Below, one piece after another: positions 1 through 64,000 of a stretch of DNA of 64,000 nucleotides (position 1 is the first letter of the stretch; each line of letters opens with the position of its first letter). Origin of the DNA: Candidatus Sulfopaludibacter sp. SbA3 (lineage in GTDB: Bacteria > Pseudomonadota > Alphaproteobacteria > Caulobacterales > Hyphomonadaceae); the NCBI GenBank assembly GCA_945913285.1, contig CAMEDD010000002.1, forward strand, positions 62,001 through 126,000, in the 5' to 3' direction. Both the position numbers and the translations under genes were made by a program. The notes under the pieces were generated by a model. That model was not told where the DNA came from. It saw nothing but the letters and a program-made list of their open reading frames with translations, and made no database searches.

Positions 1-1138
1 TCGAAGGCAGGGCTTCGGCGCCATCTTCCCGGCGGCAGACGTACATGACTGCGAGCCCGCCGCCGACGGCGAATACTTCCGTCGCCTTGCCGATATCCGT
101 CGCGAGCACGAGGTTGCGGCCTTCCGGCCCAAGTTCCACGATATCGATATCGGTCAGGTCCTGCGCGCGCAGCGCGCTGCGGGAGTTGGCGACCGAATTG
201 ACGTCGGCGCACGTCTTTATGCGCGACATGGCTTCCGTCAGCGTTTCTTCCTTCGCATCGGTGGTCACGAGGCGCTTCAGGTCGACCTTCGTTGTCGGCT
301 GGCTCGGCTCGCGCTTGGCGCTGACCTGCAGGATGTAAACGCCGCTCTCCACTTCCACCGGGGTCAGCAGGGCGGGCACGCTGGGCGAGGCAAGCACGGC
401 GGCCGACAGCGCGTCGGACAAGTCATCCGTCGTCACCCATCCCATGTCACCGCCGGTTGCCGCCGTCGGAGCCGAGGAGATGCGCTGCGCGGCGACCCGG
501 AAGTCGGCGCCCTGTTTCAGCTGCGCGATGATGGAATCGGCGGCCTTCAGCGCCTCTACCCGTGTCTCGGGGTCGGGAGCGTAGAGGAAGATTTCGCTGA
601 CGCGGAACTGTGTCTTCTTGGAAGCCGTGCGCAACCGGTTCATCTGGTCATCGACCTGGCTTTCCGAAACCCGGATGCGCGAGCCGTAGAGACCGCTCAT
701 CAGTCGGTTCCAGGCGATATCGGCGCGGATCTGCTCTTCCAGGCTCACAGGGTTGACGCCCGCGGCTTGCAGCTGACTGCGAAGGCCCTCAGCCCCGACG
801 CCCGACTCGGTCGCCATGTCGCTCATTTGCGCGTTGATCTCTTCAGGCTCCACCTTGACTTCAAACTCGGCGACCCGGTCGAGCTGCAGCCGCTCGTCGA
901 TCAGCTGTTCCAGTGCCTGTCCGGTGATCTGCTGGACCTGCTCCTGAGACGGCGCCTGCCGCCCCAAAGTTAGCAGCAGAAGGCGCGCGCGCTGACGAAC
1001 GTCGGAATAGGAAATCGGCTTGTCATTTACGATGGCGGCAATGCCTTCGAGCTGCAGACGGTTTTCTTCCGCCGCCTGGGCCAGCGCGACCGGCGCGCTC
1101 ATGGCCACGAGGGCTGCCATCATCACTGCACGTAACAT
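1..1138 (-). CDS. surA: Periplasmic chaperone/peptidyl-prolyl isomerase SurA (3' end outside window)
   Basis: SurA escorts outer-membrane beta-barrel proteins, LptD among them, through the periplasm. I read 379 codons from an ATG with a GGAGG Shine-Dalgarno about 6 bases upstream. Residues 1-22 form a signal peptide ending ALAQA. A SurA N-domain follows (IAAIVNDKPISYSDV near residue 33), and a parvulin-type rotamase domain lies at about residues 165-265, containing the GGDMGWV motif. The C-terminus runs off the left edge. The gene follows lptD on the same strand after 138 bases, which fits the usual lptD-surA arrangement. Identification rests on domain order and context and is firm. The family is usually a little over 400 residues, so only a short tail is missing. 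Confidence 0.93.
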   Translation of the reverse strand, partial: MLRAVMMAALVAMSAPVALAQAAEENRLQLEGIAAIVNDKPISYSDVRQRARLLLLTLGRQAPSQEQVQQITGQALEQLIDERLQLDRVAEFEVKVEPEEINAQMSDMATESGVGAEGLRSQLQAAGVNPVSLEEQIRADIAWNRLMSGLYGSRIRVSESQVDDQMNRLRTASKKTQFRVSEIFLYAPDPETRVEALKAADSIIAQLKQGADFRVAAQRISSAPTAATGGDMGWVTTDDLSDALSAAVLASPSVPALLTPVEVESGVYILQVSAKREPSQPTTKVDLKRLVTTDAKEETLTEAMSRIKTCADVNSVANSRSALRAQDLTDIDIVELGPEGRNLVLATDIGKATEVFAVGGGLAVMYVCRREDGAEALPS

Positions 1139-1235
1139 TCACGTCCTCCGTGGAATTCTCGCGTCGCGGGAGCCGTTTAGCCGCTTTGCGCAGACCTTAC
1201 AAATCCCGGCTAGCGGCGCAACGCACGAGCACAGT

Positions 1236-1258
1236 AACCTGCCTGAGTATTGCAGGTT
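1236..1258. repeat. 7-bp perfect inverted repeat between lptD and surA
   Basis: AACCTGC and GCAGGTT are separated by 9 bases. In the transcript this gives a 7-bp hairpin just after the lptD stop. No T-run follows on the minus strand, so it is not a canonical terminator. It could be a processing or stability hairpin, or an attenuator that lowers surA expression relative to lptD. Confidence 0.4.
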
Positions 1259-1276
1259 CGACTTGGGCGGTACAGA

Positions 1277-3580
1277 TTAATCGAACTCTTCGGAACCAAA
1301 ATTACCCAGTGATTTCAGGGTAAAGCGGAACTGGAAGTTTTCAGATGGCCCAAGTGTCCGGTCAAACTGCTCGTTCCGGCTGTACACCAGTTCGAAGCGC
1401 GAACAGGGGTCAGAGAATGCGAGGCCGATTTCCTGGCGGGCATTCAGGTTGCCCGCAATGTCGCGCAGCTGGCTGAAGATGACCGAGTAATTCTCGGTCA
1501 CCTGCACTTCGCCGTGAAGGAACACGCCCTCGTCGGGCACGCCGAGCGGGCTGATTCTCTCGTTGATGTTGTAATACTGCGCCACGCCCCGGAACCGCTT
1601 GAGCGAGGTCGAGGCGCGCAGGTCCAGGCGGTTCAGCGCAAACTCAGCATCATCGATCCGCAGCCTGCTGGACAGTTGCAGCGCATTGCCGAAATCCAGC
1701 GACGTCGTCGCCACCCAGTCCGACGAGGTGCCATCGAGGTTCGAGGCGACGTTGAACGCTTCGTCGGCCCGCGAGCGCCAACGCCGGCCGACCTGTGTGC
1801 TCAGTTCCGTGCCGTTCTTCCAGAGCGCCCGTGCGGTGATGCCGGCGCTGATCTTGCCATCGCCTTCATAGAGATCGAAGTTGCCGAAACCGTTGGCGTC
1901 AAACAGCGATGACTCATCGGACTCATAGAGCAGGCTGTCCTCGACGGGAATCGCTGCATCGTTGGCATTCGAGAAGCCCCACGCGCCCATGACGGCGGGC
2001 TCCAGCATGAAGTCCACCGTCTCGCCGGGACGGATCATCGGATAGGCGATCTTGGCGCCCGCATTGCCAACCGCGCGCGACACGTTGCTCTTGCCGCTGA
2101 TCTCTTCGTCCAGCCCATAGAAATCGCCGCGCAGCTCCGCAAACGGCTCGAACGTGAAGCCTCCCGGCAGCAGGTTGAAGTCGCGCCACTCGGCGCCCGC
2201 GCTGACGCGCTGGCTGTCTGCGCCCACATCGCGCCGCAGGACCGCCGAGGAGATGTTCAGGTTTGCGAAGCCATACTTGCCAAGATCCCAGTTCTTTTCC
2301 GCATACAAAAGCGGCGCCACGAAGGGCAGGCGGTCCGCATCGTCCTGGCCGCGCAGGCCCTGTGATTTGAGGATGGCGGCATCGGCGTAAAAGTCATTGC
2401 CCTGGCCCACGGCGAACAGCTGCGACAGCAGGCGTCGCGGCTGGTTCTGATACAGGCCGCGCTTGTCGGTCTGTCCGTCGATGTCATAGCGACGGTCGTA
2501 CAGGTCATCTGTCTGGCTCTCGACGGCAAAGCCCCACAGCCACTCCGGCGTGATTGCAAAAGCGCCGTTCGCATAGACGTGCCCGCGGAATTGCTTCTCG
2601 CCGAACAGGTTGCCATCGCCGTCAAAGTCGGCCTCGTTCGTGGCGCTGGCGTCAATCCGGATAGCGCCGGAATAGAACCGCTTCTTGAAGTCGACGTTCA
2701 GGACGGGGTTCACATTCTCCGGTAGCAGCGGCGCGATCGTGACTTCCGAGCTGTCCGAAATCGCCCAGTAATAGGGCTGCTTGTAGAATGTGCCGATCTT
2801 CGACGACACGCCCACATCCGGTATCAGCAGTCCTGAGCGCCGCTCCGAATTCGGATCCGGGTGCGCGAGGTAAGGCAGGTAGAAGACCGGGATGCCGGCC
2901 ACCTCGACCACCGCATCGCGGTAGGAGATCATCTGGCTGTTCTGGTCCAGCACCGCGCGCCGCGCGCGGATGCTCCAGGTAGGCGTCTTGTCGGTCTCGC
3001 AGACCTCGCAGGACGTGTAGACCATTTGTTCGAGCGCGTTGATTCCGTCCGGCCGGCGCACTGCAGAGCTGGCCGCCACAATGGCGCCTTCGGCCAGCCG
3101 GGCCGAAAAGCCGATCGCATAGCCGTCGGACAAGGTCGTGCCGACTTCCATTTCATCAGCAAACTGTTGGGCGCCGTCCGGATCGGTCACGATGACATTG
3201 CCGATCGCACGGACTTTCTCGGTCGTGCGGTTAAAGACCAGTTTGTCCGCCCGCAGGGTCCGGCCCTGGTAGAGCGCCTCGACATTGCCTTCCGCAACGA
3301 TGCTGTTCTCGCCGGAAATCTCGTAAACCCGGTCGGCCTCCAGGATCACGCTTTCACTGGGAGTTTCGGTCGCGGCCTCGGCCGATGGGCCGGGCGTAAT
3401 CTCCGTCACCGAGCCGGGCAGGCGCACCGCAGCGTCCAAGTCCGCCGTTGCAGCGGGAGACGCCGCCCTGTCGGCCACCGTTGCCTCTTGAGCCTGCGCG
3501 TGCGCAGCGAGCGGCAGCACGGCCGAAAATCCGGCGAGCAGCGCATACTGGGACCAGAAAGCCAAAGGTTCGACCCTCAC
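1277..3580 (-). CDS. lptD: LPS-assembly outer-membrane protein LptD
   Basis: LptD is the outer-membrane translocon that, with LptE, inserts lipopolysaccharide into the outer leaflet. The chosen GTG start (767 aa) gives a clean signal peptide (hydrophobic core LLAGFSAVLPLAAHA, cleavage near residue 28). The open frame continues upstream to 3850, but that stretch is Arg/Pro-rich and unlike a signal sequence. An OstA/LptA-like beta-jellyroll domain covers about residues 75-175 (ILEADRVYEISGENSIVAEG), followed by the LptD barrel, which starts with the conserved ...VFYLPYLAHPDPNSERRSG block. Two cysteines near residues 191 and 194 and one near the C-terminus (DPCSRFEL) could form the N-to-C disulfides known for this family. 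surA lies downstream. lptF and lptG, often upstream, are 29 kb away here. Confidence 0.93.
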   Translation of the reverse strand: MRVEPLAFWSQYALLAGFSAVLPLAAHAQAQEATVADRAASPAATADLDAAVRLPGSVTEITPGPSAEAATETPSESVILEADRVYEISGENSIVAEGNVEALYQGRTLRADKLVFNRTTEKVRAIGNVIVTDPDGAQQFADEMEVGTTLSDGYAIGFSARLAEGAIVAASSAVRRPDGINALEQMVYTSCEVCETDKTPTWSIRARRAVLDQNSQMISYRDAVVEVAGIPVFYLPYLAHPDPNSERRSGLLIPDVGVSSKIGTFYKQPYYWAISDSSEVTIAPLLPENVNPVLNVDFKKRFYSGAIRIDASATNEADFDGDGNLFGEKQFRGHVYANGAFAITPEWLWGFAVESQTDDLYDRRYDIDGQTDKRGLYQNQPRRLLSQLFAVGQGNDFYADAAILKSQGLRGQDDADRLPFVAPLLYAEKNWDLGKYGFANLNISSAVLRRDVGADSQRVSAGAEWRDFNLLPGGFTFEPFAELRGDFYGLDEEISGKSNVSRAVGNAGAKIAYPMIRPGETVDFMLEPAVMGAWGFSNANDAAIPVEDSLLYESDESSLFDANGFGNFDLYEGDGKISAGITARALWKNGTELSTQVGRRWRSRADEAFNVASNLDGTSSDWVATTSLDFGNALQLSSRLRIDDAEFALNRLDLRASTSLKRFRGVAQYYNINERISPLGVPDEGVFLHGEVQVTENYSVIFSQLRDIAGNLNARQEIGLAFSDPCSRFELVYSRNEQFDRTLGPSENFQFRFTLKSLGNFGSEEFD

Positions 3581-3728
3581 TCTGCCGTCGTTAAGCGCGG
3601 GCTGCCTTCCCCTGCAGGACCCGTGCGGCGTTTCAAGAGGCTTAGAGTCGATCCAGCGGGCCGTCCAGCCATGCGGCGGCCCGGTCCTGCTTTTGGGCCC
3701 GGAGCCGGTGCATGCGGGCCACAGAGAC

Positions 3729-4438
3729 TCAAACCGCCCGCGCGACCGGCCCGCCCGGGTAGGAAACCGCCTCACCCGCGATTTCAAGCTCCAGCAGCAC
3801 CGCATTGCTCCGGGCCGCCGCAAGGCCCGCGGCCCGTGGACGCCCGTCAATCGGCATCGGATTGGGGCTCATCGCCTTGCGTACCCGGGCCATCTGGTCG
3901 ACTCTCCGCGGCCCCTGCGCCGCTTCCGGCAGGCAAGCCGGCGGAGGCGGGGCCGCCACGTACCGTGGTGGCAGGCCCGTCGGCACTTCCAGCACATCCC
4001 CCGCACCGCGTACCCGCGCCGCGCCCTGCCGGCTGAGCCCGTCGGTTGCGGCCGCGCCCGGGTCCAACGGCGAGCCGGGCACCGCCATCACCTGGCGGCC
4101 CTGTTTTCCGGCTATTGGCGCCGAAATCAGCGGGCCCGGTCGCTCCGCGGCTTCGACCACCACCACACCGCGCGCGATCTCTCGCCCCGCCCCGAGGCGT
4201 TCCGCGCGCCTATCCGCTCTGTCGCGGCAATCTCGTCCTCGATGGAAGCGGGTGAGGGCAACTCAACCCGGCGCCCCTTCGCCACCCGGCTCGCAATGTC
4301 CGGCAAGGCCGCCAGCGCGTCCGTCGCATTGCCGAACCGCTCGATCAGCCGCGCAAATGTCTGCGGTCCGATATTCGGTGTACGCACGAGGCGAACTCAG
4401 TCGCGGCGCTCAGCATCACTGAGCTGTCTGAGGCTCAT
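3729..4438 (-). pseudogene. dprA: dprA (DNA-processing protein A) pseudogene: nonsense codon, internal deletion, frameshift
   Basis: DprA loads RecA on incoming single-stranded DNA during transformation. The start ATG overlaps the plsY stop (ATGA) and reads MSLRQLSDAERRD, then TGA at 4397-4399, where relatives have a Trp codon. The same frame continues with RTPNIGPQTFARLIERFG (SAM/HhH-like domain) to IGARNASGRG. From there it jumps almost directly, with a frame change near 4160-4190, to ARGVVVVEAAERPGPLISAP and AVPGSPLDP of the C-terminal Rossmann core. About 120-150 residues of the central DNA/nucleotide-binding fold are missing. A winged-helix tail (LLELEIAGEAVSYPGG) is still readable. Three independent lesions make this a firm pseudogene call. 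The plsY-dprA coupling is intact, but the next gene is lptD rather than topA. Confidence 0.9.
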
Positions 4439-5055
4439 TCTTCGGGCTTGGCTTTCGGTGTGCCGAAGCGCGGCTCCGTGCCTTTGATCAGCCGGCCAAG
4501 ATTTGCCCGGTGCGTCCAGAACACGAACACCGACAGAAGGGTGAGGCCGCCAAGGATCACCGGATTGCGCTCGCCCATCATGTAGGTTCCCGGCGGCACC
4601 GCCACCGCCGCCGTCAGCGCTGCCAGCGACGAAATCCGCGTCAGCGCAAACAGGCCCAGCCAGATCGGCGCGGCAATCACCAGACCCTTCAACGGCGTCA
4701 CGAACACCAGCAGGCCGGCGTAAGTCGCAATGCCCTTGCCGCCCTTGAAGTTCAGCCAGACCGGATAGCAATGCCCGATAAACGCCGCCGCGCCGGCCAT
4801 AAAACCCACTTCGCGCCCGGCCACCTGCGTAAATGCAAACGCCGCCAGACCCGCCTTCAGGCTATCCAGCAAAAGCGTCGCCAGCGCGAGGTCCTTGCGC
4901 CCCATCCGCAGCACATTGGTCGCGCCGATATTGCCCGAGCCAATCGCGCGAATATCGCCGAGGCCCGCCGCCCGCGTGATGACGAGGCCGAACGGGATCG
5001 ACCCGGCGAGATACCCCGCCGCCGATGCCAAAGCATAGAGTGCCCATTCCGGCAT
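4435..5055 (-). CDS. plsY: Glycerol-3-phosphate acyltransferase PlsY (acyl-phosphate dependent)
   Basis: PlsY transfers the acyl group of acyl-phosphate to glycerol-3-phosphate, the first step of phospholipid synthesis, in the inner membrane. The 206-aa protein has about five to seven hydrophobic segments and the family's three cytoplasmic motifs: SGNIGATNVLR near residue 40, FKGGKGIAT near residue 103, and THRANLGRLIKG near residue 182. The length is normal for the family. The stop overlaps the start of the dprA pseudogene, so the dead gene still sits in a coupled position. Upstream lies a 450-base stretch of decayed sequence before the dihydroorotase-like gene. Confidence 0.95.
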   Translation of the reverse strand: MPEWALYALASAAGYLAGSIPFGLVITRAAGLGDIRAIGSGNIGATNVLRMGRKDLALATLLLDSLKAGLAAFAFTQVAGREVGFMAGAAAFIGHCYPVWLNFKGGKGIATYAGLLVFVTPLKGLVIAAPIWLGLFALTRISSLAALTAAVAVPPGTYMMGERNPVILGGLTLLSVFVFWTHRANLGRLIKGTEPRFGTPKAKPEE

Positions 5056-5093
5056 ATGTCGCTGTCCCTCGCGTCCCAGTCGCGCCAGGTTTT

Positions 5094-5125
5094 AGGGGGC
5101 CTACAAGACCGGAGCAAGGCCCCCT
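5094..5125. repeat. 8-bp perfect inverted repeat upstream of plsY
   Basis: AGGGGGCC pairs with GGCCCCCT across 16 bases, about 40-70 bases before the plsY start. Neither strand has a T-run after the hairpin, so it is not an intrinsic terminator. It could be a leader hairpin affecting plsY expression. Confidence 0.4.
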
Positions 5126-5138
5126 CGGTAGGTCGGCG

Positions 5139-5480
5139 TCAAGCGGCCGCCGGCTTGGGTTGCGGCAGGAACGGTCGCACCGCCGCCATCGCCCGGTCCA
5201 TGTAAATTTGCGTCCCGCCTGCTGGCGCCGCGTAGTCTGTGGCCGCTTCTGCGTCCTCTACGCTTGCCTCGCGTGCGATCATCCAGGCCGCCAGGTATTG
5301 CGATGACAGGCAGCCTCCCGCGGTCGCGGCAGTCTCGTGATATGCGCTTTCCAGCCCTTGTCGTTCAGCCGGATCAGGATCGCCGCCGCAACAACCAGCC
5401 GAGCGCGTTGAAAACCTCGAACGTCAATAACGCCGTCTGCATAGTCTGTTCCAGCAAGTCCCCGTCCGCGGCTCTTGCAT
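5139..5480 (-). pseudogene. Decayed coding remnant between pyrC-like gene and plsY
   Basis: This 450-base interval has no intact ORF. On the minus strand, coding-like sequence passes through three frames in turn: about 5390-5480 (DLLEQTMQTALLTFEVFNAL), about 5310-5400 (ARLVVAAAILIRLNDKGWKA), and 5139-5350 (GLESAYHETAATAGG... ending RAMAAVRPFLPQPKPAAA and a TGA). The composition is protein-like (amphipathic, few rare residues), which suggests a single ancestral gene broken by at least two frameshifts. I cannot assign a family. The alternative is a chance pattern in GC-rich DNA. The remnant lies in the same decayed neighbourhood as dprA. Confidence 0.35.
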
Positions 5481-5506
5481 GCGGCCAGGGCCGCTGAAAA
5501 GTGGAC

Positions 5507-6787
5507 CTACCGTTCGAACACAGTCCGGCCGCCCACAAACGTCCGCATCACACGGCCCTGGAGCCTGCGCCCGTCAAACGGTGAGTTCTTCGAGCGCGAC
5601 AAGAGATGATCGCGGTCACACAGCCAGGGCTTTCCCGGATCGAACAGGATCAGGTCCGCTGGCGCGCCTTCGGCAATCCGGCCCTGAGGCAGGCCGAGGA
5701 TCGAGGCGGGGCCGATGGTCACCGGCGCGAGCGCTTCCAGCAGGCTGAAACAGCCCTCCGCCGCCAGCGTCATCAGGCAGGGCAGCACCGTCTCAAGCCC
5801 CGCTGCGCCAAATGCCGCCTCGCCAAACGGCAGGCGCTTTTCCTCCGGAGGCTGAGGATCATGCGCCGACACCACGGCATCAATCGCGCCAGACTGGACG
5901 GCACGGATTAACCCCCCCCGCATCCTCTCGGTCCGGAAAGGCGGGTTCACCTTGCAATAGGTGAGATAGTCGCCAACATCGAGTTCATTGAAGAACAGCG
6001 AATGCGCCGCCACGGTCACGAACACTTTCGCGCCGCTCTGTTTTGCATTCCGCACCTCGTCCAGCGTCCGCTCGCTCGTCACCTGGTCGAGGATCAGCGT
6101 GCATCCCGTTTGCTGCGCGAGGATCGTGTCACGCATCGCGCCAATCCACTCCGCCTCCACCGGAATGCCGGACAATCCATGCCGCGCGGCAAAATCGCCT
6201 GCGTTCATCACGCCGTTACCCGCCAGCGTATGATCATCTGGCCGCGACATGACAATCGCGCCCCGGCTCGCCGCATAGGTCATCACGCGTTTCATCACCT
6301 GCGCGCTCGCCACCGGCCAGTCGCCATTCGTGAACAGCACCGCGCCTGCCTCAGCCATCAGTCCGATCTCGGACATCGCCTCTCCGGCAAGGCCCACGGT
6401 CAGCCCGCCCGCAGGATAAACCCTCGCAAACGCTGTCTCTCGCCCGCGCTCGGCGATGAACTGCACCAGCGCGACATCATCGATCACCGGCCGCGTATCC
6501 GGCATCACGACAAGGCTCGTGATGCCGCCGCTCAGCGCCGCGCGTGAAGCCGTCGCCAGCGTCTCCTTGTGCTCCTCGCCCGGCTCGCCCGTCTTGGCGC
6601 GCAAGTCGATCAGCCCCGGCGCAAGGCACAGCCCGCCGGCATCGATCGTTTCCTTTGCGTTCTTGAACGACACACCCGTCCCGGTACGGAATTCCTTGAT
6701 CACGCCCTTGTCGATGAACACGCCGCCGATGGCATCCGTGCCCGTCGCTGGATCCAGCAGGCGCGCGTTGACAATCTGAAGGCTCAT
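5507..6787 (-). CDS. pyrC: Dihydroorotase-like protein without metal ligands (PyrC'/PyrX type, partner of PyrB)
   Basis: This 426-aa protein belongs to the amidohydrolase/dihydroorotase family (N-terminal composite strand, LAPGLIDL at residues 55-62, VVMPDT near 98). The canonical metal site is absent: the DxHxH motif after PGLID reads D-L-R-A-K (residues 61-65), the following REPG is GEPG, and the late TDHAP motif reads SAHDP. Known non-catalytic dihydroorotase homologues sit next to pyrB in several proteobacteria and act as structural partners of aspartate transcarbamoylase. The ATGA overlap with pyrB here fits that role. I infer that this gene does not supply dihydroorotase activity and that an active enzyme is encoded elsewhere. 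Automated annotation would probably call it dihydroorotase. Confidence 0.88.
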
Positions 6788-7731
6788 GCCCGGCCTCCTG
6801 CCAGCAGGTGCAGCACCGCTTCGCGCACCGCCACGCCCATCTCCACCTGCTGCGTGATCACAGACCGCGTCCCATCCGCGATCGAGCTCTCGATCTCAAC
6901 CCCCCGGTTCATCGGTCCAGGGTGCATCACGATTGCGTCCTCCTTCGCCAGCGCCAGCCGGTCCGCCGTCAGCCCGAAATATCGGAAATACTCCCGCTGG
7001 CTCGGCAGGAAGCTGCCATTCATGCGCTCCAGTTGCAGGCGCAGCATCATCACGACATCCGCGCCCGGCAGCACACGGTCAAAGTCCGTGCCCGCACTTT
7101 CCGCGCCCCATGTGTCCGTACCCGGAGGGATCAGCGTACGCGGACCGCACAGGTGCACGCGGGCGCCCAGCAGGTGCAGCGCCATCGTCGTCGAGCGCGC
7201 GACGCGGCTATGCGCAATGTCGCCGCAGATCACGACCTTGAGACCCTCGATGCGCCCCTTGGTGCGCCGGATGGTCAGCAGGTCCAGCAGCGCCTGCGTC
7301 GGGTGCTCATGCGTGCCATCGCCCGCATTCAGCACCGCGCAGTCTACTTTCCGCGACAAGAGCTTCGCCCCGCCCGACGCCGAATGCCGGATCACCAGCG
7401 CGTCCGGTTTCATTGCGTTCAGCGTCATCGCCGTGTCAATCAGCGTCTCGCCCTTCTTCACGCTCGAATTGCCGACCGGCATCGATATCACATCGGCCCC
7501 CAGCCGCCGCGCAGCGATTTCAAAGCTTGAAAGCGTCCGCGTGGAGTTCTCGAAAAACAGGTTCACGACGGTCTTGCCGGTCAGGATCGGCTCCGGCCGC
7601 CGACCCGCGCGCGTGGCCTCGGCATAGGTGTCCGCCAGGTCCAATATGTGAGCAATATCAAGGGGATGAAGGCCTTCGATTCCGAGCAGGTGGTCATGCC
7701 GGAAGGTGTAGTCTGCGTGCGCCGCTGCCAT
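6784..7731 (-). CDS. pyrB: Aspartate carbamoyltransferase catalytic subunit
   Basis: PyrB condenses carbamoyl phosphate with aspartate in the second step of pyrimidine synthesis. The protein has the carbamoyl-phosphate loop FFENSTRT, the [15 protein letters not shown] block and the C-terminal [12 protein letters not shown] signature. I chose the ATG at 7731 (315 aa) because it has a GAAGGGG ribosome-binding site and gives the usual length. The open frame extends 17 codons further only through a TTG. The stop overlaps the start of the dihydroorotase-like gene (ATGA), so the two are translationally coupled. The AEC transporter gene ends 55 bases upstream. Confidence 0.96.
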
Positions 7732-7786
7732 GAAGGCCCCTTCGATTTGCGGCGGTTTAGGCGCGATTCCGGCCCCGGGCAAGCCT

Positions 7787-8713
7787 TCAGGCCGCCCCCA
7801 ACCAAAGGATCACCAACCAGGTCAGCGGCAAGGTCAGCGCCGCCAGCAGCGTCTGCGCCGCTATGAAGTTCGCCGCCAGGCCTGCATCCCCCCCAAGCTC
7901 CCGTGCCAGCACATAGGAGTTGGGCGCCGTCGGCGTCGCCGCGCAGATCAGCGCGATCGCCAACGGCAAACCGCTGAGCCCGATCGCCAGCCCCACCGCC
8001 AGCGTCAGCGCCGGCAAACCCACGAGCCGCACCAGCGACCAGGTAAACGTCTTCAGTCCCGCCTGCTTCAGCGCGCCCAGGTCCACGCCTGCACCCGCGC
8101 TCAGGAGGCCCAGCGCGATCGCCGCATTCGCCAGCATCTTCAGCGTCTCGTCGGCAATCACCGGCAGGCGCACATGAAAACTCGCAAGGCCGATCCCGAT
8201 CAGGCACGCATAGATGAGCGGATTGCGCGTCAGCGCCAGCAGCGGCCGGGGCTTCGTGCCCTGCGGGCGCTCGGCATGGCTCACCAGTGCGTATACGGAG
8301 ATTATGTTCGCGAGCGGGATCATCGCCGCCGCCGCAAGGCTGACGAGCGCCAATCCCTCATCGCCGAACAGCAACCCGCCCAGCGACAGCCCGATGATCG
8401 TGTTCCAGCGTACGTTTGACTGCACGATCGTGCCGATCGCAGGCTGGCTCATTCCCGGCCACAGCCGCGCCGTCAGCCCGAACGCCCCCAGGAGCACCTG
8501 CGCCGCCACCAGCGCGCCCAGCATCAGCCATGGCGCGCCATCAAACTCCGCATTCGCGAGCGCCCGGATGATCAGGGCAGGGAGCAGGATCAGGAACGAC
8601 AACCGGTCCAGCGCCCGGAACGCCTCGGCCGGCACCAGGCCGCGCCGTGCAAGGAACTGCCCCAGTCCGACAATCAGGATCACCGGCAACAGCGCCGTCA
8701 GGAATGCGCTCAA
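7787..8713 (-). CDS. AEC-family transporter (auxin efflux carrier / malonate permease-like)
   Basis: This 308-aa integral membrane protein has about ten hydrophobic helices in two five-helix repeats, typical of the bacterial AEC (MdcF-like) family. The helix-breaking motifs [11 protein letters not shown] in the first half and [16 protein letters not shown] in the second are characteristic. Substrates are usually small organic anions, and the specific one cannot be read here. The start is TTG, overlapping the ruvX stop as TTGA, with a strong GGAGG 8 bases upstream. No ATG exists in the first 90 codons, so the TTG is well supported. It lies in a ruvX-AEC-pyrB-pyrC run, probably one transcript. 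Confidence 0.88.
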
Positions 8714-9177
8714 CGCCCTGCCTCCAGACGCTCCAGTGCAGACCGCAGGATCATGGCCGCCGCCATCGCATCTATCCGGTCGGACCGGCGCTGGTCTGTG
8801 AACGACATTTCGCGCATCACCTCGTCGGCCGCCACCGTCGAGTACCGCTCGTCCTGAAACGCTACCGGCACGTCGCGCACCTTTAGCAGGTTCGACACCA
8901 GCGTCCGCACGGACTGCACCCGCGGACCCTGTCCGCCGCCCACATTCAGCGGCAACCCCACCACAAGCCCTGCGCCCTTGCGCTCTTCATACACGTCGAA
9001 AAACCGCGCCAGCGCCGGCGCCAGCTTCAGCTTGGGGATCGTCTCCACCGGGCTGCACAGGATGCGGCTGAGATCGGTCGCCGCCACGCCAATCGTCTTC
9101 GTGCCCGGATCGAGGCCGATCAGGACGCCCTTCGCGGGCAGGTCGAACAGGTCAACAACAGGCATCCCGGGGCACAT
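8710..9177 (-). CDS. ruvX: Putative pre-16S rRNA nuclease / Holliday junction resolvase-like protein (YqgF)
   Basis: This 155-aa RNase H-fold protein is of the YqgF/RuvX family, implicated in 16S rRNA 5'-end maturation. Conserved sites are visible: [14 protein letters not shown] near residue 20 (first acidic residue), [10 protein letters not shown] near 74, FQDERYST near 107, and [11 protein letters not shown] near 135 (last acidic residue). The ATG at 9177 is preceded by AAGG with 4-base spacing; a second ATG four codons in is also possible. It is divergent from gatC, so the 70-base gap probably holds both promoters. It is coupled to the AEC gene by TTGA. Confidence 0.92.
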
Positions 9178-9248
9178 ACGACCTTGAAGCGGCTTTGCCT
9201 ATGGCGTAATCCGGCCACTGCCCGATGGGCCCGCCCAAGGAACCGACC

Positions 9249-9536
9249 ATGACCGTCACCCGCGACGACGTCCGCAAAGTTGCCCGCCTGTCCCGCATCG
9301 CGGTGCCGGATGAGCGCCTCGACGAACTCGCCGGCGAACTGAACGGCATCCTCGGCTGGATCGACCAGCTGAACGAAGTCGATATCGAAGGCGTCGAGCC
9401 GCTGACGTCTGTCGTCGAGACCAAGCTCCCGATGCGCGACGACGTGGTCACTGACGGCAACATCCAGGACCAGGTCCTCGCCAACGCCCCGCGCACCGAG
9501 CACAGCTTCTTCGTTGTTCCTAAGGCCGTCGAATAG
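9249..9536 (+). CDS. gatC: Asp-tRNA(Asn)/Glu-tRNA(Gln) amidotransferase subunit C
   Basis: GatC is the small clamp subunit that holds GatA and GatB together in the complex that converts misacylated Glu-tRNA(Gln) or Asp-tRNA(Asn). The 95-aa protein begins MTVTRDDVRKVARLSRI and shows the family pattern of a helical N-half with ELNGILGWIDQLNEVD, then the VEPLTSV and MRDDVV segment. The ATG at 9249 follows AAGGAACC; an earlier in-frame ATG at 9225 lacks a good site. Unusually, gatA is 4.2 kb downstream, beyond four opposite-strand genes. Confidence 0.94.
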   Translation: MTVTRDDVRKVARLSRIAVPDERLDELAGELNGILGWIDQLNEVDIEGVEPLTSVVETKLPMRDDVVTDGNIQDQVLANAPRTEHSFFVVPKAVE

Positions 9537-9617
9537 CGCGCCTTACAATCTGCCCCGAACCAGCCTACGTCTGATGCAAGGGCCCATTCCGGCCCCGGTC
9601 TCTGAAAGAGCACGCCA

Positions 9618-9746
9618 ATGGCCAAGGGTCAGAAGAAGTCCAACAAGGAAGTCCGCAAACCTAAGGCCGACAAGGTCAAACCAAAACTCGGCGCCCCCGT
9701 CGCCAAGCCCGGCGACCTCAAAGGCATGGAACACCTGAAGCGCTAG
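9618..9746 (+). CDS. Small lysine-rich hypothetical protein (42 aa)
   Basis: The ORF encodes a 42-aa, very basic peptide (12 Lys, 2 Arg) beginning MAKGQKKSNKEVRKPKADK. A GAAAGAG ribosome-binding site lies about 8 bases upstream. From memory, short proteins with a similar MAKGQ.SN.E.KKPK start occur in other proteobacteria, which suggests a real gene of unknown function, perhaps nucleic-acid binding. It is too short for most gene callers. Its TAG overlaps the stop codon of the convergent monooxygenase gene by two bases. Confidence 0.6.
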   Translation: MAKGQKKSNKEVRKPKADKVKPKLGAPVAKPGDLKGMEHLKR

Positions 9747-11494
9747 GTCGCGGCCGGCATCAGGCCCGCCGCCATCAGGCGCTCCATGATGATTGGCAAC
9801 AGGTTTTCGGGAATCTCCCCGGGCGCCGGCTGGCTCGTGAAAGCCCGCGACTCCGACAGCACCCGGTCGCCCTGGCGGATGATGAAGCCCTCATAGCCCT
9901 TCGCCGTCACCTGCCGGCAGATCTCGGTGTACGTGTGCAGCCCGCCCGCATAGGGCATGAACATGCGCGGCTTGCCCGGCACGTTGGCGCCCATGTACCA
10001 GCTGTTGGCCTGCGGCAGCATGGTCGGCGTCACCGCTTCGGTCGAATGCCGGCACCAGGCCGCCTCGGCTTCCGGCGAGGCCTCGATGCTGGTCTGCTGG
10101 CGCTGTTTCAGCGCCACAAGGCAATCGGCGATCCATTCGACATGCTGCTCGATCGAGTTGATCATGTTGGTCAGCACGGACGGGCTTCCCGGTCCGGTGA
10201 TCGTGAACATGTTGGGGAAGCCCGACACCATCAGTCCCAGATAGGTGCGCGGTCCTTCCACCCAGTGATCCTTGATCCGGCGTCCGCCCACGCCCCGCAG
10301 GTCGATCCGGTCGATGGCGCCGGTCATCGCATCGAAGCCCGTCGCCAGCACAACGGCGTCGAATGCATAGGTCTTCTCCGACGTTTCAATGCCTTGCGCA
10401 TTGAAGCGCACCAGCGGCTCGGCGCGCAGGTTGACCAGCTCGACATTTGGCCGGTTGAAGGTTGCATAATACCCAGTGTCGACGCAGGGCCGCTTGGTGC
10501 CGAAGGGGTGATCCTTCGGTGTCAGCAGGTCGGCCACGGCCGGGTCGGCGACCTGCTCGCGGATTTTCTCGGCGATGAATTCCTGCACGATGCGGTTGGC
10601 CTGCGGATCAACCGCCGAGTCCGCAAACGCGCCGAGGATGCGAAATCCGCCCCAGGCCCAGCGACGTTCCAGCTCGGCGCGGATTTCCTCCGGCGCGGTC
10701 GCGGTGGCCATCGCTTCGGAGGCTTCGTTCTGGAAGCCGCCGACGGTATCCTTCGACGCTGCCCGGTAGCCACGCGGGTCCTTCGCCCAGGCCTCGAAGT
10801 CTTCTTGTGGTATCGGGCCGTTATGCGCCGGCATCGAATAATTTGGCGTCCGCTGGAACACGGTGAGATGCGCTGCTTGTGAGGCGATGATCGGGATCGA
10901 CTGGATCGCGGACGAGCCCGTGCCGATGATCCCCACGCGCTTGCCCGAAAAATCTACGCCCTCATGCGGCCAGCGCGACGTGCGATAGACATCGCCCGCG
11001 AAAGTGTCGAGGCCGGGGAAGGTGACGTCCGTCGGGATCGAAAGGCACCCGGTGGCCAGGATGAGATGCCGGCACCGCATCGCCGCGCCGACATCCGTCT
11101 CGACCTTCCAGACCTGCGCCGCCTCATCCCAGTGTGCCGCCGACACGCGCGTGTTGAACCGGATATCGCGATTCAGATCGAACCGCTCGGCCACATGCTC
11201 GGCATACTTCAGCAGCTCCGGCTGCGGGGCATACCGTTCGGACCAGCGCCACTCTTTCTCCAGTTCCTCGTCAAAGCCGAAACTGTATTCAAGGCTCTGG
11301 ATGTCGACGCGCGCGCCGGGATAGCGGTTCCAGTACCAGGTCCCGCCGACCCCGCTGCCGGCCTCCACCACTTTCGGGTTGAAGCCGAGCCCGCGCAGCT
11401 TGTGCAGCATATACATGCCTGCAAAGCCTGCCCCTACGATCAGGGCATCGAGGGGTTGCCCGTCCTTGGATGGGAGTTCAGACGAAATGGCCAT
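9743..11494 (-). CDS. Flavin-dependent monooxygenase, Baeyer-Villiger type (cyclohexanone monooxygenase-like)
   Basis: This 583-aa class B flavoprotein monooxygenase has a FAD-binding GAGFAG at residues 21-26, the type I BVMO motif GGTWYWNRYPGARVD at residues 50-64, and an NADPH-binding GIIGTGSSAIQ near residue 190. Family members insert oxygen next to ketones using NADPH and O2. The second BVMO fingerprint (FxGxxxHxxxW[P/D]) reads FAGDVYRTSRWP at 165-176, with Arg in place of the His. The ATG follows AAGGAC. A quinone-oxidoreductase-like gene lies upstream on the same strand, so the two may act in one ketone or lipid oxidation route; the substrate is unknown. Confidence 0.88.
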   Translation of the reverse strand: MAISSELPSKDGQPLDALIVGAGFAGMYMLHKLRGLGFNPKVVEAGSGVGGTWYWNRYPGARVDIQSLEYSFGFDEELEKEWRWSERYAPQPELLKYAEHVAERFDLNRDIRFNTRVSAAHWDEAAQVWKVETDVGAAMRCRHLILATGCLSIPTDVTFPGLDTFAGDVYRTSRWPHEGVDFSGKRVGIIGTGSSAIQSIPIIASQAAHLTVFQRTPNYSMPAHNGPIPQEDFEAWAKDPRGYRAASKDTVGGFQNEASEAMATATAPEEIRAELERRWAWGGFRILGAFADSAVDPQANRIVQEFIAEKIREQVADPAVADLLTPKDHPFGTKRPCVDTGYYATFNRPNVELVNLRAEPLVRFNAQGIETSEKTYAFDAVVLATGFDAMTGAIDRIDLRGVGGRRIKDHWVEGPRTYLGLMVSGFPNMFTITGPGSPSVLTNMINSIEQHVEWIADCLVALKQRQQTSIEASPEAEAAWCRHSTEAVTPTMLPQANSWYMGANVPGKPRMFMPYAGGLHTYTEICRQVTAKGYEGFIIRQGDRVLSESRAFTSQPAPGEIPENLLPIIMERLMAAGLMPAAT

Positions 11495-11571
11495 GGCGGT
11501 GTCCTTGTCGGTGCTGGAACGTCATCGGAATACAGCGCAAATTTGCGCTTCGATAAAGCCTGCCGCGACGA

Positions 11572-12711
11572 CTACCTGGTCGGATTGATCAGGTACTTCG
11601 TCCCAGTCGCCTTGGCGTTGTAGGCATGCAGCGTTGTCAGATCGAGCGCTTCGGCGAGCGAAATCTCCGCCGTGTAGTGGCTCGCGAACGTCGTCGTCAG
11701 TTCGTCCACCACCCGCTGGCGCATCCGCGCGCGCACTTCGGGGCCCACCTTCTGCAGGAACGGCGTCAGCAGGTAGCCGCCGAGATTCCACGCAAAGCCA
11801 ACGCCCGGCGGCACCAGTGTCGGTGACATGTCCAGCCGGCCGTAGATATAGACCTGCGTCTCCTGGCCTGAGCCATACCGGCTGAACTCTTTCATATTGC
11901 GGCTTGCCGCCGCTTCCATTGCTACCAGCAATTGTCCGGCCAGCGGCCCGCCGCCGATCGCGTCAAAGCCCAGCGTTGTCTTCGTCTCGGCCAGCGCCGT
12001 GATCAGCTCTTCCATGAAGTTCGGCGACGAGGAGTCGACGATGTACTCTGCGCCGATGCCTTTCAGGATTGCGGCCTGTTCGGGCTTGCGCACGATGTTG
12101 ACCAGCGGAACATTGTCCTTCTGGCAGATCTTCACCAGCATCTGTCCAAGGTTTGACGCGGCGGCGGTGTGCACGATGCCCTTGCGGCCCTGCATCTTCA
12201 TCGTCTCGACAAATGAGATCGCCGTCAGCGGGTTCACGAAGCAGGACGCGCCATCCTTCGCCGAGGTGCCATCCGGCAGCGGCAGGCACTGCGCGACGTT
12301 CAGCATCCGGTACTGCGCATACATCTCGCCGCCGAGGCCGGCGACCATCTTGCCGAGCAGCGCCTGCGCCGCCGGGGACGAGCCCGCCTTCACGACCACG
12401 CCCGCGCCTTCATTGCCGACCGGCATGGACAGGTCCATCCGCGCCGCCATCGCCCGCATCGCCGGGGACGACACCTTCGCGGTGATCACAGGGCGGTCCT
12501 TGGTGCCGGCCTGCACGGCCGAGCCCATGTCCGCCCCGCCGACCAACAGGCCCAGGTCCGACGGGTTGATCGGCGTCGCCTCGACCCGGATCACCACATC
12601 ATCCGGACCCGGCTCCGGCACGGCGACTTCCGCCAGCGAGAGTTCAAGCTCGCCCGACGCCTTGAGATGGCTGCGCAGCTGCAGCGCGGTTTTCGGAACC
12701 GTGTAGGTCAT
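11572..12711 (-). CDS. MDR-superfamily NAD(P)H oxidoreductase (zinc-independent, quinone-oxidoreductase-like)
   Basis: This 379-aa medium-chain dehydrogenase/reductase has a GroES-like N-domain (INPSDLGLL near residue 50, MPVGNEGAGVV near 98) and a Rossmann domain with HTAAASNLGQMLVKIC in place of the usual AAAGGVG loop. The structural and catalytic zinc ligands of true alcohol dehydrogenases are absent, so it is closer to quinone/enoyl reductases. The ATG follows GGGAGGAA. It ends 77 bases before the monooxygenase gene and is probably cotranscribed with it. Substrate and cofactor preference cannot be stated. Confidence 0.82.
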   Translation of the reverse strand: MTYTVPKTALQLRSHLKASGELELSLAEVAVPEPGPDDVVIRVEATPINPSDLGLLVGGADMGSAVQAGTKDRPVITAKVSSPAMRAMAARMDLSMPVGNEGAGVVVKAGSSPAAQALLGKMVAGLGGEMYAQYRMLNVAQCLPLPDGTSAKDGASCFVNPLTAISFVETMKMQGRKGIVHTAAASNLGQMLVKICQKDNVPLVNIVRKPEQAAILKGIGAEYIVDSSSPNFMEELITALAETKTTLGFDAIGGGPLAGQLLVAMEAAASRNMKEFSRYGSGQETQVYIYGRLDMSPTLVPPGVGFAWNLGGYLLTPFLQKVGPEVRARMRQRVVDELTTTFASHYTAEISLAEALDLTTLHAYNAKATGTKYLINPTR

Positions 12712-12741
12712 TCGTGTTTCCTCCCGGGAAAATGTTCGGCG

Positions 12742-13125
12742 CTAAAGCGCTTGTTCGGCAAAGTCTTCGTAATCGATCAGGATTTCAGTGTCCGGCGCAA
12801 TGTCGGACAGCGCTGTCAGGGTCACGGTCTGCGCGTCCGCGTCAATGTCAAATCCGGCATTGGGATGAACGCTGTGATTGCACATCGAGATATCGCCGAA
12901 CGCCACCGCGCAGCGCACCGCCCCGCCCGCCGTCTCATCCACATAGAACACATAATGATAGAGACGCGTCGTCTTGAGCTGCTCGGTGTCGTCTGTGCTG
13001 AGAATGAGCAGGGGATAGACGCCGATCTCTGCGCCCTCCGGGATGCGCCCCGAAGCAAACAGTCCGCGTCCATGCAGGGGCGAGGTGCGAACCTCGGCGC
13101 GGCCCCCTTCGTGTCGTGCCAGCAT
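12742..13125 (-). CDS. Small SET-domain protein (putative protein-lysine methyltransferase)
   Basis: The 127-aa protein is essentially one SET domain: PLHGRGLFASGRIPEG at the start, the pseudoknot element ISMCNHSVHPNAGF (consensus NHSxxPN) near residue 80, and ILIDYEDF (consensus E-L-x-x-x-Y) near 115. SET enzymes use S-adenosylmethionine to methylate lysines; bacterial stand-alone ones are of mostly unknown target. No pre-SET or post-SET cysteine clusters are seen. The only upstream purine tract (GCAGG) touches the ATG, so the start is uncertain. It ends 30 bases from the MDR oxidoreductase gene on the same strand. Confidence 0.82.
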   Translation of the reverse strand: MLARHEGGRAEVRTSPLHGRGLFASGRIPEGAEIGVYPLLILSTDDTEQLKTTRLYHYVFYVDETAGGAVRCAVAFGDISMCNHSVHPNAGFDIDADAQTVTLTALSDIAPDTEILIDYEDFAEQAL

Positions 13126-13211
13126 CCTGCGTGTCTAGCACGCACCGCTGCACGCGCCACCCGCGTTTTTGGGGCGCAGTCCCAACGGCGTGACCTTCGA
13201 TGCCGGCTGCC

Positions 13212-13646
13212 TCACGCAGGCGTTTCCACCTTCGCCTCACCCTCAGCCTTCTCCGCCTTCGGATCCCACTTCCGGATCTCGCGGATCAGGCAGCGCTGCG
13301 GACCGATCCCGCCGCCGCCCATCGTGCTGGCCACGATGATCGCGTCACCGGGCGTCAGGCACCCCGTAGGGCTGTCAAGCGCTATGGTCTGCGCATTGTC
13401 GAGATCGAAGCACGAACCCGTCACCTCCACCATGTAATCATCGCGCCCCTCGCTCAGCACAACCGTGGAGCGCTTATTCAGGCTGAACCCGTCGATGTTC
13501 GACGCAAAGCAGATGCGGTTGGTTTCCTCGCCGAGGCGCGGGTCGTCGGCATACTGGTTGAGGCCTCGGGCGCCCGGTTCAGTTGCGGCGGTGGCGCAAG
13601 CGGCCAGGGCGAGCAGGGCCATCAGGCCTGGGAGGATGCGGTTCAT
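13212..13646 (-). CDS. DUF6491-type lipoprotein
   Basis: This 144-aa predicted lipoprotein has a signal peptide with lipobox LAAC (Cys17), then a compact domain with NRICFASNIDGFSLNKR, VTGSCFDL and GDAIIVAS blocks. Three further cysteines could form disulfides. I match it by pattern to the DUF6491 family, which is widespread in alpha- and gammaproteobacteria and has no known function. The C-terminal 20 residues are charged and Glu/Lys-rich. It is divergent from gatA, with 135 bases between starts that must hold the gatA promoter. Confidence 0.75.
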   Translation of the reverse strand: MNRILPGLMALLALAACATAATEPGARGLNQYADDPRLGEETNRICFASNIDGFSLNKRSTVVLSEGRDDYMVEVTGSCFDLDNAQTIALDSPTGCLTPGDAIIVASTMGGGGIGPQRCLIREIRKWDPKAEKAEGEAKVETPA

Positions 13647-13781
13647 GCGGGTCTTCTTGCGGGTGGTTAGGGGGCGAACGTATGTTGCGCGCCTTCAGGC
13701 GCCGCCGCAATGGGCTCACGAAGACTTGAACTTTTGGCCGGGCGGCCCTAGCAGGCGGGGTTCACGACAAGAGGCACCCCG

Positions 13782-15260
13782 ATGACCGATCTCACCGCCC
13801 TGACCCTCGCTTCCGCGCTGGACGGGCTGAAATCGAAGCAGTTTTCCTCGGTAGAGCTGACGCACGCCTTCGTCAGCGCCATCGAGAAAGCGCGCGTCCT
13901 CAACGCGTTCATCGTCGAGACCCCCGAAAAGGCGCTCGAAATGGCGAAAGCCTCCGATGCCCGCCGCGCCAGGGCGAATGGCAAGGTCGGCAAGCTCGAC
14001 GGCGCCCCCCTCGGCATCAAGGACCTCTATTGCACCAAGGGCGTGCGCACGACCGCCTGTTCGGGCATCCTCGGCGAGTTCACCCCCACCTACGAATCCA
14101 CCGTCACGCAGAACCTGTGGGATCAGGGCGCCGTCATGCTCGGCAAACTCAACATGGACGAGTTCGCGATGGGTTCGTCCAACGAGACCTCGCATTTCGG
14201 CAACGTCATCAACCCCTGGCGCCGCAAGGGCGACAATCAGGGCCTCACCCCCGGCGGCTCGTCAGGCGGCTCGGCCGCCTCCGTCGCCGCCAACCTCTGC
14301 CTGGCCGCCACCGCCTCCGACACCGGCGGCTCCATCCGCCAGCCCGCTGCCTTCACCGGCACCGTAGGCATCAAGCCCACCTATGGCCGCGCCAGCCGCT
14401 ATGGCATGGTCGCCTTCGCCTCATCGCTCGATCAGGCTGGCCCTATCGCCAAGACGGTCGAAGACGCGGCCATCCTCCTCGAAGTCATGTGCAGCCATGA
14501 CCCGAAGGATTCCACCTCGCTGAAGATCAAGACGCCGAACTGGCAGAAGGATGTCCGAAAGGGCGTGAAAGGCATGAAGATCGGCATTCCGAAGGAATAC
14601 CGTATCGAAGGCCTGTCGGAGGAAATCGACGCACTCTGGCAGCAGGGCATCAAGTGGCTGAAGGAAGCCGGCGCCGCCATCGTGGACATCTCCCTGCCGC
14701 ACACGAAATACGCGCTGCCCGCCTATTACATCGTCGCGCCCGCCGAAGCCTCATCCAACCTCGCCCGTTATGACGGCATGCGCTACGGCGCCCGCGTCGA
14801 AGGCGGCAGCCTGTCGCAAACCTACGAAGCCACCCGCGCCTCCGGCTTCGGCAAGGAAGTCCAGCGCCGTCTGATGATTGGCACTTACGTGCTCTCTTCC
14901 GGCTACTATGACGCCTATTACCTGCGAGCCCAGAAAGTCCGCACCAAGATCTTCCAGGACTTCGTGGACGCCTTCGAAACCTGCGACGCGATCCTCACGC
15001 CCGCCTGCCCAAGCCCCGCCTTCGCCTTCGGCGAAAAGTCCGGAGACCCCGTCGAGATGTACCTCAACGACGTCTTCACCGTCACCGCGAACCTTGCCGG
15101 CCTTCCCGGCATTGCGGTCCCCGCCGGCCTCTCCGCCAGCGGCCTGCCGCTTGGCCTGCAGGTCATTGGCAAGGCGCTGGACGAGGCCGCCTGCTTCCGC
15201 GTTGGCGGCGCCCTGGAAGATGCAGCTGGCTTCGTGGCACGCCCGGAGACGTGGTGGTAA
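13782..15260 (+). CDS. gatA: Asp-tRNA(Asn)/Glu-tRNA(Gln) amidotransferase subunit A
   Basis: GatA is the glutaminase/amidase subunit that releases ammonia for tRNA-bound Glu/Asp amidation. The 492-aa protein is full length and carries the amidase-signature catalytic triad: Lys80 in APLGIKDLY, Ser160 in [12 protein letters not shown], and Ser184 in [10 protein letters not shown]. The ATG lies 135 bases from the divergent lipoprotein gene. A 124-aa membrane protein gene and gatB follow on the same strand. Confidence 0.97.
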
Positions 15261-15269
15261 GCTGGGCCG

Positions 15270-15644
15270 ATGAGACGCTTCCTCATCCTTTTCGCTCTGG
15301 CGCTGATCCCGATTCAGGCCATCCTCTACCTCGTCTGGCAGTATTACAGCATCCCGCTCACCCTCACGGCCGCCATCTGGCGCATGCTGGGCGGCGCTGC
15401 TGCAGCGGGCTACGTCGCCTGGCGCATCGACCGCCAGATGGGTCGCCCCAGGGGCAAGCCCGGTGCCGCGCGCGAGGAAACGCCCCTCTACCGGCGCCCG
15501 GCGTTCGACCAGATGGCCACCCTCGCCGGCAAAGCGCCAGACCCGGCCCCGCCGCAGGAGGCTGCCCCCGAAACACCGCCTGCGTCCGGCGAGCCCATGT
15601 CCCTGCGCGACCGCCTCCGCCAGCAGCAGACCAAGCGCGACTAG
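15270..15644 (+). CDS. Hypothetical membrane protein between gatA and gatB
   Basis: This 124-aa protein has two predicted transmembrane helices (about residues 4-24 and 30-52, [20 protein letters not shown] and [19 protein letters not shown]). A cytoplasmic tail rich in Arg, Pro and Ala follows, ending in [15 protein letters not shown] do not recognise a family. It starts 9 bases after gatA and 58 bases before gatB, so it is almost certainly cotranscribed. Nothing in it suggests a role in tRNA amidation. Confidence 0.72.
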
Positions 15645-15702
15645 GCGCATCCGCCGCCAATCGCTAGATACCTGTCAACACGTCCCAACACCGAGACCCA
15701 AG

Positions 15703-17211
15703 ATGACCGACCGCACACCCTTCCGCATCAAAGGCGAAACCGGCGACTGGGAAGTCGTCATGGGCCTTGAGATCCACGCCCAGGTCGCCTCGAACTCAAA
15801 GCTCTTCTCGGGCGCCTCCACCGCCTTCGGTTCGGACCCCAACGCCAACGTCTCCCTCGTGGACGCCGCCATGCCGGGTATGCTCCCGGTCATCAACAAG
15901 TTCTGCGTCGAACAGGCTATCCGCACCGGCCTCGGCCTCAAGGCCCAGATCAATACCTACAGCCGTTTCGACCGGAAGAACTACTTCTACCCGGACCTGC
16001 CGCAGGGCTACCAGATCAGCCAGTTCGCCTACCCGATCGTCGGCGAAGGCGAGATCGAAGTGGACGTCGAAATCCCCGGCGGGAAGGGTTATGCCTTCAC
16101 CTGCCGGATCGAGCGCCTGCACCTTGAGCAGGACGCCGGCAAATCCATCCACGACATGGACCCCCACGCCACCTACGTGGACCTCAACCGCTCCGGCGTC
16201 GCCCTGATGGAAATCGTCTCGAAGCCCGACGTGCGCTCGCCCGCCGAGGCCGCCGCCTATGTGAAAAAGCTCCGCGCCATCGTCATCGCGCTCGGCACCT
16301 GCGACGGCGACCTCGAAAAGGGCAATCTGCGCGCCGATGTGAACGTCTCCGTCTGCAAGCCCGGCCAGTATGAGAAGTTCCGCGAAACCGGCGACTTCAA
16401 ACATCTCGGCACGCGCTGCGAGTTGAAGAACATGAACTCCTACCGCTTCATCCAGCAGGCCATCGAATACGAAGCGCGCCGCCAGATCGAGATCATCGAA
16501 GGCGGCGGCAAGGTCGACCAGGAAACCCGCCTCTACGATCCGGTCAAGGGCGAAACCCGCTCCATGCGCTCCAAGGAAGATGCGCACGACTACCGCTATT
16601 TTCCGGACCCGGACCTTCTCCCGCTCGAAATCGAGAAGGCCTGGATCGAAGAAATCCGCGCCTCGCTCCCCGAACTGCCCGACCAGAAGCGCGCCCGCTT
16701 CGAGAAAGACTATGGCCTCTCGCGCTATGACGCTGGTGTGCTGACGTCCGACTTCGAAAAGGCCGAGTACTTTGAGATCGTCGCCAAGGGCCGCGATGCC
16801 AAGCTCGCCGCCAACTGGGTCACGCAGGAACTCTTCGGTTACCTCAACAAGGAAGGCCTCGAACTCGCTGAAAGCCCTGTCTCCGCCCCCGTGCTTGGCG
16901 GCCTCATCGCGCTGATTTCCGACAACACGATCAGCGGCAAGATCGCCAAGGACGTCTTTGTGCGGATGATCGCAGGCGAGGGCGAAGCCGCCGCGATCGT
17001 CGAGAAGCACAGCCTCAAACAGGTCACCGATACCGGCGCGATCGAAAAAGTCGTGGACGAAATCATCGCTGCCAACCCCGAACAGGTCGCGAAGGTCAAA
17101 GACAAGCCGCAAACCCTCGGCTGGTTCGTCGGCCAGGTCATGAAAGCCTCTGGCGGAAAAGCCAATCCCCAGGCCGTCAACGATATCCTGAAAACCAGGC
17201 TGGGCCTCTAG
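15703..17211 (+). CDS. gatB: Asp-tRNA(Asn)/Glu-tRNA(Gln) amidotransferase subunit B
   Basis: GatB is the kinase/tRNA-binding subunit that activates the misacylated aminoacyl-tRNA with ATP. The 502-aa protein starts at ATG 15703 ([19 protein letters not shown]). The N-terminal catalytic cradle shows [32 protein letters not shown] and [12 protein letters not shown]; the GatB/YqeY tail domain occupies the last 150 residues. Eighty earlier codons in the same open frame overlap the upstream membrane-protein gene and are not part of the protein. A 176-base convergent gap follows. Confidence 0.96.
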
Positions 17212-17232
17212 AACGCCGTCCTCCTGGTCGTG

Positions 17233-17246
17233 AATCGTACACGATT
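17233..17246. repeat. 6-bp perfect inverted repeat downstream of gatB
   Basis: AATCGT-AC-ACGATT is a 6-2-6 palindrome 21 bases after the gatB stop. It lies between two convergent genes, so an operator role is doubtful. It could be a small hairpin or a chance palindrome. Confidence 0.3.
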
Positions 17247-17357
17247 TCGCGTCCTTGAAAGCGCCCCGCAAGCGGGAGAGCGACAACTCACTTGTCCGCG
17301 AAAGATAACATAGCCAAACAGCACAACGCGTCCCCTCATCGCGCGAAGCGTGGCGAG

Positions 17358-17378
17358 GGCCAGGGCGGGGCCTTTTTT
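17358..17378 (+). terminator. Weak candidate terminator after gatB
   Basis: GGCC and a second GGCC, separated by 7 bases, are followed by six T on the plus strand. The stem is only 4 bp, so this is a marginal intrinsic terminator, supported mainly by position between the convergent gatB and HIT genes. Confidence 0.35.
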
Positions 17379-17387
17379 CTCAAAGAT

Positions 17388-17822
17388 CTAAAGCCCTGCG
17401 CGTATCTTCGCCGCCAAAGGCTCCAGCTCCGCCGCGCTCTTCATGCCGCCGCCGGCATGCGCCCCGGGCTTCACGCCTTCCCACATTGGCAGGATATGGA
17501 AGTGGAGATGGAACACCGTCTGTCCCGCCGCCGATCCGTTGAACTGGAACACGCGCAGCCCGTCCGGCTTCAGTCCGGTCTCCACCGCTCGCGCCACCTT
17601 CTGGACACGGAGCATGTAGCCGCCCACCTCCATCTCCGGAAGGTCCAGGAAGTTGCGCGCGCCCAGAGACTTCGGAATCACCAGCGTATGCCCGTCGCCT
17701 TGCGGGAACACGTCCATGAAGGCGAGGGCTATGTCGTCCTCGAACACCTTTACGCTTGGCATCTCTCCGCGCAATATCTTGCCGAAGATGTTGGCTGGGT
17801 CATAGGGGGCGTGAAGGGTCAT
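17388..17822 (-). CDS. HIT-family hydrolase
   Basis: This 144-aa histidine-triad protein has the catalytic HxHxH motif in GQTVFHLHFHILP (near residue 107). The family hydrolyses or transfers nucleotide phosphoramidates and adenylates (Hint branch). The start region IFGKILRGEMPSVKVFEDD is typical of the bacterial HinT/Hit group. The ATG overlaps the stop of the acyltransferase-like gene (ATGA). It is the last gene of a RidA-GDPD-acyltransferase-HIT operon. Confidence 0.92.
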   Translation of the reverse strand: MTLHAPYDPANIFGKILRGEMPSVKVFEDDIALAFMDVFPQGDGHTLVIPKSLGARNFLDLPEMEVGGYMLRVQKVARAVETGLKPDGLRVFQFNGSAAGQTVFHLHFHILPMWEGVKPGAHAGGGMKSAAELEPLAAKIRAGL

Positions 17823-18982
17823 GTTTCTTTCCTGAATGGTGTCCGCTCTTTGAGATAAACAAAATCAGCGTCCACGGCGGCCCGCTCGCGCGCGAGATAA
17901 TCGGCGACCGCATCGCGGAAGCCGGCATGCGCAATCCAGTGCGCCGAGCGTGTCAGCACCGGTCCGTAGCCGCGCGCCAGCTTGTGCCCGCCCTGCGCGC
18001 CCGCCTCGACCGTCTTCAGCCCGCGCTGAATCGCAAAGTCGATGGCCTGATAATAGCACGTCTCGAAATGCAGCATCGGGCGCGGATCATTGCAACCCCA
18101 ATAGCGGCCATAAAGTGTTTCCGAGCCAATGAGGTTCATCGCCCCGGCAATCGCCGTCTCGCCCTCATAGGCGAACACGAACAGGATATCCCCTGCCATC
18201 CGTTCCCGGAGCAGGCTGAAACTCTCCCGGGTGAGGTAAGGCGAGCCCCATTTCCGGTTGCCTGTGTCCATGTAGAACTCGAAGAAGATATCGAGATGAT
18301 CCTCGGTGATCTCGCCGCCCGTGATGTGCCGGAACTCAAGCCCCTCCTGCGCCTTCAGCCGCTCCTTGCGCAGGTTCTTGCGCTTGTCCGAGGCCAGCGT
18401 CGCGAGGAAATCGTCAAACGAACCGTATCCGGCATTCTGCCAATGAAACTGCTGGTCCGTCCGGATCAGCAACCCGGCGGACTCCATCGGCCCCGCCTCG
18501 TTCTCCTCGATGAAATTGATGTGCAGCGACGATACATCCGCTGCCTGTGCCACCTGCAGCGCGCCCTGCAACAGGGCCGCGCGGTAAAGCTCCGTATCCG
18601 GACCAGGCGCCACCAGCCGCCGGCGTCCCGTCACCGGTGTGAAGGGCACAGCCGAAAGCAGCTTCGGATAGTACGCCCCGCCCGCCCGCTGCCAGGCGTC
18701 CGCCCAGGACTGGTCGAACACGAACTCCCCGCGCGAATGCGTCTTGAAATAAAGCGGCATCGCCGCCCGCAGCCGTCCGCCGGTATCGTGCACCAGCACA
18801 TGGCTCGCCTTCCAACCCGTGCGCTGCGTCGCGGCGCCGGAGCGCTCCATCGCCTCCAGGAATTCCCAGGTCAGGAACGGATCATAGGGCAGGCCCGGGG
18901 GGGTCGCGACCGCGTTCCACGCGGCCGGATCGACCCCCGCAAGGGAAGTCACCGTGCTGATGCGGGGATGGGCGGCGTCCAT
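17819..18982 (-). CDS. GNAT/FemAB-like acyltransferase (DUF482 family)
   Basis: This 387-aa protein of the DUF482/COG3146 group resembles tandem GNAT (FemAB-like) folds. Characteristic blocks are YDPFLTWEFLEAMERSG near residue 33, SSLHINF near 150, NLRKERLKAQ near 205, MDTGNRKWGSPYLT near 240 and EAGAQGGHKLARGYGP near 330. The biochemical substrate is not known, although peptidoglycan- or amino-acid-related acyl transfer is often proposed. It is coupled by ATGA to the downstream HIT gene and lies 9 bases after the GDPD gene. Confidence 0.82.
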   Translation of the reverse strand: MDAAHPRISTVTSLAGVDPAAWNAVATPPGLPYDPFLTWEFLEAMERSGAATQRTGWKASHVLVHDTGGRLRAAMPLYFKTHSRGEFVFDQSWADAWQRAGGAYYPKLLSAVPFTPVTGRRRLVAPGPDTELYRAALLQGALQVAQAADVSSLHINFIEENEAGPMESAGLLIRTDQQFHWQNAGYGSFDDFLATLASDKRKNLRKERLKAQEGLEFRHITGGEITEDHLDIFFEFYMDTGNRKWGSPYLTRESFSLLRERMAGDILFVFAYEGETAIAGAMNLIGSETLYGRYWGCNDPRPMLHFETCYYQAIDFAIQRGLKTVEAGAQGGHKLARGYGPVLTRSAHWIAHAGFRDAVADYLARERAAVDADFVYLKERTPFRKET

Positions 18983-18991
18983 GTCCGTGAT

Positions 18992-19714
18992 CTAGGGCGC
19001 TGCGAGCGCCGGGTCGATATGCTCGAAGATAATGGCCGGATTGTAAGGCCGCGCAGCCGCAAGATCGGCCTCGCTGCGGACGGTCCAGACCACGAACGCC
19101 GTACCCGTTCCCGCCACCAGCGCCGCCGCCCTCGCCGTGTCCGTGTGATGCACGGCAAGATAGTCGATCCCGTCCGCCAGCGCCCGCCCGGCGACCTCCG
19201 CAAAGCGCGCCTCGCCTGCCTGCATGACCGGCATCACCAGCTGCCCCCGCATCAGGCTCGCCGGCAAAGCCCGCACCGCCTCTTCGGAAAAACTCATCGC
19301 TGCCGCCAGTCCCGCCCAGTCCGCGAGCCGAGCCTCCACTTGCCGCGCAAACCCCGCCGGGTCCGTCGTCCCGTCAATCTTCATCTCGCACAGCAAGGGC
19401 AAATCCTGCGGCCACACCCCCAGCAAGTCCTCGAACGCCGGCACTGTCTGCGCCGTTGCGCCCAGCGCCAGCGTCTTGAGTTCACCCGCCCCGCGCTGCT
19501 CGAACATACCGGACGCCGCCGTCATCCGGTCGAGGAGGGAATCGTGAAACACCATGACCTCGCCATCGCGCGATGGCCGGAGGTCAAACTCGATCCCCAA
19601 TCCCGCCGCCGCCGCCGCGCGAAAGCCCGCCAGCGAATTCTCTGGCGGTCCCGCCTTCAGCCATAGGCCGCGGTGCGCGTAGGCAAATGCGCCAACATCG
19701 AAGCGCTGGGCCAT
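18992..19714 (-). CDS. Glycerophosphodiester phosphodiesterase
   Basis: This 240-aa GDPD-family enzyme hydrolyses glycerophosphodiesters to glycerol-3-phosphate and an alcohol. The TIM-barrel active-site residues are visible: AHRG near residue 13, PENSLAGF near 24, GIEFDLRPSRDG near 40, VFHD near 54 and a central CEMKID near 109. No signal peptide is seen, so it is cytoplasmic. The gene starts 3 bases after the RidA stop and ends 9 bases before the acyltransferase start, so it is part of the same operon. Confidence 0.93.
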   Translation of the reverse strand: MAQRFDVGAFAYAHRGLWLKAGPPENSLAGFRAAAAAGLGIEFDLRPSRDGEVMVFHDSLLDRMTAASGMFEQRGAGELKTLALGATAQTVPAFEDLLGVWPQDLPLLCEMKIDGTTDPAGFARQVEARLADWAGLAAAMSFSEEAVRALPASLMRGQLVMPVMQAGEARFAEVAGRALADGIDYLAVHHTDTARAAALVAGTGTAFVVWTVRSEADLAAARPYNPAIIFEHIDPALAAP

Positions 19715-19717
19715 GTG

Positions 19718-20176
19718 TCAGCCGATCTCGAACACGCCGTCCACTTCGACCGCCACGCCGAGTGGCAGGGTGGGGCAGGCGACCGCCGAGCGCGCATGCC
19801 TGCCCGTCTCGCCGAACACTTCGACCATGAGGTCAGAGCAGCCATTGATCACCTGCGGAATGTCCACGAAATGCGGCGCCGCATTCACGAACCCGCCCAG
19901 TTTTACCACGCGCTTGATCCGCTTGAGCTCGCCCACCGCCGACTTGCACTGCGCAATCAGGTTGATGCCGCAGATGCGCGCGGCATGCTGGCCGGCCGAG
20001 AGTTCCATGTCATCGCCGAGCCGCCCGAGAATACGCCCCTCCGCCGTCGCGCTGACCTGTCCGGACACATAGAGCAGGTGCCCCGTGATCACGAACGGCA
20101 CATATGTCGCCACCGGCTTCATCGGCGGCGGCAACACGATGCCGAGCGCGTCTAGTTTCTCTTCCGGCGTGGACAT
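19718..20176 (-). CDS. RidA-family protein (YjgF/YER057c/UK114)
   Basis: This 152-aa member of the Rid superfamily is of the longer subgroup. It shows LYVSGQVS near residue 35, NLIAQCKSAVG near 72, VVKLGGFVNA near 90 and a C-terminal ARSAVACPTLPLGVAVEV block. RidA proper deaminates reactive enamine/imine intermediates and uses a conserved Arg; the equivalent position in ARSAV is present. It heads the four-gene minus-strand operon. Subfamily function is uncertain, and the specific substrate is unknown. Confidence 0.88.
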   Translation of the reverse strand: MSTPEEKLDALGIVLPPPMKPVATYVPFVITGHLLYVSGQVSATAEGRILGRLGDDMELSAGQHAARICGINLIAQCKSAVGELKRIKRVVKLGGFVNAAPHFVDIPQVINGCSDLMVEVFGETGRHARSAVACPTLPLGVAVEVDGVFEIG

Positions 20177-20242
20177 GGGCAGGCTCCCTGAACTGTGTGA
20201 CGTCCCGTCTAACCTGCGCGGCCCCGCAAGTCAGCCCCGCGA

Positions 20243-21514
20243 TCAATCATCCTTCTTCGCCATCCTTGCCGCCCGGCCGGTGATCACCGCGCCCGGGCCA
20301 AACCGCGCCCGGGCCTTGTCGGAGGCCCGCTCGGCGGCGGCGCGTTTCGCCACCTTCGGATCGATCAGGTCAGTGCCGTCCGAATGATAAGGCGAGAGGC
20401 CCGACAGTCCGACCCCGATCAACCTGTAGCGCGCCCGTCCGTTCGCCTCTTTCGCCAGCAGCGGCCGCGCCGTGCGGAACACTTCCTGCGCCAGCTGCGT
20501 CGGCGCGTGCAGCGAGATGCGCCGCGTGATCGGCCTGAACTCTGATGTCTTGAGTTTCAGCGTCACCACCCCGCCGACGACGCCCTCCGCCTTCGCCCTG
20601 TCCGCCGTCTTCACGCTGAGCCGCCAGAGATGATCCTCCAGCACGGAGAGGTCCCCCGTGTCCTCGAAGAAGGTCGTCTCGCTCGAGACGGACTTGCGAT
20701 CAGCATTCGGGCTCACCGGCCGGTCGTCGCGCCCGTGCGCGCAGCGCTTCAGCCACTCGCCGGTTTCGCCATAGCTCCGGATCAGGTCCTTGAGCTGCGC
20801 ACGCTGAAGATCACCTACGGTATGAAACCCGTCCTTCGTCAGCAATTCTGCAAACTTGGGCCCGACCCCGTGCAGGAACCCCGCCGGCCGCTCGGCCAGG
20901 AAGGCCTCGGCCTCCTCAGGTGCCAGCACCGCAAAGCCGCGCGGCTTGTCGAGTTCGCTGGCCGTCTTGGCGAGGAACTTGTTGGCCGACAGGCCCACCG
21001 ACACGGTCACGCCAACCTGTTGCTCCACCTCAAGTGCCAGCCGCGCGAGGCTCGCCGCCGGCGGCACGCCGTGCAGACGCTCTGTACCCGACAGGTCCAG
21101 ATAGGCCTCGTCGATGGATACCGGTTGCACCAGCGGCGTCAGCGCGTCCATCCGCGCACGGATCGCCCGGCCCGCCTCATGATACTTGGGAAAGTCCGGC
21201 CGTACGACGACCGCTTCCGGGCAAAGCTTCAGCGCCTTGAACATCGGCATCGCCGAGCGCACGCCATAAAGCCGGGCGATATAGCAGCAGGTCGTCACCA
21301 CCCCGCGCGTGCCCCCGCCCACGATTAAGGGTTTGTCACGCAGGTCCGGTCTGTCGCGCTTCTCCACAGCGGCGTAGAAAGCGTCACAGTCCACATGCGC
21401 AATCGTCAGGGTCGATAGCGCCGGATGGCTGACAACCCGGAGGTGGCCGCAAGCCGGGCAGCGGTCAAAATCCTCAGATTTTACAGTGAGGCAGTCCCGG
21501 CAAAGGCTGGTCAT
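20243..21514 (-). CDS. dinB: DNA polymerase IV with N-terminal zinc ribbon
   Basis: This Y-family translesion polymerase (423 aa) has catalytic acidic residues in AHVDCDAFYAAVEK (near residue 42) and VSIDEAYLDLSG (near 135), a steric-gate region typical of DinB, a helix-hairpin-helix GVGPKFAELL (near 225) and the little-finger domain. An N-terminal extension holds CRDC and CPAC pairs (Cys5, 8, 19, 22), a predicted zinc ribbon found in alphaproteobacterial DinB. I start at MTSLCRDC (21514); an ATG eight codons earlier (21538) is also open. No LexA box was recognised in the short upstream gap. Confidence 0.93.
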   Translation of the reverse strand: MTSLCRDCLTVKSEDFDRCPACGHLRVVSHPALSTLTIAHVDCDAFYAAVEKRDRPDLRDKPLIVGGGTRGVVTTCCYIARLYGVRSAMPMFKALKLCPEAVVVRPDFPKYHEAGRAIRARMDALTPLVQPVSIDEAYLDLSGTERLHGVPPAASLARLALEVEQQVGVTVSVGLSANKFLAKTASELDKPRGFAVLAPEEAEAFLAERPAGFLHGVGPKFAELLTKDGFHTVGDLQRAQLKDLIRSYGETGEWLKRCAHGRDDRPVSPNADRKSVSSETTFFEDTGDLSVLEDHLWRLSVKTADRAKAEGVVGGVVTLKLKTSEFRPITRRISLHAPTQLAQEVFRTARPLLAKEANGRARYRLIGVGLSGLSPYHSDGTDLIDPKVAKRAAAERASDKARARFGPGAVITGRAARMAKKDD

Positions 21515-21580
21515 CCGGTCTTTGCGCCCCCTTTGCATGCCCGTCGGCTCAAACCTGCTGTGAGCCCGCCATAAACGGGC

Positions 21581-21603
21581 GTTAACTATTGATAGTGTAA
21601 CTA
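21581..21603. promoter_or_regulatory. Candidate CtrA-type element / imperfect palindrome upstream of divK
   Basis: GTTAACTAT...ATAGTGTAAC forms an imperfect inverted repeat about 50-70 bases before the divK ATG. It contains a TTAAC half-site as used by CtrA; the 7-base-spaced partner reads TAGT rather than TTAA. In Caulobacter, divK transcription is CtrA-controlled. The sequence is suggestive only. Confidence 0.35.
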
Positions 21604-21651
21604 AAAACTACTGGCCAGCATCCGCGCGAATCGCCACCAATCTTGAGCAGC

Positions 21652-22047
21652 ATGTCCGAAGAGAATTCCAGAACAGTGTTGGTGGTTGAGGATAATGACC
21701 TCAACATGCGCCTGTTTTGCGACCTTCTGGGTGCTTATGGCTTCAAGACGTTCCAGTGCCGGGACGGCGCGAAAGTGGTGGAAATCGCCCGCAAGGAACT
21801 GCCGGATCTGATCATCATGGATATCCAGCTTCCGGAAGTCTCTGGCCTCGACATCACCCGCTGGCTGAAAGACGATAAGAAACTCGCCCATATCCCGGTC
21901 CTCGCCGTCACCGCCTTTGCCATGCGTACGGACGAGCAGCGCGTGCGCGAAGCCGGCTGCGAAGGTTATCTCTCCAAGCCCATCCAGATCGCCTCCTTCA
22001 TCCGCGCAGTCGAAAACCTGATGCCCAAGGCCCCCGCCACGGCATGA
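21652..22047 (+). CDS. divK: Cell-cycle response regulator DivK
   Basis: DivK is a single-domain CheY-like receiver that controls the DivJ/PleC kinases, DivL and ultimately CtrA. The 131-aa protein has the acidic pocket ED (13-14), phospho-acceptor Asp57 in IIMDIQLPEVSGLD, Thr and Lys of the switch (AVTAFAM, YLSKPI) and no output domain. I choose ATG 21652 rather than the upstream TTG. The stop overlaps the pleD start (ATGA), the same divK-pleD order as in Caulobacter crescentus, which makes the assignment confident. A possible CtrA site lies upstream. Confidence 0.94.
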   Translation: MSEENSRTVLVVEDNDLNMRLFCDLLGAYGFKTFQCRDGAKVVEIARKELPDLIIMDIQLPEVSGLDITRWLKDDKKLAHIPVLAVTAFAMRTDEQRVREAGCEGYLSKPIQIASFIRAVENLMPKAPATA

Positions 22048-23411
22048 GTGCGCGCATTCTTATTGTCGATGACATCGAGGCGAACCGCCGCCTGCTGCAG
22101 GCGAAGCTTGAGGCGCAGTATCACACGGTCCTTCTTGCCAGTGATGGATTGCAGGCGCTCCGTATGGCGCGCGAGTATGATCCAGAGATCATCCTGCTCG
22201 ATGTTATGATGCCGGGCATGGACGGCTACGAAGTCTGCCGCCGCCTCAAGGCCGCTCCGGTCACCAGCCACATTCCTGTCGTCATGGTCACCGCGCTCAG
22301 CGACGCGGAAGACCGGGTTAGGGGGCTTGATGCGGGTGCGGAAGATTTCCTCACGAAGCCCGTGGACGACTTCCTGCTGAACTCGCGCGTCAACACGCTG
22401 ATGCGTTACAGCGCGGTCACATCGGAGCTTCGCAAGCGCGAAGCCAATGGCCTGAGGGCCGGCGCTGTGCATGTACCCTCCACCCACGAACTGGATCGCT
22501 CCGCGCGCATCTTCGTGATCGACGACAACCCGCGCACCTCCGCGCGCATCGCGGCCCTGCTGCGTGACAACGGCCACAAGGTGATCACCCTGCTGGAGTC
22601 CGGCAACATGGGCGACATGGCGCAAGAGCGCACGGACGTACTCCTTGTTTCGCTCCTTTCTCGTTCATTTGATCCGCTGAAACTCTGCGCTCACTTCATG
22701 ACCAATGAGGTGACCCGCGCCATCTCCATCCTGCTGATCTGCGATCCGCTTGAACGCGCCAAGGCCGTGAAGGGCCTCGAGATCGGCGCGAGCGACATGA
22801 TCATGACGCCGATCGATCCGCAGGAACTGCTCGCCCGCGTGCGCACCCAGACGCGCCGTACACGGTATGTCGATATCCTGCGCCACCGGGTGGACCGCGG
22901 CCTCGAACTCTCGGTGATCGACCAGCTCACCGGTCTCTATAACCGCCGCTATATGACCCATCAGTTGCAGCAGTTCATGCAGCGGTCCGTGATGGGCGCA
23001 GAGCCGCTTTCGGTGATGATGCTCGACATCGACCACTTCAAACGCATCAACGACACCCACGGCCACCAGGCCGGAGACGAAGTGCTGCAGGAAATCGCCG
23101 ACCGTCTGCGCCAGAACATCCGTCCGATGGACGTCGCCTGCCGGCCCGGCGGTGAAGAATTCCTGGTGATCCTTCCAGAAACACCGGGCGACATGGCCTT
23201 CGCCGCCGCCGAGCGCGTGCGCCGCGCCGTGGCCGCCTGTGAGTTCAGCGTGCTCGGCAGTTCGCGCCATGTCGACGTCACCATCAGCGCCGGGGTCTCC
23301 AGCCTGCTCGGCCCGCATGACACGATGGCCGAGCTGCTGAACCGGGCCGATACGGCGCTCTATCAGGCCAAATCCGCCGGCCGCAACCGGGTCCAGACCA
23401 TCGCTGCCTGA
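22044..23411 (+). CDS. pleD: Response regulator / diguanylate cyclase PleD
   Basis: The 455-aa protein has the PleD order: receiver 1 (Asp53 in ILLDVMMPGMDG), a degenerate adaptor receiver 2 (about residues 155-280), then a GGDEF domain at about 290-455. The active-site motif is GGEEF in CRPGGEEFLVILPE. Five residues before it is RPMD, matching the RxxD inhibitory site, so both c-di-GMP synthesis and product feedback should be retained. PleD drives polar development in stalked bacteria. It is translationally coupled to divK. Confidence 0.95.
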   Translation: MSARILIVDDIEANRRLLQAKLEAQYHTVLLASDGLQALRMAREYDPEIILLDVMMPGMDGYEVCRRLKAAPVTSHIPVVMVTALSDAEDRVRGLDAGAEDFLTKPVDDFLLNSRVNTLMRYSAVTSELRKREANGLRAGAVHVPSTHELDRSARIFVIDDNPRTSARIAALLRDNGHKVITLLESGNMGDMAQERTDVLLVSLLSRSFDPLKLCAHFMTNEVTRAISILLICDPLERAKAVKGLEIGASDMIMTPIDPQELLARVRTQTRRTRYVDILRHRVDRGLELSVIDQLTGLYNRRYMTHQLQQFMQRSVMGAEPLSVMMLDIDHFKRINDTHGHQAGDEVLQEIADRLRQNIRPMDVACRPGGEEFLVILPETPGDMAFAAAERVRRAVAACEFSVLGSSRHVDVTISAGVSSLLGPHDTMAELLNRADTALYQAKSAGRNRVQTIAA

Positions 23412-23469
23412 TTGACACCGCCGCAGCTGCGCGCGACAGCCGGTATCATTCGTGTCGGGACCGGTACTG

Positions 23470-24708
23470 ATGAACGCTCGCTTCTCCGCTTTCCGGCACT
23501 CGTCATACCGCCGTTACCTGCTCTCGCGCTTTCTCACCTCCCTCGGCTTCCAGTTCGTCTCGGTCGCCGTCGCCTGGCAGATGTATGACGTGACGCGCGA
23601 CCCGGCGCTGCTCGGCTGGATCGGGCTCGTTCAATTCCTCCCCGCTGTGGCGCTTGTTCTCGTAACCGGCAACGCCGCCGACCGGCTCGGCCGGCGGCTG
23701 GTGATGGGCTGCAGCTCGCTGGTATTCCTCAGCTGCGCCGCCTCGATTCTCTACCTCGTCCTGAACGAGCGGTTTGAACCCGTGCTGATCCTCGCCATCC
23801 TCACCCTGTTCGGCACCGCGCGGGCCTTCTACGGCCCGGCCTCGTCCAGCCTCGTCGTCAACATCGTGCCGCGGGACGATTTTCCCAATGCGGTCGGCTG
23901 GGTCACCTCGGCCTGGCAGGTTGCAACCATTGCCGGCCCGGTCGGCGGTTCGCTCCTTTACGGGATCGCGCCTCATATTCCCTATGCCAGCGCCGTCTGT
24001 GTCTATGCGGTCGCCATCGTACTGATCTTCTCGATCCCGAAGCCGGACCAGCAGGTCAGCCGTGAACGGCCGACGATGGCCAGCATCCTCGGCGGCTTCG
24101 GATACATCTGGAAACAGAAGATCGTACTCGGGGCGATTTCGCTGGACCTGTTCGCTGTCCTGCTGGGCGGCGCGGTCGCGTTGATGCCGGTCTATGCGCG
24201 TGATGTGCTCGATGTCGGAGAAACAGGTCTTGGCCTCCTTCGGGCCGCTCCCGGCATCGGAGCGGTGATCGCGATTGCGCTGATCACGGCCTTTCCTATC
24301 CGCGACCATGCGGGGTTGATCCTGCTGGCATTCGTTGCGCTGTTCGGCCTGGCAACGGCGGTGTTTGGCGCCTCGGCGATCGCCTGGCTGTCGATCCTCG
24401 CCCTGATATGCATCGGCGCCTTCGACATGGTGTCGGTCTACGTCCGCGAGATCATCCTTCAGCTTTGGACGCCGGACGACGTCCGGGGCCGGGTCAATGC
24501 GGTCAATTCCATCTTTGTCGGCGCCTCGAACGAGCTCGGCGAGGCGCGGGCAGGGTTCATGGCGGCTTTCCTCGGCCCGGTGTTGACGGTCGTCTCGGGC
24601 GGCTTTGCGGCTGTCGGGATCGCGGCGGCGTCAGCCTTTGTGTTCCCGCAACTGCGCAAGATCCGATACCTGCAAGGCGGCGCTGAAGAGCCCACGCGCA
24701 CCCCCTGA
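23470..24708 (+). CDS. MFS transporter (EntS/MFS_3-like)
   Basis: This 412-aa major-facilitator protein has about twelve hydrophobic helices, an N-terminal FRHSSYRRYLLSRFLTSLG entry typical of the EntS/MFS_3 group, and the cytoplasmic loop motif GNAADRLGRRLVMG (MFS motif A) between helices 2 and 3. Relatives export siderophores or drugs; the substrate here cannot be read. I take ATG 23470; an upstream GTG at 23452 is less likely. It is on the same strand as pleD, 58 bases on. A minus-strand terminator follows, belonging to rpmG. Confidence 0.85.
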   Translation: MNARFSAFRHSSYRRYLLSRFLTSLGFQFVSVAVAWQMYDVTRDPALLGWIGLVQFLPAVALVLVTGNAADRLGRRLVMGCSSLVFLSCAASILYLVLNERFEPVLILAILTLFGTARAFYGPASSSLVVNIVPRDDFPNAVGWVTSAWQVATIAGPVGGSLLYGIAPHIPYASAVCVYAVAIVLIFSIPKPDQQVSRERPTMASILGGFGYIWKQKIVLGAISLDLFAVLLGGAVALMPVYARDVLDVGETGLGLLRAAPGIGAVIAIALITAFPIRDHAGLILLAFVALFGLATAVFGASAIAWLSILALICIGAFDMVSVYVREIILQLWTPDDVRGRVNAVNSIFVGASNELGEARAGFMAAFLGPVLTVVSGGFAAVGIAAASAFVFPQLRKIRYLQGGAEEPTRTP

Positions 24709-24713
24709 ACGCG

Positions 24714-24739
24714 AAAACCCGCACGGGTGACGCGCGGGC
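24714..24739 (-). terminator. Intrinsic terminator of rpmG
   Basis: Read on the minus strand, GCCCGC...GCGGGT forms a 6-bp stem (one G-U pair) with an 11-base loop, followed by TTTT. It lies 30-55 bases after the rpmG stop, immediately beside the MFS gene end. Confidence 0.6.
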
Positions 24740-24768
24740 TTCCAGAGTTCAGTAAAAGAAACAGGATC

Positions 24769-24936
24769 TTACTTGATCTTGCCTTCTTTGAAATCGACGT
24801 GCTTTTTCGCGACCGGGTCATACTTCCGCTTCACCATCTTCTCGGTCATGGTGCGCGGGTTCTTCTTCGTCACGTAGAAAAAGCCCGTATCTGCCGTGGA
24901 ATTCAGGCGGATTTTGATCGTGGCGGGTTTGGCCAT
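24769..24936 (-). CDS. rpmG: Ribosomal protein L33
   Basis: This 55-aa protein begins [20 protein letters not shown], continues YVTKKNPRT, and ends [10 protein letters not shown], the standard L33 pattern of the large ribosomal subunit. It is of the cysteine-free type (no CxxC pairs), meaning zinc-independent. It is missed by length cut-offs but unmistakable. It has its own terminator downstream. Confidence 0.96.
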
Positions 24937-25129
24937 GGGACGGCCCTTCTCGAATGGGGTTGAAACCGGAAACCGGGCTTATTGACGAGTTGGCGGGCCC
25001 AAGTCAACCCGAACCTTACCGCGTAAACACGATCCAGGGGCCGGGATCGGTCATCGCGTCCCCCGCTTCGGCGAAGGGGGCCACCCGGCGGGTCACCCGT
25101 TCAGGACGCAACTCGCCGCAGGCCATGCA

Positions 25130-25674
25130 AGCGAGGGCGTCCGGACAGGTCGCCCGCGCGTGGACCTGGCGATCCGCAACACTTATTCGCCGGATCCCAG
25201 GCTGAGATCCCACAAGCTGATCGACCTTCACGCTTTGCCGGTCTGCGCCCCGCAAATTGCGGCCCGGCTTCTGCATCCGGCAGACCTTGCAAAGGAGACC
25301 CTGATCCACATCAGCTCGCGCAAGACCGGATGGCCGGACTGGCTCCCGGCGGCCGGCGTGCCGGGGATGAAGCCGAAGTCGCACCTGGCGCTTGACGCCG
25401 TGCCCTCCGCGCTCGAGGCGGCCGCCCAAGAACGGGGCGTCGCGCTCTGTGTGCTGCGCTTGCTGCGGGAACCGCCGCCCGCCCGCGGGCTTGTGCTGCC
25501 GTTCAAAGGTCCCCGCTCTCAGCGGGCACATACTACCGGGTGCACCGTAAGGAAGATGCGGCGCGGCCGGCGGTAGCGGCCTTTGCGCAATGGATGATGT
25601 CGGCGATGCGCGAGGACCCGCGGCGGATTGAGCGGCGGAACCGGCAGAAGCTGAATGCGTCGCCGGCGCGGTGA
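25130..25674 (+). pseudogene. LysR-family (GcvA-like) regulator remnant
   Basis: Only the substrate-binding domain of a GcvA-type LysR regulator is readable. RPRVDLAIR at about 25148-25174 is followed in frame by LRSHKLIDLHALPVCAP, LIHISSRKTGWPDWL, KPKSHLALDAVPSALEAAAQ, ERGVAL and LVLPFKGP. Near 25520 the frame breaks; the correct tail continues one frame over as SAGTYYRVHRKEDAARPAV and QWMMSAMREDP to a TGA at 25672. The N-terminal helix-turn-helix and first half of the effector domain are missing, and the 190 bases between here and rpmG show nothing recognisable. The stop abuts the convergent NUDIX gene. Confidence 0.82.
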
Positions 25675-26400
25675 TCAGATCCGGTCGGTCTGGTGGCCGC
25701 CCCGGCTCCAGCGCAGGAAGGGCGGCCCCTCGACGACGCCGGCTTTGTCGAGCCGCTCGCTGATCTCGCCCAGCATGAACCGGGTCACCGAGGGCAGGTC
25801 GAGCTTCAGGGCGTCGGACAGTGTGACCCATTGCAGGTCTGACAGTTCTGCTCCGTCTACCGGTGGCCGTTCGTCGATCAGGGCCTGCTCGGCCTCGGCC
25901 ATGAAGAAGCGCGCATCAAACCGTTTCGGCCGGTAAGGCGGCGTCACGGCGCGGCCGATGAAGACCAGCGGCGAGAGGACAGCGGCAATGCGCATCCTGT
26001 GGAATTCTTCCCAGCCGGCGGGCGCCGCGGAGGGCATGTCGGCGGGCCGGCCGACAATGAGGCCGGTTTCCTCGAAGGTTTCGCGGATCGCCGTCAGCGC
26101 AAAGGCGCGCGGCGCCCGGCGCGATTGCACGCGCAGCTTGGCCTCGACTTCGGGGGCGAGTTCCTGCGCGGCGACGGCCTTGCCGTCCATCGGATCGACG
26201 CGGCCACCCGGGAACACGTACTTGTCCGGCATGAAGCTGTTGGTGCCGGCGCGCTTGCCCATCAGCACGCGCGGCTGCGTCTGGTCACGGCGCACGAGGA
26301 TGAGGGTCGCCGCATCGCGCGGCCGTGGACTGGGCACCCCTCTGACGACCACGTCGCCGTCTTCTTCCTTGTCATAGGCCCGCTTCAACATTCCCGGCAT
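25675..26400 (-). CDS. NUDIX hydrolase
   Basis: This 241-aa NUDIX protein has the core REXXEEXG in AIRETFEETGLIVG (about residue 110), preceded by the KYVFPGGRVD block. Length and the DAATLILVRRD N-region resemble the NUDT19/RNase-like long NUDIX group that hydrolyses nucleoside-diphosphate-X compounds; the substrate is unknown. I start at ATG 26400; the frame opens 4 codons earlier at a TTG. It lies 56 bases downstream of rnr on the same strand. Confidence 0.88.
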   Translation of the reverse strand: MPGMLKRAYDKEEDGDVVVRGVPSPRPRDAATLILVRRDQTQPRVLMGKRAGTNSFMPDKYVFPGGRVDPMDGKAVAAQELAPEVEAKLRVQSRRAPRAFALTAIRETFEETGLIVGRPADMPSAAPAGWEEFHRMRIAAVLSPLVFIGRAVTPPYRPKRFDARFFMAEAEQALIDERPPVDGAELSDLQWVTLSDALKLDLPSVTRFMLGEISERLDKAGVVEGPPFLRWSRGGHQTDRI

Positions 26401-26456
26401 CTTGAATGCCAATTGGGCGAAAGCAAGACATGCGGGAGGATGACGTTGGGTAACTG

Positions 26457-28748
26457 TTACCGCCGCTTCTTCTTGGTTGAGCCCGGGGGCAGCGTGCGCT
26501 TGTCGAATTTGGGTTTACTGCGGCGGGGTGGGCCGCCGCCGCCGCCGCGGTGGCTGCGGGTGCCATCCGAGTCGCGGCTGATTGCCTTGCGGGCCGCGCT
26601 GCGCCCTGCAGGCGCGGGCAGGGGATCGGAGATCATTTCAAGCAGCAGGCCGCCTTGCAGGGGCGTGACCTCCATCAGCCGCACACGGACGATCTGGCCG
26701 AGCGAGAAGGTCTTGCCTGAGCCGCGCGCATAGACCGCCATCGCGGCAGCGTCGTGCACCCAGTATTCATCCGAGAGCGACGAGATGGGCACGAAGCCGT
26801 CGGCGCCCGAGCCGGCGAGCGCGACGAACAGGCCGGCAGGCGTGACACCTGTGATACGGCCTTCGAACTCGGCGCCGACGCGGTCGGCCAGGAAGATCGC
26901 GAGGTAGCGGTCGGTTGCGTCGCGTTCAGCCGCCATCGAGCGGCGCTCGGTCATCGAGATGTGGCTCGTAATCTCTTCCAGCCGCGCGGCAGAGCGTTCC
27001 GACAGGCCGTCCGGCCCGAAATCATGTGCGGTGATCAGCGCGCGGTGCACCACAAGGTCGGCGTAGCGGCGGATGGGCGAGGTGAAGTGTGAGTAGCGCT
27101 GAAGGTTCAGGCCGAAGTGGCCCAGGTTTTCCTCCGAGTAAATCGCCTGCGCCTGTGAGCGCAGCACCATCTGCTGGATCATGCCTTCGTAATCGCCGCC
27201 GCGGATCTCGGCGAGCAGCTTGTTGAACTTATGCGTCTGCGGACGTTCGCCGACGGTCCATTTCATGTCGAGCGTCTGCAGGAACTCGGCGAAGGCGGCG
27301 ATTTTCGCCTCGGACGGGGTATCGTGCACGCGGTAGACAACCGGGCTCTGCATCTGCTCAAGTGTCTCGGCAGCGGCCACGTTCGCCTGGATCATGAACT
27401 CCTCGATCAGGCGATGCGCCTCGAGGCGTTCCTTGGTCGTGATGCCAGTGATCTCGCCTTCGGGGCTGAACATGATCCGGCGCTCGGGCATGTCGAGATC
27501 GAGCGGGCTGCGCGCATCGCGGGCTTTCGAAACAGCGGCGTAAGCGCCCCAGAGCGGGCGCAGCACCGTGTCCAGGATTTCGCCGGCCTTGCCGCCGGGT
27601 TTGCCATCGATGGCGGCCTGCGCCTCCTCATAGGCCAGCTTGGCGGCGGAGCGCATGTTGGCGCGCAGGAAGCGGTGGGATTTCTTGTTGCCGTCCTTCG
27701 AGAAGATCATCTCCGCCACGAGACAGGGGCGAAGTTCGCCTTCCTTCAGCGAGCAGGCGTCCGCCGAGAGTTCAAACGGCAACATTGGGACCACGCGGTC
27801 CGGGAAGTAGGTAGAGTTGCCGCGTTTCTCGGCTTCCTTGTCGAGAGCGGAGCCTTCGGTGACGTAGGCGGAGACGTCTGCAATCGCGACGAGCACTTTC
27901 CAGCTGCCGTCCGGCATTTCCTCGGCATGCACGGCGTCGTCATGGTCGCGCGCGTCGTGCGGGTCGATGGTGATGAGCGCCACACCCGTGAGGTCCGTAC
28001 GTGCAACCTTTGCGGGTGTCTTGCTTTTGGCTTCGGTGATAACTTCGTCCGGAAACTCGACTGGAATGTCGTTGGCATAGATCGCGATCAGGCTGGCCGA
28101 GCGCGCATCGGTGATGTGGCCGATCACTTCCTTGATCACGCCGAGCGCGGGGCCGTACTGGCGGCGGCCTTGCGGCTTGGGTTCGGCAACCACGAGGTCG
28201 CCGTCGCCGGCGCCCTTGCGGTCGGATTCCTGGATGAGGAGTTCGCGGCGTTCCTTGCGGCTGGCCGGGCTGACGCGTCCGCCATGCGGGGTGCGGTTGT
28301 AGAGGCCGACGATCCGGTCGCTGACGCGCTTTTCCAGCAGCGTGACGACATAGGCGCGCCATTCGCCATCCTCGCGTCCGGCGATCTTGCACATCGCGCG
28401 GTCTCCCTTGGCCGGGGCGCGGGAGCGGTTTTTCCCGGACGGGCCGCCATAGACGAGTTCGGGTCCGAACAGGCCGGAATCGCCAACGCATTGGCCGATC
28501 AGGTCGCCCTCGCGGGTGAGGCGCGTGAACTCGACCAGGCCGGTCGGCGGCGGGCGGTCTGTTTGCGCAAAGCTACGCTTGCCGGTGCGCTCCAGCTTGC
28601 CCTCGCGCTCCAGCTCCTCGAGCACTTCGCGCAGCACGGCGCGCTCCTTACCCTTCACCTTGAGGCCGCGCGCAATCTCTGCCTTCGACGTTGCGGCGGG
28701 ATTTTCCTTCAGGAAATCAAGGACAGTCTGACGATTTGGAAAGCTCAT
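26457..28748 (-). CDS. rnr: Ribonuclease R
   Basis: This 763-aa 3'-5' exoribonuclease degrades structured RNA. Domain order is an N-terminal winged helix (residues 1-60), cold-shock/OB domains, the RNB catalytic domain with the acidic cluster TIDPHDARDHDDAVHAE (near residue 265) and a C-terminal S1 domain (about 625-710). A basic, Gly/Arg/Lys-rich tail ends STKKKRR. The ATG is clear. In related genomes rnr lies downstream of topA; here an M23 peptidase gene lies between them. Confidence 0.95.
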   Translation of the reverse strand: MSFPNRQTVLDFLKENPAATSKAEIARGLKVKGKERAVLREVLEELEREGKLERTGKRSFAQTDRPPPTGLVEFTRLTREGDLIGQCVGDSGLFGPELVYGGPSGKNRSRAPAKGDRAMCKIAGREDGEWRAYVVTLLEKRVSDRIVGLYNRTPHGGRVSPASRKERRELLIQESDRKGAGDGDLVVAEPKPQGRRQYGPALGVIKEVIGHITDARSASLIAIYANDIPVEFPDEVITEAKSKTPAKVARTDLTGVALITIDPHDARDHDDAVHAEEMPDGSWKVLVAIADVSAYVTEGSALDKEAEKRGNSTYFPDRVVPMLPFELSADACSLKEGELRPCLVAEMIFSKDGNKKSHRFLRANMRSAAKLAYEEAQAAIDGKPGGKAGEILDTVLRPLWGAYAAVSKARDARSPLDLDMPERRIMFSPEGEITGITTKERLEAHRLIEEFMIQANVAAAETLEQMQSPVVYRVHDTPSEAKIAAFAEFLQTLDMKWTVGERPQTHKFNKLLAEIRGGDYEGMIQQMVLRSQAQAIYSEENLGHFGLNLQRYSHFTSPIRRYADLVVHRALITAHDFGPDGLSERSAARLEEITSHISMTERRSMAAERDATDRYLAIFLADRVGAEFEGRITGVTPAGLFVALAGSGADGFVPISSLSDEYWVHDAAAMAVYARGSGKTFSLGQIVRVRLMEVTPLQGGLLLEMISDPLPAPAGRSAARKAISRDSDGTRSHRGGGGGPPRRSKPKFDKRTLPPGSTKKKRR

Positions 28749-28850
28749 GGCTGGGCGTATAAGCGAGTTTGCGCGGGAATGCGCGGGGAAATTTCCCCGG
28801 CGCGGTTGCGCGTTCCAGCAAACAACCGCTCAACACCGCTATCTTAGGCC

Positions 28851-29570
28851 TCAGCCCTCGGTATCAGCCGCCGGGAGGTCGAATACGTCCAGCGGGGTGA
28901 GCGCGAAGGAACCCGCTTCGTCGCCCCATTCGCCAGTCAGCACTTCGAAGTGCAGGTGGCGTGCGATCTTGCGGGACGACGTGTTGCCCATCAGGCCGAT
29001 GACGTCGCCAGCTTCAACGGCGGCGCCTTCCTTGAGGCCGCTGAAGCGTTCGAGGTGGGCGTAGCGCGTGAACACGCCGTCGCCATGATCGATGACGATC
29101 ATGTTGCCGAAATCGTTCCTGTACGTCATTTCCTTTATGACGCCATTGCCGGCTGCGTAGATGTCCACGGCGGTCTGATTGAAGTAATCGACGCCCTCGT
29201 GCAGCCGCGTGCGGCGCATGCCGAAGCCTGAGGACAGGCAACCTTCCGCCACCGGAGCAGTGGCCAGCTTGACGTTTTCGCCCGCCGAGACGACCGGTGC
29301 ATAATTGACCATGACGAGGTCTTCATCCGTCTTCGGACGGTTGAAGACGTGCATCACCGGGCAGATCTTGAGAGAGACCGGGAACACATCTGGAAAGGTG
29401 GGTTCCGGCGGCGCGTCGGGAAGTTTTTCGGCCAAAAAGTCCGGCACGCCTGCCGTTTCATCGGTGATCTGAGCCGGGATTCCGCTGGTGACGGCTTCGC
29501 TGGTCGCGCTGACGCCGGCGAGGATCGTGACGGCGCCGGCGAGGGCGCGGAAGGTAGGAAAGCGGTTCAT
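28851..29570 (-). CDS. M23-family metallopeptidase (LytM domain), secreted
   Basis: This 239-aa protein has a signal peptide (about residues 1-26) and a C-terminal LytM/peptidase M23 domain. Zinc ligands are visible: His and Asp in RLHEGVDYF and the HxH in ARHLHFEV. The catalytic set looks complete, so it probably cleaves peptidoglycan cross-bridges, unlike the degenerate LytM activators. It lies between topA and rnr on the same strand, with about 100 bases on either side, so it may have its own promoter. Confidence 0.9.
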   Translation of the reverse strand: MNRFPTFRALAGAVTILAGVSATSEAVTSGIPAQITDETAGVPDFLAEKLPDAPPEPTFPDVFPVSLKICPVMHVFNRPKTDEDLVMVNYAPVVSAGENVKLATAPVAEGCLSSGFGMRRTRLHEGVDYFNQTAVDIYAAGNGVIKEMTYRNDFGNMIVIDHGDGVFTRYAHLERFSGLKEGAAVEAGDVIGLMGNTSSRKIARHLHFEVLTGEWGDEAGSFALTPLDVFDLPAADTEG

Positions 29571-29674
29571 TACGGTATCCTGATTAACAGAAACGAAGAG
29601 CCGGTCTCAAGCGCGAAGGCAGAGAATTAGCTTAACGGCTTGCAAAAGTGATACCAATAGGGCGTTACGCGAGA

Positions 29675-32257
29675 TTAACCGCCGGTTTCCTTTGCGGCAG
29701 GCTTCTTTTTCGCCGGGGATTTCTTCGCCGGGGCTTTCTTCGGGGCGGCTTTCTTCTTGCCGCCTGTGCCAGAACCGGCCTTAGCGTTAACGAGTGCGAG
29801 CGCCGCTTCGAGGGTCACTGTCTCCGGCGCCATGTCCTTTGGCAGCGTCGCGTTTACCTTGCCCCACTTCACGTAAGGGCCGTATTTTCCGGCGAACACT
29901 TCGACCGGGCCGCCATCCGGATGCTCGCCGAGGGACTTGAGGGCCGCCACGCCGCCGCGGCCGCCGCCAGCGGCTGCCTTGGCGCGCTTGTCGGCGATCA
30001 GGTCTACGGCGCGGTTGATGCCAATGGAGAAGACTTCCGCCGGATCCTTCAGGTTCGCATAGGTCTTGCCATGCTGGATGTAGGGCCCGAAGCGGCCGAA
30101 ATTAGCGAGGATCATCTCGCCATCCTCCGGGTGCAGACCAACTTCGCGTGGCAGGCTGAGCAGTTCCACGGCGCGCGTAAGCGTAAGCGTGTCGGGGCTG
30201 TCGGCTTTGGCGAGGCTCGCGCGTTTTGGCTTCTCGCCGTTCGCCATCTCGACATAGGGGCCGAAGCGTCCGGATTTCAGCAGGATCATCTCGCCCTTCT
30301 CGGGGTGGATGCCGATCTGGTTGCCATCCGGATTGATCGCGCCTTCTCCGCCTTCGGACGAAAACTGGCGCGTGTACTTGCATTCCGGGTGGCGCGAGCA
30401 GCCGACGAATGCGCCGAACTTACCGAGCTTCATCGACAGCTCGCCTTGCTTGCAGAGCGGGCAGAGGCGCGGGTTCTCGACCGGATTGCCTTCGGCATCC
30501 TGGCGGGGGAACACATATGCGCCGAGGGTTTCGTTGAGCGCATCCAGCACGTGCGTGACGCGCAGGTCTTTTGTGCCGCCAATGTCGGCGGCGAACTGGG
30601 TCCAGAAATCCCTCAGGAAGGCTTTCCAGTCGAGCTTTCCGTCCGAAATCACGTCGAGCTTCTCTTCGAGGCCGGCGGTGAAATCATATTCCACATAGCG
30701 AGCGAAGAAGTTCTCGAGGAAGGCCGTGACGAGCCGGCCCTTATCTTCCGGCACCAGCGCCTTGCCTTCGATGCGCACATAACCGCGGTCTTCGAGCGTG
30801 GACATGGTGGAGGCGTAGGTGGAGGGCCGGCCAATGCCGAGTTCTTCAAGCCGCTTGACGAGCGAGGCCTCCGTATAGCGGGGCGGCGGCGTGGTGAAGG
30901 ACTGGTTGGCGTCGGCTTTCAGAAGGTCCGCATGCTGACCTTCTGCCACCTTCGGCAGGCGGCCTTCGGCGTCGTCATCATCGTCGCCCGCATCATGGCC
31001 TTCGGTGTAGAGCTTGATGTAGCCATCGAACACCACGACCTGGCCGGTCGCGCGCAGCACGGCGCGCTTGTCCTTCGAGGCGAGGTCAATCGTGGTGCGC
31101 TCGAACAGCGCCGCCTCCATCTGCGAGGCGACCGCGCGGCGCCAGATGAGGGTGTAGAGTTTCTTCAGGTCGCTTTCGCCGTGATACTCGTCCGGGCGCA
31201 GGTTGAAGTCGGTTGGGCGGATCGCCTCGTGGGCCTCCTGCGCATTTTTTGCCTTGGAGGAATATCGGCGCGTGTTTTCCGGCAGGTAGCGCGCGCCATA
31301 GTTCGACTGGATCATCGCCCGGGCGGCGACATAGGCTTCCTCGGCCATGTTGACGCCGTCGGTTCGCATATAGGTTATGCGGCCTTCTTCATAGAGTTTT
31401 TGCGCGCCCTGCATGGTGCGCTTGGCATTGAAGCCGAGCTTGCGGCTGGCTTCCTGCTGAAGCGTTGAGGTGATGAAGGGCGGTGGCGGGTTGCGCTTGA
31501 CCGGTTTGGCCTCGACGCTTGCCACCGAATAGCCGCCGGTCTTGACGATCTCCAGCGCGCGGTCGGCGTCGCCCTTGTTGCCGAGGGTGAACTTCTTCAG
31601 CGTGTCGCCGTTCAGGCTGTAGAGGCGCGCTTCGAACGCGGTGCCGTCCGGCGCGCGCAGTTCGCATTCGATGTTCCAGTATTCCTGCGGGCGGAACAGT
31701 TCGATCTCGTTCTCGCGGTCGCAGACAATGCGCAGCGCCACAGATTGCACGCGCCCGGCCGAACGCGAGCCCGGCAATTTGCGCCAGAGCACCGGCGAGA
31801 GATTGAACCCGACGAGATAGTCCAGTGCCCGGCGCGCGAGGTATGCGTCCACCAGTTCGCCGTCGATCTGGCGCGGGTTCTCCATGGCTGTGGTCACAGC
31901 GTTCTTGGTGATCGCGTTGAATACGACGCGCTCGACGACGGTGTCCTTCTTCAGGGCGCGGCGTTTCTTGAGCGCTTCGACGAGATGCCAGGAAATGGCT
32001 TCGCCTTCGCGGTCAGGGTCGGTCGCCAGGATCAGCGTGTCGGCGTCCTTGAGGGCGTTGGCGATGTCGGAAATGCGCTTCGCCGATTTGGCGTCCGCCT
32101 CCCACACCATCTCGAAATCATTGTCCGGATCGACCGATCCGTTCTTGGACGGAAGGTCGCGGATATGCCCGTAGGAGGCGAGGACTTTATAGTCCTTGCC
32201 CAGGTACTTGTTGATCGTTTTGGCCTTCGCGGGCGACTCGACGACGACAAGTTTCAT
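29675..32257 (-). CDS. topA: DNA topoisomerase I
   Basis: This type IA topoisomerase (860 aa) relaxes negative supercoils. The Toprim domain shows KLVVVESPAKAKTI and ATDPDREGEAI. The catalytic tyrosine lies in GRITYMRTDGVN. A single cysteine zinc ribbon (CPLC...CSRHPEC) is followed by three Topo_C-type repeats (GRFGPYVEMANGEKPKR-like) and a Lys/Ala/Pro-rich tail. I start at ATG 32257, since the AGGGA site has proper spacing to it and is too close to the ATG two codons upstream. lptG lies directly upstream, where dprA would be expected. Confidence 0.96.
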   Translation of the reverse strand: MKLVVVESPAKAKTINKYLGKDYKVLASYGHIRDLPSKNGSVDPDNDFEMVWEADAKSAKRISDIANALKDADTLILATDPDREGEAISWHLVEALKKRRALKKDTVVERVVFNAITKNAVTTAMENPRQIDGELVDAYLARRALDYLVGFNLSPVLWRKLPGSRSAGRVQSVALRIVCDRENEIELFRPQEYWNIECELRAPDGTAFEARLYSLNGDTLKKFTLGNKGDADRALEIVKTGGYSVASVEAKPVKRNPPPPFITSTLQQEASRKLGFNAKRTMQGAQKLYEEGRITYMRTDGVNMAEEAYVAARAMIQSNYGARYLPENTRRYSSKAKNAQEAHEAIRPTDFNLRPDEYHGESDLKKLYTLIWRRAVASQMEAALFERTTIDLASKDKRAVLRATGQVVVFDGYIKLYTEGHDAGDDDDDAEGRLPKVAEGQHADLLKADANQSFTTPPPRYTEASLVKRLEELGIGRPSTYASTMSTLEDRGYVRIEGKALVPEDKGRLVTAFLENFFARYVEYDFTAGLEEKLDVISDGKLDWKAFLRDFWTQFAADIGGTKDLRVTHVLDALNETLGAYVFPRQDAEGNPVENPRLCPLCKQGELSMKLGKFGAFVGCSRHPECKYTRQFSSEGGEGAINPDGNQIGIHPEKGEMILLKSGRFGPYVEMANGEKPKRASLAKADSPDTLTLTRAVELLSLPREVGLHPEDGEMILANFGRFGPYIQHGKTYANLKDPAEVFSIGINRAVDLIADKRAKAAAGGGRGGVAALKSLGEHPDGGPVEVFAGKYGPYVKWGKVNATLPKDMAPETVTLEAALALVNAKAGSGTGGKKKAAPKKAPAKKSPAKKKPAAKETGG

Positions 32258-32325
32258 GGCCATTCCCTCATTGAGGGCGGCAGGAATGGTCCGGGGTTGC
32301 GGGCCGTGTCAAGGCCGCAGCGGCG

Positions 32326-33447
32326 TTAGCCGTCTTCGCGGTAGGCGATGAAAGCGAGGGCTGCGAACAGCACAAAGAGGGGGGGCGACCAGGCCGCGAT
32401 CGGCGGCGGGGCCGCGCCTGTAGCCCCGAGGCTCGCTGAAAACTGGGTGAAGAAATAGAGGCCCACAGCGGCCAGAACGCCGGTGGCCAGAAGACCCGAG
32501 GTTCCCCCCAGGCGCTGCAATCTGAGGCAGGCGAGGGCGCCGATGAGCGCCATTGCGACATAAAGCACCGGCGTGGCCGTGAGGGTGTACCAGCGCATCG
32601 TGTAGCGCGAGGCATCCAGACCCGCGGCGCGGGTCTGGTCGATGAAACGGGGCAAGGACCAGAAGCCGATGGTGTTCGGCGAGGCAAACTTGTCGAGCAA
32701 CGTCACCGCATCGACATTGGTGGGGATGGCGAGGCTGTCGCGATGTTCCGGCGGCAGGTTGGGGAGATTCTCGACGAGATTCTCGAGTTGCCAGAAGCCC
32801 TCGTGGAGCGTGGCCTTTTCGGCGTCGATGCGGCGCACGAAGGCGTAGTCGTTGGTGGGCTTGCGCCCGTCATAGAGGCGCTGTTCCTCGATCAGCTTGA
32901 CGTCCAGCAGCGTGCGCCCGGAATCTTCGACCTTGCGGGCGTGGATCACATATTGGCTCGTATCATCGCCCTGGCGCAGCCAGATGCCGGTATCTGCGAC
33001 GGCCAGCGTCTCCTGCCCGATCTGGAGCAGGCGGGAGCGTTCGAACTCGAACGCCTGCGTGAGGCGCGCGGCAAAGGGATTGAGAATCAGGGACGAAAAG
33101 AGGCCAAGCCCTGCCGCGAGGACCATCACCGGCGTCAGGAAGCGCCAGGCCGACAGGCCGCTGGCGCGGATGATCGAGAGTTCGGAGCGCCGGTTGAGCC
33201 GAGTGAAGGCCAGCATGCTGGCGGCCAGCAGGGCGAAGGGCAGGGTCTGTTCAATCAGCAGCGGCAGCTTCATCAGCGACAGGCGGATGGCGCTGACGAG
33301 GCTGAGACTGACATCGCCGCCGACAGTGCGCAGCTGTTCCACGACGTCGATCATCAGGATCGCGAGCAGCAGGATGCCGAGCACCAGAATGAGCCCCGAA
33401 AGGCATTCCTTGAGGATGTAAACCTGGATGCGTGACAGCATGGGCAT
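32326..33447 (-). CDS. lptG: LPS export ABC transporter permease LptG
   Basis: This 373-aa YjgP/YjgQ permease forms the LptB2FG complex with LptF, extracting LPS from the inner membrane and driving it over the LptC-A-D bridge. Three N-terminal helices with FALLAASMLAFTRLNRRSE (coupling helix) precede a large periplasmic beta-jellyroll domain and three C-terminal helices. The ATG at 33447 overlaps the lptF stop by one base (TGATG). Forty-two further upstream codons in the same open frame lie inside lptF and are not used. lptD is not adjacent; topA follows. Confidence 0.94.
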   Translation of the reverse strand: MPMLSRIQVYILKECLSGLILVLGILLLAILMIDVVEQLRTVGGDVSLSLVSAIRLSLMKLPLLIEQTLPFALLAASMLAFTRLNRRSELSIIRASGLSAWRFLTPVMVLAAGLGLFSSLILNPFAARLTQAFEFERSRLLQIGQETLAVADTGIWLRQGDDTSQYVIHARKVEDSGRTLLDVKLIEEQRLYDGRKPTNDYAFVRRIDAEKATLHEGFWQLENLVENLPNLPPEHRDSLAIPTNVDAVTLLDKFASPNTIGFWSLPRFIDQTRAAGLDASRYTMRWYTLTATPVLYVAMALIGALACLRLQRLGGTSGLLATGVLAAVGLYFFTQFSASLGATGAAPPPIAAWSPPLFVLFAALAFIAYREDG

Positions 33448-34589
33448 CAGGCCATGGCCTTCTTGCGCGAGGCCAGGAGGCTGTCGGCCCGCGCCGAGCG
33501 CCGCCCGATCCGGCGGCCGCGGCCGAAATAGACCCAGGACAGGATCACGATGGCGAGTACCGGCACCGCCCATTGCGCGACGTTCAGGGAGGGATCGTCC
33601 GATGCGGACGATTGCAGCGCGAGCTGGACGACCAGCGCCAGCGTTGCGCCGGCGGCCGCGATGCCGATCCGGCGGCTATAGCCCTGACGGCTGAAATCGC
33701 CGCCAAGCACGGCCACGATGGCGAGCAAGGCCATAACGATGTTGAGCAGGGGTGTGGACAGCCGGGCATTGGCCTCGGCCAAAAAGGCGTCGGCTTGCTT
33801 GTTCTGGAAGTAATCCTTCCGGTCCACGAAAAACAGCTCGTGCAGGTACTTGTCCGACGCCTTGAGGATCAGTTCGGCGTCTTCCTTCATGAAATCGGTA
33901 AGGTCGAACATGTACTGGTCGAACTCGAGGATCGAGAGCTGGCCTTCATTGTCGAGCTGCTGGCTGAGCGCGTCGCGCAGCAGCAGGGTCGGGCGACCCT
34001 CGACCGAGACGAGCGCAGCGGAGCGGGCAAGGATATCGGTTGGATAATCCGGGTCCGTCATATCGGAGATGAGCACGCCGCGCAGTTCGCCGTCTACCTG
34101 CTCGCGCGCATAGAAGGTCAGCCGTTCACCATTGGTTGTGAACTGGCCGGGCCGGATGAGCGCGGCGGCCAGGTCAGCGCGGGCGACGGCAACGGCCTCA
34201 CGCATGGTGCGCTGGGAGGCGGGCTGGACCCACAGGTTCACGGCGAGGTGCATCACCGCGCAGGCAAGCGCGAGCCGCAGGATCGGCGAGGCGACCTGCC
34301 AGCGCGTCATGCCGGCGGCCTGCGCGACGACGATTTCAGAATCCTTGTGGATACGGTTCAGCGACCAGACTGCGCCGACAAAGATGGCCAGCGGCATAAG
34401 CAGCGCCACAATCTGCGGCGAGCCGAGCACCACAATGTAGAGGTATGTCAGAGCCGATTGCCGGTTCTCGAGGATCAGGTCGGTGCGCGACAAGCCCTGC
34501 GCAAGCAGGGCCATCAGCACGAGGCTGCCGACGATGATCACCACCGCCTGAAAGACTTGACGGAACATATGAGCCTGGATTTTCGTCAT
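33447..34589 (-). CDS. lptF: LPS export ABC transporter permease LptF
   Basis: This 380-aa YjgP/YjgQ-family permease is LptG's partner. It shows the three-helix N-terminal bundle (QVFQAVVIIVGSLVLMALL), the coupling region NRIHKDSEIVVAQAAGMTRW, a periplasmic jellyroll, and three C-terminal helices with GDFSRQGYSRRIG before the last pair. It starts 124 bases from the divergent pepA, so the promoter for lptFG probably lies in that gap. It is translationally coupled to lptG. Confidence 0.94.
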   Translation of the reverse strand: MTKIQAHMFRQVFQAVVIIVGSLVLMALLAQGLSRTDLILENRQSALTYLYIVVLGSPQIVALLMPLAIFVGAVWSLNRIHKDSEIVVAQAAGMTRWQVASPILRLALACAVMHLAVNLWVQPASQRTMREAVAVARADLAAALIRPGQFTTNGERLTFYAREQVDGELRGVLISDMTDPDYPTDILARSAALVSVEGRPTLLLRDALSQQLDNEGQLSILEFDQYMFDLTDFMKEDAELILKASDKYLHELFFVDRKDYFQNKQADAFLAEANARLSTPLLNIVMALLAIVAVLGGDFSRQGYSRRIGIAAAGATLALVVQLALQSSASDDPSLNVAQWAVPVLAIVILSWVYFGRGRRIGRRSARADSLLASRKKAMA

Positions 34590-34713
34590 GACCGGGCGGG
34601 GTGCGACACTCTATCGGGGAAAAACAGGCGGTTAGGAGCTGTGAATTCCCTTGCTAACGAGTTGCGCTTGGCGCGTCGATGCTTAGTTTCCGCTGCAAAC
34701 GGAGTTTCCACAC

Positions 34714-36177
34714 ATGAAAATCACTTTCGCAGAAAGCGCCAAGACCGATATCGCGGCGTTCATCGTCGATGATGACGGCCGGCTTCCGGACGCTGCTGGC
34801 GCGCTCGACAAGGCCAGCGGCGGCCTGATCTCGGAGGCGCTGGACGGCGGACGGTTCGACGGCAAGACCGGCCAGCAGGCCCTTGTGGTGCTGCCGAAAG
34901 GGCTCGATGCCCGCCGGGTGCTTCTGCTGGGCGGCGGCAAGCCGAAGAAGCGCGACAACCGCGCGCTCGAACATCTCGGCGCGAACCTGGTCAAGGCGAT
35001 CGGCTCCAGCGGCTTCAAAACGGCCTCTATCGTCGCCGGGGATGCCGAATCAGCGGCGCGGGTCGCGGTGGGCGCCAAGCTCGCTGCCTATCGTTTCGAT
35101 ACCTATTTCACCAAACTGAAGCCGGACCAGAAGCCGAGCCTCTCTGGGCTCACGGTCATCTCCGTCGATCCGAAGGCTGCGAAGGCCGCTTTCGGCCCGC
35201 TCGATGCGGCGACGGATGGCACTTATCTGGCGCGCGACCTCGTGAACCTGCCGCCGAACGACCTCTATCCCGAATCGTTTGCCGCGAAAGTGAAGGAACT
35301 CGAGCCGCTCGGTCTTGAAGTCGAAATCCTCGGCGAAAAGCAGATGACGAAGCTCGGCATGGGGGCGCTGCTCGGCGTCGGGCAGGGCTCGGTGAAGGAA
35401 AGCCAGCTCGGCATCATCAAGTGGAATGGCGGCAGGCCGGGCGACAATCCGGTGATCCTCGTCGGCAAGGGCGTGTGCTTCGACACCGGCGGCATTTCGC
35501 TGAAGCCCGGCCCGAACATGGAGAACATGCGCGGCGATATGGGCGGCGCAGCGGCCGTGACCGGCACGATGCGCGCGCTCGCGCAGCGAAAGGCGAAGGT
35601 CAACGTGATCGGCCTGATCGGCCTTGTCGAGAACATGCCTGACGGCAATGCGATCCGCCCCGGCGACATTCTTCACTCGGCCTCGGGCCAGACCATCGAA
35701 GTTCAGAACACGGACGCCGAAGGCCGGCTCGTGCTGTGCGATGTGCTCTGGTACGCGCAGGAACACTTCAAGCCGAAGGCGATCGTAGACCTCGCCACGC
35801 TGACCGGCGCGATCATTGTCTCGCTCGGCCATCACCATGCGGGCATGTTCACGGACTCGGACGACCTCGCCGCAGAACTGACCAAGGCGGGCCTTTCCGA
35901 AGGCGAGCGCGTTTGGCGCCTCCCGCTTGGCGCGGAGTATGATGTGCAGATCAAGTCCAAGTTTGCCGACATGCGCAATATTGGCGGACCAGCTGCGGGC
36001 TCGATCACGGCGGCGCAGTTCCTCAAGCGCTTCGTCAAGGACGGCGTGAAATGGGCCCACCTTGATATCGCCGGCGTTGCCTGGGTCGAGGGCGAGAAGG
36101 CCCCGACCGATCCGAGCTGGGCTTCGGGTTATGGCCCGCGCCTGCTGAACAAGTGGATCATGGATAATTATGAGTGA
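34714..36177 (+). CDS. pepA: Leucyl aminopeptidase (M17)
   Basis: This 487-aa cytosolic aminopeptidase removes N-terminal residues using two metal ions. The family signature NTDAEGRLVL is present (near residue 333). Metal/substrate residues are also visible in GKGVCFDTGGISLKP (near 250) and NMRGDMGGAAAV (near 270). The N-terminal Macro-like domain is complete. It overlaps holC by 8 bases, as in many proteobacteria where pepA precedes holC. Confidence 0.96.
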   Translation: MKITFAESAKTDIAAFIVDDDGRLPDAAGALDKASGGLISEALDGGRFDGKTGQQALVVLPKGLDARRVLLLGGGKPKKRDNRALEHLGANLVKAIGSSGFKTASIVAGDAESAARVAVGAKLAAYRFDTYFTKLKPDQKPSLSGLTVISVDPKAAKAAFGPLDAATDGTYLARDLVNLPPNDLYPESFAAKVKELEPLGLEVEILGEKQMTKLGMGALLGVGQGSVKESQLGIIKWNGGRPGDNPVILVGKGVCFDTGGISLKPGPNMENMRGDMGGAAAVTGTMRALAQRKAKVNVIGLIGLVENMPDGNAIRPGDILHSASGQTIEVQNTDAEGRLVLCDVLWYAQEHFKPKAIVDLATLTGAIIVSLGHHHAGMFTDSDDLAAELTKAGLSEGERVWRLPLGAEYDVQIKSKFADMRNIGGPAAGSITAAQFLKRFVKDGVKWAHLDIAGVAWVEGEKAPTDPSWASGYGPRLLNKWIMDNYE

Positions 36178-36643
36178 GGCCATCCGGCCGGAATGGTGGT
36201 TCTACCACCTCTCGCGCACCGCGCTTGAGGTGGCAGCCCCGCCGCTGATGCAGAAATGCCTGGACGCGGGATGGCGCGTGCTCGCTGTCTCGCCGGACAT
36301 GGAGCGGCTCGCAAAACTCGACGCGGCGCTGTGGATATTTGATGACGCGTCGTTTCTGCCACACGGTCAGGCCGAGGCGCCGGGACTGGACGCTGCGCGC
36401 CAGCCGGTGCTGCTGTCGGCAAAGCTGAAGAATTCCAACAATGCCGACGCGCTGGTGCTGATGGATGGCACCGATGCGCCGGTGGAGGCACCGTTCCGGC
36501 GCTGCATGGTGATCTTCGAAGACGGCGACAAAGGCGCGCGGGCGCGGGCGCGCGAGCAGTTCAAGGCGGCAAAGGATTCGGGGCTGGTGACGCGCTACTT
36601 CCAGCAGACGTCCGCAGGCGGATGGCAAGAGGCGGGGGTTTAG
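36170..36643 (+). CDS. holC: DNA polymerase III subunit chi
   Basis: HolC links the clamp loader to SSB in the replisome. The 157-aa protein begins EAIRPEWWFYHLSRTALE, with the typical chi sequence of PPLMQKCLDAGWRVLAVSP and DDASFLPHG, and VLLSAKLKNSNNADALVLMD in the second half. The pepA stop overlaps its start, which is the standard arrangement. It converges with the PhnA-domain gene, the two stops overlapping by 4 bases. Confidence 0.92.
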   Translation: MSEAIRPEWWFYHLSRTALEVAAPPLMQKCLDAGWRVLAVSPDMERLAKLDAALWIFDDASFLPHGQAEAPGLDAARQPVLLSAKLKNSNNADALVLMDGTDAPVEAPFRRCMVIFEDGDKGARARAREQFKAAKDSGLVTRYFQQTSAGGWQEAGV

Positions 36644-36909
36644 GCCTTCTTCAAAAACTCGGCCTTAAGGCCCATTGCGCCCATGCCGTCGATATTGCAG
36701 TCGATGTCATGGTCGCCTTTGACAAGGTGGAAGTTCCTGGCCCTGGTGCCGCGCTTTACGACGAGGGATGAGCCCTTGACCTTCAGGTCCTTGATTACGG
36801 TGACGCTGTTACCATCCGTGAGCGGATTACGGGCGAAATCCTTGATCACTTTCGCGGTTGTGGCCGGCGCCTGGGCCCATTCATGCCCGCATTCGGGGTG
36901 GATGAGCAT
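36640..36909 (-). CDS. PhnA/YjdM-domain protein with disrupted N-terminal zinc ribbon
   Basis: The 89-aa ORF covers the conserved PhnA domain (DGNSVTVIKDLKVKGSS, VKGDHDIDCNIDG, LKAEFLKKA). Full-length PhnA/YjdM proteins (about 110 aa) begin with a zinc ribbon of the form CPxC...CPEC. Here the upstream sequence still reads RRPECESVLTYEDG in the PhnA frame, but with no start codon. An ATG at 36968 overlapping the thioesterase stop (ATGA) gives MKDLP and then runs out of frame. So a one-base frameshift near 36945-36955 and a Cys-to-Arg change have removed the ribbon. The remaining ORF may still be translated from 36909. PhnA function itself is unclear; the phosphonate link is historical. Confidence 0.8.
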   Translation of the reverse strand: MLIHPECGHEWAQAPATTAKVIKDFARNPLTDGNSVTVIKDLKVKGSSLVVKRGTRARNFHLVKGDHDIDCNIDGMGAMGLKAEFLKKA

Positions 36910-36964
36910 CGCCCCGTCTTCATAGGTCAGAACGGATTCGCATTCAGGGCGGCGGGAAGGTCTT

Positions 36965-37399
36965 TCATCCCTTCGGTTTCAGCATCAGCTGCGAGCATCT
37001 GAACAGCGCCATGCGCTTGCCCTTGTCGCTCGTCAGTTCGCAGTCCCAGACCTGCGTGGTGCCGCCGACATGGACCGGAATGGTTTTCGCCAGGACGCGG
37101 CCTTCGAGGAGAGTGGAGAAGAAGTTGGTCTTGAGTTCGATCGTGGTGAAGCCGGTGGCGCCGTCCTTGAGATTGGCGATGGTGGAATAGCCGCAAAGTG
37201 AGTCGGCGAGCGTGACGAGACTACCGGCGTGAAGGAAGCCGTTCGGCGCATGATGGTGGCGCTGGATGTCGAAATAGCCCTCGAACCCATCGCGCGCGGC
37301 GCGCGTCACGACCATGTTGATATGGCCCGGCAGGGTGCCTTCGCTGCGAGCGTTGAAAGCCTCCGGCGTGATCAGTCTGTCCGGCATAAGGTAAGTCAT
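36965..37399 (-). CDS. PaaI-family hotdog-fold thioesterase
   Basis: This 144-aa acyl-CoA thioesterase-like protein has a hotdog domain with PNGFLHAGSLVTLADSLCGY (near residue 53) and FTTIELKTNFFST (near 84). The catalytic Asp lies in the LADS helix. Such enzymes hydrolyse aryl- or short acyl-CoA; the substrate is unknown. The stop overlaps the former phnA start, and the gene is divergent from the TetR regulator, which may control it. Confidence 0.87.
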   Translation of the reverse strand: MTYLMPDRLITPEAFNARSEGTLPGHINMVVTRAARDGFEGYFDIQRHHHAPNGFLHAGSLVTLADSLCGYSTIANLKDGATGFTTIELKTNFFSTLLEGRVLAKTIPVHVGGTTQVWDCELTSDKGKRMALFRCSQLMLKPKG

Positions 37400-37469
37400 C
37401 GCGCTTCTCCGTTCTGTTTCGGAACTCTAACGATCGTGCGCGCGGCGTTCAAGTCATGCGCGGCGTGCT

Positions 37470-38273
37470 TTGACTTCGGTTCTCTTCCAAGTAAATGTTG
37501 ATCCAGCCGACTTTGCTGAGGAGCCGCCACTGAGCGTCCGCGACACGTCTCCCCCGATCACCAATCTCCGAGCTGTCGCCATTCTTGATGCGGCCGAGGC
37601 CGAATTCAGTGTTCACGGATTTGATGGCGTCACGTTGCGAACCATCGCCCAACGGGCGGGTGTCGATGTCGCGCTGCCGCACTATTATTTCACGTCGAAA
37701 GACAAGCTGTTCGTGAAGGTGTTCGAGCGGCGCGCGAAAGAGCTGAACGCGTGGCGCGAGGCGGCGCTGAACGACGCGCTCGAGGCGGCCCACCCCCGCG
37801 CGCCGACCGTCGAGGCGATCGTGCGTGCGTATCTCGAGCCGCTGCTGAAGGGCGCGCATCTCGCCGATCCAGGCTGGAAGAATTATTACGCGCTGATCGC
37901 CTATGTGAACAACACGCCGGGTTGGGGCGGGCGGCTGATGGCGACGCATTTTGATCCGCTGATACGCAAGTTCCTCGACGCACTACGCCTCGCCATGCCT
38001 GGCATGCAGGAACAGGATCTGTTCTGGGGTTATCATTGTCTGTCCGGCGCCCTGACGCTTGCCTTCGCCCAGACGGGGCGGATCGACGAATTGTCCAGTG
38101 GTCTGGTCCGGTCGCGTGACCTTGATGAGGCGTGTGAGCATATGGCCCGGTTCATGACGGGGGGATTCGAGACCTCCCGCCGCGGCGCGCCCGCCGCCCG
38201 CGCCAAGCCTGCCAGTGCCAAGCTGGCAACTCGCAAGGCGGCCAAACCCGCCCGTCAGAAGAGTACGGCCTGA
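37470..38273 (+). CDS. TetR-family transcriptional regulator (start uncertain)
   Basis: This regulator has a TetR N-terminal helix-turn-helix at about residues 38-85 (AILDAAEAEFSVHGFDGVTLRTIAQRAGV...YYFTSKDKLF) and a CecR/YbiH-like C-terminal domain, ending in a Lys/Ala-rich tail. The only standard start in frame is the TTG at 37470, which has no Shine-Dalgarno. Sixty bases on, GAGGAG stands 6 bases before an in-frame CTG (37530) that would give the typical TetR start LSVRDTSPPITNLR. The gene is divergent from the thioesterase with 70 bases between, a plausible operator region. The ligand is unknown. Confidence 0.85.
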   Translation: MTSVLFQVNVDPADFAEEPPLSVRDTSPPITNLRAVAILDAAEAEFSVHGFDGVTLRTIAQRAGVDVALPHYYFTSKDKLFVKVFERRAKELNAWREAALNDALEAAHPRAPTVEAIVRAYLEPLLKGAHLADPGWKNYYALIAYVNNTPGWGGRLMATHFDPLIRKFLDALRLAMPGMQEQDLFWGYHCLSGALTLAFAQTGRIDELSSGLVRSRDLDEACEHMARFMTGGFETSRRGAPAARAKPASAKLATRKAAKPARQKSTA

Positions 38274-38366
38274 CCGGCTCCCGAATGAGGGCGTGGCGGT
38301 TGCGGCGGCGGCGGCGGCCAGCTATAGGCCGCGCGAACCCCCAACTCCCAGATTCAGGAAGCTCCC

Positions 38367-38789
38367 ATGGCCGTACAGCGCACATTCTCCATTATCAAAC
38401 CGGACGCCACCGAGCGTAACCTGACCGGCGCCATCAATGCGGTCATCGAGAAAGCCGGCCTGCGCGTCATTGGCCAGCGCCGCATCCACATGACCCGCAC
38501 TCAGGCCGAACGCTTCTACGGCGTGCACCGCGAGCGCCCGTTCTTCGGCGAGCTGGTCGACTTCATGGTTTCCGGCCCGGTCGTTGTTCAGGTGCTTGAG
38601 GGCGAAGATGCGGTCACGAAATACCGCGACGTGATGGGCGCCACCAACCCGGCCCAGGCCGCTGACGGCACGATCCGCAAACTGTTCGCCAAGTCGATCG
38701 GTGAGAACTCGGTGCACGGTTCGGACTCGGCCGAGAACGCCGCGCTCGAGATCGCGCAGTTCTTCTCGGAAGCCGACATCGCCGGCTAA
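38367..38789 (+). CDS. ndk: Nucleoside diphosphate kinase
   Basis: This 140-aa NDP kinase transfers the gamma phosphate from ATP to NDPs via a phosphohistidine. It shows [19 protein letters not shown] at the start and the active-site His in NSVHGSDS (near residue 117). Length is normal. The 90 bases upstream include a GCGGCGGCGG low-complexity run. A strong hairpin terminator follows. Confidence 0.98.
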
Positions 38790-38811
38790 GGCCGCCGGAC
38801 CCTGACCATCA

Positions 38812-38851
38812 AAGAAGCCCGCCCGGGTCAACCGGGCGGGCTTCTTTTTCT
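38812..38851. terminator. Strong bidirectional intrinsic terminator (ndk / mlaC)
   Basis: AAGAAGCCCGCCCGG and CCGGGCGGGCTTCTT pair perfectly across a 5-base loop, followed by T5 on the plus strand and a comparable run of T on the minus strand. It separates the convergent ndk and mlaC genes and can serve both. Confidence 0.92.
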
Positions 38852-38869
38852 GTGTCGAACCGGCGGCGT

Positions 38870-39496
38870 TCAGCCGCGCGGCGTCTGCTTGAGCTTCTTG
38901 GTCATCGAGTCGATCTTGGCGATCAGCTTGTCGGCCGAGCCATTATTGTCGTCCAGCAGCGCGATGAATTGTGCGCGCTGTTCGATCCCGAGCCAGATCA
39001 GGTTGCCATCCGAGTTCAGGGCGACATCCACCACCTGGTAGCTGCCTTCCTTGCCCTGAACGCGCCAGCGTACGTCCATTTCCTTACCGTCCTTGCGTTT
39101 GATCACGGTGTTGACGATCGAGTCGGTCGGCGAGCGGTCCACCGAGCTTTTGACGACAACGGCTTCGCCGCGATAGGCGTCTAGCTGGGCTTCGTACACG
39201 GCCATCGCATAGTTGCGGAACGCCTTGCGATAGCGGGTGAGCTCGTCCTCGGTGAACCGGCGGGCATACTTGCCGATCACGAAGTTCGAGACCGCGTCGA
39301 TGTCGGTGAATTTGTCCATGTAGGCGTTGAATGTCGCCGTGCGCTCGGCGGCCGTCAGCTTCGGGTTGTTGAGTGTGCTGAGCGCCTCGCTGGCATTCTT
39401 CTGAACATAGGCTTCGGTGCGCGCGTCCGCAAAGGCGGGCAGGGCGAGGGCCGCAACCAGGGGCGCGGCAAGCGTAGATCGGATCAGGTTTTTCAA
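38870..39496 (-). CDS. mlaC: MlaC-like phospholipid-binding periplasmic protein
   Basis: This 208-aa ABC-type lipid carrier (Tol_Tol_Ttg2 family) has a signal peptide ending ALPAFA and the domain blocks FVIGKYARRFTEDELTRYRKAF and YQVVDVALNSDGNLIW. MlaC ferries phospholipids between the outer-membrane MlaA complex and the inner-membrane MlaFEDB. The start is TTG (LKNLIRST), supported by AGGAA 8 bases upstream; no ATG is available before the signal sequence. It follows mlaA by 30 bases. The mlaFED genes are not in the window. Confidence 0.88.
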   Translation of the reverse strand: MKNLIRSTLAAPLVAALALPAFADARTEAYVQKNASEALSTLNNPKLTAAERTATFNAYMDKFTDIDAVSNFVIGKYARRFTEDELTRYRKAFRNYAMAVYEAQLDAYRGEAVVVKSSVDRSPTDSIVNTVIKRKDGKEMDVRWRVQGKEGSYQVVDVALNSDGNLIWLGIEQRAQFIALLDDNNGSADKLIAKIDSMTKKLKQTPRG

Positions 39497-39526
39497 GAGC
39501 AGATTCCTTTTTCGCGCGGCGCCAGT

Positions 39527-40282
39527 TTACTCTTCAAATTCGTCAAAATCTGGGAGATCTTCGTACGCATCGGCCTCATTCAGTTTTCCATTAGCGATCG
39601 CTGCCTGACGCTGAGATGAATAAATCCGGCGGAGCGCGACGTAGGGTTCGGGTTGGGAATTCAATGCTTCGATCTGTTTATCGAAGCGCACACGGGCGTT
39701 GAGCCCGCCTATGAGGCCCATGCCTGCCTGGACAGCGACATCGGTATCATCGTCATTGTCGATCTGGACCCAGGTCAGCGGGTCAACCGCGCGGTCCACG
39801 CCTGCGCCGATCAGGTCGCGCGGCGTGGTCGGGCCGAGCAAGGGCAGAACCAGGAAGGGGCCGCTCCCGATCCCCCATACGCCGAGCGTCTGGCCGAAAT
39901 CTTCCGAATGGTCCTCGAAGCCAAAGTGTTCCGCCGCGTCCCAGAGGCCGAGGAGGCCCACTGTCGTGTTCAGCGTGAAGCGGGCGGCGGTGGTGCCGGC
40001 GCGGGACGGCTCGGCCTGCAGCAGGTCGTTGGCGAAGATGACCGGGCCGCCGAGATTGTCGAGGAAATCGCTGGCGCGGTCCCGGGCGAACGCCGGCGTG
40101 ACGGTCTTGTAGGCCATGGCCGCCGGGCGGAGGGCATATTTGTCGACCCCGTTGTTCAGGGCGAACATCTGCCGGTTAAAGCCCTCATACGGGTCGGCGA
40201 TTTCGCCGGGACCTTGGGCAGGGGCAGTCGCGCACGCCGATACGGCGAGTGAGGCCAAGGCGGCGCTGGCAGCATGTTTCAT
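39527..40282 (-). CDS. mlaA: MlaA (VacJ) outer-membrane lipoprotein
   Basis: This 251-aa lipoprotein has a lipobox VSAC (Cys17) and the MlaA domain: DPYEGFNRQMFALNNGVDK near residue 30, RASDFLDNLGGPVIFANDLLQ, and GPFLVLPLLGPTTPRDLIG near 145. MlaA removes mislocalised phospholipids from the outer leaflet and passes them to MlaC, encoded immediately downstream. The C-terminal tail is unusually acidic (DLPDFDEFEE). It is divergent from the ArsR-methyltransferase gene with 181 bases between. Confidence 0.93.
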   Translation of the reverse strand: MKHAASAALASLAVSACATAPAQGPGEIADPYEGFNRQMFALNNGVDKYALRPAAMAYKTVTPAFARDRASDFLDNLGGPVIFANDLLQAEPSRAGTTAARFTLNTTVGLLGLWDAAEHFGFEDHSEDFGQTLGVWGIGSGPFLVLPLLGPTTPRDLIGAGVDRAVDPLTWVQIDNDDDTDVAVQAGMGLIGGLNARVRFDKQIEALNSQPEPYVALRRIYSSQRQAAIANGKLNEADAYEDLPDFDEFEE

Positions 40283-40444
40283 AGGAGAGTTTCCTGAAAG
40301 AACGACTGATACATGGAGTTAAGGTGCAAAAGGTTCAACGGGCTCGCGACGCAACTCGGCAAGGTAGCGAGAATTTGATGCCACCGTCTTAATTCAGCAT
40401 TGGGTGGTCATGGCGGTTGTCCGGTGAGAAGCCGGTTGCCAGAT

Positions 40445-40466
40445 CATATAAAGGGATGTTTATATG
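40445..40466. promoter_or_regulatory. Operator-like palindrome overlapping the ArsR-methyltransferase start codon
   Basis: CATATAAA-GGGATG-TTTATATG is a perfect 8-6-8 inverted repeat. Its last three bases are the ATG of the ArsR-methyltransferase gene, and its first half and spacer contain the AAGGG ribosome-binding site. AT-rich 8+8 palindromes of this size are typical of ArsR-family dimers. The position predicts autorepression of the whole methionine operon. Confidence 0.72.
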
Positions 40467-41447
40467 CTTGGCATGAGCCCGGTCGAAGATCTTCTCGAGA
40501 AACTGAAAGCCGCCGGTGAGCCAACCCGGCTGCGCTTGCTCGCGCTGCTGCGCGATCATGACCTTTCGGTGGGCGAGCTGGTTCAGGTGCTCGGGCAGAG
40601 CCAGCCGCGACTGTCGCATCATCTCAAGAACCTCTCCGAAGCGGGCCTGGCCGAAAGGTTGCCGGAAGGGGCGTTTGTTTTCTACCGCGCGGCGCGGTCC
40701 GGGGCGGGGCTGGCGTTTCTGGACCCGCTGTTCCAGCAGGTCAGCCCCGACGCGCCCGAGTTTCAGGAAGACCGGGACAAGTTGCGGGATGTGATGCTGG
40801 CGCGCGCGGCCTCGGCGGAGACCTACTTTTCCAGCATCGCGGAGAACTGGGACTCGCTGCGGGCGCTGCATTTTCCGAACGAGGCAATCGAGGACACATT
40901 GCTTGAACTCGCCGGGAGCGGGCCGCACCGGCGCGTGGTGGATTTCGGCACGGGCACTGGCCGGATGCTGTTGCTCTTTTCCGGGCTGGCAGTTGAGGCT
41001 GAGGGCATCGATTTCAGTCATCGGATGCTGACCATGGCGCGGGCCAATCTGGAGCGTGCGGGCGTGAGCAACAGCCGAGTGCGGTTTGGCGATGTGTCGG
41101 CCGCGCCTTTCGAGAATGCCTCGGCCGATCTCGTGATCGTGCACCAGGTGCTGCATTACCTCGATGCGCCGGGCGATGCCATTGCCGAGGCGGCGCGCAT
41201 CCTGATGCCGGGCGGAAAGCTGCTGGTGATCGACTTTGCGCCGCATGATCTTGAATTCCTGCGGGCTGAGCATGGTCACCGCCGGCTTGGCGTGCGCCAT
41301 GACGCCTTGTCCGAATGGGCGTACGCGGCAGGGCTGAAGCTCGAGGCGCCGCGGTCGTTTGATCCACCGGCGCCGGATGCGCCCGGCCTTACAGTCAACA
41401 TCTGGCGGGCGATCAAGCCTTCCATCGCCAAAGCGAGGGCGGCATGA
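40464..41447 (+). CDS. ArsR-family regulator fused to a SAM-dependent methyltransferase domain
   Basis: This 327-aa protein has an ArsR winged helix at residues 1-95 (LKAAGEPTRLRLLALLRDHDLSVGEL, then recognition helix QSQPRLSHHLKNLSEAGL), with no metal-binding CxC. A class I methyltransferase domain covers about 130-300 (VVDFGTGTGRML as SAM loop, VRFGDVSAAPF, VLHYLDAPGDAIAEA, LMPGGKLLVIDF). ArsR proteins of the SahR type are known to sense S-adenosylhomocysteine and control methionine-cycle genes. The fused SAM/SAH-binding fold and the ATGA coupling to metF support such a sensor role here. Whether the methyltransferase domain is catalytic is unknown. Confidence 0.88.
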   Translation: MLGMSPVEDLLEKLKAAGEPTRLRLLALLRDHDLSVGELVQVLGQSQPRLSHHLKNLSEAGLAERLPEGAFVFYRAARSGAGLAFLDPLFQQVSPDAPEFQEDRDKLRDVMLARAASAETYFSSIAENWDSLRALHFPNEAIEDTLLELAGSGPHRRVVDFGTGTGRMLLLFSGLAVEAEGIDFSHRMLTMARANLERAGVSNSRVRFGDVSAAPFENASADLVIVHQVLHYLDAPGDAIAEAARILMPGGKLLVIDFAPHDLEFLRAEHGHRRLGVRHDALSEWAYAAGLKLEAPRSFDPPAPDAPGLTVNIWRAIKPSIAKARAA

Positions 41448-42358
41448 TCCGCACACTGACACAATCTGACCGCAACGCCGAGCCGCTGCGCGTCTCGTTC
41501 GAGTTCTTTCCGCCAAAAAGCGAAGCGATGGCGACGCGGCTTTGGGATACCGTCAAAAGGCTGGAGCCGATGGCGCCGGATTTCGTGTCCGTGACTTATG
41601 GTGCAGGTGGCTCGACGCGTGAGCGAACACACGACACCGTGCGCCGGATTGCGGCGGAGACGCCGCTGCGCCCGGCGGCGCACCTGACCTGCGTTTCGGC
41701 GACGAAAGAGGAAGTGCTGGCGATTGCCGAAGCCTACTGGCAGGCCGGCGTGCAGCATATCGTGGCGCTGCGCGGCGATCCGCCGGCGGGCATGGGCACG
41801 AAGTATGAGCCGCATCCGGGCGGGTTCCTAGACTCGGTCGATCTCATCCGTGGGCTGAGGGCGCACCGGCCAGAGCTTGGAAAGTGTTTCGAGATTTCGG
41901 TCTCCTGCTATCCGGAGCTGCATCCCGAGAACCAGGGCTGGAGTGCGGAGATTGCGTTTCTGAAGGCGAAGCAGGATGCGGGGGCGGACCGGGCGATCAC
42001 CCAGTTCTTCTTCGAGCCCGAGGTCTATTTCGAGTTCCTGGAGCGCGCGCGGACGGGCGGCGTGACGCTGCCGATTGTGCCGGGCATCATGCTGCAGCCG
42101 AACTTCACCGGCCTGAAGCGCATTTCGGCGTTGTGCGGCGCGACCGTGCCGCATTGGCTGGAGCGGCTCTATGAGGGCCTCGAGGAAGATGACGAGACGC
42201 GCGATCTCGTGACAGCGACCGTAGCGGCAGAGCTTTGCCACAAGCTGCATGAGCGAGGCGTGCGCGACTTCCACTTCTATACGCTGAACCGGGCAAGCCT
42301 CGCACTTTCAACGTGCCGGCTGCTGGGCCTCAAGCCCCAATCCACAAAGGCGGCATGA
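41444..42358 (+). CDS. metF: Methylenetetrahydrofolate reductase
   Basis: This 304-aa FAD enzyme reduces 5,10-methylene-THF to 5-methyl-THF, the methyl donor for MetH. Family blocks: [13 protein letters not shown] near residue 18, [16 protein letters not shown] near 47, [11 protein letters not shown] near 78, ALRGDPP near 108, [12 protein letters not shown] near 180 and PGIMLQPNF near 215. It is coupled by ATGA to the regulator upstream and to the metH homocysteine module downstream. Confidence 0.96.
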
Positions 42359-43419
42359 TTATGGACGCGATGACAAGAGTTCCCGCACTTGAAGCCGAAG
42401 CGGCGAAGCGCATCCTGATCCTTGATGGCGCGATGGGTACGATGATCCAGACGTATTCGCTCAACGAAGAAGACTTCCGTGGGCAGAGGTTTGCGGACTG
42501 GGCCTCGCCGCTGCGCGGGAATAATGACCTGCTCAACCTGACGCGGCCGGACATTATCGCGGCCATCCATGCGCAGTACTACGAGGCCGGCGCGGATTTC
42601 GTCGAAACAAACACGTTCAGCGCGACGACGATCGCGATGGCGGACTACCGGATGGAAGCGCTGGCGGATGAGATCGCTGCGGAGGGGGCGCGGATTGCGC
42701 GCGAGGTGGCGGACAGGCTAGAGGCGGAGGATGGCAAGCCGCGCGGCGTGCTGGGGGCGATCGGGCCGACGAACAAGACGCTGTCGCTGTCGCCGAAGGT
42801 CAGTGATCCTGGCTACCGGGATGTGACGTTCGACCAGGTGCGCGAGGCCTATGCGGCGCAGGCGCGGGCGATGGCGCCGTTCATCGACATGTTCCTGATC
42901 GAGACGGTGTTCGACACACTGAATGCCAAGGCGGCGATCAAGGCGCTGATCGATCTGCGTGAGCAGGAAGGGATTGATCTGCCGATAATCATATCGGGCA
43001 CGATCACGGATGCTTCCGGCCGGACGCTCAGTGGGCAGACAGCCGAGGCGTTCTGGAACTCGGTGCGCCATGCACGGCCCTGGGCAATCGGCCTCAACTG
43101 CGCGCTCGGCGCTGACCTGATGCGCCAGCATATCGCGGCCATATCGCGCGTGGCCGATACGCGCGTGATTGCTTATCCGAATGCTGGCCTTCCGAACGCG
43201 TTCGGCGCCTATGACGAGACGCCGGGCCAGACGGCGGTGCATCTTGGCGAGTGGGCGAAGAGCGGGCTGGTCAATGTGCTCGGCGGGTGTTGCGGCACGA
43301 CGCCGCCGCATATCGCGGCGATTGCGGGCGCAGCTAAGGGCAAGGCGCCGCGCACGGTGCCGGTGCTGAAGCCGGCGCTGAGACTGTCCGGGCTCGAACC
43401 GTTTGAAGTGGCGTCCTGA
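42355..43419 (+). CDS. metH: Cobalamin-dependent methionine synthase, homocysteine-binding module
   Basis: This 354-aa stand-alone homocysteine S-methyltransferase domain is the first quarter of classical MetH. It shows [18 protein letters not shown] at residues 20-37, [12 protein letters not shown] near 84, and zinc-ligand cysteines in GLNCALGA and [11 protein letters not shown] near 325. The ATG at 42355 overlaps the metF stop, with AAAGGCGG upstream. The folate, B12 and activation domains lie in a separate gene (43841-46477), with a GGCT-like gene between. A split MetH is known in Caulobacter relatives. Confidence 0.93.
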
Positions 43420-43844
43420 TGGGCGCTGAGGTTCGCAGCGGCGACCTGTTTGTGTTCTACGGCCTCCTGAAGCAGGGGGCCGCAGGCGCGCCGCCATGGC
43501 TGGACCTTGCGGGTGCGGGTACGTTCGGGACGCCGTGCCGGTTTCGCGGACGGATGGTGGATCTGGGCGGCTTTCCGGGCGTGGTGGCAGGCGAGACGCT
43601 GTGCCACGGACTGCGCTGGCGCGTGCGCGATGCCGGCATCGTGCCGGAGATGGACGACTTCGAGGATTTGACGGATGATCCGGTCAAGTCGCTCTACTGG
43701 CGTGGGCTGGTGACTTTGCGCGATGATGCCGGGGCGGCGACGGGCGAAGACGCTTGGGTCTACTGGTTTAATCAGTCCGTGGACGGATATCCGCCTGTTG
43801 TGGATGGAAACTGGCCGCTGGATGCGGGGAAAACAAGAAAATGA
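43419..43844 (+). CDS. Gamma-glutamylcyclotransferase-like (AIG2/GGCT fold) protein
   Basis: This 141-aa protein has the GGCT-like fold: [13 protein letters not shown] at the start (consensus YGxLkxG), DLGGFPGVV near residue 48, a candidate catalytic Glu in MDDFEDL near 86, and DAWVYWFNQ near 110. GGCT enzymes release 5-oxoproline from gamma-glutamyl compounds. It is inserted between the two metH modules, coupled at both ends (TGATG and ATGA), so it is expressed in fixed ratio with MetH. A link to homocysteine/glutathione or folate polyglutamate turnover is speculation. Confidence 0.75.
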
Positions 43845-46477
43845 CGAACTCCTCCCAGAGCTTCATCAATATCGGTGAACGCACGAACGTCACCGGCTCG
43901 GCCGTGTTCCGGAAGATGATCACCGATGGCCGCTATGGCGACGCCGTCGAGGTCGCGCGCCAGCAGGTGGAGAGCGGCGCGCAGGTCATCGACGTCAACA
44001 TGGACGAAGGGATGCTGGACGGCGTCCTCGCCATGACAACCTTCCTGAACCTGATCGCGGCGGAGCCCGACATTGCGCGCGTGCCGGTGATGATCGACTC
44101 CTCCAAATGGGAGGTAATCGAGGCCGGCCTGAAATGTGTGCAGGGCAAGGGCATCGTCAATTCGATCTCGATGAAGGAAGGCGAAGCGAAGTTCACCGAG
44201 CAGGCGCGGGCGTGTCTCTCATACGGTGCGGCGGTCGTCGTGATGGCGTTCGACGAGGTGGGGCAGGCCGACACGGCGGCGCGCAAGATCGAGATCTGCC
44301 AGAGGGCCTACCGCATCCTGACGCAAGAGGTCGGCTTTGCACCGCAGGACATCATCTTCGACCCGAACATATTTGCAGTGGCGACAGGGATCGAGGAGCA
44401 TAACAATTACGCGCTGGACTTCATTGAAGCGGCGAAGGTCATCCGCGAGATCTGCCCTGGCTGCCATATCTCGGGGGGGCTTTCGAACGTGTCGTTCAGC
44501 TTCCGCGGTAATGAGCCCGTGCGCCGGGCGATGCATTCCGTGTTTCTCTATTATGCGATCCCGGCTGGCATGGACATGGGCATCGTGAATGCCGGTCAGC
44601 TTGACATTTATGATGACATCGAGCCGGAACTGCGCGCGCGTGTCGAGGACGTGATCCTCAATCGCCGGGCGGACGCGACCGACCGGCTGCTGGAGATTGC
44701 CGAACGGTTCAAGGGTCAGAAGGGCAAGACGCAGGAGAAGGACCTCTCCTGGCGCGAGGCGCCCGTGGCCAAGCGACTTGAGTATGCGCTGATCCACGGT
44801 ATCTCGGAGTTCATTGATCTGGATACGGAAGAAGCGCGCCTCGCCGTGGAGCGTCCGCTCCATGTGATCGAAGGACCGCTGATGGACGGCATGAATGTCG
44901 TCGGAGACCTGTTCGGGTCGGGCAAGATGTTCCTGCCGCAGGTGGTGAAGTCGGCGCGGGTGATGAAGCAGGCGGTGGCCTGGCTTGAGCCCTTCATGGA
45001 AGAGGAAAAGAAGCGCCTCGGCACCGAGGCGAAGTCGAACGGCCGCGTCCTGATGGCGACCGTGAAGGGGGATGTGCACGATATCGGCAAGAATATTGTC
45101 GGCGTCGTGCTCGCCTGTAACGGTTATGACATCATCGACCTGGGCGTGATGGTGCCGGCCGAAAAGATCCTCGACATAGCGGTGCGTGAAAAGGTGGATA
45201 TCATCGGCCTTTCGGGCCTGATCACGCCCAGCCTTGACGAGATGGTGTATGTGGCGAGCGAGATGCAGCGGCGCGGCATGACGCAGCCTTTGCTGATTGG
45301 CGGGGCGACGACGAGCCCGGCGCATACGGCGGTGAAGATTGATCCCGTGATCCGCTGCGCGCCTGTGATCCATGTCGCCGATGCGAGCCGCGCGGTAGGC
45401 GTGGTCTCGACCCTGCTGAACGAGGACGATAAGCCGGCGCTGATCGCGCAGACGCGGGCGCGCTATGAGCGGATGCGCGAGGCACGCAAGGATGGTCCGC
45501 CCAAGGCGCGGTTGCCGCTGGCGGTGGCCCGCAAGGCGGCGTTCCGGCCGGATTGGGCGGGCTATGCGGCGCCGAAGCCGACTTTCACCGGTGCGCGCAG
45601 TTTCAAGGATATCGATCTGGCGACGCTGGCGCGCTACATCGACTGGACGCCTTATTTCTCGGCCTGGGACCTTGCGGGGCATTATCCGGAAATCCTGCAG
45701 GATCCGGTGGTCGGCGAGGCGGCGCGGGGCCTCTGGCGCGATACCGAAGCGATGATGCAGCAGCTGATCGGCGAGGCCTGGTTCAGGCCGAAAGCGGTGG
45801 TCGGCTTCTGGGGCGCCAATGCGGTGGGCGACGACATCCGGCTTGAGACCGGTGATACGTTCTTCACGCTCCGCCAACAGATGAAAAAGGATAATGAGCG
45901 CGCGAACTATGCGCTGTCGGATTTTGTTGCGCCGGAAGGCGAGGACTGGATTGGCGGGTTCTGTGTGACGGCTGGCCCGGAAGCGGATGTCATTGCTGAA
46001 GACTTCAAGGCCAAGGGCGATGATTATTCCTCGATCATGTGCAAGGCGCTGGCGGACCGGTTTGCCGAAGCGATGGCGGAATACATGCACGAGCGCGTGC
46101 GCAAGGAACTCTGGGCCTATGCGCCCGATGAGGCCCTTACAACGAATGAGCTGATCGGCGAGAAGTATTGCGGCATCCGTCCGGCGCCGGGCTATCCCTC
46201 GCAGCCTGAGCATACGGAGAAGGCGACGCTCTTCCGGTTGCTCGATGCGGAGAAGCACATCGGCGTGTCGCTGACGTCGAGCTATGCGATGAGCCCTGCC
46301 GCGTCCGTATCCGGACTGTATCTCGCGCATCCGGACGCGATCTACTTTGCGCTTGGGCGTATCGAGCGCGATCAGGTGGAAGATTATGCGCGGCGCAAGG
46401 GATGGGACATCAAGAAGGCCGAGCGCTGGCTGGCGCCGGTGCTGAATTATGATCCTTACGTGCTGGTCGAGGCCTGA
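43841..46477 (+). CDS. metH: Cobalamin-dependent methionine synthase, folate/B12/reactivation module
   Basis: This 878-aa protein has the last three parts of MetH. A pterin-binding TIM barrel ([13 protein letters not shown] near residue 8, [14 protein letters not shown] near 86) is followed by the cap and B12-binding domain with the cobalt-ligand His in [14 protein letters not shown] (near 408) and [13 protein letters not shown]. The SAM-dependent reactivation domain ends the protein ([15 protein letters not shown] near 785, [18 protein letters not shown] near 828). With the separate homocysteine module it makes a complete methionine synthase. The start overlaps the GGCT-like gene (ATGA). Confidence 0.96.
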
Positions 46478-46554
46478 GGGGCTCTCCCCTAGTGACGCAG
46501 CCCCGAGTCGGGCTAGACCGGCGCAGAGCCAACTTGGCCGAGACGGAGCGCCAC

Positions 46555-47979
46555 ATGCCGAAAGCCCGCTTGCGAAGCGAGAACGCGAAGATCATCGCGA
46601 CGCTTGGGCCGCGCAGCCGCTCGCTGAAGGAAATCCGGGCGCTGGCGGAGGCGGGCGCGGATGTGTTCCGGCTGAATTTCTCGCATGGAAGCCATGAAGA
46701 TCATCGCCTGACACTTGAAATGGTGCGCAAGGTCGAGGGCCTGGTTGGCCGCCCGCTCGCGGCGATGGCGGACCTGCAGGGGCCGAAGGTCCGCGTTGGG
46801 AGTTTTCCCGGCGGCGAGATGAAAGTCGCGTGGCGCAGCGAATATCCGCTGGTAGCGGCGGCGACTACCGACGCTTCCGGCACGATCCCCGTGCCGCACA
46901 AAGCGATCCTCGACCAGCTGGCCGTCGGCGACACGATTCTCGTGGATGACGGCAAGCTGATCTTCACGGTGATGGCGGCCGGCGCTGCGCCGCGTGTTCG
47001 GGCCGATGTGCCGGGCAAGATTTCCGACAAGAAGGGCTTCACGGTGCGCGGCAAGGCATTGCCGGTGAAGGCGCTGACTGACAAGGACAAAGCGGACCTC
47101 GAATTCGCGCTGTCGATCGGCGTGGATATTGTGGCGCTGTCCTTTGTGCAGTCGGTGTCCGATATCTCTATGACGAAGGCGATCATCCGGGGCCGGGTCC
47201 CGCTGATTGCAAAACTGGAAAAGCCGGCCGCGCTCGGTGAACTGCGCGAGATCATCCACGCAGCGGACGGGGTGATGGTGGCGCGGGGCGATCTGGGGGT
47301 CGAGTACCCGCCGGAGGAAGTGCCGGTGATCCAGCGCCGAATCATCCGCGCTGCGCGCGCGGCCGGGCGGCCGGTGATCGTGGCGACGCAGATGCTGGAA
47401 TCGATGATCGAAAATTCGGCGCCGACGCGGGCCGAGGCGTCGGATGTCGCGACCGCGATCTATCAGGGTGCGGACGCTGTGATGTTGTCGGCGGAGACGG
47501 CGGTGGGCCGGCATCCGGCGACGGCGGTAGCGATCATGTCGCGCATTATCCGGGCGACCGAGAATGCAGAGGACTATCGCAGGTCGCTGATACAGTTCGA
47601 CGGGGATTCGACGGAAACCAGCGCCATCGACGTGATCGCCAAGACGGCCACCGAAATGGCGGAAGCGGAGGGTGCGGCCGCGCTGGCCTTGCGCACGGGG
47701 GCCTTCGAACGGCTCGCACGGTTTGCGCGCGTGCGGGGCACGACACCTATACTCTATGGCTCTATGGACCAGAGCCGCGTGCGACAGGCGTGTCTGCTCT
47801 GGGGCGTGCATCCGCAGAAGCTCGATGCAGCAGTCGAGAATTGGTACCGCGCATTGATGAAGGCTGCCGGGCTTGATGGGCGTGTAGCCTATGCGCGTTG
47901 GGCCGGAGACGACACGCGCTTTGCCTGGGAGATTGGTATCGGCAAGGGCCTCGATGGCAAGCCGATCACTGGCGTATGA
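46555..47979 (+). CDS. pyk: Pyruvate kinase
   Basis: This 474-aa enzyme makes ATP and pyruvate from PEP. Motifs: KIIATLGPRS at residues 12-21, RLNFSHGSHEDH near 41, the K+/Mg2+ site AKLEKPAALG near 220, MVARGDLGVEYP near 240 and VIVATQMLESMIENSAPTRAE near 282. I use ATG 46555 with GGAG upstream; the open frame runs back 21 codons without a good site. Its 3' end overlaps the convergent protease gene by 14 bases. Confidence 0.95.
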   Translation: MPKARLRSENAKIIATLGPRSRSLKEIRALAEAGADVFRLNFSHGSHEDHRLTLEMVRKVEGLVGRPLAAMADLQGPKVRVGSFPGGEMKVAWRSEYPLVAAATTDASGTIPVPHKAILDQLAVGDTILVDDGKLIFTVMAAGAAPRVRADVPGKISDKKGFTVRGKALPVKALTDKDKADLEFALSIGVDIVALSFVQSVSDISMTKAIIRGRVPLIAKLEKPAALGELREIIHAADGVMVARGDLGVEYPPEEVPVIQRRIIRAARAAGRPVIVATQMLESMIENSAPTRAEASDVATAIYQGADAVMLSAETAVGRHPATAVAIMSRIIRATENAEDYRRSLIQFDGDSTETSAIDVIAKTATEMAEAEGAAALALRTGAFERLARFARVRGTTPILYGSMDQSRVRQACLLWGVHPQKLDAAVENWYRALMKAAGLDGRVAYARWAGDDTRFAWEIGIGKGLDGKPITGV

Positions 47980-48490
47980 TCAGCTGTCCCTGACGGAATT
48001 CGTAGGAGTCGAGGTGGCCGAGGAAGGTCATGCCGAGCAGGGACTGGTCGAGTTCCGTACGCAGGACCATGGCTTCGACGTTCTCGACTTTGACTTTGCC
48101 GATGCGGATGCTTTCGATCATCACCGGCGCGCCGTAGGTGACGCCGCCGGCGGTCCGGATCTCGGCGTCGAAGTCGAGCTGCTCCGGCTTGAGGCCAAGC
48201 CGCTGGGCATCGAGATAGGTAAGGGCGACGATACTGGCGCCGGTATCCACGAGGAATTCGATCTGGGTGCCTCTCACGTCGGCCCGGGTCCAGAAATGGC
48301 CGTCGGCTTCCTGGTCGATGAAGGCCGAGCGCGATCCGGGTGCCTGAGCGGGCGCCTGGGTGGCGACCGCCATGGTCGGGGGCTCCGGTTCAGCGGCGTG
48401 GTCCTCGAATTTCGGGGCAAGCCCGAAAGCGATCGTCATCGCAATGGCGACGGCGGCAAACATCACGAAGAAGAGGTTTCGCACGGCCAT
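47966..48490 (-). CDS. Retropepsin-like aspartic protease (TIGR02281 family), membrane-anchored
   Basis: This 174-aa protein has an N-terminal transmembrane helix (about residues 5-25), a low-complexity Ala/Pro linker and a single retropepsin-like domain. The catalytic motif is FLVDTGASIVALT (near residue 80), with the hydrophobic LGMTFLGHL element near 153 typical of TIGR02281 proteins. A single domain implies dimerisation, as in retroviral protease. Substrates are unknown. It lies 3 bases after the DUF1289 gene, so the two probably form an operon. Confidence 0.87.
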   Translation of the reverse strand: MAVRNLFFVMFAAVAIAMTIAFGLAPKFEDHAAEPEPPTMAVATQAPAQAPGSRSAFIDQEADGHFWTRADVRGTQIEFLVDTGASIVALTYLDAQRLGLKPEQLDFDAEIRTAGGVTYGAPVMIESIRIGKVKVENVEAMVLRTELDQSLLGMTFLGHLDSYEFRQGQLIIRQ

Positions 48491-48493
48491 CGA

Positions 48494-48688
48494 TCAGCGC
48501 TTCCCGATGGCTTCGAGATGGGCGATGCGCTCCGGCAGGCAGGCGATCACGTCGTCACGGGCTTCGGGGGTCATCTGCACCCAGCGGCCGATTTCCGGCA
48601 GCGTGCGGCCACAGCCAAGGCAATAGCCGGTCTGGCCGTCGACGGCGCAAACCTTGATACACGGGGTCTTGATGGGTGCGATGGGCAT
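48494..48688 (-). CDS. DUF1289 cysteine-motif protein
   Basis: This 64-aa protein matches DUF1289: TPCIKVCAVDGQTGYCLGCGRTLPEI, with four cysteines (CxxxC and CxxC) that could bind a metal, followed by a helical MTPEARDDVIACLPERI segment. Function is unknown. I start at ATG 48688; a longer frame runs to 48850 but is not protein-like. The 134 bases to the divergent cobT start must contain both promoters. Confidence 0.85.
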   Translation of the reverse strand: MPIAPIKTPCIKVCAVDGQTGYCLGCGRTLPEIGRWVQMTPEARDDVIACLPERIAHLEAIGKR

Positions 48689-48822
48689 TGAAACAGCGAT
48701 ACCGGAAGCAGAACGAACAACCAGTATGGCACAAACGGCGTAATAAATCCTTGTCGGACAGGCCCAAGAATCTTTGATATTAAAGGGAATGCGCCCCTGA
48801 ACTGCGCACGGAGTATTCTGAC

Positions 48823-49824
48823 TTGAGCGAAACTGCTGCCCAGAAATCACCGCTGTCGGACGCCCGCGAGCTGATTCTCAAGCCGGTCGAGGCCGACGGC
48901 GTATCCGGAAAACGGGTCCGCGAGGCTCTGATGGGCATGGGCCGGGAGGGCGATTTTGGCCGCCTCGGCGAGGCCGCAGAATGGCTCGCCCGCTGGCAGC
49001 GCCGGTTTCCGCCGCGCATCGAGAAGCCGACGCTCGCCATCTTTTCGGGTTCGCACGGCATTGTTGAGGCCGGCGTATCGCTTTCCAGCAATGTTGATAC
49101 CCAGGCGCACATCAAGGCGCTGACGGAAGGGCGCGCGCCCCTGTCAGCGATTGCGGCGCAGGTCGGCGCCAATGTGCGCGTGTTCGAACTCGCGCTGGAC
49201 CGGCCGACGCCGAGCATCGCTAAAGAAGCGGCGATGACCGAACGCGAATGCGCCGCGACGATCGCCTACGGGTTTGAAGCGGTCGAAGACCAGCCTGACT
49301 TGCTGGCAATTGCCGTTTCCGGCGCCGGGGTCGGCACCGCAGCGGCAGCGGTTGCCTGCGCGCTGTATGGCGGCTCACCGGACTACTGGGTGCGGCCAAG
49401 CGCCCAGACGCCGGCCAGCCTGTCGGACAAGCGAAGCCTTCTGGTGTCGGATGCCTTGCGTCTGCACCGGGGACATTTGTCTGATCCACTCGAGGCGCTG
49501 CGCTGTCTCGGGGGAAGGGAACTGGCCGCTTGTGTGGGCGCCATCATCGCGGCGCGCCATCAGAGCATTCCGGTTCTGCTCGACGGGTTTGCCACGACGA
49601 TTGCGGCCGGTGTGGTGCATGCGGTTTCGCCATCGGCGGTGAGCCATTGCCTCGCGGCCCACATCACGCAGCGGCCGGCGCATGAAGCCGCGCTTGAGCG
49701 CATCGGACTTGCGCCGCTGCTCCAGTTGCAGTTCCAAACGGGTGGCGGTCTGGGTTCAGCGACCGCGATTGGCGTACTGAAAACCGCCTGCGCGCCCTTT
49801 ATTGCCAAGCCCGCGAGCCATTAA
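48823..49824 (+). CDS. cobT: CobT-like nicotinate-nucleotide-dimethylbenzimidazole phosphoribosyltransferase (divergent)
   Basis: CobT activates the lower ligand of cobamides (alpha-ribazole phosphate synthesis). The 333-aa protein aligns throughout: FSGSHGIVEAGVS near residue 74 (usual ADHGV..GVS), PLEALRCLGGRELAACVGAI near 212, IPVLLDGFATTIAA near 249. Two motifs are changed. GEMGIGNTT reads SGAGVGTAA, and the C-terminal GMRLGEGTGA, which carries the catalytic Glu, reads QFQTGGGLGSA near 303-312. So this may be a paralogue with altered or no activity. The start is TTG with GGAG upstream. It lies near the B12-dependent metH genes but outside their operon. Confidence 0.8.
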   Translation: MSETAAQKSPLSDARELILKPVEADGVSGKRVREALMGMGREGDFGRLGEAAEWLARWQRRFPPRIEKPTLAIFSGSHGIVEAGVSLSSNVDTQAHIKALTEGRAPLSAIAAQVGANVRVFELALDRPTPSIAKEAAMTERECAATIAYGFEAVEDQPDLLAIAVSGAGVGTAAAAVACALYGGSPDYWVRPSAQTPASLSDKRSLLVSDALRLHRGHLSDPLEALRCLGGRELAACVGAIIAARHQSIPVLLDGFATTIAAGVVHAVSPSAVSHCLAAHITQRPAHEAALERIGLAPLLQLQFQTGGGLGSATAIGVLKTACAPFIAKPASH

Positions 49825-49845
49825 CGCAAGGTCAGTGCGGCATTC

Positions 49846-49866
49846 TTTACGTTTACGTGTACGTCA
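49846..49866. promoter_or_regulatory. Triple ACGT motif, candidate operator upstream of the acyl-CoA dehydrogenase pair
   Basis: TTTACGTTTACGTGTACGTCA contains three ACGT tetramers at 6-base spacing (49849, 49855, 49861), about 75-90 bases before the dehydrogenase ATG. Regulators of branched-chain and fatty-acid catabolism in proteobacteria (LiuR and similar) bind ACGT-rich palindromes of this general look. The match is by recollection and not exact. Confidence 0.5.
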
Positions 49867-49939
49867 CCTTGCCAGTGCACGGTTTTGACTGACATAGAGG
49901 GGCCAAGAGGCACCCAGAGGCACCAGAGGACGACCCGCC

Positions 49940-51133
49940 ATGAATCTTGATTTCACGCCTGAAGAAACCGCATTCCGTGACGAAGTCCGCGCGTTTATCC
50001 GCGACAATTATCCGAAAGAACTCTCGGGTATGGGATCGCGCGAAGACCTGACGCGCGAGCAGTTTCTCGGCTGGCACAAGATCCTTGGCAAAAAGGGCTG
50101 GTCCGCCCCGGCCTGGCCGAAAAAATACGGCGGCACCGGCTGGACCTCGACCCAGCGCTACATCTGGTCGGAAGAAAATGCGCGCGTCGATGCCCTGATG
50201 CCGCTTCCGTTCGGCGTCTCGATGGTTGGCCCCGTCATCTATACGTTCGGCAGCGAAGAGCAGAAGGCGAAGCACCTTCCGGGCATCCTCGCCGGTGACG
50301 TCTGGTGGGCGCAGGGCTATTCCGAGCCCGGCGCCGGTTCTGACCTGGCCAGCCTCAAGACCACCGCCGTGCGTGATGGCGATCACTATGTGATCAACGG
50401 CCAGAAGACCTGGACGACGCTGGCCCAGCATGCGGACTGGGGCTTCTTCCTCTGCCGCACGGACCCCTCGGCCAAGTCGCAGGAAGGCATCAGCTTCATC
50501 CTCATCGACATGAAGACGCCGGGTATTGAAGTGCGCCCGATCCGTCTGATCGACGGCACGCACGAAGTCAACGAAACCTGGCTGACGGACGTCCGCGTGC
50601 CGGTCGAGAACCTCGTCGGCAAGGAAAACGAAGGCTGGACCTACGCGAAGTTCCTGCTCGCTCACGAGCGTTCGGGCATCGCCGGCGTGGCGCGTTCCAA
50701 GCGCGGCGTCGAGCGCCTGCGCTCCATCGCATCGTCCGAAACCATCGATGGCACGCCGCTGATCCTGAACGGCGACTTCTCCCGCAAGATCAGCCAGCTG
50801 GAAATCGATCTGACGGCGCTGGAGTTCACCGAACTTCGCACGCTCGCATCTGAAGCCCAGGGCAAAGGCCCGGGCCCGGAAAGCTCGATCCTCAAGATCA
50901 AGGGCACCGAGATCCAGCAGCGCCTGACCGAGCTGACGCTCGAAGCTGTCGGCAACTATGGCGCGCCGTATGCGCGCGGGATGGACGGCCACGGCGTCAA
51001 CGACCTCGGCGTCGGACCGGAATACTCGAACTTCGCCGCCGACACTTATTTCAACATGCGCAAGACGTCGATCTATGGCGGGTCCAACGAGATCCAACGC
51101 AACATCATTACAAAGATGATCCTCGGCCTTTAA
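49940..51133 (+). CDS. Acyl-CoA dehydrogenase (PimC-like, large subunit type)
   Basis: This 397-aa FAD acyl-CoA dehydrogenase has an N-terminal helical domain, a central beta domain with the signature QGYSEPGAGSDLASLKT (near residue 118), and a C-terminal helical domain ending SIYGGSNEIQRNIITKMIL. At the place of the YEGT catalytic Glu of medium-chain enzymes it has Gly (YGGS); an alternative Glu in LLAHERSGIAG (near 243) matches the isovaleryl/long-chain position. Length and pairing with the next gene resemble pimeloyl-CoA dehydrogenase PimC/PimD. The substrate is not provable. Confidence 0.85.
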   Translation: MNLDFTPEETAFRDEVRAFIRDNYPKELSGMGSREDLTREQFLGWHKILGKKGWSAPAWPKKYGGTGWTSTQRYIWSEENARVDALMPLPFGVSMVGPVIYTFGSEEQKAKHLPGILAGDVWWAQGYSEPGAGSDLASLKTTAVRDGDHYVINGQKTWTTLAQHADWGFFLCRTDPSAKSQEGISFILIDMKTPGIEVRPIRLIDGTHEVNETWLTDVRVPVENLVGKENEGWTYAKFLLAHERSGIAGVARSKRGVERLRSIASSETIDGTPLILNGDFSRKISQLEIDLTALEFTELRTLASEAQGKGPGPESSILKIKGTEIQQRLTELTLEAVGNYGAPYARGMDGHGVNDLGVGPEYSNFAADTYFNMRKTSIYGGSNEIQRNIITKMILGL

Positions 51134-51161
51134 GGCCGGGGACACAGGGAGGGACCAGGCA

Positions 51162-52316
51162 ATGGATTTCAACTTTACTGAAGAACAGACGATGATCCGC
51201 GACAGCCTCGCACGGCTGATCAAGGACCAGTATGACTTCGACACGCGCCGCAAGGTCATCGCCTCGAGCGAAGGCTGGCGACCGAAAATGTGGGCGCAGT
51301 TCGCCGAACTTGGCTTGCTCGCCGCGCCGTTCAGCGAAGAAGACGGCGGCCTCGGCGGCGGTCCGATCGACGCGATGGTCGTGATGGAAGAGTTCGGCAA
51401 GGGCCTCGTGATCGAGCCGTACCTGCAGTCGGTCGTGATCGGCGGCGGTTTCCTGAAGCGTGGGTCGGATGGTCAGAAGGCGGAGCATCTCGCCCCGATG
51501 ATTGCCGGCGAGCGCGTGTTCGCCTTTGCCTATGCCGAGCCCAAAGGCCGCTACAACCTGGCGGACCTGGAGACGACAGCGACCAAAGACGGTGCAGGCT
51601 GGAAGATTTCCGGTCACAAGGCTGTGGTGGTGGGCGCGCCTTGGGCGAGCCACCTGATCGTCACGGCACGGACGGCTGGCGGCCGCCGTGACACCAAAGG
51701 CATCGGCGTATTCATCGTGGCGAAAGATGCCAAGGGCGTCACCACGCGGGACTACCCGACGGTTGATGGCCGCCGCGCCTCGGAAGTGCATTTCGACAAC
51801 GTGTCGGTCGGTACGGACGCCGCAATCGGCGATGCTGGCAACGGCCTGCCGCTGATCGAGCGCGTGACCGATGAAGCGATCGCAGCGCTCTGCGCCGAGG
51901 CCTGCGGCGCGATGAAGGTCGCGCAGACGATGACGGTTGAATACTCGCGTACGCGCAAGCAGTTCGGCACCGCCATTGGCAAGTTTCAGGTGCTGCAGCA
52001 CAAGATGGTCGACATGTTCATGGAGGCCGAGCAGTCGGTTTCGATGACCTACATGGCGTCGCTGAAGCTGGACGAGGATGACGTGACGCGGAAGAAAGCG
52101 GCTTCGGCAGCCAAGGTCCGCATCGGTCAGGCCGGACGCTTCGTCGGCCAGAACGCGATCCAGATCCATGGCGGCATGGGCATGACGGACGAGCTGGCCA
52201 TCGGCCACTACTTCAAGCGCCTGACGATCATCGATTCCGAGTTCGGCAACGTCGATCACCACCTGAAGCGCTACACGGACCTTTCGGCAACTGAAGTTCT
52301 GGTCGCCGCCGAGTAG
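51162..52316 (+). CDS. Acyl-CoA dehydrogenase (PimD-like, small subunit type)
   Basis: This 384-aa member of the acyl-CoA dehydrogenase superfamily is divergent: FAYAEPKGRYNLADLETTA replaces the usual GxSEPxAGSD signature. The C-terminal domain has YSRTRKQFGTAIGKFQVLQHKMVDM and IQIHGGMGMTDELAIGHYFKR but no YEGT. It starts 28 bases after the preceding dehydrogenase, with AGGGAGG upstream. Pairs of this kind form mixed oligomers in which one subunit supplies most of the active site; I infer the same here (384 and 397 aa, as PimD/PimC). Confidence 0.84.
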   Translation: MDFNFTEEQTMIRDSLARLIKDQYDFDTRRKVIASSEGWRPKMWAQFAELGLLAAPFSEEDGGLGGGPIDAMVVMEEFGKGLVIEPYLQSVVIGGGFLKRGSDGQKAEHLAPMIAGERVFAFAYAEPKGRYNLADLETTATKDGAGWKISGHKAVVVGAPWASHLIVTARTAGGRRDTKGIGVFIVAKDAKGVTTRDYPTVDGRRASEVHFDNVSVGTDAAIGDAGNGLPLIERVTDEAIAALCAEACGAMKVAQTMTVEYSRTRKQFGTAIGKFQVLQHKMVDMFMEAEQSVSMTYMASLKLDEDDVTRKKAASAAKVRIGQAGRFVGQNAIQIHGGMGMTDELAIGHYFKRLTIIDSEFGNVDHHLKRYTDLSATEVLVAAE

Positions 52317-52342
52317 GCATCGTCAGTGAACGAATAATTCAG

Positions 52343-52374
52343 GCGGGGCTGGAGCGATTCGGCCCCGCTTCTTT
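52343..52374 (+). terminator. Intrinsic terminator after the acyl-CoA dehydrogenase pair
   Basis: GCGGGGC and GCCCCGC form a 7-bp stem with a 12-base loop, followed by TTCTTT. It lies 27 bases after the second dehydrogenase, between convergent genes. Confidence 0.72.
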
Positions 52375-53638
52375 ATGACTTGGCGGCTTCGGCCAGCATC
52401 CGGTGAATGGTGGCGATGGCGTCGTCGTGCGAAAGCCGGGCCCGCGCGTGCTGGCGGGCGCCTTCGGAAAGTGCGAGGCGGCGCGGCCCATTACCGGCGA
52501 GGTCCAGGATTTCGGCGGCGAGTGCGTCCGGGCCGGGGGTGGAGGCCACCAGATCATCCAGCACGTTGCCGAAGCCTTCAAGCGCCAGCGGATAGACGAC
52601 GCAGGGCATGCCGAGGAGGAGGTATTCGGCTACCTTGATGCTGGTGCCGGTCGCGAAGCGTGTCGGGGCGATACCGATGGCGTTGGCGCCGCCGATGGTT
52701 TCGAGCGACTCGACGCGGCCTAGCACGTTCACGCCGGGCATGGCGGCGCGTGCAGGCGTGAGGGTCTTGCCGATCGAGCCGGCGATCCAGAAATCGAGCG
52801 CGGGCGCCGTGGCGCGCACCTTTGGCCAGACATCATCAAGGAAATGGTTCAGCGCTTCGGCGTTTCCGCCATGCACCGTGCCAATGAAAACGACGCGGGG
52901 CTCGCCGGTATTCTCCGACGTCTGATAATCCGGTGCATCCGGCGGCACCCAGACCATCTGAACATCCGGCAAGTGCCGTTTCACCTTGGCGAGTTCGTTG
53001 GCTGAGATGAAGAATATGACATCGCAAGCCGACAGCCAGCCGATTTCGGTGTCGAAGCCCGTTTCGTCAAAGTCGATCACCTGGCCGCCTTCGCGGAATC
53101 GCTCTGCGCGGTCGGAGAGCAGGTCGTGCATGAGGCAGGAGCGGATCGTTTTCGATTTGAGCTTCCTCAGTGCGGGTCCCATCGAGCTGTACTCGGCCAG
53201 CGTGATGGCAGAGGGGCTCGCATCGCAGGCGCGCGCGACGAGGGTTGCTTCCTGGTCGCTGATCTCCCGGCCGAGATAGCTGGGAATGGCAATTTCTGCG
53301 CCGAGCCGGCGGGCGGCCTCCTTGGCGAGGCGAATGGCGAACCGGGTCCAGATTCGCGGCGAGAGCGACCAGTAGCGGCTGCCGAACTTGATGGCGCCCG
53401 GCCAGAGGATGCTGGTCGTGAGGTTTGCGAGGCGCGGGTGCACGCTGGCCCAGGGGCGATTGCCGAAGGATTGCCAGGGCGCAAAGACGAGGCGCATTTC
53501 TGAGCCCGAGCGCCGGACCATTTTCATGAAGGTTTCGAGATAGGCGCAGTTGCCGGTTGCCATGTTGTCGAGCTGGCGCTGGACGAGAATGTCCATCACC
53601 GGGCGTTTCGAATCGGGTGTGGCGTGAGGTTCGGACAT
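52373..53638 (-). CDS. GT-B-fold glycosyltransferase (GT4-like)
   Basis: This 421-aa protein has a C-terminal glycosyl-transferases-group-1-like domain: VVFIGTVHGGNAEALNHFL near residue 250, LDFWIAGSIG near 285, VNVLGRVESLETIGG near 310 and the nucleotide-sugar site GTSIKVAEYLLLGMPCVVYP near 335. The N-terminal half is less conserved. It probably decorates surface polysaccharide or another acceptor; donor and acceptor are unknown. I start at MSEPHATPDS (53638). No polysaccharide gene neighbours are visible. Confidence 0.82.
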   Translation of the reverse strand: MSEPHATPDSKRPVMDILVQRQLDNMATGNCAYLETFMKMVRRSGSEMRLVFAPWQSFGNRPWASVHPRLANLTTSILWPGAIKFGSRYWSLSPRIWTRFAIRLAKEAARRLGAEIAIPSYLGREISDQEATLVARACDASPSAITLAEYSSMGPALRKLKSKTIRSCLMHDLLSDRAERFREGGQVIDFDETGFDTEIGWLSACDVIFFISANELAKVKRHLPDVQMVWVPPDAPDYQTSENTGEPRVVFIGTVHGGNAEALNHFLDDVWPKVRATAPALDFWIAGSIGKTLTPARAAMPGVNVLGRVESLETIGGANAIGIAPTRFATGTSIKVAEYLLLGMPCVVYPLALEGFGNVLDDLVASTPGPDALAAEILDLAGNGPRRLALSEGARQHARARLSHDDAIATIHRMLAEAAKS

Positions 53639-53712
53639 GACACTGTCTGCAAGAAGGGGTTCTCGCGGGCAATGCAAGTCCGCGGCCAAGGGCCAGGCGG
53701 TTTTCGCGGGAA

Positions 53713-53952
53713 TCAGGCGGCGGCGCGGGTCGCCGGTGCACGGCTGAGAGCCGCTTTCAGTTCGGCGAGTGCTTCTGCCGCGTCATGACAGGCGGCCTGC
53801 AGTTCGCAGGCGTCTGACGACGGTGCGCCGCGGGGAAGGTTAAGGCTGAGGAAGGCGACGCCTTGCTCAATCACGGCCAGATGAAAAGCGGCGGAGACAG
53901 GCCGGGAGTCCAGCCGGGATTGGCCAGGGTCAATTGGGAAAAGACAATCCAT
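53713..53952 (-). CDS. Hypothetical small protein (weak)
   Basis: This open frame of 79 codons from ATG 53952 ends in an Ala-rich amphipathic helix (DAAEALAELKAALSRAPATRAAA region). No family is recognised and the first 25 residues look non-coding. It is on the same strand as the glycosyltransferase, 75 bases upstream of it. It may be a real short gene or only an open frame in a 390-base gap, which otherwise shows nothing. Confidence 0.28.
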   Translation of the reverse strand: MDCLFPIDPGQSRLDSRPVSAAFHLAVIEQGVAFLSLNLPRGAPSSDACELQAACHDAAEALAELKAALSRAPATRAAA

Positions 53953-54031
53953 AATAGAAAAAAACAGCAACTCGCGTAAAGTAAACTCGCATTGCGAGAC
54001 TCTCGGCTTCGCGCCGAAGTTGGGCCGGGCC

Positions 54032-54820
54032 TCAGGCCTGCTTTGCCCACAGGGCTTCCAGGTCCCTCGCCATCGCTTGTGACGCGCGCGCGACGGGTTC
54101 CGGCACGCGGAAACCGACCATGGCTGTGCCTTCGAGCGAGCTCGTCTCGGACGGTTTGACCGGCCAACGGGCGCCCGCGATCAGATTCGCGCCGAGTTCG
54201 GCCAGAAGCTCGCCGAACTCAGATTCGCGCCCGTCCCGGAACAGCGGCAGCCAGAGCAGGACCATGCCCGTGGGCCAGCGCTTCAGCGCTTTTGGCGTCC
54301 AGAGGGCCAGCGCCTCGATGTCCCGGCGCGTCTCGTAGCTGGGGTCGGAGAGAACCACGATCTGTTCGTGTCCGCGCGGGGCAAGTTTCAGCGCGCCGGC
54401 ATAGCCGTCGGTTTCCCGGACCAGGACCCGTGGATCGCCGCCGATGTTTTCTGTCAGCGCCTTGAACTCTGCCGGATGGCGCTCGAACAGAATGGCGCGT
54501 GCGGAGGCGGGAAGGCGGGCGAGGGCGAGGGCCGGCGAGCCGGGATAGTCCTTTTCCGTCCGTTCCCGGACGAGGCTGAGCCAGTCGCCAAAGCCAGGCG
54601 GGGCATCGCCTTTCAGCAGGGCGAGGATGCCGCTGTCGGCCTCGCCGCCCTTGCGGGCCTGCGGGCCGGTCAGGTCATATCGTCCGCGTCCGGAGTGCGT
54701 CTCGACGTAGAGGACGGGCCGGGGGCCGTTCGCCACACCGCGCAGCACAAGGTCCAGCACCGCGTGCTTCAGCACGTCGGCGCGGTTGCCCGCGTGAAAG
54801 CCGTGCTGGTAGGACAGCAT
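54032..54820 (-). CDS. rlmJ: RlmJ-like 23S rRNA (adenine-N6)-methyltransferase
   Basis: This 262-aa protein of the RlmJ/ComJ family methylates A2030 of 23S rRNA in E. coli. It begins MLSYQHGFHAGNRADVLKH, the family hallmark, and continues YVETHSGRGRYDL and ILFERHPAEFKAL. The N6-adenine methyltransferase motif IV, DPPY in active enzymes, reads DPSY (residues 159-162). Loss of the second Pro may alter or reduce activity, so function is probable rather than certain. It is immediately downstream of the M28 peptidase gene (6 bases), same strand. Confidence 0.87.
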   Translation of the reverse strand: MLSYQHGFHAGNRADVLKHAVLDLVLRGVANGPRPVLYVETHSGRGRYDLTGPQARKGGEADSGILALLKGDAPPGFGDWLSLVRERTEKDYPGSPALALARLPASARAILFERHPAEFKALTENIGGDPRVLVRETDGYAGALKLAPRGHEQIVVLSDPSYETRRDIEALALWTPKALKRWPTGMVLLWLPLFRDGRESEFGELLAELGANLIAGARWPVKPSETSSLEGTAMVGFRVPEPVARASQAMARDLEALWAKQA

Positions 54821-54826
54821 CGCCGG

Positions 54827-56569
54827 TTACTGTCCGCCGAGGCTTTCCTTTCGGGCGGCTTCGAACTCGTTTCCGGCATACCAGGTGGGCCAGTCGGAGG
54901 ACTTCGCGATATCGCGGCCGACCTGGAAGAGGGCCTGAATGTCTTCCTGGAAGCCGGTCAGGTCCCAATCGTCCGAGTATTCGTCCATCGGCTTGTGATA
55001 GCGCTCTGCCGTGTAAGCGGCTGCGGCGGCCTTGCCGGCAGCGACGCCGCCTTCGACCTTGTCCTCGCCGCCATCGGCGTAGAGCATCGGCACGCCCTTC
55101 TTGGCGAAGGAGATGTGGTCGGAGCGGTAGAAGTATCCGGCTTCCGGTGTCGGGTCTGGTTTGATCACGCGGCCCTGCGTGGTGAGGATCGCCGCGAGCC
55201 GGTCTTCGAGCTCCGAAGCGCCGTAACCGATGACCACCACGTCCTTCGTACGGCCGATGGGCAGGGCGCCGTCCATGTTGATGCCAGCCACGATCTTGTT
55301 GAGCGCAACGGTGGGGCTCTCGGCATAGTAGGCCGAGCCGAGCAGGCCGGATTCTTCGAGCGTGACGGCGAGGAAGATAGCTGAGCGGTCGATGGTTTCG
55401 GCTTTCATCGCTTCAGCGATTTCGAGCAGCGCCGCAGAGCCCGTCGCGTTATCGACGGCGCCGTTGAAGATGTCGTCGGCGTAGAAGTCTTCGCCTTCCT
55501 TGCCGGTCTTCTCACCCGTCTTCATGCCGAGGTGATCCCAGTGCGCCGTGAACAGAACATATTCGTCCGGCTTGGTGGCGCCAGGCAGCAGGCCGACGAC
55601 GTTGCGGCTCGAGAGCGCGTCGATGGTCTGGTTGATGGTGGCGCGCACCTTGAGGCCTTCAAGAGCAACCGGCGTGAAGCCGCTTGTGTTGGCGCCCGTC
55701 TTCTGGGCGGCGAAATCAAGACCGGCCTTGGTGAACATCTGCTCGGCCATCTCGCGCGTGATCCAGCCTTCGAGCATGGCGCGGTCTTCACCGCCGTTCG
55801 CGCGGACGAGATCGGACTGGGCGCCGGTCCAGGAGCCTGTGACGACATCCCACCCGTAAGCGGCCGCGTCGGTTTCGTGAACGATGAGGGCTGCAGTCGC
55901 GCCCTGACGGGCGGCTTCCTCGAACTTGTAAGTCCAGCGGCCATAATAGGTCATGGCCTTGCCTTTGAACATCGTCTCGTCGCCGGTGGCGAAGCCCGGA
56001 TCGTTGACGAGGATGATCACGGTCTTGCCGGCATAGTCCTGGCCTGCGTAGTCGTTCCAGCCGAACTCGGGCGCGACGACACCGTGACCGACAAAGACAA
56101 CGTCGGTGGGGTCGAACGAGACCTGATTGGCGTTCTGCCGCTTGGTCCAGTAGACGGCCTGCTCCTTGAAGCCGAGGGACAGCTCATCCTGGTCGGGCCA
56201 GGTGACGATCAGTTCGGAGGTGGCCGGATCGACGGTCTGGTTCACCATCTTCACTTCCTGGAAGAAGGTGGCGTTATCGCCGCCGGGCTGCAGGCCGATG
56301 CGCGCCATTTCGGCGGCGATCCAGGCCGCGGACGCTTCGCCTGTCGGCGTGCCGGGGCCGCGGCCTTCGAATGTGTCATCTGCCAGCGTCTTGATCCGGA
56401 TTGCGAGATCGGCGGCCGTGATTTCAGGCGTGGTCGCGTCCGGGAGGGGCAGCAGAAGCGCTTCGGCGGGGGGCGCCTGTTCGGCTTCTTTTGCTGACGT
56501 CGTTGTATTCGGGGTGCAGGCCGCAAGGGTGAGGGCGGCGGCGATAAAAAGGGAAAGGCGTTTGATCAT
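54827..56569 (-). CDS. M28-family aminopeptidase, lipoprotein with PA domain
   Basis: This 580-aa protein has a lipobox LAAC (Cys18), so it is a predicted lipoprotein of the cell envelope. An M28 zinc-peptidase domain is interrupted by a protease-associated (PA) insert at about residues 130-260. Zinc ligands and catalytic residues are visible: TAHWDHLG (near 343), GAVDNATGS (near 370), TLEESGLLGS (near 405), GINMDGA (near 432) and the late His in RYHKPMDEY. It probably removes N-terminal residues from peptides or trims envelope substrates. It is coupled to the rlmJ-like gene. Confidence 0.92.
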   Translation of the reverse strand: MIKRLSLFIAAALTLAACTPNTTTSAKEAEQAPPAEALLLPLPDATTPEITAADLAIRIKTLADDTFEGRGPGTPTGEASAAWIAAEMARIGLQPGGDNATFFQEVKMVNQTVDPATSELIVTWPDQDELSLGFKEQAVYWTKRQNANQVSFDPTDVVFVGHGVVAPEFGWNDYAGQDYAGKTVIILVNDPGFATGDETMFKGKAMTYYGRWTYKFEEAARQGATAALIVHETDAAAYGWDVVTGSWTGAQSDLVRANGGEDRAMLEGWITREMAEQMFTKAGLDFAAQKTGANTSGFTPVALEGLKVRATINQTIDALSSRNVVGLLPGATKPDEYVLFTAHWDHLGMKTGEKTGKEGEDFYADDIFNGAVDNATGSAALLEIAEAMKAETIDRSAIFLAVTLEESGLLGSAYYAESPTVALNKIVAGINMDGALPIGRTKDVVVIGYGASELEDRLAAILTTQGRVIKPDPTPEAGYFYRSDHISFAKKGVPMLYADGGEDKVEGGVAAGKAAAAAYTAERYHKPMDEYSDDWDLTGFQEDIQALFQVGRDIAKSSDWPTWYAGNEFEAARKESLGGQ

Positions 56570-56773
56570 GTCCGGGGTGCCCCACAGTTTGAATGGCCAG
56601 AGACCTGGCGCGTTGCCTGATTAGGCCGGGTCTCGCACGTCACGATTAGGTCATCAAGCACAGGCAAGGGCATTTTCAGCGAGGCGGCGTGCGTTTGCGG
56701 TCTTGTCAGGTGGCGTTCAGCGGCAAAATCTATAATCCAAGACGGGAAGCGGCATTCCCAAGAGGTACCCGGG

Positions 56774-57811
56774 ATGACGACGATGAGAATTCAGGGCTGG
56801 ATGAAGCGGGTCCGGATCGGGCTGGCGGTCATGTTTGCCGGCCTGGGCGTGGCAGCGCTGCCCGCCTGCGCACACCCGGTGACGGTCGGCGCATTGCAGC
56901 CGGCAAGCCCGGTCGAGCCGGCTTTCCTGCCGGACGAGAACGTGTTCGTGACGGCCGATGGCTCGCGCCTGGGGCTGACGGTCTGGCCGGCAGCCGGAAC
57001 CGAGGACCCGGAATACGTCGTCGTCGGCGTCCATGGCATGAGTGACTATGCCGGCGCTTTCCACATGGCCGCGCCCTATTGGGCGGCCCGCGGTGTCACG
57101 ACGTATGCCTATGATCAGCGCGGCTTTGGCAGGTCTCCCAGCAAGGGGCTCTGGCCGGAGGAAGAGCTTATGCGGGCTGATTTGCGTACGGCCGTCGATG
57201 CGGCCCGGAGCCGCCATCCTGAAGCGGTGATTACGGTCGTCGGTATCTCAATGGGCGCATCCGTGGCGATGACCGCGTTCGGTTCGGGCGATCCGCCGAA
57301 GGCCGACCGGTTGATCCTGTCGGGTCCGGGCCTGCGGGGCTGGGGCGCGATCAACCCACTCTACCGGGTCAGCTTGCTGGCCTCGGCTTACGCGAACCCG
57401 GGTTGGATCGTTGTGCCCCCGGCGGGTCTGATCAAGATCGAGCCGTCGGATAACAATGCGATGCTGCGCCGGACCTGGTCTGATCCGCACATGACGTACG
57501 AGAACCGGATTGATCAGGTCTATGGCCTGGTGACCTTGATGGAGAACGCGCATTGGGCCTCGGCGCGCCTGCCAAAGGGGCTGCCGGTGCTGGCCTCGTA
57601 TGGTGCCCGCGATATCGTGATTCCGCAGAACGGCGTCGCGCGGACGGCCAAGCTGCTGACCCCGGATGTGCGGACGGTGTATTACACAAACGGCTATCAC
57701 ATGCTTGAGCGAGACCTGCAGGCCGAGAAGGTGCACGCCGATTATCTGGCCTTCATGAAGGCGCCCGATGCCGAACTGCCGAGCGGGGAAGGGGAATGGC
57801 CGTTCCGCTGA
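56774..57811 (+). CDS. Alpha/beta hydrolase (monoacylglycerol lipase-like), predicted lipoprotein
   Basis: This 345-aa hydrolase has a serine nucleophile in GISMGAS (near residue 160), an oxyanion VVGVHGMSDYAG (near 82), YDQRGFGRSP, catalytic Asp in SYGARDIVIP (near 280) and His in GYHMLERDL (near 310). An N-terminal hydrophobic segment ends LPAC, a possible lipobox. It resembles PldB/monoacylglycerol lipases, which cleave lysophospholipids or monoglycerides. ATG 56774 follows AGAGG. It is divergent from the M28 peptidase. Confidence 0.88.
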   Translation: MTTMRIQGWMKRVRIGLAVMFAGLGVAALPACAHPVTVGALQPASPVEPAFLPDENVFVTADGSRLGLTVWPAAGTEDPEYVVVGVHGMSDYAGAFHMAAPYWAARGVTTYAYDQRGFGRSPSKGLWPEEELMRADLRTAVDAARSRHPEAVITVVGISMGASVAMTAFGSGDPPKADRLILSGPGLRGWGAINPLYRVSLLASAYANPGWIVVPPAGLIKIEPSDNNAMLRRTWSDPHMTYENRIDQVYGLVTLMENAHWASARLPKGLPVLASYGARDIVIPQNGVARTAKLLTPDVRTVYYTNGYHMLERDLQAEKVHADYLAFMKAPDAELPSGEGEWPFR

Positions 57812-57922
57812 GCCTTTCCACAGCTGTCAGCCCCTTGTGGGCTGGGCCGCGTGGACAAATATAGAGGCATCTGCCAATCCTGCGTCCCAGCGATTCAGCC
57901 AATTTTTTCAAAGGCTCCCTTG

Positions 57923-58546
57923 ATGTCCAGTATCCATGAGACGGCTCTCAACCTTGTCCCGATGGTCGTCGAACAGACGAGCCGGGGTGAGCGGGCCTTT
58001 GATATCTTCTCGCGCCTGCTCAAGGAGCGGATCATCTTCGTGACCGGCGGCATCGATGACAGCATCGCGGCGCTCACCACATCGCAGCTTCTGTTCCTTG
58101 AATCCGAGAACCCCAAGCGCGAAATCGCCATGTATATCAACAGCCCGGGTGGGTACGTCTCCTCGGGGCTTGCGATCTACGACACGATGCAATACGTGCG
58201 ATGCCCGATCTCGACGGTCTGTATTGGCCAGGCTGCGTCGATGGGATCGCTGCTGCTTGCCGCTGGGGAAAAGGGCTTGCGGATCGCGCTGCCGAATGCG
58301 CGGGTCATGCTGCATCAGCCGTCGGGTGGCTATTCGGGCGTGGCAACGGATATCGAACGGCACGCCGAAGAGATTATCGAGATGAAGCGCCGCCTTAACA
58401 ATATCTACGTCCGGCATACCGGCCAGCCATATGACGTGATTGAGCGCACGCTTGACCGTGACACGTTCCAGACCGCCGAGCAGGCCATGCAGTTCGGCAT
58501 TGTGGACAAAGTTTATGAGCGCCGGGCGGCGGACGACGAGAAGTAA
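57923..58546 (+). CDS. clpP: ATP-dependent Clp protease proteolytic subunit
   Basis: This 207-aa ClpP has the complete catalytic triad: Ser106 in [10 protein letters not shown], His131 in MLHQPSGG and Asp180 in LDRDTF. I start at [10 protein letters not shown] (57923) with AAAGG upstream; 24 codons of open frame before it are not protein-like. clpX follows 135 bases on, on the same strand, forming the ClpXP pair that in stalked bacteria degrades CtrA and other cell-cycle proteins. The tig gene, often upstream, is not here. Confidence 0.96.
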
Positions 58547-58681
58547 ACGCCCGGTTGGTAAAGATTCTGACATGCGGCCTGCCCCTTGCAGGCTTTGTGA
58601 ACAACTATAGACTTAACTGGACCGCGCGCGTCAGGCCGGGCTTTAGGCCTGCGTTAAATGTTTCGCGGCATTGAGGAAGTT

Positions 58682-59944
58682 ATGACGAAGCAAAACGGCT
58701 CCGGCGACTCCAAGAACACGCTCTACTGCTCGTTCTGCGGAAAGAGTCAGCATGAGGTGAAGAAGCTCATCGCCGGTCCGACGGTGTTCATCTGCGATGA
58801 GTGCGTCGAACTCTGCATGGACATCATCCGCGAGGAAAACAAAACCTCTGCGATCAAGTCCCGCGAAGGCGTTCCGACGCCGCAGGAAATCTGCGATGTG
58901 CTCGATGATTATGTCATCGGCCAGCGCCACGCGAAACGGAACCTGTCGGTTGCCGTTCACAACCATTACAAGCGCCTGTCGCTGTCTGGCAAAGCCGACG
59001 GCGTCGAGCTGTCGAAGTCGAACATCCTGCTCGTCGGCCCGACGGGTTGCGGCAAGACCTTGCTGGCTCAGACGCTGGCGCGCATCCTCGACGTGCCCTT
59101 CACGATGGCGGATGCGACGACGCTGACCGAAGCCGGTTATGTGGGCGAGGACGTCGAGAACATTGTTCTCAAGCTGCTGCAGGCCGCTGACTATAACGTC
59201 GAGCGGGCACAACGCGGCATCGTCTATATCGACGAGATCGATAAGATTTCGCGCAAGTCGGACAATCCCTCGATCACGCGCGACGTGTCGGGCGAGGGCG
59301 TCCAGCAGGCGCTGCTGAAGATCATGGAAGGCACCGTTGCCGCCGTGCCGCCCCAGGGCGGGCGGAAACATCCGCAGCAGGAATTCCTGCAAGTGGATAC
59401 GACCAACATCCTGTTCATTTGCGGCGGCGCATTTGCCGGCCTCGAAAAGATCATCGCAGCCCGCGGCGAGAACGCGTCGATCGGTTTCGGTGCGACGATC
59501 AAGAATGCCAGCGACAAAGGCGTGGGTGAAACGCTGCGCGGTACCGAGCCGGAAGACCTTCAGAAGTTCGGATTGATTCCGGAATTCATCGGCCGTCTGC
59601 CCGTGATCGCGACGCTTGAAGATCTTGACGAGAAAGCTCTCATCCAGATCCTCACGCAGCCGAAGAACGCCTTGCTGAAGCAGTACCAGAAGCTGTTCGA
59701 CATGGAGAACGTGGCCCTCACGTTCACGCTGGAAGCGCTGGTCTCGGTTGCCCGCAAGGCGATCGGCCGGAAAACCGGTGCGCGCGGCCTGCGCTCGATC
59801 ATGGAAGCCATCCTGCTCGACACGATGTTCGAACTGCCGAATCTGCGCGGTGTCGAAGAAGTCGTGATCAACGCCGAAGTGGTCGAAGGCAATGCCGAGC
59901 CGCTTTACGTGCACGCGACCAAGTCCCAGACCGAAGCGGGCTGA
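58682..59944 (+). CDS. clpX: Clp protease ATPase subunit ClpX
   Basis: This 420-aa unfoldase has an N-terminal C4 zinc-binding domain (CSFCGKSQ and CDECVELC), AAA+ Walker [13 protein letters not shown] (near residue 118), Walker [12 protein letters not shown] (near 180), pore-loop GYVGEDVEN and sensor 2 [12 protein letters not shown]. It starts at ATG 58682, preceded by GAGGAAG. It delivers substrates to ClpP, encoded upstream. A clear terminator follows. Confidence 0.98.
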
Positions 59945-59967
59945 TCAGGATTTCGTTGAATACGTTC

Positions 59968-59999
59968 AAAAAGCCCCGGTCGCGCGCCGGGGCTTTTTT
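59968..59999 (+). terminator. Intrinsic terminator of clpX
   Basis: AAGCCCCGG and CCGGGGCTT form a 9-bp stem with a 7-base loop, followed by T6. Its last base is the first base of the convergent metallophosphoesterase stop codon. The A-run on the other side may make it bidirectional. Confidence 0.9.
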
Positions 60000-60916
60000 C
60001 ATTCCGGCAGATGCAAAGTCAGGATGTCGATTCGCGGTGGCATCAGGAAACGCAGGGGCACACCGGCCAGGCCGGTGCCCGTGGTGACATAGACGAGGCG
60101 CTCGCCGGCCGGCGTCTCGAACCGGTGGCGTTCCTTGTCAAACGGGCCCCGCACCGGAAGGACGTGCTTGTAGAGCACCGGAATGCGCACCTGGCCGCCA
60201 TGGGTGTGACCGGCGAGCATGAGATCATAGTTGAACGCGTCCGGCACGTAGAGCGCGGTGTCAGGATTGTGCGTGAGCAGAAGAATGGGTTTGTCCGCAG
60301 GCAGGCTGGACGAGAACCCGAAATCCTGGCGCCGCTGCCAGAGGTCCGAGGCGCCGGAGACGATCACCGGTTTGCCGCCGATCTCCGTTTCGTAGGCTCG
60401 GTTATGGACGACAACAGCGCCCGTGTCCTGGAGCATGGCGAAAAGGGCGTCGCTGAGGTCGTCACCCGGAAATCCGACATCGTGATTGCCGAGCACGGCA
60501 TAGAGCGGCGCGTTGAGTTCCGAGAGCGCGGCGAAATCCTCCGGGATATCCTCCGGGTCTGGATGATAGGTGAGGTCGCCGGCGAGGAAGACCGCGTCCA
60601 CGCCTTCGGCGTTGATGCGCTGCACGATTCTGCGGATGGGCATGGCATTGCCGAACATGCCGATATGGGGATCGGCAAAGAGCGCAATCGCGATGGAAGG
60701 CGATGTCTCGCTCGCCCCGGGCAAGAGGATCGTTTCGCGGTGGACCTCGAGACGGCGCGGCTCAATGAAGCGCGCATAGGCCACCACGCTGGTCAGCGCC
60801 AGCGCAAGGCTTGCGAGGACCTTGACCGCCGGTTTCGCGCGCAGGATCGCCCATATGCACAGTACGGCAAAAGGGAAGTACGCCCAGCCGCCCCAATAGA
60901 TCGCAAGTTTTATCAC
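59999..60916 (-). CDS. Metallophosphoesterase, membrane-anchored (YkuE/UDP-diacylglucosamine phosphatase-like)
   Basis: This 305-aa protein has two N-terminal transmembrane helices and a calcineurin-like phosphoesterase domain. All metal motifs are present: FADPHIG (near residue 79), LAGDLTYH (near 110), LGNHDVGF (near 140), THNPD (near 215) and AGHTHGGQV (near 235). The closest known groups (YkuE, YaeI) act on phosphodiester or lipid substrates; the actual one is unknown. The start is GTG with GGAAA upstream. Its stop abuts the clpX terminator. Confidence 0.87.
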   Translation of the reverse strand: MIKLAIYWGGWAYFPFAVLCIWAILRAKPAVKVLASLALALTSVVAYARFIEPRRLEVHRETILLPGASETSPSIAIALFADPHIGMFGNAMPIRRIVQRINAEGVDAVFLAGDLTYHPDPEDIPEDFAALSELNAPLYAVLGNHDVGFPGDDLSDALFAMLQDTGAVVVHNRAYETEIGGKPVIVSGASDLWQRRQDFGFSSSLPADKPILLLTHNPDTALYVPDAFNYDLMLAGHTHGGQVRIPVLYKHVLPVRGPFDKERHRFETPAGERLVYVTTGTGLAGVPLRFLMPPRIDILTLHLPE

Positions 60917-60942
60917 GGGCGTTTCCTGCAGACCGTTCGTGG

Positions 60943-60976
60943 CAAAGAAAAGGCCGGCATCCGAAGATGCCGGCCT
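60943..60976 (-). terminator. Intrinsic terminator of glnA with UUCG tetraloop
   Basis: On the minus strand, AGGCCGGCATC-TTCG-GATGCCGGCCT forms an 11-bp perfect stem closed by a UUCG loop, followed by TTTCTT. It lies 31-64 bases after the glnA stop. Confidence 0.93.
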
Positions 60977-61006
60977 GATTGAACTCGGGCTAAAAGACGG
61001 CCCGGA

Positions 61007-62410
61007 TTACATCTTGTAGTACATGTCGAACTCGACCGGGTGCGGATGAAGTTCGTAGCGCATGTTCTCTTCCATCTTCAGCTCGATGTAGGCGTCGATC
61101 TGGTCGTCGTCGAACACGCCGCCCTTCTTGAGGAAGGCGCGGTCTGCATCAAGAGCGCCGAGGGCTTCGCGCAGCGAGCCGCAGACTTGCGGGATCTTCG
61201 CAGCTTCGGCCGGCGGCAGGTCGTAGAGGTCCTTGTCCATCGCGTCGCCGGGATGGATCTTGTTCTCGATACCGTCGAGGCCGGCCATCAGCAGGGCCGC
61301 GAAGGCGAGGTAGGGGTTCGCCATCGGATCCGGGAAGCGGGCTTCGATTCGCTTGGCTTTCGGGTTCGAGCCGAACGGAATGCGGATTGAGGCCGAGCGG
61401 TTGCGCGACGAGTAGGCGAGCATCACAGGCGCTTCGTAACCCGGCACGAGACGCTTGTAGCTGTTCGTCGACGGGTTGGTGATCGCATTGAGCGCCTTGG
61501 CGTGCTTGATGATGCCGCCGATGTAGTAGAGGCACATGTCGCTCAGATCGGCGTATTTGTTGCCAGCGAACAGCGGTTTTCCGCCCTGCCAGATCGACTG
61601 GTGGACGTGCATGCCAGAGCCGTTGTCCTTGTACATCGGTTTCGGCATGAAGGTTGCCGTCTTGCCGTAGGACGCAGCCACGTTGTGGATCACGTACTTA
61701 TAGAGCTGCATCCGGTCGGCCATCACGGTGAGGGTCGAGAATTTCAGGCCCAGCTCGTGCTGCGCGGGCGCCACTTCGTGGTGATGCTTTTCCGGATCGA
61801 GGCCGATTTCTCCCATGATCGTCAGCATTTCGCCGCGCATGTCCTGCTCGGAGTCGATCGGCGGCACGGGGAAGTAGCCACCCTTCGGGCCTGGCCGGTG
61901 GCCGAGGTTGCCCATCGGGTATTCCTTGCCGGTGTTGATCGGCAGTTCGGAGGAGTCGTAGCTGTAGCCGGTCTTGTGCGGCTCAACCGACCAGCGGACG
62001 TCGTCGAAGATGAAGAACTCTGCTTCGGGGCCGAAATAGACGGTGTCGCCAATGCCCGAGGCCTTCACATAGGCTTCGGCTTTCTTGGCGGTGGTCCGCG
62101 GGTCGCGGTTGTATGGCTGGCCCGTGATCGGATCGAGTACGTCGCACATCACAGCCAGGGTCGATTGCTGGAAGAACGGATCGATGATGGCTGTTGCCTG
62201 ATCCGGCATCAGAAGCATGTCAGACTCGTTGATGGCTTTCCAGCCGGCGATGGACGAGCCATCGAACATCTGGCCTTCGGAGAAAAAGTCTTCGCCGACC
62301 ATGTTCTTGTGGAACGTGACGTGCTGCATCTTGCCGCGCGGATCGGTGAAGCGAAGGTCTACGTACTGGACGTCCTGATCCTTCATCATTTTGTAGAGTT
62401 CATCAGCCAT
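61007..62410 (-). CDS. glnA: Glutamine synthetase type I
   Basis: This 467-aa GS-I beta enzyme assimilates ammonia into glutamine. Motifs: FDGSSIAGW near residue 50, [12 protein letters not shown] near 127, [14 protein letters not shown] near 208, [12 protein letters not shown] near 265 and the adenylylation site Tyr396 in [11 protein letters not shown]. The last points to GlnE-type control. It lies 67 bases downstream of glnB in the classic glnB-glnA order of alphaproteobacteria. The strong UUCG terminator ends the operon. Confidence 0.98.
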
Positions 62411-62477
62411 TTAATGTGCCTTCTGGTGAGGAGTTTCTGCTGTCTGACAGGCGAGCGCTGACATGCCAGCGCGGAGC

Positions 62478-63000
<523 letters not shown>

Positions 63001-63053
63001 CTTTTCATGATCCAGTCCGCGTGCTATCTGCGAGTCTTCATTGGAGACCGTGA

Positions 63054-63848
63054 ATGACCGCTCAAGTCTTTGTCCATCCTGATCGCCGCCCGGCTGCGTT
63101 TCGTCCCCTCAAGGCCTGGACACACATGCAGAAGCTGATCGCAGACAAGGAGGACACTGAGCAGGTCTTTCACATCATCGAAGCGCTCAACGGCCGCTCG
63201 TTCGAGCGTAACTTCTATGCCTTCGCCGCAACCCCGGTGGGGCAGAAGCTGCTCGCCGAGAAACCATACCTGCCGCCGCTGCTGGATGATCACAGCTGGA
63301 TCCTGGAATTGCCGGCTGGCACCGTCGGGCGCGCCTATGTCGAGTTCATGGAGCGTGAGGGCCTCAGCGCGCAGGGCCTCGTCGATGAGAGCCTGAAGTT
63401 CCGGTCCAAGGCCCGCGAGCATGATGATGACATGCAATGGTACGGCAACCGCCTGCGCGATACACACGACCTGTTCCATGTGCTTTCGGGGTATAACCGC
63501 GATGCGCTTGGCGAAGCCTCGCTGCTCGCCTTCACTTATAGCCAGCAGCCCGGGCTCGGCGTGCTCTTCATCTCATTCATGGGCTGTCGCACAATTGCGA
63601 AACACGCGCCCAGGGACGCGCGGATCATGGATTGCTTCCGGGAAGGCAAGCGCAACGGCGCGGCGGCCCAGAAGATCATCGAACAGGACATAATCGCGCT
63701 GCTGCATGAACCGCTGGAAGCGGCCCGCGCCCGCCTCGGCATCGCCAAGCCCGTCATTTACCGTGAGACGCTGCAACTGCTCTCGCAGCATGGCTACACC
63801 GCCAGCCTGCAGCCGCAGGCCATCGGCGGGGAGCCGGTGGCCGCTTGA
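63054..63848 (+). CDS. coq4: Ubiquinone biosynthesis protein Coq4
   Basis: This 264-aa Coq4-family protein has the zinc motif HDLFH-x11-E in RDTHDLFHVLSGYNRDALGE (near residue 138). Coq4 is needed for ubiquinone head-group synthesis, with a proposed role in oxidative decarboxylation at ring position C1. The length matches the family. Its TGA overlaps the TTG start of the histidine phosphatase gene. It shares the divergent promoter region with glnB, but no functional link between them is evident. Confidence 0.9.
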   Translation: MTAQVFVHPDRRPAAFRPLKAWTHMQKLIADKEDTEQVFHIIEALNGRSFERNFYAFAATPVGQKLLAEKPYLPPLLDDHSWILELPAGTVGRAYVEFMEREGLSAQGLVDESLKFRSKAREHDDDMQWYGNRLRDTHDLFHVLSGYNRDALGEASLLAFTYSQQPGLGVLFISFMGCRTIAKHAPRDARIMDCFREGKRNGAAAQKIIEQDIIALLHEPLEAARARLGIAKPVIYRETLQLLSQHGYTASLQPQAIGGEPVAA

Positions 63849-64000
63849 TCTGGCTGATCCGCCACGGCGAGGCCGCAGCCGGTTGGGGCGACCATCCGGA
63901 TCCGGGCCTGAGCGCGGTCGGCGCGAAGCAGGCGGAAGCGGTCGCTGAAATCCTGAAGGGCGCCGGGGTTCAGCGCGTCGTCTCGAGCCCGATGCAACGC
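63845..64000 (+). CDS. Histidine phosphatase superfamily protein (SixA-like), 3' end outside window
   Basis: The first 52 codons are visible. LIRHGEAA near residue 4 is the RHG phosphohistidine motif, followed by LSAVGAKQAEAVAEIL and RVVSSPMQR, as in SixA phosphohistidine phosphatases. The start is TTG, overlapping the coq4 stop (TTGA), so the two are cotranscribed. The truncated end prevents a check of the second catalytic His. Confidence 0.82.
   Translation, partial: MIWLIRHGEAAAGWGDHPDPGLSAVGAKQAEAVAEILKGAGVQRVVSSPMQR

Follow-up and report, generated by a model that had tools for sequence, protein, structure and literature searches.

Gene organization and the encoded fusion protein

At the locus, a palindrome is followed by five genes in the order sahR, metF, metH N-part, a GGACT-like gene and metH C-part (Table 1); the window denotes the whole 64-kb stretch of DNA that was analysed. 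Stop and start codons overlap along this series, and the proposal of an earlier note that the regulator, metF and both metH modules form one met operon was upheld by these overlaps. At the metF/metH junction, the overlap exists with the metH start ATG 42355 and is absent with the start at 42361. The GGACT-like gene between the two metH parts was absent from the earlier note, and its product gave no NCBIfam match. sahR adjoins metF in all 47 named loci (the listing gave 52, and the last five, L111-L115, were left out as weak partial matches).

Table 1. Features of the sahR-metF-metH locus (positions in the window)
Feature	Position	Strand	Remarks
Putative -35-like box TTGCCA, just 5' of the operator	40436..40441	+	
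Predicted SahR operator, CATATAAA-GGGATG-TTTATATG	40445..40466	.	from palindrome, conservation and genome sites
sahR, ArsR winged helix and class I methyltransferase-fold effector domain	40473..41447	+	alternative start ATG 40464
metF, methylenetetrahydrofolate reductase	41444..42358	+	PF02219, E 6.5e-88; start overlaps sahR stop
metH N-part, homocysteine S-methyltransferase module	42355..43419 (start 42355 or 42361)	+	PF02574, E 4.4e-92, computed from 42361
GGACT/AIG2-like small protein	43419..43844	+	PF06094, E 2.9e-11; overlaps both neighbours
metH C-part, pterin, B12-binding and activation domains	43841..46477	+	PF00809, PF02607, PF02310, PF02965

The ORF 40464-41447 encodes an ArsR HTH_5 domain (residues 20-64) fused to a Methyltransf_11 class I methyltransferase domain (residues 159-255, numbered from ATG 40464), which is the architecture of SahR. 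The effector part of SahR was reportedly described as methyltransferase-related by Novichkov in 2014. The SAM/SAH-binding signature D157-x-G-T-G-T-G163 and D180 (numbered from ATG 40473) were invariant in 37/37 aligned proteins, i.e. the window protein and those of 36 of the 47 named loci, and the motif is thus intact at D157, G159-G163 and D180. The structure was predicted with a pLDDT of 88.3. The second domain of the model matched 1xxl_A best (Z 22.6, 2.3 A over 182) and also SAH-bound methyltransferases (5gm1_B, Z 20.9, 3.9 A over 190). No solved structure of the whole fusion appeared among the 35 sequences at E <=1e-10, each of whose best stretch was confined to one domain. Among the 57 sequences at E <=0.001, two weak matches spanned both domains, 8ftr (E 1.4e-4) and 8ftv (E 1.5e-4), which are methyltransferases and cover SahR residues 21-261. 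Full-length Foldseek matches were mostly O-methyltransferases, with a query TM of about 0.38-0.47 and an rmsd of 16-23 A among the best 50, and therefore the domain arrangement of the fusion was unmatched in that set.

NF033788 (HTH_metalloreg) scored above its cut-off (69.8 vs 55). The window protein contains no cysteine, and the metal-binding cysteines of a thiol-based ArsR/SmtB metal or arsenite sensor are absent. A fusion protein at the head of the same operon in Brevundimonas sp. M20 was read in 2023 as ArsR-M, an arsenite methyltransferase with a second role as regulator of its own operon (PMC10190100, as far as its text was available, here and below). The gene order arsR-M, metF, HMT, metH is shared, EMSA was done with ArsR-M and its own promoter, with a palindrome CTTTATATAAAG, and methylation activity and a higher arsenite resistance in E. 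coli were reported (PMC10190100). Its residues H223, Q224, H227, F254, R263 and H268 stand one position before H224, Q225, H228, F255, R264 and H269 of the window protein, which were invariant or near-invariant in the 37 aligned proteins, and its modelled arsenite contacts Q224 and Y228 are present, at the same one-residue offset, as Q225 and Y229. However, the proposed arsenite/SAM site of ArsR-M is said to include C134 (PMC10190100), which has no counterpart in the window protein; 13 of the 37 aligned proteins lacked cysteine, and no cysteine column was conserved (best 14/37). The missing cysteine is a weaker argument against ArsR-M, since the arsenite contacts were given as Q224 and Y228. 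The regulon and the neighbours of the gene point instead to the SAM cycle, and neither 'mutant' nor 'SahR' occurs in the available text of PMC10190100. We consider it very improbable that the window protein is a self-regulating arsenite methyltransferase. Operon, domain architecture and offset pocket residues are alike, and SahR and the Brevundimonas ArsR-M are very likely one orthologous family under two names, as judged by description rather than by sequence comparison.

The palindrome and the start of sahR

The perfect 8-6-8 palindrome CATATAAA-N6-TTTATATG at the head of the regulator gene, already described in the earlier note, was read directly in the sequence. It was the sole match in the window at <=3 mismatches, and none of 100 shuffles had a match. 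Its core TATAAA/TTTATA was nearly invariant, every position being kept in at least 41 of 42 distinct sahR regions. These regions comprised the best 30 loci from the 148 matching genomes, among them that of the window, and 12 of the 47 named loci, chosen as Hyphomonadaceae-type; copies resembling the same contigs were dropped by eye. Upstream of sahR, the best site had <=2 mismatches in 30/47 named loci and <=4 in 45/47. In the distant named loci the weaker sites (3-6 mismatches, 17/47) barely stand out from the runner-up in their own region; in some of these loci that runner-up comes to 3-4 mismatches. An orthologue of SahR was found in 148/150 genomes of the order, from which 20 sahR and 20 ahcY regions were picked by hand; at a score of >=19 of 24, a clear site was present in 15 of these sahR regions and 12 of the ahcY regions. 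The regions without one (5/20 and 8/20) include members of one family possessing the protein.

A TTG begins 8 or 9 nt 5' of the palindrome in 42/42 regions, and little is conserved further upstream. A consensus scan of 40282-40500 gave no canonical sigma-70 promoter. The conserved island of TTGC box and palindrome looks like a core promoter containing the operator, and therefore the palindrome probably lies outside the sahR mRNA. We infer that the palindrome lies between the -35-like TTGC box and a -10 set in its right arm, and that this mRNA would be leaderless, beginning at ATG 40473 or close to it. Judging from the sequence comparison, ATG 40473, directly 3' of the palindrome, is probably the sahR start. 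The start at this place was ATG in 40/42 regions by script count; the remaining two were L078, with GTG, and the window, with ATG 40473 (here the script set out from a point further upstream). No Shine-Dalgarno (SD) sequence precedes this start in any of the 42 regions (+0.3 to +1.5 kcal/mol). The regulator had been thought to start inside the palindrome, which would then cover its ribosome-binding site. This is probably wrong because the later start is the conserved one, an in-frame ATG at the palindrome end being found in only 7/42 regions, window included. In the window strain itself the mRNA may have a short leader and translation may begin within the palindrome, since ATG 40464 has a good SD-like AAGGGA upstream (-6.1 kcal/mol). 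In L064, which at 96% identity is the nearest of the named relatives, the spacer reads TGAATG and there is no SD (+0.4 kcal/mol).

A further possibility is that the palindrome forms a hairpin in the mRNA and masks the ribosome-binding site, whether or not SahR takes part. The RNA of the 22-nt palindrome has a folding energy of -4.4 kcal/mol (z -5.4), its stem persists in an 86-nt context, and the window spacer contains the SD-like AAGGGA. That longer fold, however, was not unusual (z -1.7, 13/200 shuffles as good), the SD-like spacer is not general among relatives, and the conserved start follows the palindrome without SD in 42/42 regions. At ahcY, where the operator does lie on the ribosome-binding site, the right arm carries TTG in 28/28 regions with the site, and the 22 nt no longer form the stem (mean -0.24 vs -4.2 kcal/mol at sahR). 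Hairpin control is disfavoured on these grounds and has hardly any chance of being right. Occlusion of ribosomes, raised in the earlier note, is likewise unlikely, because the sahR palindrome is probably untranscribed and the ahcY arm is broken.

A second site at ahcY and the extent of the predicted regulon

In the genome, sites with <=3 mismatches were found only at sahR and at the start of ahcY-purU-metK, and a reversed-pattern control gave 0. The two sites together reach sahR, ahcY, metH, metH2, metF and metK, and the published core regulon of SahR is thus completed by the second one. We infer from spacing that sahR-metF-metH and ahcY-purU-metK are each co-transcribed. A search for further sites had been suggested with ahcY, metK and metX in mind; it held for ahcY and, through ahcY-purU-metK, for metK, and for a metX-type gene no operator was found in the genome. 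Outside the window, a SAM-II riboswitch instead precedes a MetA-like gene. The window had no Rfam match at gathering score, and the SAM-SAH riboswitch RF01727 matched neither the genome nor the control genomes. With a looser pattern the rest of the genome stayed at chance level (15+11 matches vs 12+10 in the control) and gave no clear further operator. The best remaining looser-pattern match was L118, with 2 mismatches.

The ahcY operator covers the SD and the start codon in both the window genus and its sister genus. This was seen in 28 of the best 30 loci, the window's genome included (L062 and L063 have no such site and were dropped); one of the 28, L037, comes from a different family and seems to have been transferred. 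Across all 28 the SD and the ATG were invariant, and so were the half-sites except for one left-arm position. In two of the 12 hand-picked ahcY regions with a clear site (L153 and L154), the last bases of the palindrome are likewise an in-frame ATG, and ahcY may start there. A tentative and rather doubtful reading of these patterns is that the ancestor of both genera shifted the ahcY operator from about 80-160 nt upstream onto the SD and start codon and then kept a three-way compromise, in which a single T-to-G change disrupts the RNA stem as well as altering one half-site. If so, one base would set an expression hierarchy, tight at sahR-met and leakier at ahcY-metK, and SahR at ahcY would block elongating polymerase rather than initiation.

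The second site also bears on the effector. A methyltransferase-fold domain could in principle bind SAM or SAH, and the repressor might respond to SAM like SamR, a distant SahR homologue on met genes whose effector was left open in the available text of Leyn 2014 (PMC4239095). As described there, however, SamR is reported from Xanthomonadales only and has a 24-bp palindrome with ATC-N10-GAT, a consensus common to gamma-proteobacterial SahR; its regulon, by the wording of that text, is without ahcY. The window operator, read directly, differs from this motif, ahcY carries the second site, and the taxon is another one. A SAM-responsive, SamR-like repressor is thus quite unlikely.

Probable assignment to SahR and its consequences

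SahR was described as a SAH-responsive repressor of SAM-cycle genes, and SAH is reported in later papers to release Desulfovibrio SahR from its operators. It was already predicted in Hyphomonadaceae as an ArsR-family regulator with a palindromic operator of about 20 bp and the core targets sahR, metF, metH, ahcY and metK (available text of Leyn 2014, PMC4239095). The window system has such an operator at its own gene, the likeness being one of description and not of logo. Some details differ from that main text: the window genome has just two operators, with metK included by way of ahcY-purU-metK; the sahR operator and core promoter seem to have become one; and the ahcY operator sits on SD and start codon in the window genus and its sister genus.

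We put at roughly 0.85 the probability that the window system is that of SahR, which in this relative of Hyphomonas would repress transcription of SAM-cycle genes, bind the palindrome over the core promoter and a second site at ahcY-purU-metK, and be released by SAH. This rests on the domain pair, the invariant SAM/SAH signature, the structure model, the two-site genome result, the ahcY-purU-metK site, the orthologue spread and the metF adjacency. Domains, gene order, operators, conservation and the two-operon regulon were observed here; the repressor role and SAH as effector are carried over from SahR of other bacteria. By analogy with the ArsR family in general, a SahR dimer would bind the palindrome via its winged helices, cover the core promoter of sahR-metF-metH and repress its own operon, and at the second copy of the site it would repress ahcY-purU-metK. 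Accumulated SAH would bind the methyltransferase-fold domain, SahR would leave the DNA, and the genes removing SAH, remaking methionine and remaking SAM would be induced. The direct methyl-cycle feedback by a fused DNA-binding and SAM/SAH-binding protein that the earlier note had proposed is in line, in this part, with what is published on SahR. SAH and SAM-II (SAM_alpha) riboswitches serve the same pathway and metabolites but are RNA sensors.

This new case of a known type of switch is an ordinary one, with a control site packed neatly into little space. The predicted SahR regulon is now seen in one more organism, and the finding fits the known SahR system. The families studied as SahR and published as arsenite-methylating ArsR-M are very likely identical. 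The sahR and ahcY operators form a small natural experiment, showing how operator bases can also serve a promoter or a ribosome-binding site.

The sahR operator and the head of the methionine operon

The 8-6-8 palindrome that the earlier note described at the head of the methionine operon was indeed present as CATATAAA-GGGATG-TTTATATG, and both 8-nt arms were perfect. No second match turned up in the window with up to 3 mismatches allowed, and 100 shuffles yielded no match at all. Behind it lies sahR, which encodes the ArsR-methyltransferase fusion, followed by metF, the N-terminal part of metH, a GGACT-like gene and the C-terminal part of metH. The proposed translational coupling held in so far as stop and start codons overlapped at the junctions, at metF/metH only with start 42355, but the GGACT-like gene had been overlooked. 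This gene was matched in 14 of the 47 named loci, where SahR was always at least 57% identical to that of the window. Pyruvate kinase starts close behind metH and might share a transcript with the met operon.

Coordinates of the features (window positions unless a locus is named)
Feature	Location	Strand	Remark
Palindrome	40445-40466		upstream of sahR
sahR	40473-41447	+	alternative start ATG 40464
ArsR winged helix (HTH_5)	residues 20-64		domain search; numbering from ATG 40464
Class I methyltransferase domain (Methyltransf_11)	residues 159-255		domain search; numbering from ATG 40464
GGACT/AIG2-like gene	43419-43844		overlaps both metH parts
Pyruvate kinase	46492-47979	+	same strand as met operon
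purU, formyl-THF deformylase-like	L003 (G000:C67) 2701-3558	minus	between ahcY and metK; named from sequence, not family search
SAM-II (SAM_alpha) riboswitch	L130 (G000:C1:57689-57766)		before MetA-like gene

The start codon had been placed in the end of the palindrome; however, an in-frame ATG was found there in just 7 of 42 distinct regions (window counted). By script, an ATG stands directly behind the palindrome in 40 of them, the other two having ATG 40473 (window) and GTG (L078). This later start was without a Shine-Dalgarno (SD) sequence in all 42 regions (anti-SD energy +0.3 to +1.5 kcal/mol; median at random window positions, -2.2 kcal/mol), while ATG 40464 in the window species had a good one (-6.1 kcal/mol). 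The 42 regions shared one conserved island, which begins 8 nt upstream of the palindrome and ends shortly behind it. TTG started 8 or 9 nt ahead of the palindrome in every region, and the right arm was AT-rich. No canonical promoter was detected upstream of sahR by a consensus scan. The simplest reading of these sequences would be a TTGC -35-like box, then the operator with the -10 inside its right arm, so that transcription would start at the start codon itself or right beside it. Leaderless mRNAs were described as common in Caulobacter, with 375 reported (PMC4117421).

The ahcY operator and the predicted regulon

In the genome (3.02 Mb, 93% complete), exactly two sites were found at up to 3 mismatches, one in the window and one on another contig (1 mismatch); the reversed pattern, used as control, had no match at this threshold. 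The earlier note had suggested a search for further sites at ahcY, metK and metX, and the second site indeed lies where ahcY begins (the SAH hydrolase gene, identified by sequence). Behind ahcY come a purU-like gene and then metK (TIGR01034, E 5.2e-154). All three genes are on the same strand, separated by 15 and 27 nt, and a single operator can thus serve them. Since sites were found solely before sahR and ahcY, and the extra matches of a looser pattern stayed at chance level (15+11 versus 12+10 in the control), the predicted regulon consists of sahR-metF-metH and ahcY-purU-metK. Of the 15 loci L034-L048, 14 gave a purU match next to ahcY (L039 did not), and L049-L061 gave none; three of the latter have metK directly after ahcY. 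A SAM-II riboswitch (80.2 bits) precedes a MetA-like gene (named from sequence), an arrangement that Leyn et al. (2014) also described for Hyphomonadaceae (PMC4239095).

Of 30 ahcY regions examined for the window genus and its sister genus, 28 had a site, and in each of these the operator covers both the SD (AAAGGA; anti-SD energy -5.5 or -5.7) and the ATG. Ribosome occlusion by the palindrome, raised as a possibility in the earlier note, is unlikely, because exactly where the operator overlaps the ribosome-binding site its right arm reads TTGATATG (28/28), which breaks the stem. On average, the 22 nt folded at -0.24 kcal/mol for ahcY versus -4.2 kcal/mol for sahR. In other genomes the operator was located farther upstream, 83-160 nt from the start of the match, and wherever a site was clear (12 of 20 regions) T occupied that arm position; two of these 12 (L153, L154) also have an in-frame ATG at the palindrome's end. 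The operator is upstream as well in two more genera of the window's family (L170 at -138, L171 at -117). In these samples, therefore, the base change goes with overlap of the ribosome-binding site. It may have been a single ancestral event that was then kept, and for this reason the 28 regions are not independent. In a genome of another family (L037, L173; G144:C27), ahcY (92%), purU (85%) and metK (90%) were of Hyphomonas type and the operator lay on the start codon, reflecting either transfer or assembly contamination.

Conservation and identity of the regulator

Of 150 genomes of the order, 148 (the window's own among them) gave a sahR match at E <=1e-20, and metF came next in all 47 named loci. 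The best upstream site had up to 2 mismatches in 30 of these loci and up to 4 in 45 (L104, 5; L106, 6), the weaker ones barely exceeding the next-best match in their own region; each of the 30 best loci from the genomes of the order had a site with up to 3. The closest named relatives were a Hyphomonadaceae assembly (96%), Hyphomonas assemblies (85-87%) and some contigs with unlikely names. Three loci titled Acidobacteria or Candidatus Sulfopaludibacter (L065, L066, L069) have a Hyphomonas-like met operon with sahR 86-87% identical, and these assemblies are probably misnamed or misbinned. In another family of the order (f4), several members have a SahR orthologue; no such palindrome was found in them before sahR (L133, L134, L135, L145, L148) or ahcY (L151, L152, L155), and the DNA specificity of SahR may have changed in this family. 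Taxon-specific changes of the SahR motif have been noted (PMC5343134).

The predicted structure (pLDDT 88.3, pTM 0.80) combined a winged helix and a long helix (95-130) with a methyltransferase fold that resembles 1xxl_A (Z 22.6, 2.3 A, 182 aligned) and SAH-bound 5gm1_B (Z 20.9, 3.9 A, 190 aligned). None of the 37 aligned proteins deviated from the SAM/SAH-binding signature. In the methyltransferase domain, H224, H228, H258 and H269 were likewise invariant (37/37); we know of no methyl acceptor of SahR. The effector domain of SahR is said to be related to SAM-dependent methylases, and SAH reportedly dissociates the regulator from its operators. In the description by Leyn et al. (2014; PMC4239095), SahR is a regulator of the ArsR family that responds to SAH and has a palindrome of 20 bp. 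The Ensifer aridi paper cites Novichkov et al. (2014) for the dependence of binding on SAH, and its own data support SahR autoregulation (PMC8877191).

In Brevundimonas sp. M20, an ArsR-methyltransferase fusion (ArsR-M) at the head of metF-HMT-metH bound its own promoter in gel shifts, at a CTTTATATAAAG palindrome, and was interpreted by its authors in 2023 as an arsenite methyltransferase; the available sections of that paper make no mention of SahR (PMC10190100). Each of its named pocket residues has its counterpart one position later in the present family, at an invariant or near-invariant residue, and from this offset and the operon we infer that the two proteins are very likely orthologous. 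That the window protein is itself an arsenite methyltransferase is improbable. It has no cysteine, and none is conserved in the family, so that the C134 part of the proposed arsenite/SAM site is missing, which weakens the arsenic reading, but equivalents of the modelled arsenite contacts Q224 and Y228 (PMC10190100) are present in it; the assay reported for ArsR-M (PMC10190100) is left unexplained by our data.

The additions made here, parts of which may already stand in the supplements to the SahR papers, are the operator geometry, the order ahcY-purU-metK and the probable use of two names for one family. The regulator belongs to a known family and is well conserved.
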